Assembly: GCA_036504095.1 (NCBI GenBank)
Contig: DASXVS010000080.1
Location: 62,001 to 126,000, forward strand
DNA from: Armatimonadota bacterium
Lineage (GTDB): Bacteria > Armatimonadota > DTGP01 > JAKQQT01
Length of the DNA: 64,000 bases
Reading direction: 5' to 3'
The notes below the pieces were generated by a model. The model was not told where the DNA came from, did not search any database, and worked only from the letters and a program-made list of their open reading frames with translations. The translations under genes and the position numbers were made by a program. This document shows, in pieces, positions 1 through 64,000 of the stretch (position 1 is the first letter of the stretch; the number at the start of each line of letters is the position of its first letter).

Positions 1-1773
1 CATGGCGACGTGTTCCTTCAGAACGCCGGCCAGCTCCGAATTGGGCTTCACGCCTGATTTCACAGTGACGAACGCGGCGATCGCCTGCCCTTTGATATCG
101 TGGCTCCGGCCGATAACCGCGCTCTCCGCGACGTCCGGGTGATCGACCAGCGCGCTCTCGACCTCCATGGTGCTGATGCGGTGGCCCGCCACGTTCATCA
201 CGTCGTCCACCCTGCCGAGAATCCAGAAGTAGCCGTCCGCGTCCCGCTTCGCGCCATCCCCCGTGAAATAGACCCCCGGGAATTTGTCGAAATACTGTTC
301 CTTGTACCGCTCCGGGTCGCCCCAGATGTTTCGGAGCATGCCGGGCCACGGCTTGCGGATAACCAGGTACCCGCCGCCCACGGCGACGCTGTTTCCCGCC
401 TCGTCCACGATATCCGCCGAAATTCCCGGGAACGGCTTCGTCGCGGAACCGGGCACCGTTGGCGTGATGCCGGGAAGCGGCGTGATGAGGATATGGCCGG
501 TCTCGGTCTGCCACCAGGTGTCCACGATGGGACAGCGTCCCCCGCCGACGTGCAGGTGGTACCACATCCACGCCTCCGGGTTGATCGGCTCGCCCACCGA
601 GCCCAGAAGCCTCAACGACGTGAGATCGTGTTTGTCGGGGAATTCCGGCCCCCACTTCATGAAGGTCCGGATGGCGGTTGGCGCCGTGTAGAGGATGGAG
701 ACACCGTACTTCTCGATGATGGACCAGAAGCGGTTTTTCGCCGGGTAGTCCGGGGCGCCTTCGTACATCACGCACGTCGCCCCGTTCGCCAGCGGCCCGT
801 AGACGATATAGGAATGCCCGGTCACCCAGCCTATGTCCGCCGTGCACCAATAGACATCGTCTTCCTTGATGTCGAAGACCCACTTCGTGGTGGCGTATAC
901 CCCCGTCAGGTAGCCGCCGGTCGTATGCAGTATTCCCTTGGGCTTGCCGGTGCTTCCGCTTGTGTAAAGAATGAACAATGGGTCCTCGGAGTCCATTTCC
1001 TCCGGCTCGCAGACCAGTTTGGAATGCTCTTCCATCAGGCGATGCCACCAACGATCGCGCCCTTCTTTCATCGGCACCAGGGCGGCGTTTTCCGTGCGGT
1101 TCAGGACAACCACGGTCTGGATGGTGGGCGTCGATTTGAGCGCTTCGTCCGCCGTTCTCTTGAGTGGTACCGCGATGCCGCGCCGGTAGCCGCCGTCCGC
1201 TGTGACCAGGACTTTAGCCTGACAGTCATTGATTCGATCGCGGATGGAATCCGGGCTGAAGCCCCCGAAGATGACGCTGTGGACCGCTCCGATTCGCGCG
1301 CAGGCCAGCATCGTGATGACCAGTTCGGGGACCATCGGCAGGTAGACCGCCACGCGGTCGCCCTTTTGAACGCCGAGGTACTTCAGGACGCTGGCGAACT
1401 TGTTGGTCTCCCGCCAGAGGTCGCGATAAGTGAGTACCCTCTCCTCGCCGGGTTCTCCTTCCCAGATAATCGCCGCCTTGTTCTTGCGGGGGCCGTTGAG
1501 GTGCCGGTCGAGGCAGTTGGCGCTGACGTTGATCTTGCCTCCCACGAACCATCTGGCGAACGGAGGCTCCCATTCGCATGTGGTCTCCCACGGCGTTGTC
1601 CAATCCAGTTCCCGGGCGAAGCCGTCCCAGAAGGCTTCGGAGTCGTCTCCCGCTTTGGCGCCGATATCGGGATCGTTGATGTTCGCCTGTGCCGTAAACG
1701 CGGCGTCCGGCTGGAATGTGCGGTGTTCCTCTAATAGTGCTTCGATCGTCTGCCCGCTGAACTCTGTGCTCAT
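1..1773 (-). CDS. acs: Acetyl-CoA synthetase (AMP-forming), 3' end cut by window edge
   Basis: Activates acetate to acetyl-CoA through acetyl-AMP in the cytosol, feeding the citrate synthase encoded nearby. The minus-strand frame is open for 591 codons and leaves the window before its stop; the family is about 650 residues, so roughly 60 C-terminal residues are missing. The N-terminus reads [20 protein letters not shown]. The AMP-binding P-loop [11 protein letters not shown] is encoded near 942-975, and the acyl-CoA synthetase segment [17 protein letters not shown] lies upstream of it. The ATG at 1773 has an AAAGGAG Shine-Dalgarno about 7 bases upstream. It is the last gene of a co-directional run with citrate synthase and isocitrate dehydrogenase, which fits acetate use through the TCA cycle. 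Family assignment is secure. Confidence 0.95.
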
Positions 1774-1957
1774 TCATTCTCCTTTCCGGTGGAAAGCTAT
1801 GAGACAATCTTATTCGGTGGCGTAACGGCATAGCAAACCACCGGGGCGACACTCTGTTGATCGGCTCCTATGGCCTTAACCGCCAAAAATGCGCAGGGTT
1901 CCGCGGGACGGTTGTCCCACGGAACCCCTTCCAACCACGATGCGACGCTCCGCCGCT

Positions 1958-2425
1958 CTACCCGATGCCGTGTTCCTTCTTGATCCGGTTGATCTGCTCA
2001 ACACGGAATTTCATGAGGCCGATATATGTCTGGACGAAATCGCCGACCGTCAGCGGGCCGCGCTCGGAGTGAATGGCGGTTCGCTGCCAGTCCTTCCGGC
2101 GAAGGTTCGCCAGCAAATCCACGTTGACCTTGCGCAATGCCACCAGCAGGGCCAGCGCGAGGTCATAGTCACGCTCCTTATTGTCGAGGCGGCGCGCCCA
2201 TTCCACTTCGTTGTACACTTGCACCGTCGCGTTGTCTTCCGCCAGCGCGCGCCGGATGCGGTCGCTGGCGACGATCTCGGAATCGGACAGGTGGACGATG
2301 ATCTCATGAATCGACCAGCGATCCGGCTCGGGAACCGCATCGATAACGTCTTTCGAAAGGCCTTTGACGGCCTGGACGACCATATCGGCGCCTTCCTCAT
2401 ACTCTTGAAGCATCTGCAGGTACAT
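1958..2425 (-). CDS. DinB-family four-helix protein
   Basis: A 155-residue cytosolic protein of the DinB/YfiT-like four-helix-bundle superfamily. Members often bind a metal through three histidines and act as thiol-dependent transferases or stress proteins; the substrate cannot be told here. Visible marks are RWSIHEIIVHLSDSE in the first half, typical of the family helix with its first metal-site histidine, and a C-terminal segment GDFVQTYIGLMKFRVEQINR. The start at 2425 (MYLQMLQEYEEG) was preferred over an upstream in-frame ATG because GGGAG lies just before it. It lies between acs and the isocitrate dehydrogenase gene, probably in the same transcription direction group, without an obvious metabolic link. 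Confidence 0.8.
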   Translation of the reverse strand: MYLQMLQEYEEGADMVVQAVKGLSKDVIDAVPEPDRWSIHEIIVHLSDSEIVASDRIRRALAEDNATVQVYNEVEWARRLDNKERDYDLALALLVALRKVNVDLLANLRRKDWQRTAIHSERGPLTVGDFVQTYIGLMKFRVEQINRIKKEHGIG

Positions 2426-2533
2426 AGAACTCTCCCAATCACCGGAACCAAGCCCGGCCGGCGCCATCCGCGCTCATATGAAACGTAATTTCTCGCGCCG
2501 CGCAGCCACCCGGCGGCCAAGCGGCGCATACCC

Positions 2534-3601
2534 TCACGCTAGTTTTGCGATAACCGCGTCGGCGTATTCCCGGGTGCCGACGGCCGACGGATCGTTGCGG
2601 TCCGCCTTCATATCATAGGTCACCGAGACGCCCTCAGCGATAACCGAAGCCACCGCCCGTTCCATACGATCCGCCGCATCCTTTTCGCCGATGTGCCTCA
2701 GCATCAGCATTCCGCTGAGGATCCCGGCCGTCGGGTTGACCTTGTTCTGGCCTTTGTACTTGGGTGCGCTTCCGTGTGTCGGCTCAAAAACAGCAACGCC
2801 GTCGCCGATGTTCGCGCCCGGCGCAACGCCCAGACCGCCCACCAGGCCGGCGCACAGATCGCTCAGGATGTCGCCGTACAGGTTCTCCGTCACCAGAATA
2901 TCGTAGTTCTCAGGCTTCTGAACGAGTTGCATGCACATCGCGTCCACCAGCACTTCATCATACTCAACGCGGCCCTCGTACTCCTTCGCCACTTCCCGCG
3001 TGCTCCGATAGAACAGGCCATCCGTGAACTTCATGATGTTCGCCTTCGCGATGGCGGTCACCTTGCGGCGTCCATTCGCCAAGGCGTACTCAAAGGCGTA
3101 ACGCGCGATGCGCGTGCTGGCGGCGCCGGAAATGGGCTTGATGGAAATGGCGGAGTGCGGAGCGATGCGTTTCGTGTTGAACGCGCGGATCTGTTCGGCC
3201 TCCGGCGAGTCCACGTCGAACTCCACACCCGCGTACAGGTCTTCGGTGTTCTCGCGCACGAGTACCAGATCCACGTTTTGGTACCGGCTTCGGACGCCGG
3301 GATACCATTTGCAGGGCCGCAGGCAGGCGTAGAGGCCCAACTCCTGACGCAGCGCCACGTTGACGCTCCGAAATCCGGTGCCGATCGGCGTCGTGATCGG
3401 GCCCTTCAGCGCGACCTTGTTCCGCCGGATGCTGTCGAGCGTGTCCTCCGGCAGGGGCGTGCCGGCGGACTCCATCACATCAACGCCCGCGTGACGTACT
3501 TCCCATTCGATCTTCGCGCCGGTCGCGTCGATGACGCGCCGGGTCGCTTCCACGAGTTCTGGTCCGGTGCCGTCACCGGGGATCAGGGTAATTTTGTGCA
3601 T
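2534..3601 (-). CDS. NAD-dependent isocitrate dehydrogenase (isocitrate/isopropylmalate family)
   Basis: A 355-residue beta-decarboxylating dehydrogenase that should oxidise isocitrate to 2-oxoglutarate. The nucleotide end starts [16 protein letters not shown]. The substrate loop [19 protein letters not shown] and [13 protein letters not shown] match NAD-type isocitrate dehydrogenases rather than LeuB. The metal-binding helix is [17 protein letters not shown], followed by [18 protein letters not shown] near the cofactor pocket. Citrate synthase lies two genes upstream, so two of the first three TCA steps cluster here without aconitase. The start MHKITLIPG (3601) fits the family, but there is no clear Shine-Dalgarno: a heptamer repeat array (3604-3687) abuts the start codon. 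Isopropylmalate dehydrogenase is the alternative, judged less likely. Confidence 0.88.
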
Positions 3602-3603
3602 GT

Positions 3604-3687
3604 CAGCATTCAGCATTCAGCATTCGGCATCCAGACTCGCAGTCCCCGGGCGGGGTCTGGATGCTGAATGCCGGATGCTGAATGCTG
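3604..3687. repeat. Heptamer tandem repeat, inverted arrangement (CAGCATT type)
   Basis: Three successive CAGCATT units at 3604-3624, then a CGGCATC variant, face AATGCTG/GATGCTG units at 3660-3687, so the whole segment folds into one long imperfect hairpin around a GC-rich centre. It fills the gap between the AIM24 gene and the isocitrate dehydrogenase start codon. It resembles the short tandemly repeated heptamers known from cyanobacteria but is not one of the classic sequences I recall. Confidence 0.85.
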
Positions 3688-3697
3688 TTGATTCCTT

Positions 3698-4438
3698 TCA
3701 GTCGTTTCCGAAAATGCGGCCGATGCCGCCGATCTGGCCCAGCAATCCGCCCGCGCTGCTTTCGCCGCGCGGCGATGAAGAGCCCGCGATACGTCCAACC
3801 AGCCGGCTGAACGGGAGGGTCTGGAGGATACACCGTCCGGGGCCGGCGAGCAAGGCTTGGAACATGCCTTCCCCACCGAAAAGCACATTGCTGAAGCCGC
3901 CCACGAACTGTATGTCATACGTCACGGTAGGCTCGAATGCAACGATGCACCCGGTATCCACGCGAAGGGTCTGTCCCGGAGTCAGTTCAAAATCCAGGAA
4001 GGTGCCACCGCCGTGGATAAACGCATTGCCCTGTCCGCGCAATTGCTGCAGCACGAACCCTTCGCCGCCGAACAGGCCCGCGCCAAACCGCTTGGTGAAT
4101 GCCACCGTGATCTCAACGCCTTCGGTGCTCACCAGGAACGAGTCGCGCTGGCAGAGCCAGCCTTCGCCCTGAATCGGCAGCTCGCGGAGCGTTCCCGGAT
4201 ACGGGGCAGCGAAAGCCACCTGGCCCGGCGCGCCGGCCGCTCGAAAGTGGGTCATAAACAGGGTTGCGCCCGCCATCAGGCGCTGGAGGCCCCCCATGAT
4301 GCCGCCGCGCATCTGCGTGTCCATCTGGACGGCATCCGTCATATACAGAAACGCGCCGGCCTCCGCCTGAACGGATTCGGACGGGGCGAGGTCCACGATG
4401 AGCGCCTGCATGTCTTCGCCAACCACTCGAAATTGCAT
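3698..4438 (-). CDS. AIM24/TIGR00266-family protein
   Basis: A 246-residue protein of the AIM24 family, a double beta-helix fold found in bacteria and in mitochondria; the biochemical role is unknown. The chain has no signal peptide. Family marks are QAEAGAFLYMTDAVQMDTQM near the N-terminus, GGLQRLMAGATLFMTHF, and GEGFVLQQLRGQGNAFIHGG with the glycine-rich turns of the fold, followed by a Gly/Ser-rich tail (GSSSPRGESSAGGLLGQIGG). The start at 4438 (MQFRVVGEDMQAL) fits the family; an upstream in-frame ATG at 4504 would add residues encoded by a repeat. It sits between citrate synthase and isocitrate dehydrogenase genes, 83 bp and 96 bp away, with repeat elements in both gaps. Confidence 0.85.
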   Translation of the reverse strand: MQFRVVGEDMQALIVDLAPSESVQAEAGAFLYMTDAVQMDTQMRGGIMGGLQRLMAGATLFMTHFRAAGAPGQVAFAAPYPGTLRELPIQGEGWLCQRDSFLVSTEGVEITVAFTKRFGAGLFGGEGFVLQQLRGQGNAFIHGGGTFLDFELTPGQTLRVDTGCIVAFEPTVTYDIQFVGGFSNVLFGGEGMFQALLAGPGRCILQTLPFSRLVGRIAGSSSPRGESSAGGLLGQIGGIGRIFGND

Positions 4439-4463
4439 CGTCTGGTCCAGTCTGGAGTATTGA

Positions 4464-4515
4464 AAATTGAGAATTGAGACCGCGGATCCGGTATCTGGCC
4501 CCAATTCTCAATTCC
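4464..4515. repeat. Heptamer tandem repeat, inverted arrangement (AATTGAG type)
   Basis: Two AATTGAG units at 4465-4478 face CAATTCT and CAATTCC units at 4502-4515, pairing across a short GC-rich loop. The element occupies the space between the citrate synthase stop and the AIM24 start. It has the same architecture as the element at 3604-3687 with an unrelated heptamer sequence. Confidence 0.7.
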
Positions 4516-4521
4516 CACGTC

Positions 4522-5649
4522 TCACCTTTTGTCGATGGGCACAAAATCGCGCTTCGTGTAACCAATGTAGTCGCAGCGCGGCCTCATGATGCGGTTGTCG
4601 TTCAACTGCTCGATCACGTGGGCTGTCCACCCCGCCATGCGGCTGCACGCGAAACTCGGGCTGTAAAGCATCACCGGGAGGCCGAGATCGGCGAACACGC
4701 TGGCGCTGAAGAAGTCCACGTTGGCGTTGATCCCCTTCTCCCGCAACACCGTCTCGTAGACGATCTCGCTGATCCGGAAATACTCCTCCTTGCCCGCCTT
4801 GATCGCCATCTGCCGGCCCATCTCGCGCAGGTAGGCCGCGCGCGGGTCAACCGTCTTGTAGACGCGGTGGCCGAAGCCGGGGATCTTGACCTTGTTCGCC
4901 AACTGCTCCTTCACCCACTCCTCGGGATCCTGGCCGGTCTCCGCGAGGACGGTGAGGTATTTCATCACCTGCTCGTTGGCGCCGCCGTGGAGCGGACCGC
5001 CAAGGGCCCCGATTGCGCCGGTAACTCCGGCGTACATGTCGGCGAGGGTGCTCACGATCACGCGCGCGGTGAAAGTGCTGGCGTTGAACTCGTGATCCGC
5101 GTGAAGCACCAGCGCCACGTCGTACGTCCGGGCCTCGGTTTCATCCGGCAATTTGCCGGTAAGCATGTACAGGAAATTTGTGGCCTCATCGCCGGTATCC
5201 AGCGGCTCGATGGGCTCCTGGAATGCGCGAATGCGTCCAATGGCGGCCGTCAGCGTGTGCGTGCGAGCAACCAGGCGTATCGCTTTGCGAAGGTTCGCCT
5301 CGGGGTTGTTCACTCCTGCGTCCGGATCGTACATTGCCAGGGCGCTCACCGATGACCTTAACCAGGCCATCGTGCGGGCCGTATGCGGCAGGCCGGACAT
5401 ATACCCGAGAAGACCGACTGGGACCTTGCGATTTGCGCGCAACTGCGCCTTCAGATCCTCCAATTGGGTCTCATTGGGAAGATCGCCATGCCAGAGAAGG
5501 TAGACGATCTCTTCGAAGCAGCAGTTGGCGGCAAGGTCCTGAATCTCGTAGCCGCGGTAGATGAGGCGGCCTTCGTCGCCGTAGACATTGGAGATTGAGG
5601 ACTGTCCGGCGATGACGCCTTCCAGCCCCGGATGTTCAACGGTGGCCAT
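4522..5649 (-). CDS. gltA: Citrate synthase
   Basis: A 375-residue, short (Gram-positive/archaeal-like) citrate synthase that condenses acetyl-CoA with oxaloacetate. The three catalytic residues are visible: His in GGPLHGGANEQVM, His in PGFGHRVYKTVDPRA, and Asp in NVDFFSASVFADLGL. The start MATVEHPGLEGV at 5649 has a near-perfect AAGGAGG Shine-Dalgarno four bases away. The same frame stays open for another 101 codons upstream, but that stretch shows no homology and is read as leader. A 2-methylcitrate synthase activity cannot be excluded from sequence. It is the first gene of the minus-strand metabolic run and has its own extended -10 promoter far upstream. Confidence 0.94.
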   Translation of the reverse strand: MATVEHPGLEGVIAGQSSISNVYGDEGRLIYRGYEIQDLAANCCFEEIVYLLWHGDLPNETQLEDLKAQLRANRKVPVGLLGYMSGLPHTARTMAWLRSSVSALAMYDPDAGVNNPEANLRKAIRLVARTHTLTAAIGRIRAFQEPIEPLDTGDEATNFLYMLTGKLPDETEARTYDVALVLHADHEFNASTFTARVIVSTLADMYAGVTGAIGALGGPLHGGANEQVMKYLTVLAETGQDPEEWVKEQLANKVKIPGFGHRVYKTVDPRAAYLREMGRQMAIKAGKEEYFRISEIVYETVLREKGINANVDFFSASVFADLGLPVMLYSPSFACSRMAGWTAHVIEQLNDNRIMRPRCDYIGYTKRDFVPIDKR

Positions 5650-5938
5650 GTTTCCTCCTTGCCCATAGCGGGCAGAAGATGCGCAACAGACGGCGCGCGT
5701 AGGGACCAAGTGGGTGTCGCCGGTGACCGACCGGAATCCAGACATGGGACATGGAGCGCTCACGTGCGATCCCGCTGTCCCTGGGTGAATAACCTGAGTC
5801 GCCACGATCCCCGGTGAGTTCCGGGGCGGTCCTGTATTCCCGGAATTGATAACACCCCGACAACCAGACGGTTCCCTGCCGCATTGATTGGCCATGGCCC
5901 ATATACCGACCGGGCGTAGATGAGTGTTATTCCCCACC
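5650..5938 (-). promoter_or_regulatory. Long structured leader of citrate synthase
   Basis: About 280 bases separate the putative promoter from the citrate synthase start. The leader contains a perfect CCCCGG/CCGGGG hairpin with a six-base loop (5809-5826). I do not recognise a known riboswitch consensus. Nothing between 5650 and 6220 has convincing coding features. Confidence 0.35.
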
Positions 5939-5947
5939 ATTATAACA
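5939..5947 (-). promoter_or_regulatory. Extended -10 promoter for citrate synthase
   Basis: On the minus strand the sequence TGTTATAAT is a perfect -10 hexamer with the TGn extension. The -35 region is weak. It would start transcription about 280 bases upstream of the citrate synthase ATG. Confidence 0.45.
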
Positions 5948-5952
5948 CACAA

Positions 5953-6220
5953 AGCCGAGACAACCTGACACCAAAACAGGGGGTCGATCCTGCCCCGGAA
6001 TCGTGCGCCATTTGCGGTGGCTCGCCTGCCTGCCCGCCCCGGGTGAACGATGCCGGAGCACGCATCGCTTCGTCTCCGATTTGGCGCCCGTCCAAGCAGG
6101 CGCTGCGGGGATCATCACGACGGCGCAGCACTGCCGGTGCAGAGCGGTTGGGGTAGGCGGATGAACACACGAAATGGCCGCTACATCCACAGCGCACGAA
6201 CCGTCCGGCGAGGGGAACGA
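5953..6220. other. Intergenic, no feature seen
   Basis: Between the citrate synthase promoter and the LuxR-type gene stop. Short open frames here lack Shine-Dalgarno sites and recognisable motifs. No RNA gene or repeat was noticed. Confidence 0.5.
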
Positions 6221-7234
6221 TCAGGCGCCGCGGCCGAAGATGAGCGCCGTGGCGGCCTGAACGGCCTGCGTTCGGTTTCGGACGCCCAGTTTGCGATAGA
6301 TGTTGGCGCAGTGGAACTTCACGGTGTCCACAGACAGGTACAGCGATCCGGCGATGGACGCATTGGACCGCCCATTGGCGAGCAGCACGGCAATTTCCAG
6401 TTCGCGCTTGGTGAGATCCAGCGCGGTCAGCTGCTCGATCCCCGGTTGCGTCTCCGAATCGGGGCGCGCCTGTTCGAGACGCGCCGGCGCCTCGGCAGCG
6501 AGGGTCATGACCTTGTGAAGGGAGCGGTCGAGGGCAATTTCGGCATCTCGCAAATCGGACAACTCCGCAGGAGTCATCGCGACAAGAGCGTGCGCCTGGT
6601 GGGCCAGACTGGAGAGATGCTCGATGAAGTCGTTCGTGATGCGGATGGCGCGGCTCTGACGCCGCTCCGATTCACGCTCGAGGGCAGCTATGCGTCGCCG
6701 GCAATCAGCGTGGCCCGCATCATCGTGAAGGATGCGCGCGCCACGATCGGCCAACGCCTGGAGGAGCTCGATCTCCTGTGGGTCGTAGGCGTCGGGTTCG
6801 TATGACTGCACAGACATGACGCCGACCAGATGGCGCCTTCCGTCCTCGCCGATGGTTCTCATCGGCAAGTGCATCGCGGAGCTTGAGAAGCGCGACTTGT
6901 CGCCAAAGGAAAACCCCGCGCGCTGCTTTTCCACGGTGGCCTCAGACAGGAAAAAAGGACGCAGGTTTCGCACCACCCAGGAGGTTGGGCCGTCGCCCAG
7001 GGGCACCGTGCAAGGTTCTTCCAGCGCATCGCCATCGCGGTTATACGCGAAATTCAGGGTGTCCGATTCCGCGTCGTAAAGGCAGATGTAGAAGCAGCTG
7101 GTCGAACCGAGGCGCGAGGCGGCCTCGTACAGCAACTCATACAGCGCATACGAATCGCCAAACCGTAACGCCCCGATTCGGGCCTCGACATCGGCGATCA
7201 TTTCGAATACGTCAAGTCCGGCAGCAGGCATCAT
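6221..7234 (-). CDS. GAF-domain LuxR-type transcriptional regulator
   Basis: A 337-residue cytosolic regulator. Residues about 20-170 look like a GAF sensor domain (CFYICLYDAESDTLNFAYNR, then HLVGVMSVQSYEPDAYDPQE), followed by a helical linker about 180-260 and a C-terminal LuxR/FixJ helix-turn-helix at about 270-330 (LTKRELEIAVLLANGRSNAS, then SVDTVKFHCANIYRKLGVRN). There is no phospho-acceptor receiver domain, so the signal is probably a small ligand or redox state sensed by GAF. Two adjacent ATGs (7234, 7231) are possible starts behind a GGTGG site. It stands alone between the metabolic run and the secreted-protein region; its targets are unknown. Confidence 0.85.
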   Translation of the reverse strand: MMPAAGLDVFEMIADVEARIGALRFGDSYALYELLYEAASRLGSTSCFYICLYDAESDTLNFAYNRDGDALEEPCTVPLGDGPTSWVVRNLRPFFLSEATVEKQRAGFSFGDKSRFSSSAMHLPMRTIGEDGRRHLVGVMSVQSYEPDAYDPQEIELLQALADRGARILHDDAGHADCRRRIAALERESERRQSRAIRITNDFIEHLSSLAHQAHALVAMTPAELSDLRDAEIALDRSLHKVMTLAAEAPARLEQARPDSETQPGIEQLTALDLTKRELEIAVLLANGRSNASIAGSLYLSVDTVKFHCANIYRKLGVRNRTQAVQAATALIFGRGA

Positions 7235-7313
7235 GAATCCACCGTTCGCTAATACGTTGCGGCCCGTGCCAACAAAGCCTTACGCCAGGCTAACGTATAT
7301 TTGCGTGTAATGT

Positions 7314-7343
7314 ATTATGAGATACACTGGGGCCACCAGTCAA
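7314..7343 (-). promoter_or_regulatory. Sigma70-type promoter for the LuxR-type gene
   Basis: On the minus strand TTGACT and CATAAT are separated by 18 bases and lie about 80 bases upstream of the regulator start. Each box differs from consensus at one position. Confidence 0.5.
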
Positions 7344-7404
7344 TATGATTGGCATTGACCGGCGGCCCCTTATGCTCCTTCACGAAACGGCAGTTCGCCC
7401 GATG

Positions 7405-10400
7405 CTACCCCAGGCGCATCTCCCAGAGCCGCCACGGCTCGAAAACGCTCATCCAGCCCTTGTCGTTGTGAAACTGGATGCTCAGGCCCATGGTCTGGTA
7501 CATCTGCGGCGCCAGGCCGATATCGGGGTTGTGCGGCATGGCGATCTCGATGACCGTTTTGCCGTCCACAAGCCGCAAAATGCCGTGCGTGCCCTTGCCG
7601 CTCGTTACGCGGACCTCTTTCGGCTCGGCAGATGCATTCCGCGCGTCCAGGCTCATCTCGATCTTGTCTTCAGTGAAGAGTCCGGTGTTCTTCGGCGTCA
7701 ACTGCACATCCATCGTACACGGCTGATCGATGACCGCGGCCAGGTACACGGCGTTTTCGTCCCACTGCAGGTACGTCTCGCCTTTGAAGGGCCCATTCAG
7801 TGTGGAAAGCGGTTCCCACTCGCCGGGGGATATCACACCGTCCAGCACAGGGGTCTTGCGCGGACGCTCCTGCTTCTCCGGGTCCAGCGGCCACGGATCG
7901 CGACCGTCGATCACGCCATCTCCGTCGGTGTCCTTCTTGCGGGGATCGGAGCCGCCAAGGATGCCGGCCATGGCCTCCTGCAGGTCCGTGAGGCCGTCGC
8001 CGTCCGTATCGATCTTGCGCGGGTCGCTTCCCATGCGCTTCTCGTCAAGCGCAAGCTTGGGCTCGTTGTCCGGCACGCCGTCGCCGTCCGCGTCGGCCGT
8101 CAGCTCGATGTGCCCCACCCCATTAGCCGGCAGCCAGAACCAGTCGTTCACCGGCCATTCGCGGAAGATGAACGCGTTGCAGTCGTACTGCCCGCCGAAA
8201 CGGCCGGGGTGGATCGTATAGTCCGGGTGGTTCAGCCAGAACTCCGGATAGCCGGCTCGATCGAAGAAAGCGTCCACCTGGTGGTTGTACTCGTGCGTCA
8301 TCAGCCAGGCGACCATGCCGTCGGCCGCGAAGGCGCTGTAGCCGTACGGCGTCAGACCGCCGCCACCCACCTGCCCGCGGGCTTCCAGTTGGTCTGCCTT
8401 GTAGCCCGGCGTTACCCACGTGCACACAACGCTGTCGTAGTCCTTGATGTGCTTCCCGGCGAAATCCGCGGAGGCCACAATGTCCTTCTTCACTTGGTCC
8501 ACCGGCGGGATGGCGTCCTTGATGTCCGCTTCCGCGTTCTCAATGACGGTGTAGTCAAGATCCAGGTTGACCTTGAAGTGCGTGTTGCGAAGGTAGAACT
8601 CCTTCGCGCGGGCCATCATACGCGGGATTCGATCGCCAAGTTGCTCGCGCGGCATCGCGTACTTCTCGCCTTTATTACCCGTCTTCAGGTAGATCGCAAC
8701 GATGATCTTCAGCGTCACGTACTGCATCTGGCCTTTGGGCGGCGCTGACAGGAACGAGTACTGCTTGGAGCCGGGCTCGGGTGGGAAGGTCCGCAACGGC
8801 GGCGAGATGTGGTACTTGTAGACCGAGTTCTGCTTGAGTCCGTTCAGGTCTATCCGGACGCTGCCGTCCGGCCCTGGTATGGCGTTGTACGGGTTGATGA
8901 GAACTTTGCCCTCGGGATCGGCGTAACCCAGGAATGCACGACCGGGCGCCTCGGTCTTCCAAGTAATGGTTGCCGAATCGCCGGCGACTTCCACGTGCGG
9001 TCTCGGCTCCGGTACGTCTGAAGGAATCACCACGATGCGGTTGTGGTCTGAATCGGCGAGGAAGATGGTGTCGTCCGGGCCGATGGCTATCCCGCCTGGC
9101 TGTCCGATGCCGCCGATGCTGAAGCCGGCGAAACTCGCCACGCGGTCGCCCTTCTGGTCGATCACTCGCACACAGCCGCCGCTTTCGTAATAGCCGAGGT
9201 TGCCGAGGTGGACGATCTGGTTCTTGCTGTTCACCGCCAGCGATTTCGGAGCCAGCCAGCCGGGGATGGAGCCGGCAGGTTCGAGGGCCATCTCGCGGGA
9301 CCCGTTACGCAGAGCGAGGATGCGGATCGTATTGTCTGCGGCGTCCGCGACCAGCACGCGACCGGCCGGGTCCATATACAGGCCACGCGCGTCCTTGAAC
9401 GGGCCAAGGCTGCTTCCGCCGCGCCCATTCGCATCGCGAACGCTGATGCTTGTAGCGGTCGCCACGATGAAGCCGCTCAGGTCACGGGCTGGCCACGAGC
9501 CCAGTGTGCCGGCATCCATCCGGGCGCTCTCGACCAGCAGGAAATCGCGCGCATCGGTATCAGCGGGGACGTTTTTGACGAACTTGCCCGAATCATCAAA
9601 CATAGCCAGCCGGTTCAGCGCGCGGTCAAGGACCCAGGTGTTCTTGTGGCCGTCGATACGGATGGGGCCGGGATCGAGAACCTGCCCTACCCCGCGTCCG
9701 CGCGGAGCAAATGAGCGCAATATCTTGCCGGCTTTTACGTCCATTACCGCAACGGTGTCTTTGCCGCGGTGACTCACATACAGGAGGCCTTCCGGTCCAA
9801 AGGCCAGCGATTGTGGCGCGTTGAATGGCTCGATGATCTTGAGACCCTCGGCTTCCGCCGCGCTGAGGCCGTATCGGCGTTCGTAGTTCGTAAACGCATT
9901 GGCTAGAGAGGATTCAATACCTACAAAGCCATCCATGAAATGCAGGTCGGCGTTCTTTCCGACAACCTTGCCATCCAGGAGGACGTTGTACTTGCCGAGA
10001 TCGCTGTCTACCGCCACGGCCAAGGTGTGCCACTCGTTCGCCGCGATGGCGGTGTTGTAGATGCCGGTCTGCTGGAAGTCGCCCTTAGAGTCCTCGTAGC
10101 CCCAGATGACGAATTCCGGATCCACGCGCACCATCTGGCAGTTGAAACGGTTATCGCGACTGCTCATGTTCCAGAACAGACCCCCTCCGGCAGGGCCTCC
10201 CAGCGATTTCGTGCGAACCGAGATCACGTACTGCCCGGTTGGCTTGTCGTCCATCGACGCGCCCTGGTCATACTGCTCGGTACCCGTCTGGCGATACTCG
10301 CCATCCTGGATGACCCAGGTACCCAGGAACGGTTTCCACGTCGGCGAGCCGTTACTCCCCGCCGCATATTTGCTGAAGTCGTCGTGAAAGGTGGTCTGGG

Positions 10401-10542
10401 CGAATGCTGCGGTTGCAATGGCAAAGGCAAACAGCAGGACTGCTACCTTTCGCCCTACCCCGGCTCGCTTAGGCTCGCCACCCCTCCCTGAAGGGAGGGG
10501 TTCCCAGTTTGGTTGGCTGTGGGGGTTCCGTTTCGTAGTCAT
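7405..10542 (-). CDS. Secreted NHL-propeller / metallopeptidase-like / CBM9-like protein
   Basis: A 1045-residue exported protein. Order of modules: signal-peptide core at about 32-48; a concanavalin-like (3-keto-disaccharide hydrolase type) domain 50-220; NHL beta-propeller 230-510 (repeats such as ADSDHNRIVVI); a fibronectin-like domain 515-580; a metallopeptidase-like domain 605-800 with HEYNH at 750-754; thrombospondin type 3 calcium repeats 810-880 (DTDGDGLTDLQEAM); and a CBM9-like domain to the end. It should act outside the cell on a carbohydrate- or protein-rich substrate; the true substrate is unknown. Residues 14-31 are encoded by one arm of the DUF559 element, so the N-terminus has been rewritten by an insertion. 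The ATG overlaps the DUF559 stop and has AGGAG before it. Confidence 0.8.
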   Translation of the reverse strand: MTTKRNPHSQPNWEPLPSGRGGEPKRAGVGRKVAVLLFAFAIATAAFAQTTFHDDFSKYAAGSNGSPTWKPFLGTWVIQDGEYRQTGTEQYDQGASMDDKPTGQYVISVRTKSLGGPAGGGLFWNMSSRDNRFNCQMVRVDPEFVIWGYEDSKGDFQQTGIYNTAIAANEWHTLAVAVDSDLGKYNVLLDGKVVGKNADLHFMDGFVGIESSLANAFTNYERRYGLSAAEAEGLKIIEPFNAPQSLAFGPEGLLYVSHRGKDTVAVMDVKAGKILRSFAPRGRGVGQVLDPGPIRIDGHKNTWVLDRALNRLAMFDDSGKFVKNVPADTDARDFLLVESARMDAGTLGSWPARDLSGFIVATATSISVRDANGRGGSSLGPFKDARGLYMDPAGRVLVADAADNTIRILALRNGSREMALEPAGSIPGWLAPKSLAVNSKNQIVHLGNLGYYESGGCVRVIDQKGDRVASFAGFSIGGIGQPGGIAIGPDDTIFLADSDHNRIVVIPSDVPEPRPHVEVAGDSATITWKTEAPGRAFLGYADPEGKVLINPYNAIPGPDGSVRIDLNGLKQNSVYKYHISPPLRTFPPEPGSKQYSFLSAPPKGQMQYVTLKIIVAIYLKTGNKGEKYAMPREQLGDRIPRMMARAKEFYLRNTHFKVNLDLDYTVIENAEADIKDAIPPVDQVKKDIVASADFAGKHIKDYDSVVCTWVTPGYKADQLEARGQVGGGGLTPYGYSAFAADGMVAWLMTHEYNHQVDAFFDRAGYPEFWLNHPDYTIHPGRFGGQYDCNAFIFREWPVNDWFWLPANGVGHIELTADADGDGVPDNEPKLALDEKRMGSDPRKIDTDGDGLTDLQEAMAGILGGSDPRKKDTDGDGVIDGRDPWPLDPEKQERPRKTPVLDGVISPGEWEPLSTLNGPFKGETYLQWDENAVYLAAVIDQPCTMDVQLTPKNTGLFTEDKIEMSLDARNASAEPKEVRVTSGKGTHGILRLVDGKTVIEIAMPHNPDIGLAPQMYQTMGLSIQFHNDKGWMSVFEPWRLWEMRLG
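10452..10503. repeat. Inverted repeat arm 1 of the DUF559 element
   Basis: A 52-bp segment that is the exact reverse complement of 10973-11024. It contains the palindrome CCCCTCCCTGAAGGGAGGGG and a direct repeat of GGCTCGC. It lies inside the first codons of the 1045-residue protein gene and is translated there. Confidence 0.95.
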
Positions 10543-10970
10543 TCTTTGATATCTCCTATGAGCCCAGTACGGGTACGGCCGGTATCCGAGATGATCCCCA
10601 GCACGTGAGTGATACGATTCTGTATGTCCTCATTAGTGAAGCGAAGGACGAGCAACCCTCGGGATTCCATGACCGCATCCCGCTGGGCGTCGGAGTCTCG
10701 CTGGGTTTCATGGATCGGCCCATCAACTTCAACAACCAAGCCTGCGGTATGGCAATAGAAATCAGCGATGAAACCGTCGATCACCTGTTGTCGTCGGAAG
10801 TGCAGTCCGGCACATTGGTTCGAGCGGACATTTTGCCATAGGACCGCTTCCGCCGACGTCGGCGCTTGCCGCATTCTAACGGCCAACACCTGCTTTTCCG
10901 CACTATGACCTCCCGTAACGATACCTCTGCGATCAATATCGTTGTCCAAAATCAGAGAACCCTCCAACAC
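10539..10970 (-). CDS. DUF559 endonuclease-domain protein (Vsr-like fold)
   Basis: A 143-residue protein of the DUF559 family, related to very-short-patch-repair endonucleases in the PD-(D/E)XK superfamily. Family marks are PTSAEAVLWQNVRSNQCAG, LHFRRQQVIDGFIADFYC with the acidic residue of the active site, VVEVDGPIHETQ, and RDAVMESRGLLVLRFTNEDI. It probably binds and nicks or cuts DNA; the target is not known. The GTG start at 10970 is preceded by GGGAGGGG contributed by the inverted repeat itself, so the repeat may supply the ribosome binding site. A later ATG at 10874 would delete the N-terminal 32 residues and is possible. The stop codon overlaps the start of the downstream gene (ATGA). 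Confidence 0.85.
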   Translation of the reverse strand: MLEGSLILDNDIDRRGIVTGGHSAEKQVLAVRMRQAPTSAEAVLWQNVRSNQCAGLHFRRQQVIDGFIADFYCHTAGLVVEVDGPIHETQRDSDAQRDAVMESRGLLVLRFTNEDIQNRITHVLGIISDTGRTRTGLIGDIKE

Positions 10971-10972
10971 GC

Positions 10973-11024
10973 GAACCCCTCCCTTCAGGGAGGGGTGGCG
11001 AGCCTAAGCGAGCCGGGGTAGGGC
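10973..11024. repeat. Inverted repeat arm 2 of the DUF559 element
   Basis: Exact reverse complement of 10452-10503 over 52 bp. It begins 3 bp after the DUF559 start codon and ends 2 bp before the stop codon of the neighbouring 622-residue protein gene. Confidence 0.95.
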
Positions 11025-11026
11025 CG

Positions 11027-12895
11027 TCAATAATCGCGATGCAGTTCTACCGTCATCAGGCGCTGCGGCTCGAATAGCGTGAATACCTGTTTCCCGCCCG
11101 GCAGTCTGGCGCCCAGTTTCACGCCCATACGCTTGCCGGAGTACAGCCGAAGGCCCGTCTTGTAGTTCATCGGGATGGCGGCTTCCAGCACGTACGCGCC
11201 GCCCGTCTGCGCGGCAACGGCACTGATGTCGGATGCCTTGACGATGTCCTTGCTCTGGTTGAGATACGGATTCGGGTCCTTTGTGGGGTCGAAGACCGAC
11301 CAGTCCCATATCACGGAGGAGATCACCGGCTCTGTCGCTCCGGCGGCGGGGGCGGCGATCACCATCCGGTAGTTATCCGTCCCGGCAAACCAACCATCGT
11401 TCATCGCGTCGATGTCGAAAACCAGGTCGGCAGGCGCGGAAGAGCGCATCGAGACGTAAAGATACTGGTCGTCCCATTCCAGGCCGAACTCCGCCTTCAC
11501 CTTGGTTCCACTGGCGTCACTCAGGTTCGCAGACATGCCCATCGTCTGCCATTCGCCCTTATCCCACCTGCCGTCAAGAACCGGTGTGGCGAAGCGGCGC
11601 AGCGTCTGGGCAGGGTACGACGGATACGGATCGGCGCCGTCAGGGATGCCGTCACCGTCGGTGTCGGGATTGCGAGGATCAGGCGGTTTCACGCCGGAGG
11701 CCATCTCTTCGTTGAGACCTGCATACACGCCGGAGGTCACGGAGTATTCGTCAAGGTCGCTCAAGCCATCCGAGTCCGTATCGGCCTTCTTCGGATCGCT
11801 GTGGAAGCGCTTCTCGTCGATAGGAAGCGTTGGGTCGTCGTCCGCAAGCCCGTCGCTGTCCGTGTCCTTGCTCAGGTGACGGGTGCCGAACACAAGGTTT
11901 GCCCAGTTGTCGCGCGGAAAATGCGAGAGAAGCCAGTAATTGCAGTCCCAGTGTTCGCCGAACGCGCCGACGTCCGTAATGGGGTCCGGGTGATTGAACG
12001 CAAGACTCGGGTATCCGGAGTAATCGGCCATGCTGTCCAACTGGTGCCCGAATTCGTGCGTCACGGTCCACCGGATGTCCGCGCGGTGGCCGAAATTGAT
12101 CATCGTGTACGGCGTTCGCGCAACGTTCCACGGTGCGTCCCACCCGTACGTGCCGCCCGAATGCGCCTGGCCGCGATACACCTTGGCTTTGGCTTCCGGA
12201 CTGATGCCCTCGCCCCAGCCAAACATGAAGACCACTCCGGCGTAATCGCCGACCTTTTTGCCCTTTTCCTTAAGCACACGGGCCATCGACGCCTCGAAGG
12301 CGCCCGTCACGTCACCCGCATCCAGGGACGGCCGATTACCTATGTCCGTATTCTCGGCAGAAATATCCCAGGTGAGATTCAGCCTGCCGTGCGTCGCGTG
12401 GAAGTAGAACGAACGCACATCCTCAAGCTGCTTGCGGATAAGCTCGAGATCATCGTTCGTAAGGTTCTTCGAAACGCCGGCCGGCAAGCCGCCGGCGGGC
12501 GCGTCGGAGTAGTGGATGGGGCTGTAGACGACGGCCAGAAGCGGCAGGGTCTCGGTTTCCAGTGTGCCTTTGGGCGGCAGGGTGGCGGTGAGTTGCTGCC
12601 GCGAGTGCTCGGCGTCACCCTGCGGGCTGAGGATGAACCGGGTTTCCGTGTTCCCTTTGAGACCGGTAGCCTCGGCGCGATAGTCGTCCCCATTCTTGAC
12701 CGCCGCAATGGTCTCGTGCGGTTCCTCACCCTGCCAAATCTCAACGTTCCCGGCTTCGGCGCGCGTGCTGTGCCATCGGAAATTCAAAGTGGACGCGTTG
12801 GGCCGGGTGATCGTAACCTCGCCTGGGTGTGAAGGTGAAGCGGCAAGCGAAATGCCCGTCGCAAAGAGACCGACGAACGTGCAAATGCGTTTCAT
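11027..12895 (-). CDS. Secreted metallopeptidase-like protein with TSP3 repeats and CBM9-like domain
   Basis: A 622-residue exported protein and shorter relative of the 1045-residue neighbour. A signal peptide covers about 1-20 (ICTFVGLFATGISLAAS). A beta-rich domain follows to about 110, then a metallopeptidase-like domain 115-340 with HEFGHQLDS at 280-288, whose HExxH suggests zinc. Thrombospondin type 3 repeats occupy about 345-430 (KADTDSDGLSDLDEYS; RNPDTDGDGIPDGADPYP). A CBM9-like domain (TPVLDGRWDKGEWQTMGMS) fills 440-615. The start MKRICTF at 12895 has AAAGG six bases before it. It probably degrades or remodels extracellular material; peptidase activity is inferred only from the motif. 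It likely once preceded the 1045-residue gene directly, before the DUF559 element came between them. Confidence 0.8.
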   Translation of the reverse strand: MKRICTFVGLFATGISLAASPSHPGEVTITRPNASTLNFRWHSTRAEAGNVEIWQGEEPHETIAAVKNGDDYRAEATGLKGNTETRFILSPQGDAEHSRQQLTATLPPKGTLETETLPLLAVVYSPIHYSDAPAGGLPAGVSKNLTNDDLELIRKQLEDVRSFYFHATHGRLNLTWDISAENTDIGNRPSLDAGDVTGAFEASMARVLKEKGKKVGDYAGVVFMFGWGEGISPEAKAKVYRGQAHSGGTYGWDAPWNVARTPYTMINFGHRADIRWTVTHEFGHQLDSMADYSGYPSLAFNHPDPITDVGAFGEHWDCNYWLLSHFPRDNWANLVFGTRHLSKDTDSDGLADDDPTLPIDEKRFHSDPKKADTDSDGLSDLDEYSVTSGVYAGLNEEMASGVKPPDPRNPDTDGDGIPDGADPYPSYPAQTLRRFATPVLDGRWDKGEWQTMGMSANLSDASGTKVKAEFGLEWDDQYLYVSMRSSAPADLVFDIDAMNDGWFAGTDNYRMVIAAPAAGATEPVISSVIWDWSVFDPTKDPNPYLNQSKDIVKASDISAVAAQTGGAYVLEAAIPMNYKTGLRLYSGKRMGVKLGARLPGGKQVFTLFEPQRLMTVELHRDY

Positions 12896-12983
12896 ACGCA
12901 ACCTTTCAGTTGTGAGGTCGCCCGTCTGGCGGCCAACTCGCGGGACGCGGTGCTCTATCCGTGCAGATACGGCACAACCTCTT

Positions 12984-12998
12984 CAGCCCTCAGCCCTA
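12984..12998. repeat. Single-sided heptamer repeat (CAGCCCT type)
   Basis: Two adjacent CAGCCCT units overlapping the stop codon of the permease gene. The same heptamer (GGGCTGA/TCAGCCC) builds the inverted element at 50117-50197. No facing arm is seen here. Confidence 0.6.
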
Positions 12999-14156
12999 AC
13001 CCTTTACCCCGCTGATGACCAGGCCCTGCTGCAGCGCCTTCTGACTGAAGAAGAAGATAATGAGAACCGGCAGCATCATCAGGGCGCTGGCAGCCATCAG
13101 GCTGGGGACATCTGTCTGGCCGTAGGCGTTGCTGAACTTGGTGAGGGCGAGCGCCAGCGTACGCTTGAAGTCGCTGTTGATGTAGATCAGGGGGCCGAAC
13201 AGGTCATTCCAGGCGCCGAAAAACGTGTATACCCCCGCCACGACCGCGACCGGCTTCGCCATCGGCAGCAGAATTTCCCACCAGACCCGGAACGGGCCCG
13301 CGCCATCGATGCGGGCCGCTTCGTCCATTTCCAGAGGGATGCCCATGAAGAACTGGCGAAACAGGAAGACGAAGAAGGCGCCGCCCATCCATGCCGGCAC
13401 GATCAGGGGGAGATAAGTGTCCACCCAGCCGAGCCATTTGTAGATCATAAACGCCGGGATGGCGTAAATCTGGCCGGGTATCATCATGGTCGCCAGCATC
13501 AGGAGGAACAGAGCGTTCTTACCCCAGAACCGCATCCTGGCGAAGCCGAAGGCCACGAGACTGCACGAGATGATCTGCCCGTACACGCACAACAAGGCGA
13601 GGACCAGCGTGTTAAGGGCATAACGCCCGTAGGACTCCGCTTTCCAGATATCGGACCACCGGAAAGGCTTGTCCTCCACGCTGCCGGAGGACGTGTCCCC
13701 CGTCTTGGCGAAGACATTGCTGATATTCTTCCAGCGAGGCTCCACCTTTTCGACCTTCTGAACGGCGGACGTCGGTACCCAGACCTTGTTCGCCTGGTCC
13801 ATGAAACGGATCTGCGTCTTCCCGTTTTCCTCGCGGGTGGGCGGGAAGGTCTCGCGACGAACTCCGTTTTCGTCGGTGGCGTAATAATAGGTCTGGATCG
13901 GAACCCACTGCGGCGGATACTGGTCGGTCCTGTCCTTGCTCTGAACGGAGGAGACGAGCATCCAGTAGAACGGGATAAGGATCGGGATCGCGCCGATGAG
14001 CAGCACGATGTGCAGGATTGTAGGCTGAATCTGGCGCCGCCAGCGGAATCGACGCGGCGACGCAGCGGCAGCGTGGCGCGGCAGTTCCGGAGTCTCGCCC
14101 ACTCGCCCCTTCCCCGCCTCGCTCTCTCTGCGCGTCTCTATGTCGCGTTCGTTCAT
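12996..14156 (-). CDS. Carbohydrate ABC transporter permease, MalG type
   Basis: A 386-residue inner-membrane permease of the MalG/CUT1 family with about six transmembrane helices (first near IVLLIGAIPILIPFYWMLVS). The cytoplasmic EAA loop, which contacts the ATPase, is ARIDGAGPFRVWWEILLPM. A hydrophilic insertion of about 80 residues after the first helix (SKDRTDQYPPQWVPIQ to VFAKTG) enlarges the periplasmic loop beyond the usual size, making the chain about 100 residues longer than typical. The start at 14156 overlaps the stop of the upstream gene by ATGA, indicating translational coupling. No ATP-binding subunit is encoded nearby, so a shared ATPase elsewhere is expected. The sugar is unknown. 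Confidence 0.9.
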   Translation of the reverse strand: MNERDIETRRESEAGKGRVGETPELPRHAAAASPRRFRWRRQIQPTILHIVLLIGAIPILIPFYWMLVSSVQSKDRTDQYPPQWVPIQTYYYATDENGVRRETFPPTREENGKTQIRFMDQANKVWVPTSAVQKVEKVEPRWKNISNVFAKTGDTSSGSVEDKPFRWSDIWKAESYGRYALNTLVLALLCVYGQIISCSLVAFGFARMRFWGKNALFLLMLATMMIPGQIYAIPAFMIYKWLGWVDTYLPLIVPAWMGGAFFVFLFRQFFMGIPLEMDEAARIDGAGPFRVWWEILLPMAKPVAVVAGVYTFFGAWNDLFGPLIYINSDFKRTLALALTKFSNAYGQTDVPSLMAASALMMLPVLIIFFFSQKALQQGLVISGVKG

Positions 14157-16768
14157 CCCCGTCCCTCCCTGCTGCCTTCGTAGTACACCCACATCGGGGA
14201 CGATTTGAAGATGATAAGCGTGAAAGCCAGGATAATGACAAAGAGTATCCACGCTAGCGCCGCGCCGAGGCCGATATCGAATTGCTCAAAGGCCTTGCGG
14301 TAGAGATAAAGCCCGTAGAAGAGGGCGCTGTGCTTGGGACCGCCTTCACTTCCGAACAGGACGAACGCGCTTCCAAACACCTGGAACGTGCCTATGATAC
14401 CCATCACGAGGTTGAAGAACAGGACAGGGCTCAGCATCGGGAGAGTCACATGGCGGAATTTGTGCCACCCGCCGGCTCCATCTACCTCGGCGGCGTTATA
14501 CAGTTCAGTCGGTACGTTCTGCAGGCCGGCCAGGTAGATCATCATGCCGCCGCCCGCGCCCCAAAGGCCCATGATCAGGATTGCCGGGATGGTGAAGCGG
14601 GGGTCGCCCAGCCAATCGGGCATCTTGTGGAAGTCCGTCACCCGGCTTCCGGCAACCTGCAACGAACCGGCCTGGAAAAGGAACCAGCCCGCCACGGCGA
14701 CAACTCCGGCGGTGGCCAGATTCGTAAATGACCGCCAATGGCGACGTCCATAGCCGGGATCATCCCGCGCGGCGGAAATCGCCGACCATACGAGCAGGGC
14801 CGCCCCCACAAGAACCGCCAGGCCGACGAGCCTCAGCACCAGCGGGAGCCACGGCCACACCGGCGAGAGCGCCCAGTTGAGCAGGCCATTTTGAACGAAC
14901 ATCATCTTCCAGAGCATCGTGGTCGCGATGCCGGGCAGGATCGCGGGCAGGTAGAAGATGGTGCGGTACCAGTTGATGCCCCGGATGCTGGAGTTCATGA
15001 ACAGGGCCAGAATCAACCCCGCGGTGAGACCCAACGGCACCGCCCATATCGTGTACTTGGCGGTGACCGTGAGCGAGGTGAGGAACGCGTCATCCTTTCC
15101 GCTCAGCAGATAGGCGAAGTTGTCCAGCCCGATAAATCGCGCCTGGCTCGGCGGCGACAGGTTGCTCCACCGGCACAGGCTCAACAGCATGCTGAACAGG
15201 ATCGGCCCAGCCGCGAATACGATGAACCCGATCAGCCACGGCGCGATCGACAGGTAGCCATAGACCTGCTCCGCCCCCTGGATCCTCGACTTGCGAGCCT
15301 CGGATACCACCTTGAAACCCCAGGCGATGATGATGAGCGCTCCGATGGCCATCGCCACCTTCGCGATGGGGCCGGTCGGCAGCGGCGTGCCCGCTCGTTC
15401 GGCCGCTTCCTCCGCCAGAATAACGTTGCCCTTGTCCGCGATGCGCTTCGCCACTTTGGCCGGCGTATCTCCCGGATTCGCGTTTGAGAACAGGTAGTCG
15501 CCTATCTCGGTGTTAAGGTAGTCCTGGAAATCACCCCAGCGGCGTCCGGTCCACGGCGGGACGAACGCATAGCCCTTTTCCACGGCGTCGAGCACGGCTT
15601 CCATGTGCTGCGGAACGCCGGTGGGGTTCATCAGCTTCATGTCCGTCGCCACGCTCTTGCGGGCCGGCACGAACAGGGCCGATATTGCGAGCGCCGCCTG
15701 CCCCTCGTGGGAGGACAGGTACTTCACCAGTTCATACGCCTCTTTGGGATGCCGGCTCTGCGTGGTAACGCCGAACCCGCTGGTTGCCACGACGCTGGCC
15801 CTTTTGCCGGTCGGCCCCATTGGCGTGGGCGCGATGTCCCACTCCACGTTCTTGAAATCTTCGCCACGAAACTGCGGTATATAGAAGGAACCTGTAGGAC
15901 CGAGCATGCCCTGTTTGTCCATCGAGAACAGGCCCTGACCGCCCACCGCTTTCGGCCGGTTCTTGTCGTTGGGAATCAGGTTCTCGATGCGGCTCATCCG
16001 GTGCAGAAACGCGATCGTCTCAACGACCTTGGGGTCGTCAAACGTGATGCGCTTGCCGTCCTTGCTGACGACCCGCCCACCGTTCTGGTAGATCCAGGTG
16101 TAGTACCCGTCCTGCCACTGGGCGAAATTGGTGCCAAAAACGTCCGGGTAACCATCACCATTCTCATCGACGGTCATCTTCTTCGCGGCGGCTTCGTAAT
16201 CTGCCCAGGTCCACTTGTCGCTCGGATACGGGACGCCAAACCTGTCGAAGACGCGTTTGTTGTAGAACGTGATGAACGGGATGAGATTCCACGGAAGCGC
16301 GTAGTATTTGCCGCCCTCCATCATCGCGTTTCGGGCAACGGGATAGAAATCGCGCTCGATGTCGGCGAGGTCCTGGGGCGACATGAGCGGCGTGAGGTCG
16401 CGCATGACGTTCGCGGCTTTGTAGTGGTAGAAGTTCTCGCCTGCGCCGATGTTCACCACGTCCGGAGCGTCACCGCCCGCGATCATGGTTCCCACCTTAT
16501 CCCCCTCACCCGCCTTGATAAACTCCAGCCGGATCTCGGGATGCTCGCTCTCGAAACCCTTTATGCCGAGTTTGGGGTCTCCGTTCCTGATAAGGCGCCA
16601 GAAAACCTGATCGCGTTCACCCGAGAACACCACCAGCCGAAGCACAGTGGTACCGGCCTTCTGCTCGGGCGGGCGTTCCAGGAATACCCATAATCCGACG
16701 AGAATAATGAGCCCCACCAGCCACGCGTAGGACCGCAGAGTGCTCAATACACGGGGTAGAATTTTCAT
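14153..16768 (-). CDS. Fused solute-binding protein and MalF-type permease of a sugar ABC importer
   Basis: An 871-residue fusion. An N-terminal helix (about 12-28, YAWLVGLIILVGLWVFL) anchors an extracytoplasmic solute-binding domain of the MalE/UgpB family at about 35-460 (PDVVNIGAGENFYHYKAANV; GKYYALPWNLIPFITFYNKR). A helix near 475-495 leads into a MalF-type permease, about 515-871, with the EAA loop AEVDGAGGWHKFRHVTLPML. Between the third and fourth permease helices lie two extra hydrophobic stretches with a polar segment (about 640-720). Normally these are separate proteins; the fusion fixes one binding domain per transporter. It couples by ATGA to the MalG-type gene. No strong Shine-Dalgarno precedes the ATG. 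Confidence 0.9.
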   Translation of the reverse strand: MKILPRVLSTLRSYAWLVGLIILVGLWVFLERPPEQKAGTTVLRLVVFSGERDQVFWRLIRNGDPKLGIKGFESEHPEIRLEFIKAGEGDKVGTMIAGGDAPDVVNIGAGENFYHYKAANVMRDLTPLMSPQDLADIERDFYPVARNAMMEGGKYYALPWNLIPFITFYNKRVFDRFGVPYPSDKWTWADYEAAAKKMTVDENGDGYPDVFGTNFAQWQDGYYTWIYQNGGRVVSKDGKRITFDDPKVVETIAFLHRMSRIENLIPNDKNRPKAVGGQGLFSMDKQGMLGPTGSFYIPQFRGEDFKNVEWDIAPTPMGPTGKRASVVATSGFGVTTQSRHPKEAYELVKYLSSHEGQAALAISALFVPARKSVATDMKLMNPTGVPQHMEAVLDAVEKGYAFVPPWTGRRWGDFQDYLNTEIGDYLFSNANPGDTPAKVAKRIADKGNVILAEEAAERAGTPLPTGPIAKVAMAIGALIIIAWGFKVVSEARKSRIQGAEQVYGYLSIAPWLIGFIVFAAGPILFSMLLSLCRWSNLSPPSQARFIGLDNFAYLLSGKDDAFLTSLTVTAKYTIWAVPLGLTAGLILALFMNSSIRGINWYRTIFYLPAILPGIATTMLWKMMFVQNGLLNWALSPVWPWLPLVLRLVGLAVLVGAALLVWSAISAARDDPGYGRRHWRSFTNLATAGVVAVAGWFLFQAGSLQVAGSRVTDFHKMPDWLGDPRFTIPAILIMGLWGAGGGMMIYLAGLQNVPTELYNAAEVDGAGGWHKFRHVTLPMLSPVLFFNLVMGIIGTFQVFGSAFVLFGSEGGPKHSALFYGLYLYRKAFEQFDIGLGAALAWILFVIILAFTLIIFKSSPMWVYYEGSREGRG

Positions 16769-16839
16769 AGAAGTAGCGGGGCGGCAGCGGGCCGATCCCT
16801 CGCTCAGTTTACCGCTTGCAAGACGGCCTATGCAACACA

Positions 16840-16887
16840 GAAAGCGGCGAGGCCGGTGCGCTTGCGTGCCCCGGCCTCGCCGCTTTC
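16840..16887 (-). terminator. Intrinsic terminator after the 1482-residue protein gene
   Basis: A perfect 17-bp GC-rich stem (GAAAGCGGCGAGGCCGG and its complement) with a 14-base loop, just downstream of the stop at 16899 in the minus direction. The tail is only moderately U-rich. Confidence 0.7.
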
Positions 16888-16898
16888 ACGGTGCGCGA

Positions 16899-19800
16899 TC
16901 ATTGCGCCTGTTTGAAGACCGAGATTGCGTCCGATATGTCGATTCTGTTCGCAGAGGCGCCCGTGGTCACAGCATCAAGCCGGCCGAACTGCGCCGTCCC
17001 GGAAAGCGGGCCGGCGTCGAGTCCCCCGGCAATCCGCAGCGCGGAAACAGCGTCGGCCCGTGTCAGCCCGGTGCGTGTGAGGGCGATCATCTCGCCGATG
17101 AGCACCTCGCTGCCATATCCGCACGTATCACAGCCGTAACTTCGATTGCTCTTCTGAGTGAAGATCACTCTCAGTCTGGCAACCATCCGCGCGGGGAAGT
17201 AGATGGGATTAACGGTCCAGGCATCGTTCTGGCTGTCGTCGCGTGTCCCGTAACCGGCTTCCCGGGCGCTGACTTCGTAGACCCTGTCCCACGTGGAGCT
17301 GCCTGGCCCCTGCACCTCCACGTAGTATCCCATCGGGTAGCCGTTCTGCCAGAACAGCAGGTCCAACGCCGTGAGGTTCGCGGGCGTGGCCAGCGTAGAT
17401 TGAACTCCGTAACGGAGATAGCCCGCCCCGGTTGTGATGCCGTGCACCCTGCCGTCCGCTCCGGAATCGCTCGCGTTAATGTCCCACGGTTTCGTCGGGT
17501 TGCCGTCGGTCAATTGGCTCAGCGGGCCATCCGGATTGCCGGTATTGGTGGCTGCGGTCGGCAGGTAGGTGTCCGTGCCGGGGTTGGCCGCGTTGTCGAT
17601 CACGATCGTGGTTCCGGCGATCAGGGCGCTGCCGCCTGCATCCGTGTTCGGCTGCAACAGGAAATCGCCCGCGTCGTTACCCGCGACCGTCGGCGTCACG
17701 CTGATCGGCTTGACGACATACGGATCGGCCAGCACATCCGTGTCTTTGCTGTCATCCGTCTTGTGGATGGCCAGGCGCAGCGGAACGGTGGCGCCATTGT
17801 AGGTGAACGCGCCGTTGGCATCGGTTTTGACGTACACGGTGGGCGTCCAGGGCCGTATTCGAAGGAATGGATACGGGCCGACGTACGCGTTCGCGATAGG
17901 AAGTTTGGTCACGGCGTCGAGCGCACGCCCTGTTACCGAGCCGATCGGAACCTCAACCTTCATCTCATACAGGGAGTAGTTTGCATACGCCCCGAAGGAT
18001 GTCATCAGAACCTCCACGTATCGGCCGGACAAACCGGATGGGATGGAGGGCGGCGTGAGCACGTCGATTCGTTGCGAAGGGATGTAGGGTGGCGCAAAGG
18101 AGTTCTGACCGGTTGTTGTCGAATATGCGAGGGCGCCGTAAGCAGCGGCCGCGGCCGCGTTGAAGTTCGCACCGGGAGCGGTATTGCTCACGCGGATCTG
18201 ATACGCGCCCGCCTTGGCGAGTTCCCAGATCATGCTGATCTGTGCGATGGGGATAGGCTGGCCCAGGTCAACGACGATCCAGGCTGGGTTTGATGAACCG
18301 GGCGAAACGCCGACCGCGTTCGCTGTTCCGTTGATCCAACGACTGCCCTCGTCGCCGTCCACGGCATTAGCCACCAGGCCGCCGCCGTTATCATCGCCTG
18401 AAGACGCCACTATGTTTGCCTGGATCGCCACGTTGACAACCTGTTTTGCATCGTAGGTGACGAAGGTCGTCGCGCTGGCGACGCCGAGCGGCGTGTTTGA
18501 TGAAGCGCCGAAGCCGTCTTTCCACGCCTGCACGACGTAGTTCACGCCTTGCGCCGGGACGAAGGACAGGCTGAATCGCCCCACGCCGTCCGTGGTGGTG
18601 GACAGCAATGGACCGGCCAGTCCGGACGCACCCGCTTCGCGGATGCCAACCGCGCATCCGGCCATCGGATTGCCGCTGCTGTCCTGCACCACGCCGCTGT
18701 AAGTAGGTGGCTGCACGCGCGTTAGCGACAGGTCATCGAAATACACATGCTGGCCTGACGGGATATCAACACCGTACATCCGGACGGTCATGTTCGACGC
18801 GGTGGCTGCCAGTTCGGTGGACACCTGAACCCAGTTGCCGCCGGTGTCCGCCGTTACGTCGACGGAGCGCGCGCCGGCCACAACGTTGGAGTCTGCATCG
18901 CTGAAACCGCTCATCGGTTGCCCCAGCAAGCGCCCGGTACCACCGGCCCCGGATTTCCTGACCCATCCCGAGACTCGGTAGATATCGCCCGGAACCGTGG
19001 CCACAATCCCGCCCTTGCCCCGGTTGTCTGCGTTGTTGATGCCGGCCGGCGTCCCTTCAATCTCCCACGCGGCGATGCCGATGGATGCGGAAATCCCGAC
19101 GGCCTTGCCGCCACTGTGGGCTCCGATGGACGTGTATTCCCACGGCAGCGTGACGGCCGTAGCAGGCGGCGTGATATTTCCGCCGAGGTTGCGACGATAC
19201 CAAGACCTGGGTTTGCCGGCAAACTGGGCGTCAACCGTTTCAAACCCGGGGTTAGGCAGCTGGTTGGGAGCTATGAGAGCGACATCGACGACCTTAGTGC
19301 CGCCAATCGTCACGGAGCCGCTTGTGCCGGCTCCCGGTGTGTATCCGGTCTTTGTAAAGCTCAGAGTGTACGCGCCCGGATCGACGTACTGGAGATACTG
19401 CCCGGCGGCGTCCGTGGTGGTGACGATTGCCGAACCGCCACCCTGGGCTGTGATGGTAACCGTCGTTCCGGGGATACCCGCGAGGGTCACGGAATCCGTG
19501 ACCGTGCCGGTGAGCGCGCCCTGGTTCGCCGGCGGCGGGATGGAGCTCTCCGCGCCGGCGGCGTAGGCAATCGCCTCCGCATATGGATTGGAGACGACGT
19601 ATGCCCATTTCAGGTACATCGAGCCACTGTACATCATGATCGCCAGCTTGCCCTCCGGCAGGGGCTGTGGCGAAGGCACTTTGCCGGCCGAATCCGCGGA
19701 GATGATCCAGTTCCCGGGATCGGTCGGAAGAAACTGATCCACACTGGGCCAGGCTCTGGCCTTGACGAGCGTGTGCCCTGTGATGGAATCGTCCGCCGTC

Positions 19801-21347
19801 GCCTCGATCTGGTATTGATAGATGCCCGAATTGCTCTGACTGTACCGGATCGTCGGTTGCATCCCATCCGGCCCGGGGTGTCTCTTGCCGGTGCCTGGTT
19901 CTTCAGCCGCCTGAAGCGTACTGACCACAGGATACGCGCCGCCCCAGGCGTTCCAGTTGATGCCCAGCCCCGGGATGTCCGCTCCGGTGAGATAGGCGCC
20001 GATTGTGGAATCGGAACTGGTCAGCATCTGCGTGTTGAACCGCTGGAGGACGGCAAGCTCGCCCGCGCGGCGCAACTTGGTGTACGAAATTCCCTGCGCC
20101 ACCGGTGTCATCGCCTTCCAGTACACCACCGGATGGTGGTACTTGGAGTCGTCCAGCCGAAGTTCGCTGCCGAAGGTGGCGTCCGTATTGATGCGGACGT
20201 CGGCGGAGGCTCCGCCGGTTCCGGCCGGGTCCTGCAGGCTCTCCCACCCGTGCAGGGCGCCATCGCTGAAATCGGAGCCTTGCAGGCCGGTTGTCGGCGC
20301 CGTCCTGGCGCCTGTATCCGCCGGATAGCCGTAATACACCCAGTATCCGTTGATGGTCGTTATTGGCAGTGTCTGCGTGTAAGCGATATCGGGATGGTTG
20401 GCAAAATCCACGCCCACGAAGGCATCGTATGGCGGCTCGGTGATAGGGCTGGATGGGTCATTCACTCCCACACCGTACCGCTGGGGGTCGTACCCCCCAT
20501 TCGGGCCGTCGGCGATGATGGGGTTCGGAGAGGAACATGGGCTGCCATACACAAACCGGATCGTGCCGTCCGGCTTGAGCACGCAGGCAAACATCGCAAT
20601 GGTCGGGCCACCCGGGCCGGCGCCGGATTCCTCAACCTCCCATTTGATGATCGCCTGGGTGGCGTCCGCCGTGTAGTAGACGCCCTGGGTTGGCCCCTCG
20701 ATCGCGAAGTCCGATTGGAACGGCATCACGATATACCGGTCAGAGCCATTGAACGTTGAGTTAGGACGACCCGGATCGACCGCGCCGAGGCCGATGTAGC
20801 CGTCGATGGCCACCGTGATCTTGTTGCTCGTCTGGTCCCGCAGCGTGAAGTTGAACGGCAGGGTGAGCGTGACCGTGTTGTCATCTTTGGGGTACTGCAC
20901 CGTAGAAGGAAAGGCCAGGGGTGGCCCTTTGGCAAGCGAAGCGTAGCTCGTCTTTCCCGCGTTCGTATTCTCTTGAATGTTGTAGGGCGGCGGGGCGGGG
21001 ACGGCCGCCTGCAAGGCAAACAACACGCGCCCGGCGTCTACCCCCATCGGCAGGATGACCTGGGGCGGTTCGGAGTTGGCGGACCCGTTGTAGTAGATTA
21101 TCTTGACGTCTTTGCCGTCCGGGCGGGCCTTCCCGTTGAATGGGCCGTAGTTGGGCACGTACGGGAAGGCGATTACGTCGCCGGCTTTCATCGCGACGGG
21201 CGCGGGGGTTGTCAGCGTCAAGGGCCGGCGGTAGCGGTAGTTGCTGTCCGCCCAACCCTGAGCGCGGATGGGGCTGGCTGCCGAGAAGCCGGCCAGCGCG
21301 AGAAGGAAGGTTGTGAATCGCCCGATGGGTCTTTCGACAGTCTTCAT
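16899..21347 (-). CDS. Giant secreted multidomain protein (DUF2341, F5/8C, dockerin-like)
   Basis: A 1482-residue exported protein. After a signal peptide (1-29) come a DUF2341-type domain (WADSNYRYRRPLTLTTP), a beta-rich region to about 620, a carboxypeptidase-regulatory-like domain (GTVTDSVTLAGIPGTTVTI), a CBM4/9-like domain starting LPNPGFETVDAQF, a second regulatory-like domain (YSGVVQDSSGNPMAG), an F5/8 type C discoidin-like domain (AWIVVDLGQPIPIAQISMIW), a third regulatory-like domain, another discoidin-like part, and a dockerin-like tail at about 1428-1482 (ADAVSALRIAGGL). No catalytic motif is recognised; a carbohydrate-binding surface or matrix role is inferred. The start at 21347 has AGGAG before it. 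Its upstream neighbour is a paralogue. Confidence 0.82.
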   Translation of the reverse strand: MKTVERPIGRFTTFLLALAGFSAASPIRAQGWADSNYRYRRPLTLTTPAPVAMKAGDVIAFPYVPNYGPFNGKARPDGKDVKIIYYNGSANSEPPQVILPMGVDAGRVLFALQAAVPAPPPYNIQENTNAGKTSYASLAKGPPLAFPSTVQYPKDDNTVTLTLPFNFTLRDQTSNKITVAIDGYIGLGAVDPGRPNSTFNGSDRYIVMPFQSDFAIEGPTQGVYYTADATQAIIKWEVEESGAGPGGPTIAMFACVLKPDGTIRFVYGSPCSSPNPIIADGPNGGYDPQRYGVGVNDPSSPITEPPYDAFVGVDFANHPDIAYTQTLPITTINGYWVYYGYPADTGARTAPTTGLQGSDFSDGALHGWESLQDPAGTGGASADVRINTDATFGSELRLDDSKYHHPVVYWKAMTPVAQGISYTKLRRAGELAVLQRFNTQMLTSSDSTIGAYLTGADIPGLGINWNAWGGAYPVVSTLQAAEEPGTGKRHPGPDGMQPTIRYSQSNSGIYQYQIEATADDSITGHTLVKARAWPSVDQFLPTDPGNWIISADSAGKVPSPQPLPEGKLAIMMYSGSMYLKWAYVVSNPYAEAIAYAAGAESSIPPPANQGALTGTVTDSVTLAGIPGTTVTITAQGGGSAIVTTTDAAGQYLQYVDPGAYTLSFTKTGYTPGAGTSGSVTIGGTKVVDVALIAPNQLPNPGFETVDAQFAGKPRSWYRRNLGGNITPPATAVTLPWEYTSIGAHSGGKAVGISASIGIAAWEIEGTPAGINNADNRGKGGIVATVPGDIYRVSGWVRKSGAGGTGRLLGQPMSGFSDADSNVVAGARSVDVTADTGGNWVQVSTELAATASNMTVRMYGVDIPSGQHVYFDDLSLTRVQPPTYSGVVQDSSGNPMAGCAVGIREAGASGLAGPLLSTTTDGVGRFSLSFVPAQGVNYVVQAWKDGFGASSNTPLGVASATTFVTYDAKQVVNVAIQANIVASSGDDNGGGLVANAVDGDEGSRWINGTANAVGVSPGSSNPAWIVVDLGQPIPIAQISMIWELAKAGAYQIRVSNTAPGANFNAAAAAAYGALAYSTTTGQNSFAPPYIPSQRIDVLTPPSIPSGLSGRYVEVLMTSFGAYANYSLYEMKVEVPIGSVTGRALDAVTKLPIANAYVGPYPFLRIRPWTPTVYVKTDANGAFTYNGATVPLRLAIHKTDDSKDTDVLADPYVVKPISVTPTVAGNDAGDFLLQPNTDAGGSALIAGTTIVIDNAANPGTDTYLPTAATNTGNPDGPLSQLTDGNPTKPWDINASDSGADGRVHGITTGAGYLRYGVQSTLATPANLTALDLLFWQNGYPMGYYVEVQGPGSSTWDRVYEVSAREAGYGTRDDSQNDAWTVNPIYFPARMVARLRVIFTQKSNRSYGCDTCGYGSEVLIGEMIALTRTGLTRADAVSALRIAGGLDAGPLSGTAQFGRLDAVTTGASANRIDISDAISVFKQAQ

Positions 21348-21508
21348 TGCGATTGCTCCTGTCCAGAGAACGCGGTGAACCATGTGGCAATATAAGGGGC
21401 CGGTTGTGGCAACGCCACACCTTCTTACATATACAACTGCATCCGGTAATTTCCTACCGCCATGCAACCGGAACCGCGCGGCCATTCGCGAAATATCCCA
21501 AAAGGGAA
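21348..21508. other. Intergenic region upstream of the 1482-residue protein gene
   Basis: AT-rich leader on the minus strand with stretches such as TTGTATATG and TTATATTG. I could not identify a convincing -35/-10 pair. Confidence 0.4.
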
Positions 21509-21532
21509 AGGGGCGCCCTTTTGGACGCCCCT
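21509..21532 (-). terminator. Intrinsic terminator after the 1532-residue protein gene
   Basis: A seven-bp stem AGGGGCG/CGCCCCT, downstream of the stop at 21556 on the minus strand, followed by the U-rich run TTTCCCTTTT. Confidence 0.7.
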
Positions 21533-21555
21533 GTGGTTAGTCTATGGCTTATCGC

Positions 21556-24500
21556 TTAGTGCGGTAGGCCCTTGTCAAGTTTGACCGCATCGAGCACGGT
21601 GATCTTGCCGTCGCCATCCGCGTCCAGTCTTGCGTAGGAAGGATCGGCGGTCGGCGGCGCCGGCAGCAGGCCGGCCGCAATTCGCAGCACTCTTGTGACG
21701 TCGGCAACGCTCAGCGGAGTGGCGGCGTGCTTCAGGCCAACGATTTCGTTGATAACGAACTCGCTGTCTGGTGAGCCGCGGTTCGACCTGGTCGAGAAGA
21801 TCACGCGTGTCTTGTTGACACCGGTCTTGGTGGGGAACTTGATAACAGAGACCTTGAGCCCGTCGCCGGGGTAGCCATCGTTATAGTTGCCCGCATAGCT
21901 GGTTGTGTTGTAGACCGTGTTCCAGGTGGTCCCACCGTCAGACGATGTCTGAACGTAGAACCCGGCCGGATAGCCGTTCTGGAACCAGTAGATGTCGATC
22001 TCATCGAGGTCCGCCGGAGCGGCCAGCGTGCTCTCAACACCCACGCGCAGATAGGTGGCGCCGGTGGTGATTTCGCCGATGCATGGGGCGCCGTTATTGT
22101 CCGCGTTGGGAATTGCCGCCCATTGGTTGGCATCACCGGCGAGGCCGTCGGTGAGCTTCGATGTGGGATGCAGCTGTTCGGACGGATCGCAGAAGGATGG
22201 CCCGTAGGCTTCAGTCCCCGGAGCGCCCTCGTTCGAAACCACAATGCTCGTCGCGCCCAGCAGAGCGTTTCCGCCGGACCGGACGACAACCATATCGCCG
22301 ATGTTGGTGCCGCCCTGTTGCGGAGTTACGTAGTATGGTCCGGCGGCCAGGTATGGCGTCGGATCGTAAGTGTTGTCCGGCTTCTTGGCTTCAACGTGAG
22401 CGTAAAGCGCCGTCGGATAACCGGGCCCAGACCAGACGAAGGTGCCGTCAGCAGCGGTGATGGCGTAATTGTTGGCCGGACCATTCGGGAACGGACCTAC
22501 AAATGCGCCGGCTACCGGGGCGCCGGTGGCGTCAATGACGCGGCCGCTTACCGGCTTGGGAAGCGCGGCATTCGACATGGCCCGCATCTCCAACAGGATC
22601 TGGTGTCCGTCTCCAAACGGACTACCATCCTGGCGGACGCGGAGGTAGCGGCCCTGAGCGGGGGCGGTGAGCCGGTAGACCTGGAATGGGCCGGCCTGGA
22701 CTTGAGCGTAGGGGTTGGCGCTGGGCGAGAATCCTTGAGCGATGACGGACGCCGCGTCGCTGGTTGTGTCAAGGATCGCCGCGGAGTTGGGCAGTTCCAC
22801 ATTCCAGGAGAACGGAGTGTTGGATATCCAGACCCGATGCTTGTCGACTGCGAAGAAGTAACCGAACTCCAACTGGTCGATGGTCTGGACGGAGCCCATG
22901 TCGATGTCGACGGTGGCGGTTCGATAGCGGGCCGGGATGTCCGTAGCGCCATCCTTGGAGAGGAGGCCACGCAACCCGCCGGATCCCCATCCATTCCACT
23001 CACCATCGATATTGCCATCCCAGATCCTGGCGACCTTGGCCTGACCGTCGACAGTTACCGCATCACCCGATGAATTGCGCCGAACCTGAACCCAGTCGGC
23101 CGGATTGGCGCTGTCGCCCGGATCGGTCAGGCCGGTCTTATCGATGCGCTTATCGATCAGGTATGCGGACCACTTTGAATCCCCGTTCAAAAGGCCGACA
23201 GTACCCGCGCCGAGGATGTCCATTGCCCCTCGGTTGTCCCACACAGCGGTCACCCACGGCGCCGTGCTGAGGTTCGAGTCGTACGGTACCGGTGAAACGG
23301 CGGCCGAAGCGACACCCACGAGAGCGCCGCTCGGGCTAATGCCCGTCGGAACCCTGCTGGCAGGTCCCTTCCACGCGGCGACCGAGATGGGTGTGGAGTT
23401 GGTTGTCACGAGGCGAACGATCCCGTTCTCGTCGGAGGGAGCGGGCATCGAGAAGAGAGTATTGTTGTACCGCATCTCACCCATGTAGGCGTGCGGGACG
23501 GGGTTCCCCAGAGTATCGACAATCTGGCCGATGACCATGTTCAGGCTGACCACGGTCGGCGTAAGGGTGACGTCGTCGATGTAGACCGAGCCGACCTGGG
23601 CCTTGAATGTGTAGATGCCGTATTCAATCGGCAGAGGATTGGCCGTACCACCGGGCAAGTAGGTCCAGGTGCGCTTCATCTGGTACCATTGCCCCACGGG
23701 GACGTTGCCGCTGCCATCGAGCCCGCCGGTGTTCTCATTCAACGGGTCCGGCGCGGCGCCGGCCGTCACGTAGAAGCCCGCGATGGGCCAGTTGTTGCGA
23801 AGCCGGAAGCGAACCTTGTCGCCCGCGTTGGTGAAATACACCCACGCGGAGAGCGTATAGGAGCAGCCGGGGAGAATCGGGTGCTGGAACAGATTGTTGC
23901 CGGTCCGGCCGATGCCGGTCTGGAACGAATCGCTGTCACCCATTACGCCCTGGATCTTGAGCGACCAGTGGCCGCCCGGGGTGTGGTTCTGCTCATTGGA
24001 GAGAGCCTGGACGGTTGCCGCTCCGCCGGCGCTGAACTGGTAGGTTTCCCATTGATCCGGCCAGGAGTTGTCCGGAGTGGGAATCTCGCAGTCGCCGTTC
24101 GCGACCACGTCCACCAGGAGGTTCTGCGTCACGGTTGTGCCCGGCGCCACGGTAACCGTGGCTCGGGCGCTGCGACCGCCACCAAGGGCTCCGACTCCGA
24201 AGGTGCCGGCCGTCGGGAAGTATACGACATAAGCACCATTGGCGTTCGTTGTCGTTCCGGCGAGATAATGCCCGCTCGCGTCGGTGAAGGTAACCTTCAG
24301 CCCGACCTGCGGAACGCGGTAGGTCAGGTCACGCACGGTTCCCTGAATGGAGGCTCCGGTCGGATTGCGCTCCTCCGTGCCCAGGGCGCCGGTTGTGCCT
24401 TCGGTTCCAAGGCTGCCGACCATGACTATCCATTTGACGTAGGTGGTAGTGCTGTAGTTGGTAACGGCAAGCCTGCCCGCCGCCATGGGCTGATTGGCGT

Positions 24501-26154
24501 TCTTGCCCACGGTGTCGCGGTTTACCAGCCAGTCTGCTGTTTCCACCGGAATGGAGGGTGTCGCGCTTGGCCAGGCCTTCCCCTTCACAAACGTGTGGCC
24601 GCTGACGGAATCGTCCTGCGTGGCGATTATCTGGTACTGATAAGTGTTGAAGTCGGTCTGCTGGTACGGCGTCTCGCCTCCCAGAGCGTCTGGGCCGGGG
24701 TGACGTTTGCCGGTGGTTCCCTCTTCAGTCGCCTGGATCGTGGAGTCGATGGGCATCGCCAGCACGCCGCCGAACGAGGAGAACACCACGCCTGTGCCGT
24801 TTCCATCGCCGGTGAGGTAGTCGCCAATCGCCGGAAGGCTGCTGGTGAGCGTCTGCGTACCGAAACGTTGGACCACGCCGTACTCGCCGTTGGTCCGAAT
24901 CTTCGAGTAGGAAACACCGTCGCCGACCGGAGTCATCGTGCTCCAGAAGGCAAACGGGTGATGATACAGGGAGTTATCCAACCGGAGTTCATTGCCGAAG
25001 GCGGGGTCGCTGTTGATGCGGACGTCGGCCGTGGCGCCGCCCGTACCGGCGGGGTTCTGCAGGCTTTGCCAGCCGTGCAGGGTGCCGTCGGAGAAGTCTG
25101 CGAGCTGAACCTTGGAAGGAACGGTGCGGCCGGTGCGGCCGTCGTCTTGCGTGTATCCGTAATACGCCCAGTAGCCCGTTGAGGCAACGCCGCTGAACGC
25201 CTGCGTGTACGCGATATCGGTGTGAGCGGCATACGACGTCGTGACGGAATTGACGATGCTCATGGTCGAGTCGCCGACGCCCACGCCAACCTTTACGGTC
25301 TGGCCGGCGGCGGGGTCAACCTGCGGGCCGTAAACGAACCGGATGGTGCCATCGGGCTTCAGGATGACTGCAAAGTTCATATCTACGCCGGAGGTGTCGG
25401 CGGTGTCGGTGGCCTTCCACCGGATAATAGCCCGCGTGGCGTCGGCGGTGAAGAACACGCCGCGGCTCTCAAAGCCCGCGTCGGGATAGATGCCGAGGTC
25501 GGCGCACCATGGTCCGATTACGTTGGCTCGGGCGAAGCCCGCGGGGGCGTCGATACTATATCGGAGGTATGATGTGCCGACGTATCCGCCAGGCTGTACG
25601 TAGCCGTCAACAGCAACGCCAAGGGTTGTTGTCGTGCCGTATTTGAACGGGAACGCGAATGGAAGCGTGAAGTTCGACTGCGCATCGTCGTTAGCGTAAT
25701 GCACGTCGGTGAAGACTACTCGAGTGCTCTCCGGAGTTGCGGCCAGGATGTCGGCCCAAGGCGTTGTTCCGGCGCTCTGATTCTCCGAGAGTGGCGGCGG
25801 AGCCGGAGTGATGGGCGCCTGGAGCTCGAAGAGAATTTTCGACTCGGCGCCTCCGAGGTCCATCTGAGTCTGCGGCGGCAGGACGTTTGTCGTGCCACCG
25901 TTGTAGTAAATCTTTACATCCTTTCCGTCGGCGCGTGAATTGGCCAGCTGGCCCGTCCCCGGTGCGTAGGTAAAGGCAACGATGTCACCCGCGGCGTATG
26001 CGCGGGTGGTAGGGTTGGTAACGGTAAGCGGGCGCCTGAACGCGTAATTGGGGTCGGCCCAAGCCTGTGCTTTCACGGAGCTTGTGCCTACGAGGCTGGC
26101 AAAGCCGACGATTATGGCCAGCCTGGCCAACGTCGGTTTGTACCGTAGGATCAT
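21556..26154 (-). CDS. Giant secreted multidomain protein, paralogue of its downstream neighbour
   Basis: A 1532-residue exported protein with signal peptide about 1-29 (IIVGFASLVGTSSVKAQA). It shares the DUF2341 start (WADPNYAFRRPLTVTNP) and the same order of beta domains as the 1482-residue protein: a regulatory-like domain (IQGTVRDLTYRVPQVGLKVT), a CBM4/9-like domain (NGDCEIPTPDNSWPDQWETY), discoidin-like parts (ATVDIDMGSVQTIDQLEFGY), another regulatory-like domain, and a dockerin-like tail at about 1481-1532. In that tail the second half (DADGDGKITVLDAVKL) keeps a canonical calcium loop. Start ATG 26154 has AAAGGAG. Substrate and partners are unknown; tandem duplication of the ancestor is the likely origin. 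Confidence 0.82.
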   Translation of the reverse strand: MILRYKPTLARLAIIVGFASLVGTSSVKAQAWADPNYAFRRPLTVTNPTTRAYAAGDIVAFTYAPGTGQLANSRADGKDVKIYYNGGTTNVLPPQTQMDLGGAESKILFELQAPITPAPPPLSENQSAGTTPWADILAATPESTRVVFTDVHYANDDAQSNFTLPFAFPFKYGTTTTLGVAVDGYVQPGGYVGTSYLRYSIDAPAGFARANVIGPWCADLGIYPDAGFESRGVFFTADATRAIIRWKATDTADTSGVDMNFAVILKPDGTIRFVYGPQVDPAAGQTVKVGVGVGDSTMSIVNSVTTSYAAHTDIAYTQAFSGVASTGYWAYYGYTQDDGRTGRTVPSKVQLADFSDGTLHGWQSLQNPAGTGGATADVRINSDPAFGNELRLDNSLYHHPFAFWSTMTPVGDGVSYSKIRTNGEYGVVQRFGTQTLTSSLPAIGDYLTGDGNGTGVVFSSFGGVLAMPIDSTIQATEEGTTGKRHPGPDALGGETPYQQTDFNTYQYQIIATQDDSVSGHTFVKGKAWPSATPSIPVETADWLVNRDTVGKNANQPMAAGRLAVTNYSTTTYVKWIVMVGSLGTEGTTGALGTEERNPTGASIQGTVRDLTYRVPQVGLKVTFTDASGHYLAGTTTNANGAYVVYFPTAGTFGVGALGGGRSARATVTVAPGTTVTQNLLVDVVANGDCEIPTPDNSWPDQWETYQFSAGGAATVQALSNEQNHTPGGHWSLKIQGVMGDSDSFQTGIGRTGNNLFQHPILPGCSYTLSAWVYFTNAGDKVRFRLRNNWPIAGFYVTAGAAPDPLNENTGGLDGSGNVPVGQWYQMKRTWTYLPGGTANPLPIEYGIYTFKAQVGSVYIDDVTLTPTVVSLNMVIGQIVDTLGNPVPHAYMGEMRYNNTLFSMPAPSDENGIVRLVTTNSTPISVAAWKGPASRVPTGISPSGALVGVASAAVSPVPYDSNLSTAPWVTAVWDNRGAMDILGAGTVGLLNGDSKWSAYLIDKRIDKTGLTDPGDSANPADWVQVRRNSSGDAVTVDGQAKVARIWDGNIDGEWNGWGSGGLRGLLSKDGATDIPARYRTATVDIDMGSVQTIDQLEFGYFFAVDKHRVWISNTPFSWNVELPNSAAILDTTSDAASVIAQGFSPSANPYAQVQAGPFQVYRLTAPAQGRYLRVRQDGSPFGDGHQILLEMRAMSNAALPKPVSGRVIDATGAPVAGAFVGPFPNGPANNYAITAADGTFVWSGPGYPTALYAHVEAKKPDNTYDPTPYLAAGPYYVTPQQGGTNIGDMVVVRSGGNALLGATSIVVSNEGAPGTEAYGPSFCDPSEQLHPTSKLTDGLAGDANQWAAIPNADNNGAPCIGEITTGATYLRVGVESTLAAPADLDEIDIYWFQNGYPAGFYVQTSSDGGTTWNTVYNTTSYAGNYNDGYPGDGLKVSVIKFPTKTGVNKTRVIFSTRSNRGSPDSEFVINEIVGLKHAATPLSVADVTRVLRIAAGLLPAPPTADPSYARLDADGDGKITVLDAVKLDKGLPH

Positions 26155-26544
26155 GCGGAGTCTCCTTTGCGAGTTGGATACCGGAGAGGTATCGCAGTAG
26201 AGAACGTTCGTGAGGTGCGGACGGTCGGCCAATGGGTGCGACCATCTTTGGTACAACTCACCATTTTTAATACACCAAGATCGGATTGAAACCTACGAAA
26301 ACACAGAGCCTTAGCGAAAAATAACCGAGCGGACGTTGGCATAACCTTCGTCACCGGGAGCGAAACCGCCCATTCAACCGCTGATACGCCGCGGGTGTTT
26401 GGGACGCCCGCGCGCCGATCGCGCCGCGGGGCCGGCGCCGATTTGTCGCAGGCAGGCATAAAGCGCCGGCCCATCCCGGCCCTTCCCCCGATTTTCCGCT
26501 CGCCAGGGTGGCAACGTGTGTTAGAATGCAATCGGAGGTATCGA
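26155..26544. other. Divergent intergenic region, no gene seen
   Basis: 390 bases between divergently transcribed genes, so it must hold promoters for both. On the minus strand an AT-rich stretch with TATTAAAAATGG lies about 110 bases before the giant gene, and on the plus strand TTAGAATGC precedes the prepilin gene. Neither has a clear -35 partner. Confidence 0.4.
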
Positions 26545-27291
26545 ATGCTGTCACCGAAAATCCACTTACCAGTCAGACGTGGGTTCACCCTCATTGAGTT
26601 GCTGGTTGTGATCGCGATTATCGCGATTCTTGCTGCGATCTTATTCCCTGTTTTCGCCAAAGCACGGGATCGGGCGAATGCTACACGCTGCCTGAACAAC
26701 CTCAACCAGATGGGCAAAGGCATGGCGATGTACGCCGACGACAACGACAGCCGGATGCCGCCAACCTATTCGGGAGACCCGCCGGTTGGCAGCCCGCTCG
26801 GATGGGAAACCGCGGTGAACAACTACATCCACTCCAGAGACCTGTTCATTTGCCCCACGACCAAGATCATGCACTCCTACATTCGCAACGAATGGGCAGG
26901 CGAGGCGCAGGTATCGGCGCGAAACGATCCAACGAGGGTCATCCACATCTCAGAGGAACCGCTCTTCCCGAAGACCGGAAGGTTTACGGATAACGGTCGG
27001 TTCTGGCGGGATCTACTGATCAACTGGGACGATCGCGACCGGAGCAACGACGGCCAATACGTCTACAGGGCCGGCGTCGATCAGATGACGGATGAGCAGA
27101 CCCAGGAGATCGGGAATACGTCCTTCAACGTACAGGGCCTCCCTTACTGGTCCCGGTTCCCCGGTCCGCATAGCAACAGAACGACGATCCTCTTTCTGGA
27201 TGGCCACATCGGCTCGTTCGATCACTGGGACGAAATCAAGATGACGTTCTGGTTCGGCGGCCGCACATACGTCAAGAGAGTGCAGATTTAG
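26545..27291 (+). CDS. Prepilin-type (DUF1559/H-X9-DG) secreted protein
   Basis: A 248-residue type IV pilin-like or pseudopilin-like protein. The leader [13 protein letters not shown] is followed by the mature helix [20 protein letters not shown], cleaved by prepilin peptidase after Gly13. The C-terminal H-X9-DG signature is present ([13 protein letters not shown]). Such proteins are abundant in Planctomycetota, Lentisphaerota and Armatimonadota, usually as orphan genes next to carbohydrate enzymes. The ATG at 26545 has CGGAGG seven bases upstream. It heads a plus-strand pair with the beta-helix protein 84 bp downstream. Exact role unknown; type II secretion or surface display is possible. 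Confidence 0.88.
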
Positions 27292-27308
27292 CCCTCCCCT
27301 TTTGCATT

Positions 27309-27352
27309 CCTGACCCGGGTTCCGGGAGATGAGTCTCGGGACCCGGTCAGCC
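27309..27352 (+). terminator. Imperfect hairpin after the prepilin gene
   Basis: CTGACCCGGG... pairs with ...CCCGGTCAG around a TGAG loop, with bulges. It lies between the prepilin stop and the Shine-Dalgarno of the beta-helix gene. There is no U-tract, so it may only attenuate. Confidence 0.4.
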
Positions 27353-27375
27353 CATTTCCTGGAAGGAAACCCCTG

Positions 27376-28764
27376 ATGCCTGAGACACCCCTCGTCACGC
27401 CCATTGACGGCATGACGATCACCAGCGATACCACACTCGCTCCCGGTATTTATCTCCTCCCAAACGGCATTTCCATCGCCGCCGACAACGTGACGCTTGA
27501 CGGCGCCGGCGCGACCATCATCGGCGCCGGACCCGAAGGGGTCGGCGTGTCGGTGGAGGGCCGAACCGGTGTCACGATCAAGAACTTGTGCGTAAAGTCC
27601 TACTACCACGGCATCCGGGCGAAGGGCTGCAAGGCCCTCGTCATCGAGAATAACACCGTGCGCGGCACGCAGGAAGTGGAACACGACACCATCTTCCTGG
27701 ATATCTGGCTGAAACCTGAGGAGGCGTACGGCGGCGCCATCATGCTGTGGGAGTGCGAAGACAGCAAGGTTGCGGGCAACGATGTGCAGCACCAGATGAA
27801 CGGCCTGCTGACCTACTTCTGCACGCGGCTGGACGTGCGCGAAAACTGCGCCAGCTACAACAGCGGGTTTGGGATCCACCTGTTCGGCACGTGCGACAGC
27901 GTGTTCGAATGCAACTGGGCGGATTACTGCTGCCGTTTCAACCTGCGCGGCAACAAAATCACCGAGAGCGATCCGGAAAAACAGGACTTCCGCTACGGAC
28001 ATATGGGAGCGGACGCAACCGGCTTCCTCATCATCTATGGATCGTGCCGCAACGTCTTCCGCCGCAACCTGGCCCGGATGGGCGGCGACGGCTTCTTCCT
28101 GGCGGGACTTTCGCCCGAGGGGGAGAAGAAGGGCTCCAACGACAACCTGTTCGAGGAGAACGACGCCAGCCTGAGCCCCAACATTGCCTTCGAGGGCACC
28201 TTCAGCAGCGGTAACGTCTTCCGCAACAACTACGCGGACCGGTGCAACTACGGCTTCTGGCTCGGCTTCAGCTGGGACACCGTCATTGAGAACAACCGCA
28301 TGGTGATGAACCGCCAGGCGGGGATCGCCGTCGAAAACGGCCATGGGTTCACGGTGAAGCACAACAGCTTCCAGGCGAACGGCCATGGCGTGCTGCTGTG
28401 GTCACACTATGCCCCGGAGTGGGATGCGGCGTTCCCCGACCACAAAACAAGCCACCACTGGACCATCGAGGAGAACACCTTCACGCGAAACGGCTTCGGC
28501 ATCCGTATCGCGAAAGACCAGGATCACGGAATCCGGGACTACCCCGAGGACCAGCGCGGTCCGGAAGATACCCGCCCGCACGACCACTTCATCCGCAGGA
28601 ACGACATTCAGGACAATCGCGTGGGAATTGCGCTGCGGGAGACCGATGCCACCGTCATGGAAGGCAACATCCTGAACAAGAACGTGGAAGCCAACCTGCG
28701 GCAGGACGACTGCAAGGACACGAAGGCGATCAATAACCTGGGAAGCGCCGGCGCGTACCTGTAG
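27376..28764 (+). CDS. Right-handed parallel beta-helix protein (NosD/pectate-lyase-like)
   Basis: A 462-residue protein made almost entirely of beta-helix rungs (ISIAADNVTLDGAGATIIG; VTIKNLCVKSYYHGIRAKGC; LVIENNTVRG and many N-rich turns such as GNVFRNNYADRCNYGFWL). The fold is typical of polysaccharide lyases, hydrolases and epimerases. No signal peptide is seen, so it either acts in the cytosol or is exported by another route. I cannot point to catalytic residues. The start has GGAAGG at about nine bases. Neighbouring dioxygenase, GH63-like and pectate-lyase-fold genes suggest carbohydrate work. The stop codon lies at the edge of the heptamer element shared with the convergent dioxygenase gene. 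Confidence 0.8.
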   Translation: MPETPLVTPIDGMTITSDTTLAPGIYLLPNGISIAADNVTLDGAGATIIGAGPEGVGVSVEGRTGVTIKNLCVKSYYHGIRAKGCKALVIENNTVRGTQEVEHDTIFLDIWLKPEEAYGGAIMLWECEDSKVAGNDVQHQMNGLLTYFCTRLDVRENCASYNSGFGIHLFGTCDSVFECNWADYCCRFNLRGNKITESDPEKQDFRYGHMGADATGFLIIYGSCRNVFRRNLARMGGDGFFLAGLSPEGEKKGSNDNLFEENDASLSPNIAFEGTFSSGNVFRNNYADRCNYGFWLGFSWDTVIENNRMVMNRQAGIAVENGHGFTVKHNSFQANGHGVLLWSHYAPEWDAAFPDHKTSHHWTIEENTFTRNGFGIRIAKDQDHGIRDYPEDQRGPEDTRPHDHFIRRNDIQDNRVGIALRETDATVMEGNILNKNVEANLRQDDCKDTKAINNLGSAGAYL

Positions 28765-28888
28765 AACGATGAAGTGTGAACGATGAGCGATGACATGGAG
28801 CGCGGGCGCCTCACCCGCATCCGGATACGGGCGAGGCGCCCGCGCTCCTTTGGGCCATTCATCGTTCATCGTTCCTACTTCATCGTTT
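28764..28888. repeat. Heptamer inverted repeat with inner hairpin between convergent genes
   Basis: GAACGAT, GAAGTGT, GAACGAT, GAGCGAT units (28764-28791) face ATCGTTC, ATCGTTC, CTACTTC, ATCGTTT units (28861-28888) in exact seven-base register. Between them sits a perfect 15-bp stem (28798-28812 with 28833-28847). The right arm encodes the last residues and stop of the dioxygenase; the left arm begins at the last base of the beta-helix gene stop. It could act as a bidirectional terminator. Confidence 0.85.
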
Positions 28889-29621
28889 CGTACGTGTTAG
28901 TTCCGTTCTTGTCTTCGCCGCGGAGCAGGAACAGCTTGTGGTTGGCCCACCACTTGGCGCCTTCGCCGTCGCGGATCAGTTTGGTGGTGGCCGGCATGAA
29001 GCGCATCGTGTAGCCGCAACGCCGGTTCGGGCTATGATTCACGTTGCTGCCGTGGAGCAGGTACGGAGCGTGAAAGCTGCAATCGCCGGGCGCCAACTCG
29101 ATGTTCACGACTTTACCCATGTCGTACGGCGCCATGTTCACGCCCTTGTCCAGCACCTTGCTATCCTTATCCTCGGCGGTCCGGTGCGGTACCAATCCCA
29201 GCTTCTGGCTGCCCGGCAGAACGCGCATACAGCCGTTCTCGACGGTGCTCTCATCGACCGCGAGCCAGAGTGTTGCCACGTCCATCGGTTCCAGCGCCCA
29301 GTACTCCGCGTCCTGGTGCCACGGGACCTCCAGGCCGTCACCTTTCGCCTTGGCGATCATGTGGCTGGCGAAGAGCACGATGTTGGGACCGATGAGGTCC
29401 TGAACGAGGTCGAGCAGCGCGGTATTGCGGCATGCGTCGAACAGGGCGGGGTGCTTCAGGTGCGGCATGTCGAGATGTTCGGGACGCTGGCCTTCCGGCA
29501 GGTGGGCGAGCCACTCATCCACGTAGGCCCGGAGTCTGGCGAGGTCTTTGGCAGGAAGGGCGTTGCGAACGATGGTGTAGCCGTCTTTATGGTACTGGTC
29601 TATCTGGGTTTGGGTTAGCAT
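28875..29621 (-). CDS. Phytanoyl-CoA dioxygenase (PhyH) family Fe(II)/2-oxoglutarate oxygenase
   Basis: A 248-residue cytosolic non-haem iron oxygenase. The iron ligands fit the HxD...H facial triad: His102 and Asp104 in WHQDAEYW, and His190 in LLHGSNVNHSPNRR, with Arg200/201 positioned for 2-oxoglutarate. The N-terminus is the usual QYHKDGYTIVRNALP. Substrates in this family range from fatty acyl groups to ectoine and sugar-derived acids, so none is assigned. The start at 29621 has GAGG eight bases upstream; an earlier in-frame ATG would read through a repeat. The terminal YETMK and stop are made of heptamer repeat units. Confidence 0.88.
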   Translation of the reverse strand: MLTQTQIDQYHKDGYTIVRNALPAKDLARLRAYVDEWLAHLPEGQRPEHLDMPHLKHPALFDACRNTALLDLVQDLIGPNIVLFASHMIAKAKGDGLEVPWHQDAEYWALEPMDVATLWLAVDESTVENGCMRVLPGSQKLGLVPHRTAEDKDSKVLDKGVNMAPYDMGKVVNIELAPGDCSFHAPYLLHGSNVNHSPNRRCGYTMRFMPATTKLIRDGEGAKWWANHKLFLLRGEDKNGTNTYETMK

Positions 29622-29688
29622 GGTTGTTTTCCTCACTGGGAAAACGCCGCGCGGCGCCGGAGGTTCCGAGAGGACGATCACCCGTGTT

Positions 29689-29813
29689 GCCATCGGCTGA
29701 AGCCGACGGCTGGTTGGACGAAGTCGGCTGAAGCCGACTCGTTCCAGGCAAGCGTTGGCAGCCAACCGGCTTGAGCCGGTTTCGTTTCGCAGCCGTCGGC
29801 TTCAGCCGATGGC
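29689..29813. repeat. Cruciform of GA-hinged palindromes between divergent genes
   Basis: A perfect 24-bp inverted repeat (29689-29712 with 29790-29813) encloses further small palindromes: TCGGCTGAAGCCGA, AGTCGGCTGAAGCCGACT at 29722-29739, and AACCGGCTTGAGCCGGTT at 29764-29781. It lies in the promoter region between the PhyH and GH63-like genes. A half copy (TCGGCTGAAGCC) is at 35871-35882. Confidence 0.85.
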
Positions 29814-29837
29814 CAGGCAGAGAGAGGAAACGCATCG

Positions 29838-31727
29838 ATGAAGCCTGAGGGCTGGGGACCGTGGAACGTGAGGGCGGTGAATGCGCTGGTGCATCTGCCC
29901 AGCGGCCTGGAATTGCGCATCGGCATCAAGACGCCGGACGGCAAGGAGCACTGGGAACTCCGCTGGAAACAGATGGACCGGCTGGGGCCGCTGTGGGAAT
30001 GGATGAGTGAAGGCACATCCAGACGAATGGGGCAGTTGCACCTGCGTTTGGACGGTGCTCGCTTCCACTTCTACTTTCTGGCCGCCGACGATGGGCTTTC
30101 AGTCGGTGTTGGTCCGCTCAACGACGCTGCCAAAGCCTGCACAGCACTGGTTCGCCTGCGCTACAACTGGGCTGAAGGGCAAGCGATTCCTCTGGATCGC
30201 CAACTCGGCGCCGTTCACGCGGTGGCCGAAAGTGTCGCCGCAACCCTGGCCTTGTCCACCGCGAATTGGTTTCAGAGGTGGAAGTACCGGGAGGGTGGCT
30301 TCGAGCTTCCGACGCACCCCCTCACTCCCGGGGGGACTGACGTTGCCATAGCACTTTCCGATTCTGTGGGTGCCGTAGTGAACACAACGCTGCCCTACTC
30401 CGAATGGGATGACACGCTGAAGGGGCAGAGCGGCGCAGCTTCCGATATGCCCGATCTTCGATTCGATAGTACTCGCCTGTCCGCCGCCAACGAGCTCGAT
30501 GAGGTTCTCTGGCGCGGCGTGGCCTGGAACACCATCTACCACCCGCGCCTCAAGCGGCTGTTGACGCCCGTGTCGCGCGACTGGTGCGTGGACGACAACA
30601 ACTTCGGCGACTATGTGCTCTTCCCGTGGGACACCTTCTTCTGCAGCCTCCTGGCCTCGCGGCGCGACAAGGACCTCGCGTACGCCAACGTGCGCGCCAT
30701 GCTGGCCGAGATGACCGACCGCGGCATGCTGCCCAACGTGAACGGCGGCGCGGGCCAGACGCTGGACCGCAGCCAGCCTCCGGTCGGCGCGTACTGCGTG
30801 TGGAAGCTGCACCAGAAGTTCAACGACCTGGAGTTCCTGGCGGAGGTCTACCCGCCACTCAAGCGCTGGCACGATTTCTGGATGAAGTACCGCGACGGCA
30901 ATGGCGACGGCCTGCTGGAATGGGGCAGCGACCCGATCCCCGCGCCGGTCGACTGGTGGAAACCTCACACCCAGCAGGCGGCCAAATGGGAGTCGGGCCT
31001 GGACAACAGCCCGATGTACGAGAACGTCCCATTCAACGAGGAGGCCAACACGCTGGAGCTGGCGGACATCGGCCTTTCGTGCCTCTACGCCGCCGATGCC
31101 GATGCGCTGGCCAGCATCGCCGACGCGCTGGGCCTGGCCGATGAAGCCGCAGCCTACCGCGCCGAGTACGCGCAGGTGGCCAAGCGCATCAACGAGGACC
31201 TGTGGGACAAGGAGCACGGTATCTACTGCAATCGCCACTGGGACGGCAGACTCTCGGAACGGTGGTCCCCCACCTCGTTCTACGCCCTTTATGCGGGCGT
31301 GGCGGCACCTGAACGCGCCGAGCGCTGCGTCCGTGAGCACCTGATGAACCCGGACGAGTTCTGGGGCGAGTGGGTGATCCCCAGCATCAGCCGCAAGGAC
31401 GCCAATTTCCCGGTACAGAAATACTGGCAGGGCCGCGTGTGGCCGCCGATGAACTTCCTCTGCTACGAAGGCCTGCGCCGCTATGGCTTCCACGCCGAGG
31501 CGGATGAGCTGGCCGCGAAATCCGAGGCGCTCTTCCTGAAAGAATGGCGCGAGGAAGGCCACATCCACGAGAATTACAACGCCATCACGGCCGACGGCGA
31601 CGACGTGAACCCGGACGACCCCGAGGGCTCCTCGGACCCCATATACACCTGGGGCGGCCTGCTGGCCTACATCGCGCTCGATGCCAGGGAAAGGGCTCAG
31701 GATTCGGGTGCCGGGATTCCGGGCTAG
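29838..31727 (+). CDS. GH63-like (alpha/alpha)6-barrel glycoside hydrolase
   Basis: A 629-residue protein with an N-terminal beta-sandwich (1-200) and a C-terminal (alpha/alpha)6 barrel related to GH63 glucosidases, MGH1-type hydrolases and trehalases. Landmarks: FPWDTFFCSLLA near 262; WESGLDNSP at 384-392, where the Asp matches the general acid; YWQGRVWPPMNFLCYEGLRR; and ENYNAITADGDD plus SDPIYTWGGLL near the end, carrying the second catalytic acid region. No signal peptide, so it probably acts on imported oligosaccharides, consistent with the ABC importer upstream in the window. Specificity (glucosyl-glycerate, mannosyl-glycerate, alpha-glucosides) cannot be settled. No strong Shine-Dalgarno other than GAGAGGAAA before the ATG. 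Confidence 0.85.
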   Translation: MKPEGWGPWNVRAVNALVHLPSGLELRIGIKTPDGKEHWELRWKQMDRLGPLWEWMSEGTSRRMGQLHLRLDGARFHFYFLAADDGLSVGVGPLNDAAKACTALVRLRYNWAEGQAIPLDRQLGAVHAVAESVAATLALSTANWFQRWKYREGGFELPTHPLTPGGTDVAIALSDSVGAVVNTTLPYSEWDDTLKGQSGAASDMPDLRFDSTRLSAANELDEVLWRGVAWNTIYHPRLKRLLTPVSRDWCVDDNNFGDYVLFPWDTFFCSLLASRRDKDLAYANVRAMLAEMTDRGMLPNVNGGAGQTLDRSQPPVGAYCVWKLHQKFNDLEFLAEVYPPLKRWHDFWMKYRDGNGDGLLEWGSDPIPAPVDWWKPHTQQAAKWESGLDNSPMYENVPFNEEANTLELADIGLSCLYAADADALASIADALGLADEAAAYRAEYAQVAKRINEDLWDKEHGIYCNRHWDGRLSERWSPTSFYALYAGVAAPERAERCVREHLMNPDEFWGEWVIPSISRKDANFPVQKYWQGRVWPPMNFLCYEGLRRYGFHAEADELAAKSEALFLKEWREEGHIHENYNAITADGDDVNPDDPEGSSDPIYTWGGLLAYIALDARERAQDSGAGIPG

Positions 31728-31828
31728 ACCTTGGGGCCACGCTTGTCATTTCCGCCCGTTTGCGCCGTGCCTGCCCGCGCGGACACTATAAGGGTGATGT
31801 CCGGCCGCCCGGCCGGAGGAGGAAATCG

Positions 31829-33556
31829 ATGCATTTCAGAATCGCCCCGAAGGGTATCCTGACAGTTGCGGTACTCATCGGCGTAATCGTGGCCGCCGGC
31901 CACGTTGTATGCGGCGCAGATAAGCCCAAAACGCTTCCCCCATCCCAGGTCAACGTTCGGGACTACGGCGCAAAGGGCGATGGCATCGCGGACGACACGC
32001 GAGCCTTTGAACGGGCGATGGGTGTCTTTGATGGCAAGGCCGGCACGGTATCCATTCCGGTCGGTCAGTACCTCATCAAAGGTCATCTGAAGGTACCGGC
32101 GAGAATCACGCTGGAGGGCGTCTGGAAGATCCCGACCGCTTTCACACAGCCTGACGGGAGCACTCTTCTGGCCGTCGAGGGCAAGGGCGATGAGAACGGC
32201 ACGCCGTTCATAACACTGGGCGCGAACGCCGTGCTCAAGGGCCTGACAGTTTTCTACCCCGACCAGAAGCCGGATAAGATCGTCGCTTACCCTTGGTGCG
32301 TCCGTGGCGCGGGCGGTGACAACTCCTCCATCATCGATTGCCTGCTGGTGAACCCTTACCAGGCCGTGGATTTCGGCACCAACCCGTCGGGACGCCATTA
32401 CATCCGCAACCTCTACGGCCAGCCGCTTCGGCGCGGCATCTTCGTGGACAAGTGCTTCGATATCGGGCGCATCGAGAACGTGCACTTCTGGCCGTTCTGG
32501 AACTGGGACGAGAAGAACGGCATCCGCGACTGGCTCTGGAGGAACGGCGAATCGTTCATCTTTGGCCGCACTGATTGGGAGTACGTTTTCAACACGTTCG
32601 TGTTCGGGTACAAGACCGGCTACCGCTTCATTGAGACGAAGGACGGCGCCACGAACGGCAATTTCCTGGGAGTCGGCGCGGATGCCACGCAGAACGCCGT
32701 GGTGGTGGACCAGTCGCAGCCGTACGGGCTGCTGTTCACGAACGGGGAGTTCGTCAGTTTCGCGGGCGATAAGCCTACGGAAATCGTCGTGGGTCCGAAG
32801 AACACCGGCGCGGTCAACTTCGCCAACTGCGCGTTCTGGGGTCCGGCGCACCAGATCGCCAACCTGGCGGGCCGCGGAACCACGTCGTTCAGCAATTGCA
32901 ACTTCATCGAGTGGGACAAGGACGGCAAGGATACTCCCGCCATCACGTTGTCCGGTGGCAGTCTGATGGTGAGTTCCTGCAGTTTCGTGGCGGCGGCGCC
33001 ACAAGCGGAATTGATCGGCACCGCGGAGAGCGCCGTGCTGATGGGCAATAAGATGGGCGGACCGCTGAAGGTTGCCAACACCGTCCATGCGGACCTGCAG
33101 GTGGGACTGAACGTGTTCGTCAAGCCGAAAGCCCACCCGGCGGAGGAGCCGGGATCGGTCGTCGTCGATGACAACACGGATCCGGACAAGGTTACGTTTA
33201 CCGGCGCGTGGACGGCAGTTTCGTCGCCCGGCAACTATGCGGGCCGGGCGCACTGGGTGACGAAGGGCGCTGGAGAGGCCAAAGCCGGGTTTCGGCTCAA
33301 ACTCCCCCACCCCGGCAAGTACACGGTCTGGGTGTTCGCCAGTCCCGATCCCAACCACGATCACGCGACCAACGCGCCGGTGACCGTGAAGACGGCTGCG
33401 GGCAGCGTAACCGCGCGGATCAGCCAGCGCGACGCGACAGGCGAATGGGTGAAGGCCGGCGAATACACCTTCGCTGATGAAGCAACCGTCACACTTTCCA
33501 ACGATGCGGACGCCAACGTGATCGCCGATGCGGTGAAGGCGGTGCCTGTCGGATAG
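31829..33556 (+). CDS. Secreted pectate-lyase-fold protein with golvesin-like C-terminal domain
   Basis: A 575-residue exported protein. The signal peptide is about 1-30 (GILTVAVLIGVIVAAGHVVC). A Pectate_lyase_3/GH55-like beta-helix opens with VNVRDYGAKGDGIADDTRAF at about 40 and runs to about 440. A golvesin/xanthan-lyase-type beta domain follows (VTFTGAWTAVSSPGNYAGRA to the end), as found on polysaccharide-degrading enzymes. It is likely a lyase or hydrolase of an acidic polysaccharide, with the active site unassigned. The ATG at 31829 is preceded by GGAGGAGGAAATCG; the frame is open further upstream, but the signal peptide and ribosome site decide the start. Confidence 0.83.
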   Translation: MHFRIAPKGILTVAVLIGVIVAAGHVVCGADKPKTLPPSQVNVRDYGAKGDGIADDTRAFERAMGVFDGKAGTVSIPVGQYLIKGHLKVPARITLEGVWKIPTAFTQPDGSTLLAVEGKGDENGTPFITLGANAVLKGLTVFYPDQKPDKIVAYPWCVRGAGGDNSSIIDCLLVNPYQAVDFGTNPSGRHYIRNLYGQPLRRGIFVDKCFDIGRIENVHFWPFWNWDEKNGIRDWLWRNGESFIFGRTDWEYVFNTFVFGYKTGYRFIETKDGATNGNFLGVGADATQNAVVVDQSQPYGLLFTNGEFVSFAGDKPTEIVVGPKNTGAVNFANCAFWGPAHQIANLAGRGTTSFSNCNFIEWDKDGKDTPAITLSGGSLMVSSCSFVAAAPQAELIGTAESAVLMGNKMGGPLKVANTVHADLQVGLNVFVKPKAHPAEEPGSVVVDDNTDPDKVTFTGAWTAVSSPGNYAGRAHWVTKGAGEAKAGFRLKLPHPGKYTVWVFASPDPNHDHATNAPVTVKTAAGSVTARISQRDATGEWVKAGEYTFADEATVTLSNDADANVIADAVKAVPVG

Positions 33557-33560
33557 GATC

Positions 33561-33611
33561 CAGGATTCAGCAATCAGCATTCGGGCCGGCACCGCCGGTT
33601 GAAACCGGCGG
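33561..33611. repeat. Single-sided heptamer run plus GA-hinged palindrome
   Basis: CAGGATT, CAGCAAT and CAGCATT units (33561-33581) are followed by the perfect palindrome CCGCCGGTTGAAACCGGCGG (33592-33611). The heptamer matches the array at 3604-3687, and the palindrome has the same TGAA centre as the one in the DUF559 arms. Confidence 0.7.
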
Positions 33612-33641
33612 ACCTGGCCCACGTTTAGTTGAAAGGACAAC

Positions 33642-35723
33642 ATGCGTTTCTTCCGATACCTTCTTCCGGCGGCGATCCTCGCTGCCCCGACCTTCGCGGC
33701 CACGATTCCTGTTCCGCTCGATGTCAACGCCCTGGTCTCGAAGAGCGAAGCGACCATCACTTCCACGAGGTTCGATGACGGCGACGCGTCGAAGGTCTTT
33801 GATGCGGATCGCGACAGCCTGGCGCGCACACCATCCATCAATCCCGCGTTCGTCCAGGTGGAATTCAAGACGCCGCAGACGATCACCGGCACGCGCGTCC
33901 GCTTCACCGGTGACAAGCACGATTGGAGCCTCACTGCCGACGGAAAGGTCGTGTTCAAGTCGGCCTGGAAGAGCGAGGACCCTCAAACCGTTGCGTTTCC
34001 GGCCCCGCTGACGGCGCGCGTCTTTCGCCTCGACGCGAAACGGCTCGAGGGCGACGATTATGTCCACTTCTTCGACTGGGAACTGCTTCAGCCGGGCAAA
34101 CTGAAGAGCCTGACCATCACCGGGCCGAAGGGCGACGTCCCCGCCGGATCGGTCTTCTCGCTGACGGCCTCCGGGCAGACCGCGGACGGACGCACCATCG
34201 ACGTGACCGGTGACGCGAATTGGACGGCCCAGGGCGCCACCATCTGGCGCAAGCCGAACCGGTTCTCTGCGGGAGAGTCCGGAGACTTGACCGCAACGGC
34301 GACGCTGGACGATCTCTCGGCATCAGTCAAGCTCCCCGTCAAGGGCGAAGAGGTCCGGAACAAGGACTTCGACCTCGACGCCATGTACATCGAGCGCCTT
34401 CCGCGCATCAATTTTGATGACAACAAATCGACCGGAGGCTGGCCAAAGCCCGGCCAGCGCGTTCAGTGGATGGCCCACCTGCACAACTGGGGCACGCGAG
34501 ACATCAGCGCCGTCGGGTACACCTGGGTTCTCGATGGCAAGAAGGCTTACGAGGGTAAAATCCGCGACTGGAAGGCGGACACCGACAGAACGGTTTCCTT
34601 CCCGTGGACCTGGGAGCAGTCCCGCCACAGCCTGGCCTTCATCCTCGACTCCGATGCGCGCTTGCTCGACGAATCGTCCAGGGGCAACAACCAGGTAACC
34701 ATAGCGACTGACGCCCTTGCGGTCGGCTACTGGGTAGAGGACGGCCTTTCGCGTTACATGCACGATCACCAGCGCGAGCTAGGAGACGGCGCCAACTCAT
34801 TTGAAGATTGGGGCCAGCGCCAGATGACTCTCTGGAACCAGATGTTCGCCAACGCGAAATACGGCTCCTCGCCCAACGGGATACTCGATCGCGTGAGGCT
34901 GGACAAGGTGGTACACGTCCCCACAGGGGCGCTCCCGCTTAACGGCGGCTTACCCACGAACAACCCGGACGGCCCGGACAAGACCGTTGACCTGATGTGG
35001 GGCATGGTCACCAAGAACCTGGGTCCCGGCGATTTCTGGGAGGTGAAACACGGCGGACCGTTTGAGAACGAATACGGCCTGATCCACGAACTGGACCACG
35101 CGCGCTACCTCATTGATTCGTACGGCTTCGACGTGCACAAGGTGGCAGTTGACAGCCTCAAACTCCCTGATGGCACCCCTATGGCAGGCTCACCGTCTCT
35201 GCCCGTGAAGGGGTCCGTTGTCCGCTACGACAAGTACCGGGGAATGATGGACAGCACGCACTACTTCAGCGAATACGAGGCTTATGCCTGGAACCGGATC
35301 GCCGGCCAGCGCGCGCGGAAAGGCAACCAGAACGGCCCGGATGACATCGGCGCCTACCTGAACGAGGATCTGCCAGCCAGCAACGTTGTGCGCTTCGTGG
35401 ATAGAACAGGAAAGCCGATCAGCGGCGCTGCCGTTGAAGTCCACCAGGCCCGTGGCGCCAAGGATCAGTGGTACGGCAAGACCTACGTACAACAGCCGGA
35501 CATGACCTTCACCACTGACAAGAACGGCGAGGTCACGCTTCCCCGCTGCCCGTTCGGCGACAAGATCGAGCACACCTACGGCATCGCGAACAGCGTGCTG
35601 CTGTATATCGTGAACTCGAACGGCACGATCCGCACCGCGTTCCAGGAAGCCAGCGATTTCAACCTGGAGTACTGGCGCGGCCACAAGGACAAGGGCCGTT
35701 ACGAGATAACACTGGACATGTAG
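33642..35723 (+). CDS. Secreted metallopeptidase-like protein with HELDH motif
   Basis: A 693-residue exported protein. The signal peptide is 1-19 (RFFRYLLPAAILAAPTFA). A discoidin-like domain (about 25-150) and an Ig-like domain (155-235) precede a CARDB-like domain (about 265-360, LHNWGTRDISAVGYTW). The region 370-590 carries HELDH at 482-486 inside EYGLIHELDHARYLIDSYGF, and a carboxypeptidase-regulatory-like domain is last. It shares landmarks with the 958-residue protein at 43103-45979 (SFEDWGQRQMTLWNQMF versus SFEDWLQYHVDLMHDKF; SPNGILDRVRLDK versus SPQGILEHIRIDE), so both belong to one family. Zinc peptidase activity is inferred from HExxH only. AAAGGA precedes the ATG. Confidence 0.8.
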   Translation: MRFFRYLLPAAILAAPTFAATIPVPLDVNALVSKSEATITSTRFDDGDASKVFDADRDSLARTPSINPAFVQVEFKTPQTITGTRVRFTGDKHDWSLTADGKVVFKSAWKSEDPQTVAFPAPLTARVFRLDAKRLEGDDYVHFFDWELLQPGKLKSLTITGPKGDVPAGSVFSLTASGQTADGRTIDVTGDANWTAQGATIWRKPNRFSAGESGDLTATATLDDLSASVKLPVKGEEVRNKDFDLDAMYIERLPRINFDDNKSTGGWPKPGQRVQWMAHLHNWGTRDISAVGYTWVLDGKKAYEGKIRDWKADTDRTVSFPWTWEQSRHSLAFILDSDARLLDESSRGNNQVTIATDALAVGYWVEDGLSRYMHDHQRELGDGANSFEDWGQRQMTLWNQMFANAKYGSSPNGILDRVRLDKVVHVPTGALPLNGGLPTNNPDGPDKTVDLMWGMVTKNLGPGDFWEVKHGGPFENEYGLIHELDHARYLIDSYGFDVHKVAVDSLKLPDGTPMAGSPSLPVKGSVVRYDKYRGMMDSTHYFSEYEAYAWNRIAGQRARKGNQNGPDDIGAYLNEDLPASNVVRFVDRTGKPISGAAVEVHQARGAKDQWYGKTYVQQPDMTFTTDKNGEVTLPRCPFGDKIEHTYGIANSVLLYIVNSNGTIRTAFQEASDFNLEYWRGHKDKGRYEITLDM

Positions 35724-35739
35724 GGCAGGAAGAGGATCC

Positions 35740-35797
35740 GGCACGAACGAAACAAGCACCGTCATCATTTGTTAACGGTGCTTGTTTCGTTCGTGCC
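35740..35797. terminator. Perfect 23-bp hairpin
   Basis: Arms 35740-35762 and 35775-35797 pair without mismatch around a 12-base loop. It lies 16 bases after the stop of the metallopeptidase-like gene, which fits a terminator. However, the arm is longer and less GC-rich than usual and no U-run follows, so a small inverted-repeat element is also possible. Confidence 0.55.
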
Positions 35798-36058
35798 TTG
35801 GCTTTGGGGCGGATCAGATCCTGCTCGCCGTTCAAGTCGGAAGAGTGGCGGCTATCCAGATGCGCTTGCATCGGCTGAAGCCCGCGCAACAAATCTGGCA
35901 CAACTCCCCATGCTCGCTACCGCTGGTGCATTCTGCGCATTTCTGTTATAATTGCCATAATTGCCGTGACCGTTTGGTTTGCGAGAGCGGTGTACCAATG
36001 GTCCTTCCATGGACCGCTACGTGAGGACGCCGCTATCGTGCCGAAGTGGAGGCGTACC
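35798..36058. other. Intergenic region upstream of the subtilase gene
   Basis: Holds a TATAAT hexamer at 35947-35952 with no clear -35 partner, followed by direct repeats of ATAATTGCC, and the half palindrome at 35871-35882. A GTG at 35966 opens the same frame as the subtilase, but the 31 extra residues do not look like a signal sequence. Confidence 0.4.
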
Positions 36059-39000
36059 GTGCACTACCGAGGTCTCGTCGGCATCGGCTTGGTGGTCATC
36101 GCCGCACAATCCGTGGCGATATCCAGGTCCGGGGCCGTTTCGCAGCCGATCCCGCCGCAACATGTGGCCCGCATCGATGAAAATGTGTTGCGCATCGTTC
36201 GCGCCACCGCCGGCGTGCCCCCGCCATTCCTCGACGATTCCCTCGCGCTCGTTCAACATGACAGTCGCCGGGGGCTGTTCGTGACGGTTTACTCCACGGA
36301 TGTGCCGGCCTCAATCAGGGCCCTCGCATCGCCGGATGTCACCATCGCTTACGCCGACAGCCGGTACGGCTTCGTGGAGGCATGGGTGCCGGCCCGCATC
36401 GTGGAACCGCTGGCAGCGCGGCCCGAGACGCGTCGCATCGATCCCGTCATCGCTCCGCAGGTCGCCGCGTGCGCCGCGCTTCCGGGCCAGGGGGCCGTCT
36501 CGGGTGAGGCCGACTGCATCCTGCGCGCCCGTGACGCCCGCGACGTGTCGGGTCTGGACGGCTCAGGCGTCTCTGTCGGCGTCATATCCGACGGGGTGGA
36601 CGGCATGGCGACCTCCATCGCGACAGGCGACCTGCCGGCCGACACCCGGGTTATCGATTCCGGCCCGGCAGACAGGCGCGAGGGCCGGGCGATGATGGAA
36701 ATCGTTCATGACATGGCTCCCGGCGCCCATCTGGCGTTCAGTTCCGGGTATCCCTCTGCCGGGAAGCTCCTCGCCTCCGCGCAGGCTCTCGTTGCGGAGG
36801 GGTGCGACATCATTGTTGACGACGTCGGTGTGCCGAGCGAACCGTTCTTCGAGGACGGGCCGGTCGCAAAGGCTGTGGGCGATATTGTGGCTGGCGGCGT
36901 CACCTACCTCACCAGCGCGGGCAACAGCGCCATGACCCATTACGCCGGCGACTACCTGGACGGAGGAGGGGTTACTCTGAACCCCGGAGGGGCCCCGCCG
37001 GACCGCGTCACCCTGCTGCACGCTCACACTTTCTCCACGGACGGGGCCGGCGCCGCGGTCAACTCCCTACCCGTCCTCGTGCAAGCGAGACAGAGTGCAA
37101 CCGTCGTCCTCCAATGGGCTGATCCCTGGTTGAATGCGGCAGATGACTATGATCTATACGTCGTTGGCCAGTCCGATGGGGTTCACACAACCGTCCGGCG
37201 CAGCACCAACATCCAGAATGGGGCGGGCTGCAATGCCACGGAGTGGGTCAAAGCGCCCAATGACACCGATGCCGCCCGCTGGTTCTTCGTTGTGGTGAAC
37301 AAGAAGACCGGAATGGCTCGCTCGTTACGGATCATCATCAATGGCAGCGCGTCGCTTCAGTCATCCGTCGCCCAGGGGTCCGTCTACGGCCACGCATGCG
37401 TCCCGAGTGTCATAACGGTCGGCGCCATCTCCGCCAACGCGCCGCCTTATCTCACCGCGGAGCCGTTCAGTTCACAGGGCCCGGCGGACATCCGATTCCC
37501 GGTCGCCATTCTGCGGCCGAAGCCGGATGTATGCGGCATGGACGGCGTTACGACCTCCGTGACAGGGTTCTCGCCATTCTACGGTACATCCGCCGCGGCT
37601 CCGTCCGTCGCCGCGGTGGCCGCACTGATGAAACAGCAATTACCCGCGATGACGCCGGCGCAGGTTCAAGCCGCACTTGCGGCAACGGCAATAGATGCGG
37701 CACCGCCCGGAACGGATCCCGTCACCGGCGCGGGGCGGGTAGACGCGTTAAATGCTGTCTTGTACGCTCAGTCGAGCCCTTCGGTCACGCCGGACTCCAT
37801 CACGTTCCAGGGTACCGAGGGCGGCGCGTTTCCCGCGCCGGTGCTGATCACTCTGCACGGCACGTTCGCAACAAGCGCGGTCTCCACACCGTGGACCGCC
37901 TTCGCAGATGTCCCGTGGCTCCACATCGTTAAGCCGTCCGGTGTTCTCCACGCAACAGACACATTCGTCGTATGGGCGGACACTACCGGCATCGTTTCGC
38001 CGGGCGCCTCCGGACACGTTCTGATAGGCTTCCAGAACGCCAGGCCGCCGATCCTGCAGGTGAACGTGCAGCTGAACCTCGCTCCTCCGGCGAACGCCTA
38101 CGTCGTCACTTCCACGAAGCACGATACAGCCCACCCGGACTGGGTGACCCTTACGGACGCAGTGACTTACGCGAACAGCCACCCCGGCACTGTGATTCGG
38201 TTCAATATCCCCATATCGGACCCCAACTTCTCCGGCGGCGTGGCACACCTGCAGGACGCCGGGTACCTGGCTTTGTCCGGCGGCTACACGGTGATAGACG
38301 GCAACTCGGAGACCGTGTTTGTCCACGACACCAACCCCGCCGGGCCGGAAATCCAGACGTCGGCGCCGCTGTGGATCACGTCAGCCAACAACGCCGTGCG
38401 AGGTCTGGCGATCTGCAATGTGCCCCCGTCCACCGACCCCAACTACGTCAACCCCGCGGTGATGATCGAAGGCGCCGCCGCCGCGCACAATACCGTCTCG
38501 GGCTGCTACATCGGACTCGATGCAACCGGGACGACCGCCGCACCCAACGACAATGGCATCTACATCGCGAACGGAGCGGCCTACAACGTGATCGGCGGGT
38601 CCACGACGGCCGAGCGCAACGTCATCTCGGCGAACGGGGACGATATCTACCTGCTCATCGGAGCGCACGACAATATCATCGCCGGCAACTGGATCGGCCT
38701 CGACGGCACCGGGACGCGCGCGGCGCCTCGCGCACCGACGCAGGCATCTCACCGGGGCCTCCTCCTCTGGGATGCTCACACCGGAAGCGGCTCCAGCAAC
38801 AACGTTATCGGCGGGTCCAAACCAGGAGAGGGCAACGTCATCTCGGGGCACGACTGGGATGGCATCGGTATCATGGCGGCCACGAGCACGGGGAACAGGG
38901 TCATCGGCAACCGGATCGGCACCGACTCCACGGGCACGATCGCTATCCCCAATGCCATTCTAGGCGTGGGAATCTGGTCGTCCGCCTCAAACAATGACAT

Positions 39001-40426
39001 CGGCGGCGCGGCGCCCGGGGAGGCGAACGTCATATCCGGCAACGGCACCGCGGGTGTCCGGATCTGGTCCGCCGGCGCCACGGGGAATCGGGTATTGGGC
39101 AATCTCGTGGGCGTGGCGGCGGATGGGCTGACTGCCCTACCCAACGGCATGGCGCCCAGCAGCCTTATCGGCGGGGCCGCCACCGCGGGCGGCGTGGTGC
39201 TCGACCAGGGTTGTCACGACAATTTCGTCGGTGGATTACAGAGCGAATCCGGAAAAAGGAACGTCGTCGCCGGGAACGCTGTCTGCGGCCTCCACATCAA
39301 GGCAGGCGCCACACACAATTTCGTGCTTGGCAATTCGATAGGCTGCGCCGATGCCGCCGGCATGGTGTCCGCGCCAAACCACGGGCCCGGCGTGTTCATA
39401 GATGGCACATCGCTGAGGAATGTGGTCGGCGGCCTCGATCCGTTCAATGGAACGTATCTCAGCGGAGGCAATCAGATCGCGTTCAATACGGGCGCGGGCG
39501 TTGCGATGGCGAGAGACTCATCGCTAACAAACACCGTCAGTCGCAACGGTATCCACGACAACGGCGGCCTGGGAATCGATCTCGGCAATGACGGCCGGCC
39601 GGCGACGCCGGTTGACGGGTTCTACAACGCACCCATCCTCTCTACGGCGTACCGTTACGACGGTTTCACGCTGGTGTCCGGCACGTTTGATCCTGGCACG
39701 GAGGCTGCGGCGCTTGAATTCTTCACCAGCCCCACCGCGGACCCCAGCGGCTACGGGGAAGGCAAGCGCTTCCTTCTCAGCATCATGGTGGCCTCCGCGG
39801 GAGCGTTCACCTTCGATCTGCCGGGGTTCGACGCAGGGACCGTCGTTACCGCAGTCGCCGTGCGGCGGCAAAACGGAGTGCTCACAGACACATCCGAGTT
39901 TTCAAACGCAGTGGCCGTTCAGGACCCGCCGCCTGCCTCGGACCATCCTCCGGTGGTGACGCTGAGTCAGCCGAACGGGGGCGAGGTGCTGGCTGGCGGC
40001 TCGACGTACCCCATCCTGTGGACAGTTGAATATCTCGGCGGGCTGCAACCGCAGCACATCGAGTACTCCCTGGACAGCGGCGCGTCGTGGGCGGACGCCG
40101 CCCTTGAAGTTGATCCGGCGGCCCGAGCCTACACGTGGGAGGTGCCGCGCGTCCAGACGGGTCAGGGACGGGTGCGGGTCACCTCCACCGACTGGGAGGG
40201 ACGCATCGGTTCGGCGACCAGCGCGGCCGATTTAACCATCAATACGCTTTTGCCGTGGACTATTGGTGACGCCGCAACCGCGCTGCGCATCGCCGGAGGC
40301 ATCGTCAGTGCTTCTCTCAACGACTCCGCACGCCTGGACGTTGTGACGGCGGGGCCGTCGGCCGGCCGCATCGATCTTCAGGACGCCGTGGGGATTGCGA
40401 GAAAAGCAACCGGGCTGGACCAGTAG
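36059..40426 (+). CDS. Giant secreted subtilase-fold / beta-helix / dockerin-like protein
   Basis: A 1455-residue exported protein. The GTG start at 36059 gives a clean signal peptide (GLVGIGLVVIAAQSVA) behind GGAGG. Residues about 165-560 form an S8-like domain: Asp178 in VSVGVISDGVDG, oxyanion Asn in TSAGNS, and Ser511 in YGTSAAAPSVAAVAALM. The His-motif position reads REGRAMMEIVHDMAPGA, with Glu208 in place of His, as in sedolisin-type Ser-Glu-Asp peptidases. A BACON-like beta domain (about 575-670) and a long beta-helix (about 690-1190) follow, the latter with repeated NVISGN and GNRIGTDSTG-type rungs. Next come an Ig-like domain and a dockerin-like tail (1400-1455). Probably a surface peptidase or adhesin. 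Confidence 0.8.
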   Translation: MHYRGLVGIGLVVIAAQSVAISRSGAVSQPIPPQHVARIDENVLRIVRATAGVPPPFLDDSLALVQHDSRRGLFVTVYSTDVPASIRALASPDVTIAYADSRYGFVEAWVPARIVEPLAARPETRRIDPVIAPQVAACAALPGQGAVSGEADCILRARDARDVSGLDGSGVSVGVISDGVDGMATSIATGDLPADTRVIDSGPADRREGRAMMEIVHDMAPGAHLAFSSGYPSAGKLLASAQALVAEGCDIIVDDVGVPSEPFFEDGPVAKAVGDIVAGGVTYLTSAGNSAMTHYAGDYLDGGGVTLNPGGAPPDRVTLLHAHTFSTDGAGAAVNSLPVLVQARQSATVVLQWADPWLNAADDYDLYVVGQSDGVHTTVRRSTNIQNGAGCNATEWVKAPNDTDAARWFFVVVNKKTGMARSLRIIINGSASLQSSVAQGSVYGHACVPSVITVGAISANAPPYLTAEPFSSQGPADIRFPVAILRPKPDVCGMDGVTTSVTGFSPFYGTSAAAPSVAAVAALMKQQLPAMTPAQVQAALAATAIDAAPPGTDPVTGAGRVDALNAVLYAQSSPSVTPDSITFQGTEGGAFPAPVLITLHGTFATSAVSTPWTAFADVPWLHIVKPSGVLHATDTFVVWADTTGIVSPGASGHVLIGFQNARPPILQVNVQLNLAPPANAYVVTSTKHDTAHPDWVTLTDAVTYANSHPGTVIRFNIPISDPNFSGGVAHLQDAGYLALSGGYTVIDGNSETVFVHDTNPAGPEIQTSAPLWITSANNAVRGLAICNVPPSTDPNYVNPAVMIEGAAAAHNTVSGCYIGLDATGTTAAPNDNGIYIANGAAYNVIGGSTTAERNVISANGDDIYLLIGAHDNIIAGNWIGLDGTGTRAAPRAPTQASHRGLLLWDAHTGSGSSNNVIGGSKPGEGNVISGHDWDGIGIMAATSTGNRVIGNRIGTDSTGTIAIPNAILGVGIWSSASNNDIGGAAPGEANVISGNGTAGVRIWSAGATGNRVLGNLVGVAADGLTALPNGMAPSSLIGGAATAGGVVLDQGCHDNFVGGLQSESGKRNVVAGNAVCGLHIKAGATHNFVLGNSIGCADAAGMVSAPNHGPGVFIDGTSLRNVVGGLDPFNGTYLSGGNQIAFNTGAGVAMARDSSLTNTVSRNGIHDNGGLGIDLGNDGRPATPVDGFYNAPILSTAYRYDGFTLVSGTFDPGTEAAALEFFTSPTADPSGYGEGKRFLLSIMVASAGAFTFDLPGFDAGTVVTAVAVRRQNGVLTDTSEFSNAVAVQDPPPASDHPPVVTLSQPNGGEVLAGGSTYPILWTVEYLGGLQPQHIEYSLDSGASWADAALEVDPAARAYTWEVPRVQTGQGRVRVTSTDWEGRIGSATSAADLTINTLLPWTIGDAATALRIAGGIVSASLNDSARLDVVTAGPSAGRIDLQDAVGIARKATGLDQ

Positions 40427-40449
40427 ACACTATTCGGAGGGGGCAACCC

Positions 40450-41745
40450 ATGGCTCGACAAAACAGGTGCGGGATGGCGGCGGCGGCTTTGGCGGCGTTC
40501 AGCCTGGCGATTTCCGGAACCAAGGCGGAGTACACAATCAGGCCCCTTTCCCCGGACGGTGCGCGAACCTGGGCGCACGGCGTCAATTCACTCGGCCACG
40601 TCGCCGGCGAGTGGGACACACCGGGGATGACCGCGGCGTTCTGGGGCGACTCCGGCTTGCGGAGCCTGGGATACCTGTATCGCCCGATCCAGTATTGCTA
40701 CGTGAACAACGCGATCAGCCTGAATGATGAGGATCAGGTGGTGGGTTACCAGACGTTCCGGCCATGTCTGAGCTCCACCGAGAACGACACGCGCGCTTTC
40801 TATTGGGCGTTGTCCACGTCGAGCATGGTGGAGATTGCTCCAACCTCCGACTTCAAGAACACCAATGTATCAAAGATCAACAACACCGGTATCGTTGTCG
40901 GGACAATGAGCATCCCCACCGGAACAGGGCCAAGCCAGCGCGCATTCCGCTGGACCTCAGCCGGCGGAATGACGCTGATTGGAACGCTGGGCGGCGCCAC
41001 CAGCACGGCGGTTTCCATCAACCAGGCGGGCTATGTTCTCGGCCAGTCGATGATCGCCGGAGACGCGGCGATGCATACGTACGTTCTGAAGCACGATGGC
41101 GTATTGACTCCGGAAGACGACTTCGGCGCGCTTCCCGCTCCAGGCGCCCTGCCGGTGGATCTCAATGATAGCGGCCAAGTACTGTTCAAGGCCTCCGTGG
41201 ACATCGGCGGCGGAAACTACTACGATCGTGCCGTCGTCGCCTCCAACGGCCAGTTCACGCAACTCGGCTACCTGGTGAACTACGGCAACGTGACTCCGCT
41301 GGCAATCAACAGCAGTGGAGACGTCGTTGGCAATGCTCTTGCGCCAGGGTACCAGACCCTCGCGTTCCTCAATCATGGCAACTCATTTCGGAACCTGAAC
41401 GATCTGTTGCCGCCCGGCTCGGGCTGGCAGCTGCAAACGGCCGAGGACATCAATGACGCAGGGCAGATAGTAGGCGTTGGAATTCTGAACGGTACATGGC
41501 GTGGCTACATCATGTCGCCGGTTGCGCCGGGCGATGTGAACAAGGATGGGACCGTGGACGCCGCCGATGCGGTGTTGATGCTTCAATCCGGCGCGGGACT
41601 CCTGGCCGGCGTGTCCGCGCGCCTCGGTGACGTCGCCCCGTCGCCTTCCGCGGACCCGCGCGGTTATGGCGATGGTGTTGTGGATATGCTGGACGCGCTC
41701 CGGGTCCTCCGTCACGTAAGCGGCCTAGAAAGCCACTGGCCATAG
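40450..41745 (+). CDS. Secreted HAF-repeat protein with dockerin-like C-terminus
   Basis: A 431-residue exported protein. Signal peptide about 1-26 (AAAALAAFSLAISGTKAE). The body is built of HAF-type repeats, each with a G-x-x-VAxGxN-like turn (AHGVNSLGHVAGEW; AISLNDEDQVVGYQ; AVSINQAGYVLGQS; AEDINDAGQIVGVG), a beta-propeller-like fold of unknown function. The tail (about 361-431) is the most canonical dockerin-like module of the window: GDVNKDGTVDAADAVLML, then DGVVDMLDALRVLRHVSG. It follows the subtilase gene by 23 bp with GGAGGGGG before the ATG, so the two are probably co-transcribed. Confidence 0.85.
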   Translation: MARQNRCGMAAAALAAFSLAISGTKAEYTIRPLSPDGARTWAHGVNSLGHVAGEWDTPGMTAAFWGDSGLRSLGYLYRPIQYCYVNNAISLNDEDQVVGYQTFRPCLSSTENDTRAFYWALSTSSMVEIAPTSDFKNTNVSKINNTGIVVGTMSIPTGTGPSQRAFRWTSAGGMTLIGTLGGATSTAVSINQAGYVLGQSMIAGDAAMHTYVLKHDGVLTPEDDFGALPAPGALPVDLNDSGQVLFKASVDIGGGNYYDRAVVASNGQFTQLGYLVNYGNVTPLAINSSGDVVGNALAPGYQTLAFLNHGNSFRNLNDLLPPGSGWQLQTAEDINDAGQIVGVGILNGTWRGYIMSPVAPGDVNKDGTVDAADAVLMLQSGAGLLAGVSARLGDVAPSPSADPRGYGDGVVDMLDALRVLRHVSGLESHWP

Positions 41746-41811
41746 ACGGGGATCGGCATGCGGCGGCCAGGCCGAACTGCGGTCGCCGGTGCCTGATGCT
41801 GCGGACAGAGC

Positions 41812-41890
41812 CCTCCCCCAGCCCCTTCCCAGCGCTGCCGACCCACCAAGGTCGAAACACGTTGTTCGCGGGGAAGGGCCGGGGTTAGGT
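41812..41890. repeat. Imperfect inverted repeat (CCCCAGCCCCTTCCC / GGGAAGGGCCGGGG)
   Basis: Two GC-rich arms of about 20 bases face each other over about 40 bases between the convergent HAF-repeat and aldo-keto reductase genes, touching the latter's 3' side. The arms have the look of the CTAACCCC-type dispersed intergenic repeats seen in several phyla. It may double as a terminator. Confidence 0.6.
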
Positions 41891-41894
41891 TGTA

Positions 41895-43004
41895 CTAGCT
41901 TCCAAACGCAGCGAGGCAGTCGGCCAGCTGTTCGCGGATGTCGATCTTCTGCGGGCAGTGCATCTCGCACTCGCCGCACAGCTCGCAGGCGTCGGCTTTG
42001 GCGCCTTTCACCCACTCGGTGCCGATGGCGTCGTAGTGGCGCTGGGCGAAGTCCTTCAGACCGTAGATCCTCAGGTAGTTCATCGCCTGGAACGCGCGGC
42101 TGATGTTGACCTCGTGCGGGCAGTGCGGCAGGCAGTAATTGCAGCCCGTGCAATAGAGATCGGCGAGACGCTTGTTCTCTTCCATCGCGGCGTTGATGCC
42201 CGCCACTTCGTCGGCGCTGAGCGGCGCCACGTTGGATGCCGTCGCGGCGTTCTGCTCCAGCATCTCAAGCGTGGACATGCCTGAGATCGCGCAATCCACG
42301 TTCGGGTTGGCGAAGACGAAGCGCAACGCCAGTTCCGCGCTGCTCGCGACCTTGACGCCGGCCTTCTCGGCGACTTCCAGCGGGAGCCCCGCCACGCGGC
42401 CGCCGCCAACGGGGCCCATCACCACCACGCCCAGCCCGCGGGCCTTTGCCCGCGCCATCGCTTCCTCGTTGCCGCGATCAAGGATGTTGTACTGGCAGAG
42501 CACGGTCTCAAAAATACCCACGTCGATGATCTTGTCCATCACCTCGGGCTTATCGTGGAATGAGAACGAGATGTGGCGGATAAGGCCCTCTTCCTTGGCC
42601 TTCGCCATGCCTTTGATGGCGTCGTCGTAGAATTTGTGCTCGAAGACGCCGGCGCCGATCCCGTGGAAATGGTAGAAATCGATGTAGTCGGTATCGAGTT
42701 TGGTGAGCTGCTCTTCCAGTTGTTCGCGGTAGGGCTTGTCGAACGGGTACTTGGTGGAAAGGATCACCTTGTCGCGAACGCCCTTGAGCGCCTTGCCAAC
42801 TGTGTACTCGCTGAGGTGATCACAATAGAAATACGCTGTATCCCAGTAGTTGACGCCCAGTTCCAGCGAGCGGTGCAGCATCGGGATGGCGGCGTCCTCG
42901 TCGATCACCTTCTTGCCGTTCACCTCGATCATGGGGAGGCGCATCGTGCCGAAGCCGAGGCGCGAGATGGAAACGCCGGTGTTTCCAAAAGGTCTGTATT
43001 CCAA
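41895..43004 (-). CDS. Aldo/keto reductase with C-terminal 2x[4Fe-4S] ferredoxin domain
   Basis: A 369-residue cytosolic oxidoreductase. The AKR barrel opens MEYRPFGNTGVSISRLGFGT; the catalytic Asp55 and Tyr58 are in VNYWDTAYFYC, followed by Lys in LSTKYPF and His in YHFHGIG. The C-terminal about 90 residues carry two cluster-binding motifs, CTGCNYCLPHCP and CELCGECEMHCP, typical of the ferredoxin-linked AKR subgroup, so electrons may come from iron-sulfur proteins as well as NAD(P)H. The start is most likely TTG at 43004, because AGGAG sits five bases upstream and the encoded N-terminus matches the family; GTG codons at 43010 and 43025 are in frame. Physiological substrate unknown. Confidence 0.88.
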   Translation of the reverse strand: MEYRPFGNTGVSISRLGFGTMRLPMIEVNGKKVIDEDAAIPMLHRSLELGVNYWDTAYFYCDHLSEYTVGKALKGVRDKVILSTKYPFDKPYREQLEEQLTKLDTDYIDFYHFHGIGAGVFEHKFYDDAIKGMAKAKEEGLIRHISFSFHDKPEVMDKIIDVGIFETVLCQYNILDRGNEEAMARAKARGLGVVVMGPVGGGRVAGLPLEVAEKAGVKVASSAELALRFVFANPNVDCAISGMSTLEMLEQNAATASNVAPLSADEVAGINAAMEENKRLADLYCTGCNYCLPHCPHEVNISRAFQAMNYLRIYGLKDFAQRHYDAIGTEWVKGAKADACELCGECEMHCPQKIDIREQLADCLAAFGS

Positions 43005-43029
43005 AATCACTCCTGTCCATTTCACAGTT

Positions 43030-43090
43030 TATCCGCAGACAGCGGGGCCGAACACGTTGAATCTGCGTTCAGCCGCGCCATCTGCGGATA
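43030..43090. repeat. 10-bp inverted repeat upstream of the aldo-keto reductase
   Basis: TATCCGCAGA (43030-43039) and TCTGCGGATA (43081-43090) are perfect complements, with a further TCTGCG copy between them. The element lies between the reductase start and the stop of the 958-residue protein gene. Confidence 0.55.
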
Positions 43091-43102
43091 TGATTTACGC
43101 GT

Positions 43103-45979
43103 TTACTTCACGCGTTTCAGTATAGCCGTCACGTCGTCCATATTGATGCCCCTATACTTCCCGGCCACGATGTCGCCTCGCTGCACCTGCTCGGCCGTTC
43201 CAACCGCCAGCCCCGCGGCGATGCGCAGCGCCAGCAACGCGTCTGCGGCGTTCACCACGCCGTTTCCGTCAACATCTCCCACCGGCGGAATCGCGATGAG
43301 CGGCACACGGACCACACGGCGGTTGCCGGCATCCGCGATCAGCAACTCGCCGGTCTGCGACATGGTCACACCTTGTGGCGATTTCAACGGCGAGCCGTCG
43401 GATGCGCCGGTGATTTCGGCCTTCAGGCTCCCGTCAGGCTGCAAAATGGAGACCTTGTTGGCTGTCGGCTGAGACACGGCCAGCGTGCCGTCGCCGACCT
43501 GCACGATGTACGCCGGTCCCGTGATCGACGCAAACGTTCCGATCCTGACGCCTGACGCGTCGAAGCGAACGATCCGGTTCGCGGCTCGGTCGGTCGTCAG
43601 GTATGTGTTATCCGGAAGCTGGATTGTCTTCACAGGACCGGACAGGTCGGCGGAGCCGAATTCCAGAATCGTGCCGTACCCGTAGCCGTCGGTAATGTCC
43701 ACCCGGTGGTTGCCGGAATCCGTCACGATGAGATTGCCGGCATTGTTCGGCGCCACGCCCTCCGGCATCAACCACTGGCCGGGGTTAGGACCATTGACGC
43801 GAAACACGCCGCTCCAGCGGTTCGCCCCGTCCGGAGATAGCACGAAGATGGCGGCGGACGGTGTGTCCACGTAGCTGGCCGGGTTGCCGACGTAGGCGAC
43901 GTTACCGTTCGCCGTCATCGTCACGTCGACGGCCGCCACGTGGTTGTGAACGCTGCCGAAGGTCTCGATCGGGCTGAAATCCGGGCGAAGCCACACCGGT
44001 TGCTCGCGCGGGTAGTCCGCCACCAGCACCGTTCCGTCCGGCTCCTCCGCGATGCCGCGCATGTCGGCATAGGAATAGACCCCGACCTCATTACCGAAAG
44101 CGCTTTCAGACGCGCCAACCAGCGCCGTCACCGCGTAACGCACCATCTGACGCTCTGAAACGAAGTCGACGAAGCTCGTCGCGGTCGGTGGAAGCGGAGT
44201 CGTTGTTACGCTCCGCCACAGGTACTCCTGTTCGTCCGCACGGTACACGCGGTACCCCGTTACGCCGGCGGCCGGCGAGGCGCTCCAGGTAAGGTGGACC
44301 GAAGTGCTGCTCGTCAGGCCGGCCGCAAGGCCCGATGGCGGCGCGGGTGAACCGGTGGTAGGGAAATGCGTCTGGAGGGTAAACGTTCCGAGCGCCGTCC
44401 CCTGGGAGGCCCAGGCGCGAACGAAATCTGTGGTGTCCAGATTGAAGAACTCGCGCTTCGCCCCCGAGACGACGCGGAAGAACAGGACGTTATGGTTGCC
44501 AACCACGTCGATGTAACCGGTACGAGCGTCAAACGGGCTGTTGTTCTCCGTGTAGATAACGCTTGCGCCCGGCTTGTATTCGTTCGTGTGAACGGTGTTG
44601 ACAGGGAAATTGGGCAGGCTGAAATACCCGTTTGCGTCGGTCGTTCCCTGCGCGATGGGCGTATCATATGCCGGCTTCGCCTGGTACACGTTGACGGCGG
44701 CATTCGGAACCGGCAGGCCGGCGTTATCCAGAACGAGTATCCGGTTGTCTGCTGGCTCCAGATACTGGAAATCGCCGTACCAGCCGCGCCGCCTTCCCAA
44801 CTGAGTGTTCAGTCCAATCGCGTCGTACTCGCTGAAAATGGTATCTCCGTGGCCGCGCATCATCCCCTGCTGGTGCGCGATCCGCCCCAACCCGCACGGA
44901 TAGCCGTCCACGTCCTTGATGTAGTTCTCGGACGGGATCATGTCCATGTTGTAGATGTCCATCAGCCCGAGCTGGTGACCCCATTCGTGGATCAGTCCCC
45001 AGTCCTTGATCTGAGCGTTGGCCGCGGGGTAGGTGTCAAACGGCCAGCCACTGTCGAAACCGTTCACAGCCCGGAAGGCGCCGGCGCTGTTGTTCGTCTC
45101 GGTATCGTCCAGAATGAGGAGTTCATCGATGCGGATATGCTCGAGGATGCCCTGTGGCGAGGCGGGCCAGATGGATTTCGCGAACTTGTCGTGCATCAGG
45201 TCCACGTGGTACTGAAGCCAGTCCTCGAAGGAATAGGATCCTGCTCCCGCGGGATAGCCCGCGAGTCCGGAATCCGTGAAGTTCTGAGTACCGCGGAACC
45301 CGTTATACCCGGTTGGTGCCGGCGTGCCTCCGGGGATGTTTGACACCCCCTTCTTCACCGTGATGAAGAAGCCCATCGCGTCGGTCCAGTCCTCGCGCGC
45401 ATTGTTGCGCGTGCTGATTTCCGCCGGCGTGGACGGGTCCGGCGTGACTTCGAATCTCACCTTATGCTGGCCGTCCTGCCAAGCCCACTGCGTGGTGAAA
45501 TTCTTGAAAGAGCCCGCCCGAAGCCCCACGGTCTTGAACGTATAGCCGTTGGGATTCCCGTTGAACCCCTTCAAAGTGTACGTCTGTCCCGTCACCGTCG
45601 CCATGGCGTCGGGGCCGAGACCTGTATCCTCGCGTCCGTTGGCGATCACATTGCCGTCGATCTTGAACGCCCAGTTGTACGGCGCGGATGCCAATCCGCC
45701 GTGATTCACCACGTGCGCCGTGAAGGTTACGATATCGCCCGGCGCGTGATAGTGCTTGATCGCCTGGGCCGTGGCGATGTCCACCACGTTGTTTGTATTC
45801 GGGTCCACCGGCCGGCCGTAGCCAAGATCGTAGTTGGGATAATAGGAGAACTCGCGCGGAGTGATGGAGATGTACGTCACATCGAGGTCCGGCATGGGCG
45901 GCGGGCCGCCGGGCGCCACGGCGAAAGCCGGCGCCCATAAAAGGGCGACGAGCAACACAAAACCTGATTTGCCTAGCAT
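43103..45979 (-). CDS. Secreted metallopeptidase-like protein with FnIII, NHL and dockerin-like domains
   Basis: A 958-residue exported protein. Signal peptide about 1-20. A CARDB-like domain (about 80-190) is followed by a metallopeptidase-like domain with HEWGHQLGLMD at 331-341, the most canonical zinc-type motif of the set. A carboxypeptidase-regulatory-like domain (about 420-470, VPNAAVNVYQAKPA), a fibronectin type III domain (about 545-640, GLTSSTSVHLTWSASPAAGV), an NHL-type propeller (about 645-890, IVTDSGNHRVDITDG) and a dockerin-like tail (about 897-958, GDVDGNGVVNAADALLALRI) complete it. It is a longer homologue of the 693-residue HELDH protein. GAGGGAATCAAC precedes the ATG. It follows the next gene by 33 bp, suggesting co-transcription. 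Confidence 0.82.
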   Translation of the reverse strand: MLGKSGFVLLVALLWAPAFAVAPGGPPPMPDLDVTYISITPREFSYYPNYDLGYGRPVDPNTNNVVDIATAQAIKHYHAPGDIVTFTAHVVNHGGLASAPYNWAFKIDGNVIANGREDTGLGPDAMATVTGQTYTLKGFNGNPNGYTFKTVGLRAGSFKNFTTQWAWQDGQHKVRFEVTPDPSTPAEISTRNNAREDWTDAMGFFITVKKGVSNIPGGTPAPTGYNGFRGTQNFTDSGLAGYPAGAGSYSFEDWLQYHVDLMHDKFAKSIWPASPQGILEHIRIDELLILDDTETNNSAGAFRAVNGFDSGWPFDTYPAANAQIKDWGLIHEWGHQLGLMDIYNMDMIPSENYIKDVDGYPCGLGRIAHQQGMMRGHGDTIFSEYDAIGLNTQLGRRRGWYGDFQYLEPADNRILVLDNAGLPVPNAAVNVYQAKPAYDTPIAQGTTDANGYFSLPNFPVNTVHTNEYKPGASVIYTENNSPFDARTGYIDVVGNHNVLFFRVVSGAKREFFNLDTTDFVRAWASQGTALGTFTLQTHFPTTGSPAPPSGLAAGLTSSTSVHLTWSASPAAGVTGYRVYRADEQEYLWRSVTTTPLPPTATSFVDFVSERQMVRYAVTALVGASESAFGNEVGVYSYADMRGIAEEPDGTVLVADYPREQPVWLRPDFSPIETFGSVHNHVAAVDVTMTANGNVAYVGNPASYVDTPSAAIFVLSPDGANRWSGVFRVNGPNPGQWLMPEGVAPNNAGNLIVTDSGNHRVDITDGYGYGTILEFGSADLSGPVKTIQLPDNTYLTTDRAANRIVRFDASGVRIGTFASITGPAYIVQVGDGTLAVSQPTANKVSILQPDGSLKAEITGASDGSPLKSPQGVTMSQTGELLIADAGNRRVVRVPLIAIPPVGDVDGNGVVNAADALLALRIAAGLAVGTAEQVQRGDIVAGKYRGINMDDVTAILKRVK

Positions 45980-46012
45980 GTTGATTCCCTCACGGTCGTT
46001 GGATTGCGTTCC

Positions 46013-48679
46013 CTAGCGGCTTTCGGGATACGCGTTGAGATCGACCAGGTATTTCCACCAGTTGGCCAATTTTCCGTCCGGACCATAGCCCGGAACGTGC
46101 GGCATGTGCGCGAACATCCAGATGAGATAATTCCTCTGGTAGTCCGGGCTTCCGTCGCTGCCCTTCCGCGGCCCGGCCCAGGTGTCGCAATTGACCTGCC
46201 AGCGGGGGGCGCCGGGGCTGGGGTAGTTCGGATAGTTGAGCCAGTCGTCGGCATCACTGGAGACGAAATGCGTGTTGGCGTAGTCGTATCCGCTTGTCCC
46301 GTTGACCGGGAAGTGGCAGTTGCCGACGGAGCCCTGACCCGGGTACAACAGATCGTAGCGGGCGAACTTGCCGTAAGTGGTTTTGTCCGTTTCGGAGCCG
46401 TACCAGTACCCGCCGTACACCTTGTTCCCGAGGATGCTTTCGAGGCGGTGCCCCCAGTCGTGAATCATTACGTCCGTGCCGCGTTCGTAATTGAAGAAAG
46501 TCATCACAAAAAGCCGGCTTCCGTTCGTGCCGTACGGCGGGCTCGAGTTGCACCAGTAAGCGTTTGGCCCGGCCATTGTGGTTTCCCACATCGCAAACCC
46601 GGGGACGGCCTGCACGAAGACCTCGTCCACATCGCCGCAGTCAACGCGGCGAACGAGGTCGAACTCCTTTATGATCGCATTCTCGTCGCAGTGGCCGTCC
46701 GGCCAGGCGTTCGCTCTCCACGCAGCAAGGTAAGTGGTGTCCGTGAAACGGAAGCCGCTGGGGTATGCCGCGGTTGGGAGGAACACGGGATACTCATCGA
46801 CCTCGATTTGTGGCAGCAAGTAAAGGCGCGCGAAACCGTGGCTGGACAACTGCATATCGGAGACGTGTCCGGCCGTGTTGACATATGGGTCATTCCAACC
46901 CGAGACGGTCCGGAGCGGCACGCCCGCGTAGACGATGTTATTGAAGGTGTACGCCTGTTCGATGTACGGTTGATAGTTGATGACCAGCACGCGCAGAGGC
47001 TTGACTTCCGTGCCAAGGTCGGCCAGCAGCTGCAGGGCGTCGCGCATGTCGATATCGTTGTCCGTGTTCACGGCGTTCCATCGATAGAACGCGTTGGGAT
47101 CGGACGGCGCCGTCTGGAGCCCCGCCGAAATGCGGAGTGCGGTAACCGCATCGTCCGCGGTGGTCGGTTGCGGTCCGTACGCCGCCGCCTCATAGATGGA
47201 AACCGGCGTCGCATCGAGCGTCTTCGTGATCACGATGGCCAGCGTGGTGACGCCATAGACAGGCGCCAGCTTAATGGCGGTTACGTGGCGATCTGAAGTA
47301 CCCGCCGCAAGGTAACCGCCGCTCTCGTTGGCGGCCCCGGCCGCCTCGCCCTGCGAGTAATAGGTCCGTGTGTCCGCGTGCGGGGATGTGCCATTCGAGT
47401 ATGTGATGTTGCTCGTCATCTCGAGATGCCAGCCCGCCGGGAAATTCTTCCAGTGAATATCCACTTCGTTGACAGTTGCGTTGTCCAGTGTGAACGTGAT
47501 CCGGCTCGGAGATGCGGGCGTGATTTCCGCACCCAGACGGCTGGTCCATAATGTGTCAAGCCGGTCGTCGGTGAGCGATACGTCGTTGCCGCTGACACCC
47601 GGTGGCGAGAACGCGGGCGCCGCACCGGCGAGGATGTCCGCCCCGCTGGAAAACAGAGTAAAGTCCGCGGTCAGAGGAGGTGTATTGTCATCCAGCCAGC
47701 GGGGGCCGCTCACGGTGCTGCCATCTTTGCATGCTCCGACGACCGCGGTTCCCAAAGGCGCCGGCAGTGCGTAGCGGCCGTTTGCGTCGGTCATCACGTA
47801 CGGGCCGTTATCGAGGAATCCCCCGACCGCGGCGCCGGCCACCGGGTTGCCGTTGCGGTCTGAAACCACGCCCGTGATGGGCGGCGCCGGGACGGCGTAG
47901 ATTTCCGCGATGGCCGCGGTCGTCTGACCGGCCGCATACGCGTCGATTTTCACGGTAAGGTATCGGCTATAGACCGGCGTGCCGGGCACCACGATCGTCG
48001 CGAGCACCCCCGCCTCGCCGGGCACCGCTGCGCCATGGCCCTTGGCGCAGACGTACACGTCGCGCAAGCCGCTCCCCCCGCCGGAATCGGACGCTTGAAT
48101 CCGATAACCCAGCGGAACGGTGTCTCTCCATACGATGACCGCCTCGGCGAGATATGTCGGGGCGCCAAGGTCGAGCGTAATGTACTGTTGATCGATGCTC
48201 TTCGCCGGATCGGTCACCCATGCGGTTGAGAAATCATTGTCCACCACGGCCGGCGCTGGCCCGACCGAATCCGCCGCATGTTGCGCGGCGTTAAGCAACG
48301 GCGCGGGATTACCGACGGACAGGGCCTGCACATCGTCCTGCCCGGTCGCCACGACCGCCGCTCGAAGGGGCTTCGGCAGGGTGATCAGGGTGATCGTGCC
48401 GGCCCCGTTGGTTTGCACCTGAACCGCGGCCATGTTCTGGATCTTGTCGGCGAAGGCGGAGAGGGAGTAACGGCCATATGGATCGGCCGCCGCGTACACG
48501 TCGGCGTCGGCCAGGGCGCTGGAAGGGTTCGCGGACGTGGTGGCTTTGGCGCCCACGATGGCTCCTGCGGCGCCTACGCCGCGAGAGGTGGTGACATAGC
48601 CCGTAATCTTCTGAGAAGGTGGCGCCGCGGACGCCGCGACCGCACCGAACAGCGCCAGTACTGCAATCGTTGTACGCAT
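46013..48679 (-). CDS. Secreted F5/8C / dockerin-like protein with shared HDWGH C-terminal domain
   Basis: An 888-residue exported protein. Signal peptide about 1-18 (RTTIAVLALFGAVAASAA). A regulatory-like domain, an F5/8 type C domain (about 130-260, YITLDLGAPTYLAEAVIVW), a second regulatory-like domain (ITGVVSDRNGNPVAGAAVGG), another discoidin-like domain (about 350-500) and an internal dockerin-like module (505-555) precede a conserved C-terminal domain (about 560-888). That domain opens KPLRVLVINYQP and contains RRVDCGDVDEVFVQA, MIHDWGHRLESI at 738-749, and SSDADDWLNYPN. The same domain ends the 1058-residue protein, and a standalone version is the 420-residue protein just upstream. GGGGGAGG precedes the ATG. 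Function unknown. Confidence 0.8.
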   Translation of the reverse strand: MRTTIAVLALFGAVAASAAPPSQKITGYVTTSRGVGAAGAIVGAKATTSANPSSALADADVYAAADPYGRYSLSAFADKIQNMAAVQVQTNGAGTITLITLPKPLRAAVVATGQDDVQALSVGNPAPLLNAAQHAADSVGPAPAVVDNDFSTAWVTDPAKSIDQQYITLDLGAPTYLAEAVIVWRDTVPLGYRIQASDSGGGSGLRDVYVCAKGHGAAVPGEAGVLATIVVPGTPVYSRYLTVKIDAYAAGQTTAAIAEIYAVPAPPITGVVSDRNGNPVAGAAVGGFLDNGPYVMTDANGRYALPAPLGTAVVGACKDGSTVSGPRWLDDNTPPLTADFTLFSSGADILAGAAPAFSPPGVSGNDVSLTDDRLDTLWTSRLGAEITPASPSRITFTLDNATVNEVDIHWKNFPAGWHLEMTSNITYSNGTSPHADTRTYYSQGEAAGAANESGGYLAAGTSDRHVTAIKLAPVYGVTTLAIVITKTLDATPVSIYEAAAYGPQPTTADDAVTALRISAGLQTAPSDPNAFYRWNAVNTDNDIDMRDALQLLADLGTEVKPLRVLVINYQPYIEQAYTFNNIVYAGVPLRTVSGWNDPYVNTAGHVSDMQLSSHGFARLYLLPQIEVDEYPVFLPTAAYPSGFRFTDTTYLAAWRANAWPDGHCDENAIIKEFDLVRRVDCGDVDEVFVQAVPGFAMWETTMAGPNAYWCNSSPPYGTNGSRLFVMTFFNYERGTDVMIHDWGHRLESILGNKVYGGYWYGSETDKTTYGKFARYDLLYPGQGSVGNCHFPVNGTSGYDYANTHFVSSDADDWLNYPNYPSPGAPRWQVNCDTWAGPRKGSDGSPDYQRNYLIWMFAHMPHVPGYGPDGKLANWWKYLVDLNAYPESR

Positions 48680-48799
48680 TCTGCCTCCCCCAATCGAACA
48701 GATTGATCCATGCAAGTTTGTCCCAAGAGGCCGGGTCGGGACAATCACTGAATCCGCAATACTGGAGCGCATCGGTTTATCGTGAATCCGCCGCGGCAC

Positions 48800-48805
48800 T
48801 ATACT
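48800..48805 (+). promoter_or_regulatory. Possible -10 box for the 420-residue protein gene
   Basis: TATACT lies about 35 bases upstream of the ATG, 17 bases after TTATCG, which is only a half match to a -35 box. Confidence 0.3.
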
Positions 48806-48840
48806 GCCTGTGACCGCCCCTGTCTGCGAAGGAGAACAGA

Positions 48841-50103
48841 ATGAACCTCGCCGGTACCGCCGCGATGATAGCGGCAATGACCTTGTGCGTCCCTGCCCTC
48901 GCCGCACTGCCCAAAGACACCTCCGTTTGGCCGAACTCCAGGAGCAGCGCCAACTCAGATGAGTGGCTCATCAAGAACCACGACAGGATTCAGCTCCTCA
49001 AGCCGCGCGTGCTGGTCCTCAACTTCAGCAACAACCGCACGCCCGAACAGGCCAAGGCTATTGTCAACAAACTCATCGCCGCGCTTGCGGAATCGTCCCG
49101 CTACCACGGCTACGCGAATCCCAGCGCTCCCGTGACCCTCCAGTACGAAATCGCCAAATTCGTGGATCTTGCGGACCGCCCGGCAGACCCGCGTCCACAG
49201 GGTGAGCGCCTCGACGGCAACAGCACGAAATACCCCCGCGTTCCGAACTGGAAAGAGGGCATCAACTTCCAATATTCGGACCTGTTTGGCCCCACCTTCG
49301 CCAAATACTACGGCTACAAGGATGCGAAGACCGGCAAGTATCTGACGCTCAGCCAATTGGTGAACAAGGGCCTCGTCAACGAAGTCTGGTTCACCGCTAT
49401 CCAGGGCAATTTCGGTTCGCCGTTCGAGAGCATCGAGGTGAAACAGGCGTACGACGCGAATCTGAAGAAAATACCCAACAAATGGGTGCAGGCCGGCAAC
49501 GGCGGCAGTGAGGGACAGCCGTGGATAGGCCGCAGCCTCCGCATCGGCTTTATCAACAGCGACCGCGGTGTTGGCTGTTTCACGGAAAGCCTCAGCCACT
49601 CGTTCGAAGGCATGGCAAATTCCAATTCCATCCCTTACTTCGCGAAATACTTCAACGAGTATGCCGGTTTTGACCTCGACAAACGATGGGGCTTTGCTCC
49701 CGGTGACACCCGCCTGTACGGTCACGGCGATACCGGTGTCGACTACCCCGATCCGACCACGATGGTCGTGACCACCGGCGGCGAGCGCAAGACGATAAAG
49801 AACTACTACGCCATCGGCGGCAACGTGCACTACAACCCCTCGGGACGGCACGACTATGATCTGGACAACCCCGAAAAGGTTATGTCCACCATCGAGCACT
49901 ATCGCCTTCACGACGGACCAGACGGCCAGGACAAAAAGGACCTCTGGGATGTGAGCCGCTTCAAGCGCTACAACACCATCGCGGACGACTGCATGGGCCC
50001 ATGGCTGGTCTACTGGCGGCAAAACATGCCCGGCCCGAACAGCCCCGCGAAGGACGATAACGGAAAGCCGATGAAATCCTGGTGGCCATTCCTGTTCTAT
50101 TAA
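48841..50103 (+). CDS. Secreted standalone version of the HDWGH-type domain
   Basis: A 420-residue exported protein with signal peptide about 1-21. Almost the whole mature chain is one domain. It aligns by eye with the C-terminal domain of the 888- and 1058-residue proteins: KPRVLVLNFSNN versus KPLRVLVINYQP; VNEVWFTAIQGNFGSPFES versus IDEIWVQAPPGFAMWETT; FTESLSHSFEGM (247-258) versus MIHDWGHRLESI; GNVHYNPSGRHDYDLDN versus GNVHYPPNGTSDYDFAN. No family name comes to mind. The central histidine (His253) is kept while the glutamate of HExxH is not, so a zinc peptidase would be atypical. GAAGGAGAACAG precedes the ATG. It is divergent from the 888-residue gene. Confidence 0.8.
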   Translation: MNLAGTAAMIAAMTLCVPALAALPKDTSVWPNSRSSANSDEWLIKNHDRIQLLKPRVLVLNFSNNRTPEQAKAIVNKLIAALAESSRYHGYANPSAPVTLQYEIAKFVDLADRPADPRPQGERLDGNSTKYPRVPNWKEGINFQYSDLFGPTFAKYYGYKDAKTGKYLTLSQLVNKGLVNEVWFTAIQGNFGSPFESIEVKQAYDANLKKIPNKWVQAGNGGSEGQPWIGRSLRIGFINSDRGVGCFTESLSHSFEGMANSNSIPYFAKYFNEYAGFDLDKRWGFAPGDTRLYGHGDTGVDYPDPTTMVVTTGGERKTIKNYYAIGGNVHYNPSGRHDYDLDNPEKVMSTIEHYRLHDGPDGQDKKDLWDVSRFKRYNTIADDCMGPWLVYWRQNMPGPNSPAKDDNGKPMKSWWPFLFY

Positions 50104-50116
50104 AGGGCGGAGAGAG

Positions 50117-50197
50117 CAGGGCTGAGGGCTGAGAAGCCGCACCGAGGTATTTGTCCGGGTCCCTGCCCGGCCCTCAGCCCCTGGCCCTCAGCCCTGA
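50117..50197. repeat. Heptamer inverted repeat (GGGCTGA type) before the deaminase start
   Basis: CAGGGCT and GAGGGCT units (50117-50130) face CCTCAGC and variant units (about 50173-50197). The right arm ends about ten bases before the deaminase start codon, which has no Shine-Dalgarno. Confidence 0.75.
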
Positions 50198-50206
50198 GCG
50201 AACCTT

Positions 50207-51175
50207 ATGCCTGTCCATTACGAACTCCACCGCCACCTGGGCGGGGCCGTGGTGCCCCGCGTGTTCTGGCGCTACCTCGTGCGCCACGACCACCCGCTTG
50301 CGCGCCGATTCCCCCAGTATGAGGACTTCGAAGACTTCGTCACCCGCCCGCGCCGGAGTCTGACCGAATACCTGGAACTGCATGCGATGGTCGAGGGCGT
50401 TCAGCGGCTGGAGATGCTCCCCTACTTCGTCAGTAAACTGGTGCGCGGCGCCTACGTGTTCGAAAACATCGAATACCTCGAAATCCGGCACTGCCCGTTT
50501 TACCGGACCGACGTCGCTCTCGACGACCTGGGCCGCATCGCGCAGATGGAGCAGGTGGTGGATGTGATCGCCGAGGCGGCGCACCTGGAGGACTACCCCG
50601 TCCGCATGCCGCAGATCCTGTGCATGCACAGCCGCCTTCCCTACGAGGTGAACGCCGCGACCCTGGACCTGGCCATGCGCCGCCGCGATGTTGTCTGCGG
50701 CATCGACCTGGCGGGGCCGGACACGCAGTACGGCCCGCGAATGGACGAATGGATCGCGCTGTTCAGGCGTGCTCGCGAGGCGGGCGTCCACACCACGGGC
50801 CACCTGTTCGAAACGGTGAACGGGTGTCATCCGGAACTGCTTCCGTATCTGGAGCGCATTGGCCACGGCATCCAGATACCGCTGCTCTATCCGGAACTGC
50901 TGCCGTCGCTCGCCGAACGCGGCCAGTGCCTGGAGGTCTGCCCCACCACCTACCTCAAGACCGGAACGCTGACAGACATAAGCGACCTCCAGCCGGTTTT
51001 CGAGCGCTGCGGGCGCGAGGGGGTAGACATAGCGATCGCCACCGACAACGCGGGCCTGCACAACGTGCGCCTGCCATGGGAAGTGGAGAATCTGCTGACC
51101 GAGGACGTTATCGACTTTTCAACGCTGCGAAAATGCCAGAACGCCGCCCGCCGCCACGCATTCGCAGCGAACTGA
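50207..51175 (+). CDS. Adenosine deaminase-family protein
   Basis: A 322-residue metal-dependent hydrolase of the adenosine/AMP deaminase family. Zinc ligands are the HxH in YELHRHLGGAV, the His of TTGHLFET (H-x-x-E keeps the general-acid Glu seen as HAGE in classical enzymes), and Asp in ATDNAGLHNVR, where the usual second acidic residue of SDDP is Asn. IERIGHGI-type sequence (LERIGHGIQIP) supplies the next His. The Asn change and HRHLGG point to an adenosine deaminase-like protein that may use another purine or aminated substrate. The start codon follows a heptamer repeat with no ribosome site. The last 17 codons are the template of two displaced copies downstream. Confidence 0.85.
   Translation: MPVHYELHRHLGGAVVPRVFWRYLVRHDHPLARRFPQYEDFEDFVTRPRRSLTEYLELHAMVEGVQRLEMLPYFVSKLVRGAYVFENIEYLEIRHCPFYRTDVALDDLGRIAQMEQVVDVIAEAAHLEDYPVRMPQILCMHSRLPYEVNAATLDLAMRRRDVVCGIDLAGPDTQYGPRMDEWIALFRRAREAGVHTTGHLFETVNGCHPELLPYLERIGHGIQIPLLYPELLPSLAERGQCLEVCPTTYLKTGTLTDISDLQPVFERCGREGVDIAIATDNAGLHNVRLPWEVENLLTEDVIDFSTLRKCQNAARRHAFAAN
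51122..51172 (+). repeat. Copy A of the 51-bp deaminase-3'-end repeat
   Basis: The last 17 sense codons of the deaminase gene (TLRKCQNAARRHAFAAN), followed directly by its TGA stop. Copies B (52085) and C (55090) match it with no gaps: 43/51 and 46/51 identical bases. Confidence 0.9.
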
Positions 51176-51185
51176 GACGCCCTCG

Positions 51186-51965
51186 TCAGGCCGGTGTAAG
51201 CGGCGGGAACAGGCTGGCCACGGAGTACGCCGAACCGACTGCTTTCAGCAGTCGCGGTCGGATCTCCCGATACGCTCCTTCCAGCCGATCGTACCTACGA
51301 TTGGTCATCAGCGTGAGCCGAAGCGAATAACCTTCCGACGACGGTGCGGCATATAAGCGAAAACGGTATCGCTGTGGCTGGAATTTGAACACGTCGTACA
51401 CCGGTTCGGCAACCAGGAAAGCCGGCGACCGGCCGGATTTGCCAGGCAGCGGCAGGGTGGCTCCATCGACATACCTAACTACCAACTGCCGCTGAAGTTG
51501 ATGGGTTTTCACGGCATAGCGGTACTCACGCAGATGGAACCGGGAAACACTCCCGCCATACTGCCGGGTGACAGCGCCGATCACCAGCCCGCACTTCCCG
51601 TCAGACAGCGCGACAATGCTTTCAGATAGCACATCACCCGTGCAAACGGCGGTAGCAATCACCTCCGGCTTGGAGCCCCGAATCGCAACTATGAAAACCT
51701 TCGCGTATGGCGGAACACCTGTGCTCGTTGCGGGATGATTCGGGGACGCACATACAGCCACCAAGCGTTGACCGCACACTGTCGTCGAATCCACCTCGCG
51801 CAGACTTGGATCTGCATATTCCGAAGGCAGAACGGTGGTCAGCTCTACCTGAGCTGATGGTAGCCCCGTGGGAATGCCACCTGGCATGGAATGCGGAGAA
51901 GCATATCCCATAGCGGTGAGACAGATAACGACCAAACTGAATGCTCTCTTGAGTTGGAATAGCAT
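51186..51965 (-). CDS. Exported protein of unknown function
   Basis: A 259-residue protein with a signal-type N-terminus (RAFSLVVICLTAMGYAS). I recognise no family. The mature chain is beta-rich by eye, with two cysteines in the segment TTVCGQRLVAVCASPNHPAT that could bridge, and later EYRYAVKTHQLQRQLVVRYV. It converges on the deaminase gene, its stop lying 10 bp past that gene's stop. It is the first of five minus-strand genes in a lower-GC island whose products are all predicted to be exported. Ribosome site weak (GGGGCAAGAC). Confidence 0.6.
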   Translation of the reverse strand: MLFQLKRAFSLVVICLTAMGYASPHSMPGGIPTGLPSAQVELTTVLPSEYADPSLREVDSTTVCGQRLVAVCASPNHPATSTGVPPYAKVFIVAIRGSKPEVIATAVCTGDVLSESIVALSDGKCGLVIGAVTRQYGGSVSRFHLREYRYAVKTHQLQRQLVVRYVDGATLPLPGKSGRSPAFLVAEPVYDVFKFQPQRYRFRLYAAPSSEGYSLRLTLMTNRRYDRLEGAYREIRPRLLKAVGSAYSVASLFPPLTPA

Positions 51966-52084
51966 GTCTTGCCCCGCCGGGTTGTTTGTTGGGCCGTACT
52001 TGTCCGGAGCGCCGTGATGCGCATCACGTAAGTGATATACCCCACACAGTTTGTGGTCGCAGGGATTTATACCGGTGAATCGTG

Positions 52085-52135
52085 ACGCTCCGAAAATGCT
52101 AGGACGCCGCCCGTCGCCACGCGTTCGCGGTGAGC
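52085..52135 (+). repeat. Copy B of the deaminase-3'-end repeat (decayed)
   Basis: Reads in the deaminase frame as TLRKC, an in-frame TAG, DAARRHAFAVS, then TAA. The internal stop shows it is not functional coding sequence. Homology starts and ends at the same codons as in copies A and C. Confidence 0.88.
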
Positions 52136-52234
52136 TAAGGCACGGGTTCCGAGAGCGGCATCGCTACCAACCTCACGTGGCTGATTGCCTCGCGGAACAC
52201 CTCGCAAACGCCATATCCTTGCCGACAGTGAACT

Positions 52235-52966
52235 TCAACTGCGTCGCCTGGTCTGGGACTCCTCGAACCGCCTCTCCTGAACGAGCCCCTGGAAATCCTT
52301 CGCGGACAGCCTCTTCTCGTCCTGCAGGGCCGGCTGGACGGACTTCAGCTGGAAGACGCCCTTCAGTCCGAGTCGGTAGATGCGCTCGACAAGCACGTGT
52401 CTGTCGAACGCCCGCGTGGGATGCCACCCGTGTTTCATCAGGCGGGCGATCTCCCACAGCTCGCGGATCTCTGGCACCCCTTTGGACAGCCGGAATCTGG
52501 GTTCGCCGCGGTTCATGTTGAAATACAGGGTCTTGGCGGGTCCGGTGCGCGGGATCGCGAGGACCCAGACCCCGGCGGTGCTTGCGCCACCCATATCCAG
52601 AGCGGCATACAACGTGCCCTTCGCGTCTCGGTAGACCTGCAAGCGTTGGATTACCCCTACCAACGGTCCAGACCACCGATGTGCCCGGACAAGCGTGTCG
52701 CATTCCCCGTTGGGACAATCTCCTTTTCGGAGTTCGTATGCGTCAAGGGTGGCGGTCCCTTGCTCGAGATGGTGGGGCAGCGTGGCAACCAGCATCCAGT
52801 CCGCCGCGCCCCCCGGACCCTTCCCGTACCAGACGAACCTCGATATACGTGGGACCATTCCCAGGTCGCTGGCAGCGGGCCGATCCCGCGAGGGAACCGC
52901 AGGAAACACGGGTGTGTGACCGAAGAGCAGACACGCCGTCGAGATCAAGACCATCGGATAGTTCAC
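52235..52966 (-). CDS. Exported protein of unknown function
   Basis: A 243-residue protein with a signal-type start (NYPMVLISTACLLFGHTPVF). A GTG at 52966 with AAGGA eight bases upstream is preferred; the frame is open for 33 more codons. I recognise no family. Visible are DAYELRKGDCPNGECDTLVR with a Cys pair, RLQVYRDAKGTLYAALDMGG, and a basic, helix-like C-terminus. It is the last of three co-directional genes between repeat copies C and B and lies 95 bp after the 293-residue gene. Confidence 0.55.
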   Translation of the reverse strand: MNYPMVLISTACLLFGHTPVFPAVPSRDRPAASDLGMVPRISRFVWYGKGPGGAADWMLVATLPHHLEQGTATLDAYELRKGDCPNGECDTLVRAHRWSGPLVGVIQRLQVYRDAKGTLYAALDMGGASTAGVWVLAIPRTGPAKTLYFNMNRGEPRFRLSKGVPEIRELWEIARLMKHGWHPTRAFDRHVLVERIYRLGLKGVFQLKSVQPALQDEKRLSAKDFQGLVQERRFEESQTRRRS

Positions 52967-53061
52967 TCGATATATCCTTGTACGTTCAGTGGTCGGCGCA
53001 AGCGCGGTGGCCCCGTGGCACGTGGCGAAAAACGCTTGAGGCCAAACAGCGAGTAAACGGT

Positions 53062-53943
53062 TCACCGGTTGGCATTCCTACCTCGAGCAGCTTGCTCTGC
53101 CCGCTCGCGCCGTACTCGCTGGGACTGATAGGCGTCGTCTTCGGCTATGCCTTGCAGGCATTTGCGGGCAGCCGCCGCCAGCGGGCCGCCAGCGCGCGCA
53201 ATGCGAGGATAGATGCGCCGTGCCTGTTCCCTCCCTTTCGGATTTGCGTCGAAGCCGCACAGACCAAAGGTAATCAGTCCTTGTAGACTCCTGCTGTCGT
53301 GCGCGGCCACTCGCAGCATCGCTTCTGGATACTCGCCCGCCAACGTGGAGAGGGCTTGGGTAATGGTCATCTGCCCTTCTCCGTCACCGCCCGCCGGGTA
53401 AGCGTAGATGACCGCCAGGATGCGGTCATCCGGGTAGCGACGGTAGACGTCGATGAGGCGATCTGGGACACTGAGAATGTTAACATAGATGAAGCTGCCG
53501 ACCTCCACTCGGATGAGCAGCTGCACTTCCCATTCCTGTGGCTGCCGTGGCGGACGATTGTCTGGCACCGCATCGTTCATGCGCCTGCAGTTCAGGATTG
53601 TGTCGACACCTCGCATCGCGGCCACATACGCGACAGCACAGCGGGTCCGCGAGCGCGGTGTCGTCAGGTAGAGAGCGTCATCCAGGCGCCGCCGGAATGC
53701 ACGGGGTGAGAGGTGGCGTAAGTAAGCCTTAGATGCATTCACGTGGGCTCGTGACGCGAAGTAGTCTTGGTTATGCTCTTTCTGCATGGCCCGCACGACG
53801 CGCGGTCTGTCCAAACTCGTATACCAAGCGTAATCGCGCGCGCAGGCGGCCACGAAGCGAAGTGTTTCCGCGGTGGGTGCGGGCTTCGCCATGGCGGGCA
53901 CGGCAAGGCCAATGAGGAGTATACCGACAGCAAAGAGCCGCAT
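53062..53943 (-). CDS. Exported orphan protein, paralogue of the one at 55143-56021
   Basis: A 293-residue protein. Signal peptide about 1-19 (RLFAVGILLIGLAVPAMA). It aligns over its length with the 292-residue protein: RFVAACARDYAWY versus KFIAACIRYFTWP; LRHLSPRAFRRRLDDALYLT versus LEHLSHRAFKRHLADALYLT; CAVAYVAAMRGVD versus CVAYAAAMRGQD; and YRRYPDDRILAVIYAYP versus YDRHPDERILRFIFDRP. Shared cysteines suggest a disulphide-stabilised helical fold outside the cytoplasm. I know no name for the family. The second of two adjacent ATGs is best spaced from GGAGG. Function unknown. Confidence 0.65.
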   Translation of the reverse strand: MRLFAVGILLIGLAVPAMAKPAPTAETLRFVAACARDYAWYTSLDRPRVVRAMQKEHNQDYFASRAHVNASKAYLRHLSPRAFRRRLDDALYLTTPRSRTRCAVAYVAAMRGVDTILNCRRMNDAVPDNRPPRQPQEWEVQLLIRVEVGSFIYVNILSVPDRLIDVYRRYPDDRILAVIYAYPAGGDGEGQMTITQALSTLAGEYPEAMLRVAAHDSRSLQGLITFGLCGFDANPKGREQARRIYPRIARAGGPLAAAARKCLQGIAEDDAYQSQRVRRERAEQAARGRNANR

Positions 53944-53996
53944 CATTCCCTCCTCGAGCAAGGGTCATCCCTTTCAACGCATGTACAGACTGCTTG

Positions 53997-54911
53997 TCAC
54001 GGCTTCGATGGCGCACGGAGCCAAGCGAAGGCCAACCGCGTGCCTCGTACGAAGGCAATTCTGTTATTTCCTAACCACTGCGGAGACTCATCTGATCTAC
54101 CATCAGATCGACCGCCAGAGTAGATCACTCTGCAGGATCTCCGCGCGATAACTACGATCTCGTGGGATTGCATCACAGGAACGCCTTCGACCGAGCGCAA
54201 TTGGCCGTAGTAACCACGGGTGAAAGCCAAGCATCGACCGTCGGGTGAAAACGACGGCTGTAAATCAGCTTTATGGCTCGACGACCATGTGAGAGGGCGT
54301 GCGGTGCCGCCAAGCGGATTCACAGCCCAGAGTCTTCCGTCCGCCCGTGACACCACGATCTCACGGCCATCGGGAGCCCACACTGGGTCCTCCAGATCGC
54401 CGCTTGCCCTCGGTCCCCCGTCGAAGACGACACGAGGTTTTGGGTTCTTAGTTCTGACCACTAGTAACCGGTTAGCGCGAACAAAGGCCAGCGCTTTCCC
54501 GTCGGGCGACCAGCAGCCCATTCGGCCATAAGCAACCCACCGTGACCTGGTTGAGCCGACGTTGCCAATCCAAATTGAGGAATGTGCGTCGGGAGGTTGG
54601 CTTGTAGGCTTGTCAAAGAGAAACGAAGTGCTGTCCGGGCTCCACCTAAGGTTGTGACCGTTTGGGGCCAGCAACCTCGGTTGTTCTACATGATCCTGGC
54701 GAGGCTCAACCCGACTCACTGGTAGAGAGTATGTTCCCGATGTCACAGCGGGACCGTAACCTTCGAAAGCCAGTCGTTTGCCATCGGGCGAGACTGCGAT
54801 ACGGGTTAGGGCGGAAAGCGAACCGAAGGCAACACTGCTGTCGCTAACTTGCCCTCTCGTCACGCATATCACCGCGATAATAAGCACCAAAGTGGTTACG
54901 ATATTTCTCAT
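53997..54911 (-). CDS. Exported TolB-like PD40 beta-propeller protein
   Basis: A 304-residue protein. An N-terminal hydrophobic segment (NIVTTLVLIIAVICVTRG) acts as signal or anchor. The body holds PD40/WD40-type repeats with the SPDGKxLAF signature: AVSPDGKRLAFEGYG, RWSPDSTSFLFD, CWSPDGKALAFVR, VWAPDGREIVVSR, SFSPDGRCLAFTRG. Such six-bladed propellers occur in TolB and in orphan periplasmic proteins, usually as a binding platform. The start at 54911 has GAAGG behind it. It sits 53 bp before the 293-residue gene in the same direction, inside the island. Confidence 0.75.
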   Translation of the reverse strand: MRNIVTTLVLIIAVICVTRGQVSDSSVAFGSLSALTRIAVSPDGKRLAFEGYGPAVTSGTYSLPVSRVEPRQDHVEQPRLLAPNGHNLRWSPDSTSFLFDKPTSQPPDAHSSIWIGNVGSTRSRWVAYGRMGCWSPDGKALAFVRANRLLVVRTKNPKPRVVFDGGPRASGDLEDPVWAPDGREIVVSRADGRLWAVNPLGGTARPLTWSSSHKADLQPSFSPDGRCLAFTRGYYGQLRSVEGVPVMQSHEIVVIARRSCRVIYSGGRSDGRSDESPQWLGNNRIAFVRGTRLAFAWLRAPSKP

Positions 54912-55089
54912 TTCGAGTCGCCTTCCGGAGTGCACGACTTCTGCACCGTCAAGCACACCCAACAGGTCAAGTGCTCGCATCCTGCCGCATTGTGGGACGA
55001 ACCCGTATTCTCGAGTCTGCAGTCGCCATATCCCGGCACGTTAGTGGTTGGACGCCTGGGAATAGTCGGGTCACCCCATCTGCCGCCAA

Positions 55090-55140
55090 ACGTTGCGAAA
55101 ATGCCAGGAAGCCGCCCGCCGCCACGCGTTCGCGGCGAAC
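55090..55140 (+). repeat. Copy C of the deaminase-3'-end repeat (intact frame)
   Basis: Reads TLRKCQEAARRHAFAAN followed by GAT TAG, that is the deaminase C-terminus with one Asn-to-Glu change and otherwise synonymous differences, plus Asp and stop. It ends 2 bp before the stop codon of the convergent 292-residue gene. Upstream of its first codon there is no similarity to the deaminase gene. Confidence 0.9.
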
Positions 55141-55142
55141 GA

Positions 55143-56021
55143 TTAGGATTTGGCGGCGCGATCTTGTTTCGCAATCATCTCATCCCAGCGCGCCATGTCC
55201 GTCAGGCAAAGCGTCGCGGCCGACGCAATGGAACCGCCAGAGCGTGAGATTGCATGAAGGTGGCGCCGCGCCTTCTCCCGGAGAGGGGCCTGTAAGTACC
55301 CGGACAGGCCTCCCCGAAGCCAACCGAAGTCGTGTTGTTTGCGGCACGCGAATCGGAGCACGGCGGTTGTATGATCAGCGGCAAGGCGACCAATGGCTTG
55401 GCTGAGGCACATGGCTCCCTCGCCATCGGGAGACGGCCTGTCAAAGATAAATCGCAGGATACGCTCATCTGGATGTCGGTCGTATACGTTTGCCAGGTAT
55501 GAGGGCATGCAAACCTCATTGGGAGTCAGATAAGCTCCGTTGAGCACTTTGTCCACCAGAGTGCGTTCCCAGAGCTGTAGCTTGTTTCGACGCTTCCACA
55601 CATCGCGCTCGCCGGGCTGGGGGTAGACGTCTTGCAAGCGTGCGCAGTTCCGCATCACGTCCTGGCCCCGCATGGCGGCGGCATAGGCCACGCAGTAACG
55701 TGGAGTCCCACGCGGTGTCGTCAAGTATAACGCATCGGCGAGGTGACGCTTGAAAGCCCGGTGGGACAGATGTTCGAGGTAACTGCGCGACTCTCGGGCC
55801 TCTCGTCTCTGCCGAAGGAAAGCGATCTGGCTCTTGCCGTCCATGTGAGACAGCTCACGACGAGCCTCGCCCGGCCGGTAATAATCATCAGGCCAAGTGA
55901 AATAGCGGATGCACGCCGCAATGAACTTCAGAGTGGCGGCATCGGGCTCCGGCTTGGCAATCGCCGAACCGCAAACGCAGCCAAGCGCGGCGAGGATTGC
56001 CGACAGAGAACACAAGCGCAT
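55143..56021 (-). CDS. Exported orphan protein, paralogue of the one at 53062-53943
   Basis: A 292-residue protein. Signal peptide about 1-22 (CSLSAILAALGCVCGSAIA). The paralogy is spelled out at the other copy; this one has extra cysteines (YCVAYAAAMRG, VMRNCARLQD, EVCMPSYL, AMCLSQAIG, RFACRKQ, ATLCLTD). The helical repeat-like C-terminal half may be a scaffold. AGGAGG lies five bases before the ATG at 56021. It lies outside repeat copy C, so it may belong to the resident chromosome or to a third unit. Function unknown. Confidence 0.65.
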   Translation of the reverse strand: MRLCSLSAILAALGCVCGSAIAKPEPDAATLKFIAACIRYFTWPDDYYRPGEARRELSHMDGKSQIAFLRQRREARESRSYLEHLSHRAFKRHLADALYLTTPRGTPRYCVAYAAAMRGQDVMRNCARLQDVYPQPGERDVWKRRNKLQLWERTLVDKVLNGAYLTPNEVCMPSYLANVYDRHPDERILRFIFDRPSPDGEGAMCLSQAIGRLAADHTTAVLRFACRKQHDFGWLRGGLSGYLQAPLREKARRHLHAISRSGGSIASAATLCLTDMARWDEMIAKQDRAAKS

Positions 56022-56094
56022 GGCAACCTCCTGAAATGGGCTCAGCGGGGTTAACGCACCGCTAGTCCGCTTGTCACTAGCGACAGCGGTCCTC

Positions 56095-56955
56095 CTACTT
56101 AGCAGGCGCGCCCAGTTTGCCGGCGATGCGCGTTGCTTCATGGATCGCCTGCGCGAGCACCGAGCGCAGTTTACCGTCCTCGAGCTTGAGAACGCCGCCA
56201 ATGGTGCAGCCCGCGGGCGTTGTGACGTCGTCGCGGAGCGAGGCCGGGTGCCGCCCGGTCGTTTGAACCATCTTCGCGGCGCCCAAAGCGGTCTGGGCCA
56301 CAAGCGTCAATGCGAGCTGGCGCGGCAGGCCCTCGCTCACTCCGGCGTCCGCCATCGCCTCGATGATGAGGTACTGGTACGCCGGACCGCAACCGCTGAG
56401 CGCGGTGATGGCGTTGAAGTAGGTCTCATCGACGGGCAGGCATTTGCCGACTGCTTCGAAAATGCGTTGGGCCTTTGCCAGGTGCTCTACGTTGGCGTGC
56501 GAGCCGCCGCAGATCACGGTCATGCCTTCCCCAACGATGCACGGGGTGTTCGGCATGGCGCGCACCCAGGGGTTCTTCGCGCCGAGGCTGGTTTCCAGCG
56601 TTTCCAGGGTAACCCCGGTGAGTATGGAGATCAGCAAGGTGTCTTCGCGCAGGGAGGCACGCTTGAGATTCTCCAGCACCGATCCGATCTGGGCCGGTTT
56701 GACGCAGATGAGCACGACATCCGTCGACGGCACGCGATCGAGGTACCGCTCCTCGACGGGTATCCCGAGCGTTTCCGAGGTCCGGTTGCGCGTCGATTCG
56801 GTCTTGGCGGAGGCCCACATTTGTCCGCGGGTAAGGAGCCCGCTGGAGAGAAGGCCCTGCGCCAGGGTGATGCCCATGACTCCGGCGCCGATGATGCCCA
56901 GCGTGCGGTCCGGGCCGATCAGGGGCGGAGACGACGGTTCAGTGTTGTCGGGCAT
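56095..56955 (-). CDS. proC: Pyrroline-5-carboxylate reductase
   Basis: A 286-residue cytosolic enzyme that reduces 1-pyrroline-5-carboxylate to proline. The NAD(P)H-binding Rossmann start is LGIIGAGVMGITLAQGLL. The dimerisation and substrate-binding part has ALSGCGPAYQYLIIEAMADA and VTTPAGCTIGGVLKLEDGKL. The start MPDNTEPSS at 56955 has AAGGAGAG. It lies between a prepilin gene and the orphan island, with no other proline genes nearby. Confidence 0.93.
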   Translation of the reverse strand: MPDNTEPSSPPLIGPDRTLGIIGAGVMGITLAQGLLSSGLLTRGQMWASAKTESTRNRTSETLGIPVEERYLDRVPSTDVVLICVKPAQIGSVLENLKRASLREDTLLISILTGVTLETLETSLGAKNPWVRAMPNTPCIVGEGMTVICGGSHANVEHLAKAQRIFEAVGKCLPVDETYFNAITALSGCGPAYQYLIIEAMADAGVSEGLPRQLALTLVAQTALGAAKMVQTTGRHPASLRDDVTTPAGCTIGGVLKLEDGKLRSVLAQAIHEATRIAGKLGAPAK

Positions 56956-57027
56956 GTTCTCTCCTTGTTCAGCGCGGCGGGAATCACTTAACAAAGGTCC
57001 GCGCAAATCTCATCGTTTATCGCTTAC

Positions 57028-57765
57028 CTAGCCATCCCACCAGCCGCGCCACGTTACGGACGTGTCGAAGAGCAGCACGTTGGTGCCAAGGCCCTGCCGG
57101 CCATCCTTTGTGTCCGTGTTGACACCGTGGGTGGTCGCATAGTTTTTGCCGTTGTTGAAGTACTTGTCGCGCACCAGCCAGCCGACGGAGCCGTTGCCCA
57201 CCTGCTGGTAGTTCTGCTTATCCGTGATCTTCCGCATGTATCTTCGCGGCCCGGCGTTGATTACCTGGTAGGCATACCCGCTGGCGCGGCCGGCGTTGAT
57301 CTCGTCATCGGCCTTCCAGACGTCCAGTCCCATATAGAAATAGGACTCGCTCTTCAGGTTTTCCGGCGTGGCGGAGTTCATATTGAAACGCCAGCGCTTC
57401 GGCTCGCCGTTGTTGCCGTCACAGCCGCACCGGTAGACGTCCATCGATTTGCAGTATGGGGAATGCGCCGTCGCCCAGAGCAACTGGGGCCACGGCCCGC
57501 CGGGGCTCGCGGGCGGGGGACACTTCCCGATCAGGTAGTCCCAGACGCCGCCGTCCGAGAACCACTGGGGGTAGAGAAAGCCGTCGTTGTCGTCGCCATA
57601 CATAACCAGTGCATTACCGATTTGTTTCAGATTGCTCACGCACGCCGCGTTCCTGGCCCGGTTTCTCGCTTTAGCGAAAACAGGGAACAAAATGGCGGCC
57701 AGAATCGCGATGATCGCGATGACCACCAGCAGTTCGATGAGCGTGAATCCGCGCTTGTTTTTCAT
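57028..57765 (-). CDS. Prepilin-type (DUF1559-like) protein
   Basis: A 245-residue type IV pilin-like protein. The leader MKNKRG is followed by [20 protein letters not shown] and [20 protein letters not shown]; cleavage after Gly6. The C-terminal domain differs from the other prepilin of the window: the H-X9-DG end is degenerate ([19 protein letters not shown]), and cysteines ([11 protein letters not shown]) may bridge. It lies 69 bp after the 1058-residue secreted protein in the same direction, as prepilins often do in this kind of genome. GGAGGACGGG precedes the ATG. Confidence 0.87.
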
Positions 57766-57834
57766 CGGATCCCGTCCTCCGGAGGGTTTAGGAAGCCGGC
57801 AGCCCGCCCGCCCCCCAAAGCCTTCCTCCCGGGG

Positions 57835-60800
57835 CTATCTGCTCTCCGGGTAACTGTTCAGATCGACGATGTATTTCCACCAGTTGGCCTGCATGCCGTC
57901 CGGCCCGATGCCCGGGATGTGTGGCATGCGCTGGAACCACCAGATGTGGTAGTTTCGATGATAGTCGCCGTAGAAGGGCGCGGCCCAGTTTTCGCGGTTG
58001 ACCATCGTGCGCGTTCCGGTGAAGTTGGGGTAGTTGAGCCAGTCATCCGCGTCGCTGGACACGAGGGTGGTATTGGCGAAATCGTAATCGCTGGTGCCGT
58101 TTGGCGGGTAATGGACATTCCCGCACGACGCCCGGCCGGGCGAGTTCTTGTCATAACGGGTGAACCTGTCCCACGTGGTTCGTTCGCTGGCGGAATCCCA
58201 GCTCCCATAGACGTGGAACCCGAGGATGCTCTCCGTTCGATGGCCCCAGTCTTCCAGCATGACGTCGTTCGAGCGCTCGTAGTTGAAGAAGGTCATGATG
58301 AACAGGCGGTTTCCGTTCGTGCCGGAAACGGGGCCCGAGTTGCAGAAATACGCGCCCGGCCCGGCCATCGTTGTCTCCCACATCGCAAAGCCGGGTGGCG
58401 CCTGGACCCAGATTTCGTCGATGTCGCCGCAGTCCACCCGCCGCACGAGGTCAAACTCCTTGATGATCGCGTTCTCATCGCAATGGCCGGGTGGGAACGT
58501 CCTCGTTCGCCACGCCGTGGTGAACGACGAATCGGTGAAGCGATAGCCGTTGGTGAAAATCGGGTATTCGTCCACGGAGGCTTGGGGCAGGAGATTGATC
58601 CGGAGATAGTCGTGGCTGGCAAGCTCCATGTCCGCGCGGTGGGCCTCGGTGTTCGCATAGGGATTGAACCAGCCGAAGATCTGCCCCACCGTGCGGCTCC
58701 CTTCGGCCTCGATGACGGGCTGGTAGTTGATGACGAACACTCTCAGCGGCTTCACTTCACGGTTCAGATCCTTCACAAGCTCGACCGCATCGAGAACGTT
58801 GATCGTCGCGTCGTCATTGCGCGCGTTCCAGCGATAGAAGGCGTTGTTGTCGATGGGCGCGGCCTGGAAGCCCACCGCAATGCGCATGGCTGTGGCGACG
58901 TCGGCGACGGTGGTCGCATTGTCCGGCCTGGCGATGATCTCGTATGCGGAGACGGGAGTTGTGTCCGAAACCGCAGTCACGACGATGGAGATCGACGTGA
59001 CGTCTGTAACGGCCGCGGTCTTCACCGCGATTACGTGGCGATCGGTCGTGCCGGGAGCGATGAAGCCGCCGCGTTCGTTGGCGGAAGTCCCGCCCGCCTG
59101 GTAGTACGTCCGTGTGCCGCCCGAGTTGGTCATCTCGATACGCCACGCCGCCGGATAATGTTTCCAATGGACGTCCACTTCACTGACCGTGGCGTTGTCG
59201 AGGGTGTATGTCAGGCGCAGCGGGTTTGCGTCCGAGATCGTCTCGACGGCGCCGCTTGTCCAGTTAGTGCTCAGATCGCCATCGTTGAGGCCGGCGACGC
59301 CTGTGCCCTCCGAGGCGACCGGCGAGAAGGCCGGCGTCCTGCCGGCGAGGAGGTTGGTGGTCGCGGGCAGGAGCGTGAAATTGGCGGATATGGACGGCAC
59401 CCATTGCGGACCGCTCAGGTACATGCCGTCCTTATGGGCGCCGATGACACGGGTTCCGACCGGTACCGGCAGGGTGTAGCGCCCGTCCGAGTCCGTGAAC
59501 ACCCAGGGCAGGCCGTCGAGCGCCCGGCCGACTGCGGCGCCCTGCACCGGCGCTCCGGCCGCGTCGGTCACGCGTCCGCTTACATGTGAGGTGAAAATGA
59601 CCGGTATGTCCAGCGCAATGATGCCGTTCTCCTTTACGCTGGCGGATGCCGACCCGTTGATCCCCTTTTGCGCCGCCGTGACGTTGATCGTTGAGGCTGT
59701 CGCCCCGGCCGTGACGATCAGCTTGTACTCGCCGTTGAGCCCGCTGACGCCGGAAGCCAGGACCGCATTCGACGAATCGCGGATCGTGACGGTCAGCCCG
59801 CCCACCGGTGAAGCCTTCCCGTTCGGCTGGTAGTAGGTGATGCCCTGCACGATCGCGAGCCCGCGGCCGGGGCCATCCGCTGTCTCAACAGTGCCGGGCA
59901 CCGTTTCCAGCGCCTCCGCCCAGCCGCTGGGAACCGCGTACATCCAGTGAAGCTTGAGAGTCGAATAGTACGACATAATGCCCACGACCCCTGCATTGAG
60001 CGGCTGCTGGCTCTCGTTGGCGCTGGTAGCGCGATACCCTCCGGCAAACCCGAACGGGGACGGGTCCGCGCCGCCCTGCCGGGAATCCACCGGCGCCTGC
60101 CAGGCATCTCCGAGGACTGCCGTCACTCCGTCGATTTCCAGCGTAGCCGTCACCATGTACTGGAAATTGTTCGATGAAGCGACATATGGCGTCCCTGGGT
60201 CCAGGGCGCCGGGCCCCGGATGGATGCGCTGTGAAGCCCCCTCCGGAGATCCGAGGCCGACCGTGACCAGCATCTGCTGAGACCCGAAGGCGTCCACCGC
60301 GAGACCGGTTCCGGCCACGTTGCCGCCGGTGAGATAGGGGACGTTGCCGGTGTCGGTCAAAGTCTGAGTGGTGAACCTCTGGAACGCGGCGGCCTCCTCC
60401 TCACCGCCTCCCGTCCGAAGCTTGGTGTAAACGGTCCCCTCGGCCTGCGGTGTCATGGTGGAGGCGAAAGCGATGGGATGATGATACAGGCTGTTGTCCA
60501 TCGTCAGCGCGTTACCATACGTTTCATCCGCCGTGATGTTGACATCCGCAGACCCGCCTGGGTCCTGGAGGCTTTTCCACCCGTGGAGTGAGCCGTCGGA
60601 GAAGTCCCAGCCCTGCACTCCGGCCGGAAGAGGCGGCGCCGTGACGCCGGTCAACCCGTTGAAGTAGAGCGTATATCCCGCCTGCTGGGAGCGCTCCGGA
60701 AGGGGCGCCTGCAACGGGAAGAGTACCTTGGTGGTTCCGCCCATCACCAATGCCCGCGACGGGATGGGAGCGCCGTTGTAGTAGACCACGGCATCGGCGC

Positions 60801-61011
60801 CATCGGTCCTGATGCGTCCCGCAACGACGAATTCCGAAATGCTGGCGGCCACGACCTCGCCCTGCGCGTAGTTGTGCCCGGAGTAGGACTTCATCGTGAG
60901 GGGCAGGCGGTTCATGTAGCCCGCGCCTTCCCAGGGGGTCTGGCCACGAGCGAGTACGGGGAAAAACAAGAGGCTTGCAAGGACAAAACCGAGCGGTCGA
61001 AAGACGGACAT
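57835..61011 (-). CDS. Giant secreted protein joining DUF2341, discoidin, dockerin-like and the EDWGH domain
   Basis: A 1058-residue exported protein. Signal peptide about 1-23 (GFVLASLLFFPVLARGQ). It starts like the two giant paralogues (WEGAGYMNRLPLTMKSYSG, DUF2341-type) and ends like the 888-residue protein. Two regulatory-like domains (VGGLTVTIRDSSNAVLASG; VSGRVTDAAGAPVQGAAVG), a discoidin-like domain (LTYTLDNATVSEVDVHWKHY), a dockerin-like module (VADVATAMRIAVGF) and the C-terminal domain with EDWGHRTESI at 920-929 follow in that order. It therefore links the two secreted families. GGAGG lies seven bases before the ATG. Function unknown; surface carbohydrate binding is inferred. Confidence 0.82.
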   Translation of the reverse strand: MSVFRPLGFVLASLLFFPVLARGQTPWEGAGYMNRLPLTMKSYSGHNYAQGEVVAASISEFVVAGRIRTDGADAVVYYNGAPIPSRALVMGGTTKVLFPLQAPLPERSQQAGYTLYFNGLTGVTAPPLPAGVQGWDFSDGSLHGWKSLQDPGGSADVNITADETYGNALTMDNSLYHHPIAFASTMTPQAEGTVYTKLRTGGGEEEAAAFQRFTTQTLTDTGNVPYLTGGNVAGTGLAVDAFGSQQMLVTVGLGSPEGASQRIHPGPGALDPGTPYVASSNNFQYMVTATLEIDGVTAVLGDAWQAPVDSRQGGADPSPFGFAGGYRATSANESQQPLNAGVVGIMSYYSTLKLHWMYAVPSGWAEALETVPGTVETADGPGRGLAIVQGITYYQPNGKASPVGGLTVTIRDSSNAVLASGVSGLNGEYKLIVTAGATASTINVTAAQKGINGSASASVKENGIIALDIPVIFTSHVSGRVTDAAGAPVQGAAVGRALDGLPWVFTDSDGRYTLPVPVGTRVIGAHKDGMYLSGPQWVPSISANFTLLPATTNLLAGRTPAFSPVASEGTGVAGLNDGDLSTNWTSGAVETISDANPLRLTYTLDNATVSEVDVHWKHYPAAWRIEMTNSGGTRTYYQAGGTSANERGGFIAPGTTDRHVIAVKTAAVTDVTSISIVVTAVSDTTPVSAYEIIARPDNATTVADVATAMRIAVGFQAAPIDNNAFYRWNARNDDATINVLDAVELVKDLNREVKPLRVFVINYQPVIEAEGSRTVGQIFGWFNPYANTEAHRADMELASHDYLRINLLPQASVDEYPIFTNGYRFTDSSFTTAWRTRTFPPGHCDENAIIKEFDLVRRVDCGDIDEIWVQAPPGFAMWETTMAGPGAYFCNSGPVSGTNGNRLFIMTFFNYERSNDVMLEDWGHRTESILGFHVYGSWDSASERTTWDRFTRYDKNSPGRASCGNVHYPPNGTSDYDFANTTLVSSDADDWLNYPNFTGTRTMVNRENWAAPFYGDYHRNYHIWWFQRMPHIPGIGPDGMQANWWKYIVDLNSYPESR

Positions 61012-61158
61012 TCGATACCTCCATGCCTGCTGACATACGGCCTCAGGGGCCATGCCAGTATAGAAGCGTGGAGGCGGAAAACTCATCCAAAGCCGCCAGC
61101 CGTACCCAACCCGGGCCCGGCACGTGGCATGGGGAGCTTCGGCCGTGAAACGCCGTCG

Positions 61159-62130
61159 CTACCTAGGGCTGGCGTGGTTGTCCTTGTACCACGCCACAGT
61201 GGCCTCAAGGCCCTGAGAGAACGTGGCGACCGGATCGTATCCGAGAAGGGTCCGGGCCTTCGAGACATCCGCCTGGCTGTGCTTCACGTCGCCCTCGCGC
61301 TCCGGTTGAAAGACCGGCTCCAGGTTCGTGCCGAGCAGCTTCTGCATCCCGTCCAGAAGTTCGAGGAGCGTGATGCGATCGCCGACGGCCACGTTCATGG
61401 CCTGTCCGGCAGCCGCGCCGGGGGCGATGCACGCGAGAAGGTTGGCGCGCACGTTATTCGCCACAAACGTGAAATCACGACTGGTCAGCCCGTCTCCGAA
61501 GATCGTGGGGCGCTCTCCGTTCAGAAGCGAAGTTGCGAATTTGGCGATGACACCCGTGTACTGGCTCGTGGGATCCTGTCGGGGGCCGAACACATTGAAA
61601 TATCGCAGCATAACCGTCTCGAGCCCGTATTGCTCCCAGAAGAGGCGGCAGTACTCTTCGGCGGTCAGCTTTTGAAGCGCGTACGGCGATTTCGGGCGCG
61701 GCGGCATCGTCTCGATCTTGGGCAGGGTCGGCGTATCGCCGTAAACGCTGGAGGACGAGGCGTAGACCAGGCGCCGGACGCCGGCATCCCGCGCGGCCAC
61801 GAGGAGGTTGAGCGTGCCCGTAACATTTGCGGCGTTGGTGGTGACCGGGTCCTTCACGCTTCGCGGGACGCTGGGAATCGCGGCCTGATGAATGACGTAA
61901 TCCACGCCTGCGACCGCGGCGGACACCGAGGAGGGATCAGTGAGCGAACCCACCATGAACTCGATCCCGGCAACGCCCGCCAGATTGTGGCGATGGCCCG
62001 TGGAAAGGTCATCCAGCACACGCACACGCCTGCCCATCCCGCGAAGCGTGTGGACGATGTGCGAACCGATAAACCCGGCGCCGCCGGTTACCAGGAACAG
62101 CGGATTTCCCGCGAACTCGAGATCGTTCAT
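61159..62130 (-). CDS. NAD-dependent sugar-nucleotide epimerase (UDP-glucose 4-epimerase type)
   Basis: A 323-residue extended short-chain dehydrogenase. NAD binds at FLVTGGAGFIGSHIVHTLRG; the catalytic triad is in YASSSSVYGDTPTL and SPYALQK (Ser, Tyr, Lys). LRYFNVFGPRQDPTSQYTGV is the substrate loop of the GalE/WbpP-type group. It likely interconverts UDP-sugars for envelope or exopolysaccharide synthesis. The exact sugar (glucose, GlcNAc or glucuronate) is open. GGGAG precedes the ATG. It lies 147 bp upstream of the 1058-residue gene, same direction. Confidence 0.88.
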   Translation of the reverse strand: MNDLEFAGNPLFLVTGGAGFIGSHIVHTLRGMGRRVRVLDDLSTGHRHNLAGVAGIEFMVGSLTDPSSVSAAVAGVDYVIHQAAIPSVPRSVKDPVTTNAANVTGTLNLLVAARDAGVRRLVYASSSSVYGDTPTLPKIETMPPRPKSPYALQKLTAEEYCRLFWEQYGLETVMLRYFNVFGPRQDPTSQYTGVIAKFATSLLNGERPTIFGDGLTSRDFTFVANNVRANLLACIAPGAAAGQAMNVAVGDRITLLELLDGMQKLLGTNLEPVFQPEREGDVKHSQADVSKARTLLGYDPVATFSQGLEATVAWYKDNHASPR

Positions 62131-62412
62131 TTGAAAACTCCCATCGTTAGCCCGACACTGCTCTGCGCATCCATGGACATACTAGCGAACGCGCCCCCAT
62201 CGGGAGGCGCCGCGCGGAATCTGATGACTGAGGCGCGCCTTCCGAATCCATCGACGGTCCAGGACGTTTCGATTCGCCGGCCGCGCCGCCATCGTTCCCT
62301 TCGGCATTGACTGGGGGCGACTTAACCCAACCTCAGTGACGGAATCCCCCCGCATGGCACTCCATCATCGTTCACCCCGTTGGGAAGCATCGCGCTGAGG
62401 CAGGGCCTCGCC
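62131..62412. other. Intergenic, nothing seen
   Basis: Between the epimerase start and the tRNA promoter. GC-rich, no open frame with a ribosome site, no repeat noticed. Confidence 0.4.
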
Positions 62413-62441
62413 TTGACGCAATCGCTCTGGTGGGATACCAT
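62413..62441 (+). promoter_or_regulatory. Sigma70-type promoter of tRNA-Ser
   Basis: TTGACG, 17 bases, TACCAT, placed so that transcription would start just before the tRNA at 62452. Confidence 0.6.
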
Positions 62442-62451
62442 GTGGGCGTAG

Positions 62452-62538
<87 letters not shown>

Positions 62539-62552
62539 TCGACGCCGGTATG

Positions 62553-62618
62553 CGTGGAAGCCGGGGGATGAGCGCGCGGCCAGAAAGGCCGCCGTCTCAT
62601 CTCCCGGCTTCCACGTTT
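62553..62618 (+). terminator. Strong hairpin after tRNA-Ser
   Basis: A 20-bp stem with one mismatch (62553-62572 with 62596-62615), capped by an inner GCGGCC/GGCCGC pair and followed by TTT. Confidence 0.75.
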
Positions 62619-62795
62619 CGGACCTCCTCTGCCTGCATCCCAGGCGCCGGCGATCCGACGCTCAGGCCGCACCCTCACCCACGCCCAGGAAATGATCCTC
62701 CCCGGGGCTCAATGCCGTGAAACCGGGGCGCCGCCTCCTGCGTACAGTCCTCCGAAGCAAGAAGATTCTAGGTCCCAATTATGCCCGGAGGTTTT

Positions 62796-62981
62796 ATGAT
62801 GGAAGTTTCCAGTGTCTACGTGTCCCGGATACCCGCTCCCCGCGCCGTTGCCAGCGCCCGTCCTGCTGCACGCAGGTACGGCCGGTCGCTTGGCGATTGG
62901 CTAAGCTGGGGTGCGCTGATTGTCTTGCCAGTAACATCGCTGCTGGCCGCTGTCTCCCTCCTTGGCCAGGCGACCCGGTAA
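62796..62981 (+). CDS. Small predicted membrane protein
   Basis: A 61-residue ORF (MMEVSSVYVSRIPAP...) with one hydrophobic helix near the C-terminus (WGALIVLPVTSLLAAVSLLG). Support is a CGGAGG site five bases before ATG 62796, a Pro/Arg/Ala-rich soluble part, and a single membrane segment. No family is recognised. It lies between tRNA-Ser and rpmH, in the same direction. The ribosome site is the main argument for reality. Confidence 0.45.
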   Translation: MMEVSSVYVSRIPAPRAVASARPAARRYGRSLGDWLSWGALIVLPVTSLLAAVSLLGQATR

Positions 62982-62989
62982 GACAATGG

Positions 62990-63080
62990 GTGTCAGGTAA
63001 CAGGTGTCAGGTCTCGGGCGTAGGGGGCGGAGCAGAGATTCCGCCCACTACCCGCCGATCCAGAATCTGGCACCTGACAC
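62990..63080. repeat. Heptamer inverted repeat (GTGTCAG type) upstream of rpmH
   Basis: GTGTCAG, GTAACAG, GTGTCAG, GTCTCGG (62990-63017) face CTGGCAC and CTGACAC (63067-63080). The element ends about 25 bases before the rpmH promoter. Confidence 0.8.
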
Positions 63081-63104
63081 CCGGCGCCCGCGGAGAACCC
63101 GCAG

Positions 63105-63133
63105 TTGACACCCCAAGACCGCGCGTATATACT
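63105..63133 (+). promoter_or_regulatory. Consensus sigma70 promoter of rpmH-rnpA-yidD
   Basis: TTGACA, 17 bases, TATACT: near-perfect boxes and optimal spacing, about 100 bases upstream of the rpmH start codon. Confidence 0.85.
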
Positions 63134-63181
63134 GTTAAAGGCCTTTTGGTATCCTGTAACACACAGGGGCGGCGTCCTTCC

Positions 63182-63203
63182 GGGCGATGCGCCCTTTCTT
63201 TTT
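63182..63203 (+). terminator. Possible attenuator in the rpmH leader
   Basis: GGGCG ATG CGCCC forms a five-bp GC stem directly followed by TTTCTTTTT, inside the leader between the promoter and the rpmH start. A short stem makes it a weak terminator. Confidence 0.4.
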
Positions 63204-63237
63204 CGCTGCGTGCGCGCGGCCAGTAGAGGTTTATTGT

Positions 63238-63396
63238 ATGAAACGAACATATCAGCCGAATCGGCGGCACCGCAAGACCACCCACGGCTTCCTCGTGCGC
63301 ATGGCTACTTCCGATGGCCGCAACGTGCTCAAACGCCGCCGCGCGAAGGGGCGCTGGAAGCTGTCCGTGAGCGTTGGCAAGGCTCTCAAGTACTAG
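63238..63396 (+). CDS. rpmH: Ribosomal protein bL34
   Basis: A 52-residue, very basic protein of the large ribosomal subunit. It begins [20 protein letters not shown], the family signature, and ends [16 protein letters not shown], slightly longer than the usual 44-46 residues. TAGAGG precedes the ATG. First gene of the rpmH-rnpA-yidD block. Confidence 0.96.
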
Positions 63397-63411
63397 CTTC
63401 GGAGGGTGCCG

Positions 63412-63759
63412 GTGCTCGCTCGTGAGAGACGACTTCGGGCCGGCCGCGACTGGGATGCGCTGTTTCGCGGCGGATTTGGCGTGGGCGGCCCGCTTCTGTC
63501 ACTGCGCGTTCTGGCAACGCCGGGACGACGGCGCGCGGGCGTCAGCGTTGGCAAGAAGGTGGGCGGCGCTGTCACACGCAACCTGGTGAAGCGGCGGATA
63601 CGCGCGCTTCTGCTCGAAGTGTGGGACCAGCTGCCCCAGGCTGATATCGGCGTGCTCGTGAGGGCCCCGGCGGCCGCAGCCGAATTCGCCGATCTGCAGT
63701 CTGCTCTGTCGGAACTCGCGGGCCGGGCCGCCGGCAAGATCGAGGGGGGCGGGCGGTGA
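63412..63759 (+). CDS. rnpA: Ribonuclease P protein component
   Basis: A 115-residue basic protein that assists RNase P RNA in maturing tRNA 5' ends. The hallmark RNR-type motif appears as [16 protein letters not shown], after [12 protein letters not shown]. The GTG at 63412 is preferred because GGAGG lies six bases upstream; another in-frame GTG at 63406 would overlap that site. The stop overlaps the yidD start (GTGA). Confidence 0.93.
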
Positions 63760-63992
63760 CACACGCTCCACACCACCCATCATGGGGACAGCGTGCCGCT
63801 CTCTGGACAATTCGGCGATATCAGGCGGTTTCCCGTTTTACGCCGCCCACGTGCAGGTTCACACCCACTTGCAGCGAATATACGCTCATTGCGGTCGAGC
63901 GTTACGGAGTGCCCCGGGGCATCTGGATGGGCATCCGCCGCATTAGCCGCTGCCACCCCTTTCACGCTGGCGGCCACGACCCGGTACCATAA
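63756..63992 (+). CDS. yidD: Membrane protein insertion efficiency factor YidD
   Basis: A 78-residue protein that helps YidC-dependent membrane insertion, peripheral on the inner membrane. Family pattern: [20 protein letters not shown], then [20 protein letters not shown] and HAGGHDPVP, including the conserved cysteines. Start GTG overlaps the rnpA stop. Order rpmH-rnpA-yidD predicts yidC next. Confidence 0.93.
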
Positions 63993-63997
63993 GGAGA

Positions 63998-64000
63998 ATG
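63998..64000 (+). other. Start codon of the next gene, probably yidC (cut)
   Basis: ATG at the very end of the window, preceded by AAGGAGA at a good distance. Only the start codon is inside; the yidC assignment rests on gene order alone. Confidence 0.5.

Follow-up and report, generated by a model that had tools for sequence, protein, structure and literature searches.

Exact inverted hairpin repeats around a DUF559 nuclease gene in an Armatimonadota genome: a candidate family of small mobile elements

The DNA analysed here, referred to as the window, is a stretch of 64,000 nt from an Armatimonadota bacterium (GenBank assembly GCA_036504095.1, contig DASXVS010000080.1, positions 62,001 to 126,000). 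At 10452-11024 (minus strand) the window contains a 573 bp element, which consists of a DUF559 gene between two arms, one located 3′ of the gene at 10452-10503 (plus strand) and the other 5′ of it at 10973-11024 (minus strand). A previous reading made from the letters alone, here called the sequence-only reading, had noted that the arms are exact inverse copies. We confirmed that they are reverse complements, exact over 52 bp, and found that a looser inverted match reaches 61 bp at 93 %. The match is absent from shuffled windows and its chance expectation is zero. The arm 3′ of the gene begins with the terminus GCCCTACCCC, followed by the 18-nt sequence GGCTCGCTTAGGCTCGCC and the main hairpin, ACCCCTCCC-TGAA-GGGAGGGGT, at 10480-10501, which has a polypyrimidine 5′ arm. 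In the second arm, the hairpin ACCCCTCCC-TTCA-GGGAGGGGT is at 10975-10996. What had been described as a palindrome in each arm is a hairpin with a 4-nt loop, and not a perfect palindrome. Rfam returned no match near threshold at the arms. The element is like insertion sequences and MITEs in having inverted termini, here 52 bp and exact, and gene-less derivatives. However, the window copy does not include a DDE or HUH transposase, and there is no target-site duplication in its immediate flanks.

The DUF559 ORF (10539-10970, minus strand) encodes 143 aa when read from GTG 10970 and matches Pfam PF04480 with 109.9 bits (cut-off 20.6). The GTG had been taken as the start codon and the arm as the donor of the ribosome site. 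However, the family N-termini align with TTG 10949, which is probably the correct start, and the GGAGGG that precedes this TTG falls between the arm and the gene. Since this GGAGGG is located outside the arm, the arm probably does not serve as the ribosome site. The G+C content of the gene is 54 %, compared with 62 % for the whole window. The DUF559 stop codon overlaps the ATG start of the downstream gene (7405-10542, minus strand; ATGA), which encodes an NHL-repeat protein with an N-terminus ('EPLPSGRGGEPKRAGVG') that is translated from the arm. The statement that the arms enclose one DUF559 gene and nothing else is therefore not wholly exact, although the DUF559 ORF is a single one. The element is placed directly past the stop codon of the gene at 12901-11027 (minus strand) and in the 5′ end of the NHL-repeat protein gene, a neighbour that lies outside the element and is affected by the insertion. 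The three neighbours examined encode an NHL-repeat protein, a CBM9-like protein and a transporter component. The genes at 7405-10542 and 11027-12901 are related to one another (35 % identity over part), and the insertion thus sits between likely tandem paralogues. An empty site in relatives had been anticipated, but for this insertion none was found, nor was any close relative that carries both flanking genes.

The window protein is predicted to be a single-domain Vsr-like PD-(D/E)XK nuclease with catalytic-type residues, based on profile matches and on a structure model with a mean pLDDT of 80. Residues E41, D70, E81, D83 and H87 are invariant in an alignment of 23 DUF559 homologues. The profile matches were to DUF559 and, weakly, to MTES_1575, the fold is PD-(D/E)XK, and neither profile nor fold indicated a protein of the HUH/Y1 transposase type found in RAYT/REPIN systems. 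In PADLOC, PHROGs and NCBIfam, the generic DUF559 model was the sole hit apart from weak matches. Using Foldseek, the model matched 3hrl (E 2.2e-6), the restriction enzyme PvuRts1I and the homing endonuclease I-Bth0305I, and matched Vsr weakly. For I-Bth0305I (3r3p), the profile E value was 0.0022 and the Foldseek E value 1e-3, with a TM-score of 0.79 on the target. Though similar to I-Bth0305I and Vsr in fold and catalytic region, the window gene is free-standing between hairpins, and the window contains no intron, intein or adjacent cytosine methyltransferase. A further DUF559 family member, Caulobacter VsrA, is reported to be strictly required for the DNA damage response in cells without a solitary cytosine methyltransferase (PMC12907096). 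VsrA is of the same family and is reported to cause DNA damage when methylation is absent, but it was studied there as a mismatch-repair-type enzyme, and the string 'palindrom' is not found in that paper.

The window hairpin has three occurrences in the 4.68 Mb genome, namely the two arms and a solo arm that is identical to the window arm at 47 of 52 positions. The solo arm (G000:C42:199-250 region) is near the start of contig C42, approximately 330 bp from another DUF559 gene, and begins GACCTATCCC, close to the general terminus GACCTAACCC. All four of the DUF559 genes in this genome have flanking G+C-rich palindromes, which are of three sequence types. The window arm type also recurs in three other genomes (G014, G096 and G151), where none of the arms adjoin the DUF559 genes of those genomes, indicating that arms and genes reassort or that genes have been lost. 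Hence, the arms extend beyond the window copy and the other DUF559 genes of the genome are flanked by repeats, as the sequence-only reading would have it. Gene-less inverted doublets are dispersed in Dolichospermum, in genome G043 and in Sinorhizobium; of the window's own arm type, the window's genome has a single solo copy.

The DUF559 loci surveyed came from 61 genomes of the phylum to which the window belongs and, beyond it, from named genomes in several further phyla. Flanking inverted repeats with a score of at least 18 were present at 35 of 74 DUF559 loci, while the 1,439 control windows taken from these loci had none. When hairpins were defined by a C/T-rich 5′ arm and a stem of at least 8, C/T hairpins were found on both sides of 43 of the 86 distinct DUF559 loci, compared with 0.05 % of 2,076 control windows (0.02 loci expected). 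The remainder includes 21 loci, about a quarter of the 86, that are in other genomes and have hairpins on neither side, but every DUF559 gene of the window's genome is flanked by palindromes. The arms flanking DUF559 genes in many phyla consist of a C/T-rich hairpin and a GACCTAACCC-like tail, and the varied hairpins have a common plan, namely ACCT(A/C)ACCCCC, a short spacer, CCCCYYYCC, a loop and the complement. Loci with tails directed outward and loci with tails directed inward are about equally frequent. The suggestion that arm sequence tracks the DUF559 phylogeny was borne out only weakly (Mantel r 0.135, p 0.04). No report of a nuclease-palindrome association of this kind was found in the open-access literature, though an earlier one in subscription journals or preprints is possible.

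As a specificity control, a second small PD-(D/E)XK family, GxxExxY (PF13366, PDDEXK_3), was examined in the same 61 genomes (loci L147-L175). DUF559-type C/T hairpins were found at 0 of 26 GxxExxY loci. However, 16 of the 26 are flanked by inverted repeats, mostly of ACCACAGAG/CACAGAGG units, which are a different family from the C/T hairpins. The genome that includes the window has GxxExxY loci at C2:78802-79152 (L153) and C63:22807-23154 (L171). Because the GxxExxY loci have their own, different repeat, the control points to a second, independent nuclease-repeat partnership.

C/T hairpins without a gene form inverted doublets of approximately 90-130 bp that are REPIN-like and number up to hundreds per genome. 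In many relatives the hairpin counts are above the reversed control, and there are more hairpins in genomes with a full-length DUF559 gene (p 0.015). Genome G043 (97 % complete; L177-L196) has 664 C/T hairpin matches, largely in inverted doublets, and a full-length DUF559 gene was not found in it. The doublet flanking DUF559 in Sinorhizobium matches at 39 places in its own replicon and at 1,159 in 257 plasmid records, and the plasmid collection yielded no matching counterpart as an empty site. The doublets beside DUF559 in Sinorhizobium meliloti CP090106.1 (L231) presumably resemble the rhizobial RIME1 intergenic element. The arrangement is like that of RAYT/TnpA_REP and REP/REPIN (PMC3116915, PMC8266576), in that one gene lies between palindromic repeats in inverted orientation and other sites hold many inverted doublets that lack the gene. 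However, DUF559 is a PD-(D/E)XK nuclease and RAYT is an HUH/Y1 transposase, and the C/T-rich hairpins of DUF559 carry a GACCTAACCC-like tail.

When 16 Dolichospermum genomes were searched using one DUF559 locus as the query, the 612-bp element was found in five other genomes, with matches of up to 614 bp, 89-98 % identity and mostly unrelated flanks. The element is complete in G074 and G077, where both flanks are unrelated to those of the query, and truncated at one end in G078 and G068. In G076 the right flank is common with the query and the left flank is different, and in G065 and G073 the query's right flank is present without the element. Each end of the element is a doublet of approximately 90 bp that is also found alone at many sites. 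In cyanobacterial plasmids, DUF559 elements interrupt methyltransferase genes that are uninterrupted in relatives. In Synechocystis B12 the affected genes are one for PglX (L088) and a DUF1156 gene (L087), and in Pseudanabaena a PglX gene is interrupted in frame (L090). The PglX site occupied by the element in L088 carries a gene-less doublet in Pseudanabaena (L095) and has neither in Planktothrix (L096), with junctions that are approximate as the genera have diverged. These comparisons establish, at the level of sequence, both the linkage of arms to gene and the past movement of DUF559 elements. In L090, the element at 2868-3472 is in frame in PglX just before the DPACGSGHF motif, and the result is one long ORF annotated as a DUF559 protein.

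An intrastrand triplex motif, TM_ECO, with 23 copies in Escherichia coli K-12, including five inverted pairs, was described by Holder et al. in 2015 (PMC4666352). The motif is frequent in certain enterobacteria and cyanobacteria, and activities for genetic mobility were never found around it (PMC4666352). It is like the DUF559 arms in its hairpin-plus-tail plan (e.g. CCCTCGCCCCTCTGGGGAGAGGGTTAGGGTGAGGGG), its inverted doublets and its abundance in cyanobacteria and enterobacteria. However, no mobility gene was found by Holder et al., and here the motif type is tied to DUF559; moreover, the window arm misses the strict pattern. The consensus CCCTCNCCCN3-6GGGNGAGGGN3GGGNGAGGG describes the E. 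coli copy beside the DUF559 gene ycjD and has no match in the window, or in Dolichospermum, where the doublet differs. ycjD is at 1351407-1351760 and TM_ECO no. 9 is at 1351205-1351239, 167 bp past its 3′ end. The chance of a TM_ECO copy within 200 bp of one pre-specified gene is near 0.3 %, as estimated for 18 independent sites in 4.64 Mb. A degenerate second hairpin extends over the 3′ end of ycjD. The hairpin on the 5′ side is different and A+T-richer, and the E. coli case is thus one-sided.

A survey of 5,426 complete E. coli genomes showed ycjD in 3,366. O157 and ST131 strains were considered as a source of an empty ycjD site, but the fabI side is followed by an efflux operon and this is not a simple empty site. 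In two E. coli loci (L144 and L145), a TetR regulator and efflux genes are found past fabI, where K-12 has ycjD. Strains without a triplex-motif doublet were also rejected as empty sites, as one represents a doublet collapsed to a single hairpin and the others are rearranged. Between alx and sstT (L234 versus L236), the K-12 doublet is represented by a single hairpin in JJ2434, which fits a deletion between repeats.

We consider it rather probable that the window holds one copy of a mobile element, small and autonomous, whose DUF559 nuclease spreads its cognate hairpins. A mobile element is well supported by the association of DUF559 with arms in many phyla, the unrelated sites, the intact versions of interrupted genes, the gene-less arms and the relation to I-Bth0305I. 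Also counted for this reading are the absence of C/T hairpins at GxxExxY loci, the recurrence of the Sinorhizobium doublet, the palindromes at all four DUF559 genes of the window's genome, the invariant catalytic-type residues, the position of ycjD 167 bp from TM_ECO no. 9, the higher hairpin numbers in genomes with full-length DUF559 and the reported need for Caulobacter VsrA in the DNA damage response in vivo (PMC12907096). Counted against it are the hairpin-rich genomes without full-length DUF559 (664 copies in G043), the quarter or so of DUF559 loci without hairpins, the weak arm-protein co-phylogeny, and the window-type arms of G014, G096 and G151 away from DUF559 genes. In addition, neither a target-site duplication nor a clean empty site was found for the window insertion, and the gene could be carried passively by homologous recombination from hairpin to hairpin. 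VsrA, which is the DUF559 protein studied best, has been connected with methylation rather than mobility. The sequence-only reading had proposed a minimal mobile element spread by a nuclease and not a transposase. A mobile DUF559 element partnered with a repeat is well supported; that the nuclease is the mover of the hairpins, with the repeat as its recognition site, is what we infer, together with the cutting chemistry. Most likely, the DUF559 nuclease would recognise its cognate hairpin or tail and cut it, either at the ends of the element or at target sites. Repair or strand transfer would then copy the element, or just a gene-less arm doublet, into the break. The hairpins would then multiply as REPIN-like doublets and the gene-bearing copy would stay rare. 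Such a system would be a counterpart of RAYT/REPIN in which a PD-(D/E)XK nuclease replaces the HUH transposase.

It appears unlikely that the DUF559 genes are passengers, with the hairpins mobilised by something else and the genes either carried by homologous recombination or lodged in hairpin-rich intergenic hot spots. Hairpins do exceed the genes in number, by tens to hundreds, and are retained in genomes that lack DUF559, and the E. coli doublet that apparently collapsed to one hairpin between direct repeats indicates recombination at such sites. However, the association is specific to DUF559 (0/26 for GxxExxY in the same genomes) and is seen across many phyla, in which the hairpin sequences differ, and the unit that carries the gene is found repeatedly as a 612-bp block with sharp boundaries. 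A role in surveillance or repair, with DUF559 a Vsr-like repair or restriction nuclease acting on triplex or hairpin structures or on mismatches, and the hairpins regulatory or target sites and not ends, is improbable. It would suit the Vsr-like fold, the tie of Caulobacter VsrA to ScmA methylation and the location of some DUF559 copies among BREX or DUF1156 methyltransferase genes. However, three such copies lie within methyltransferase genes of which relatives have intact versions, and this argues for insertion and not an operon. Repair would also leave unexplained the gene-less doublets that share both termini and site with the element. The spread of gene-less doublets is not explained by classical homing, in which DUF559 cuts a conserved target (e.g. 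in pglX), the element is copied by gap repair and the hairpins are structural caps or terminators. Sequence and fold similarity to I-Bth0305I is in keeping with homing, as is the finding that a doublet in one genus and an element with the gene in another occupy the same position in PglX, but most insertions are in unrelated intergenic places and we regard it as very improbable.

C/T-rich hairpin doublets are common dispersed bacterial repeats, and the partnership with DUF559 names a candidate mobiliser. If an autonomous element spread by its nuclease is the correct reading, a PD-(D/E)XK nuclease does the job of the RAYT transposase, and does so in two instances should the GxxExxY partnership also hold. 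A large family for which 'DUF559' is the only annotation would then acquire a role. DUF559-hairpin elements may be the source of common scattered hairpin repeats, including the one in E. coli. More tentatively, we raise the possibility that prokaryotes have a new class of mobile DNA, with inverted-repeat families that are spread by their own small single-domain nucleases rather than by transposases (C/T-rich hairpins by DUF559 and, independently, CACAGAGG-type repeats by GxxExxY). Abundant orphan palindromes, the E. coli triplex motifs among them, would then have in these nucleases the mobilisers that have been missing.

Among the DUF559 loci outside the window's phylum, a hairpin-bearing DUF559 gene lies between sufB and sufC in Sphingomonas parapaucimobilis (NZ_CP155753.1; L232). 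The DUF559 gene of Neisseria gonorrhoeae, which is probably the source of the solved structure 3hrl, has related repeats on both sides.
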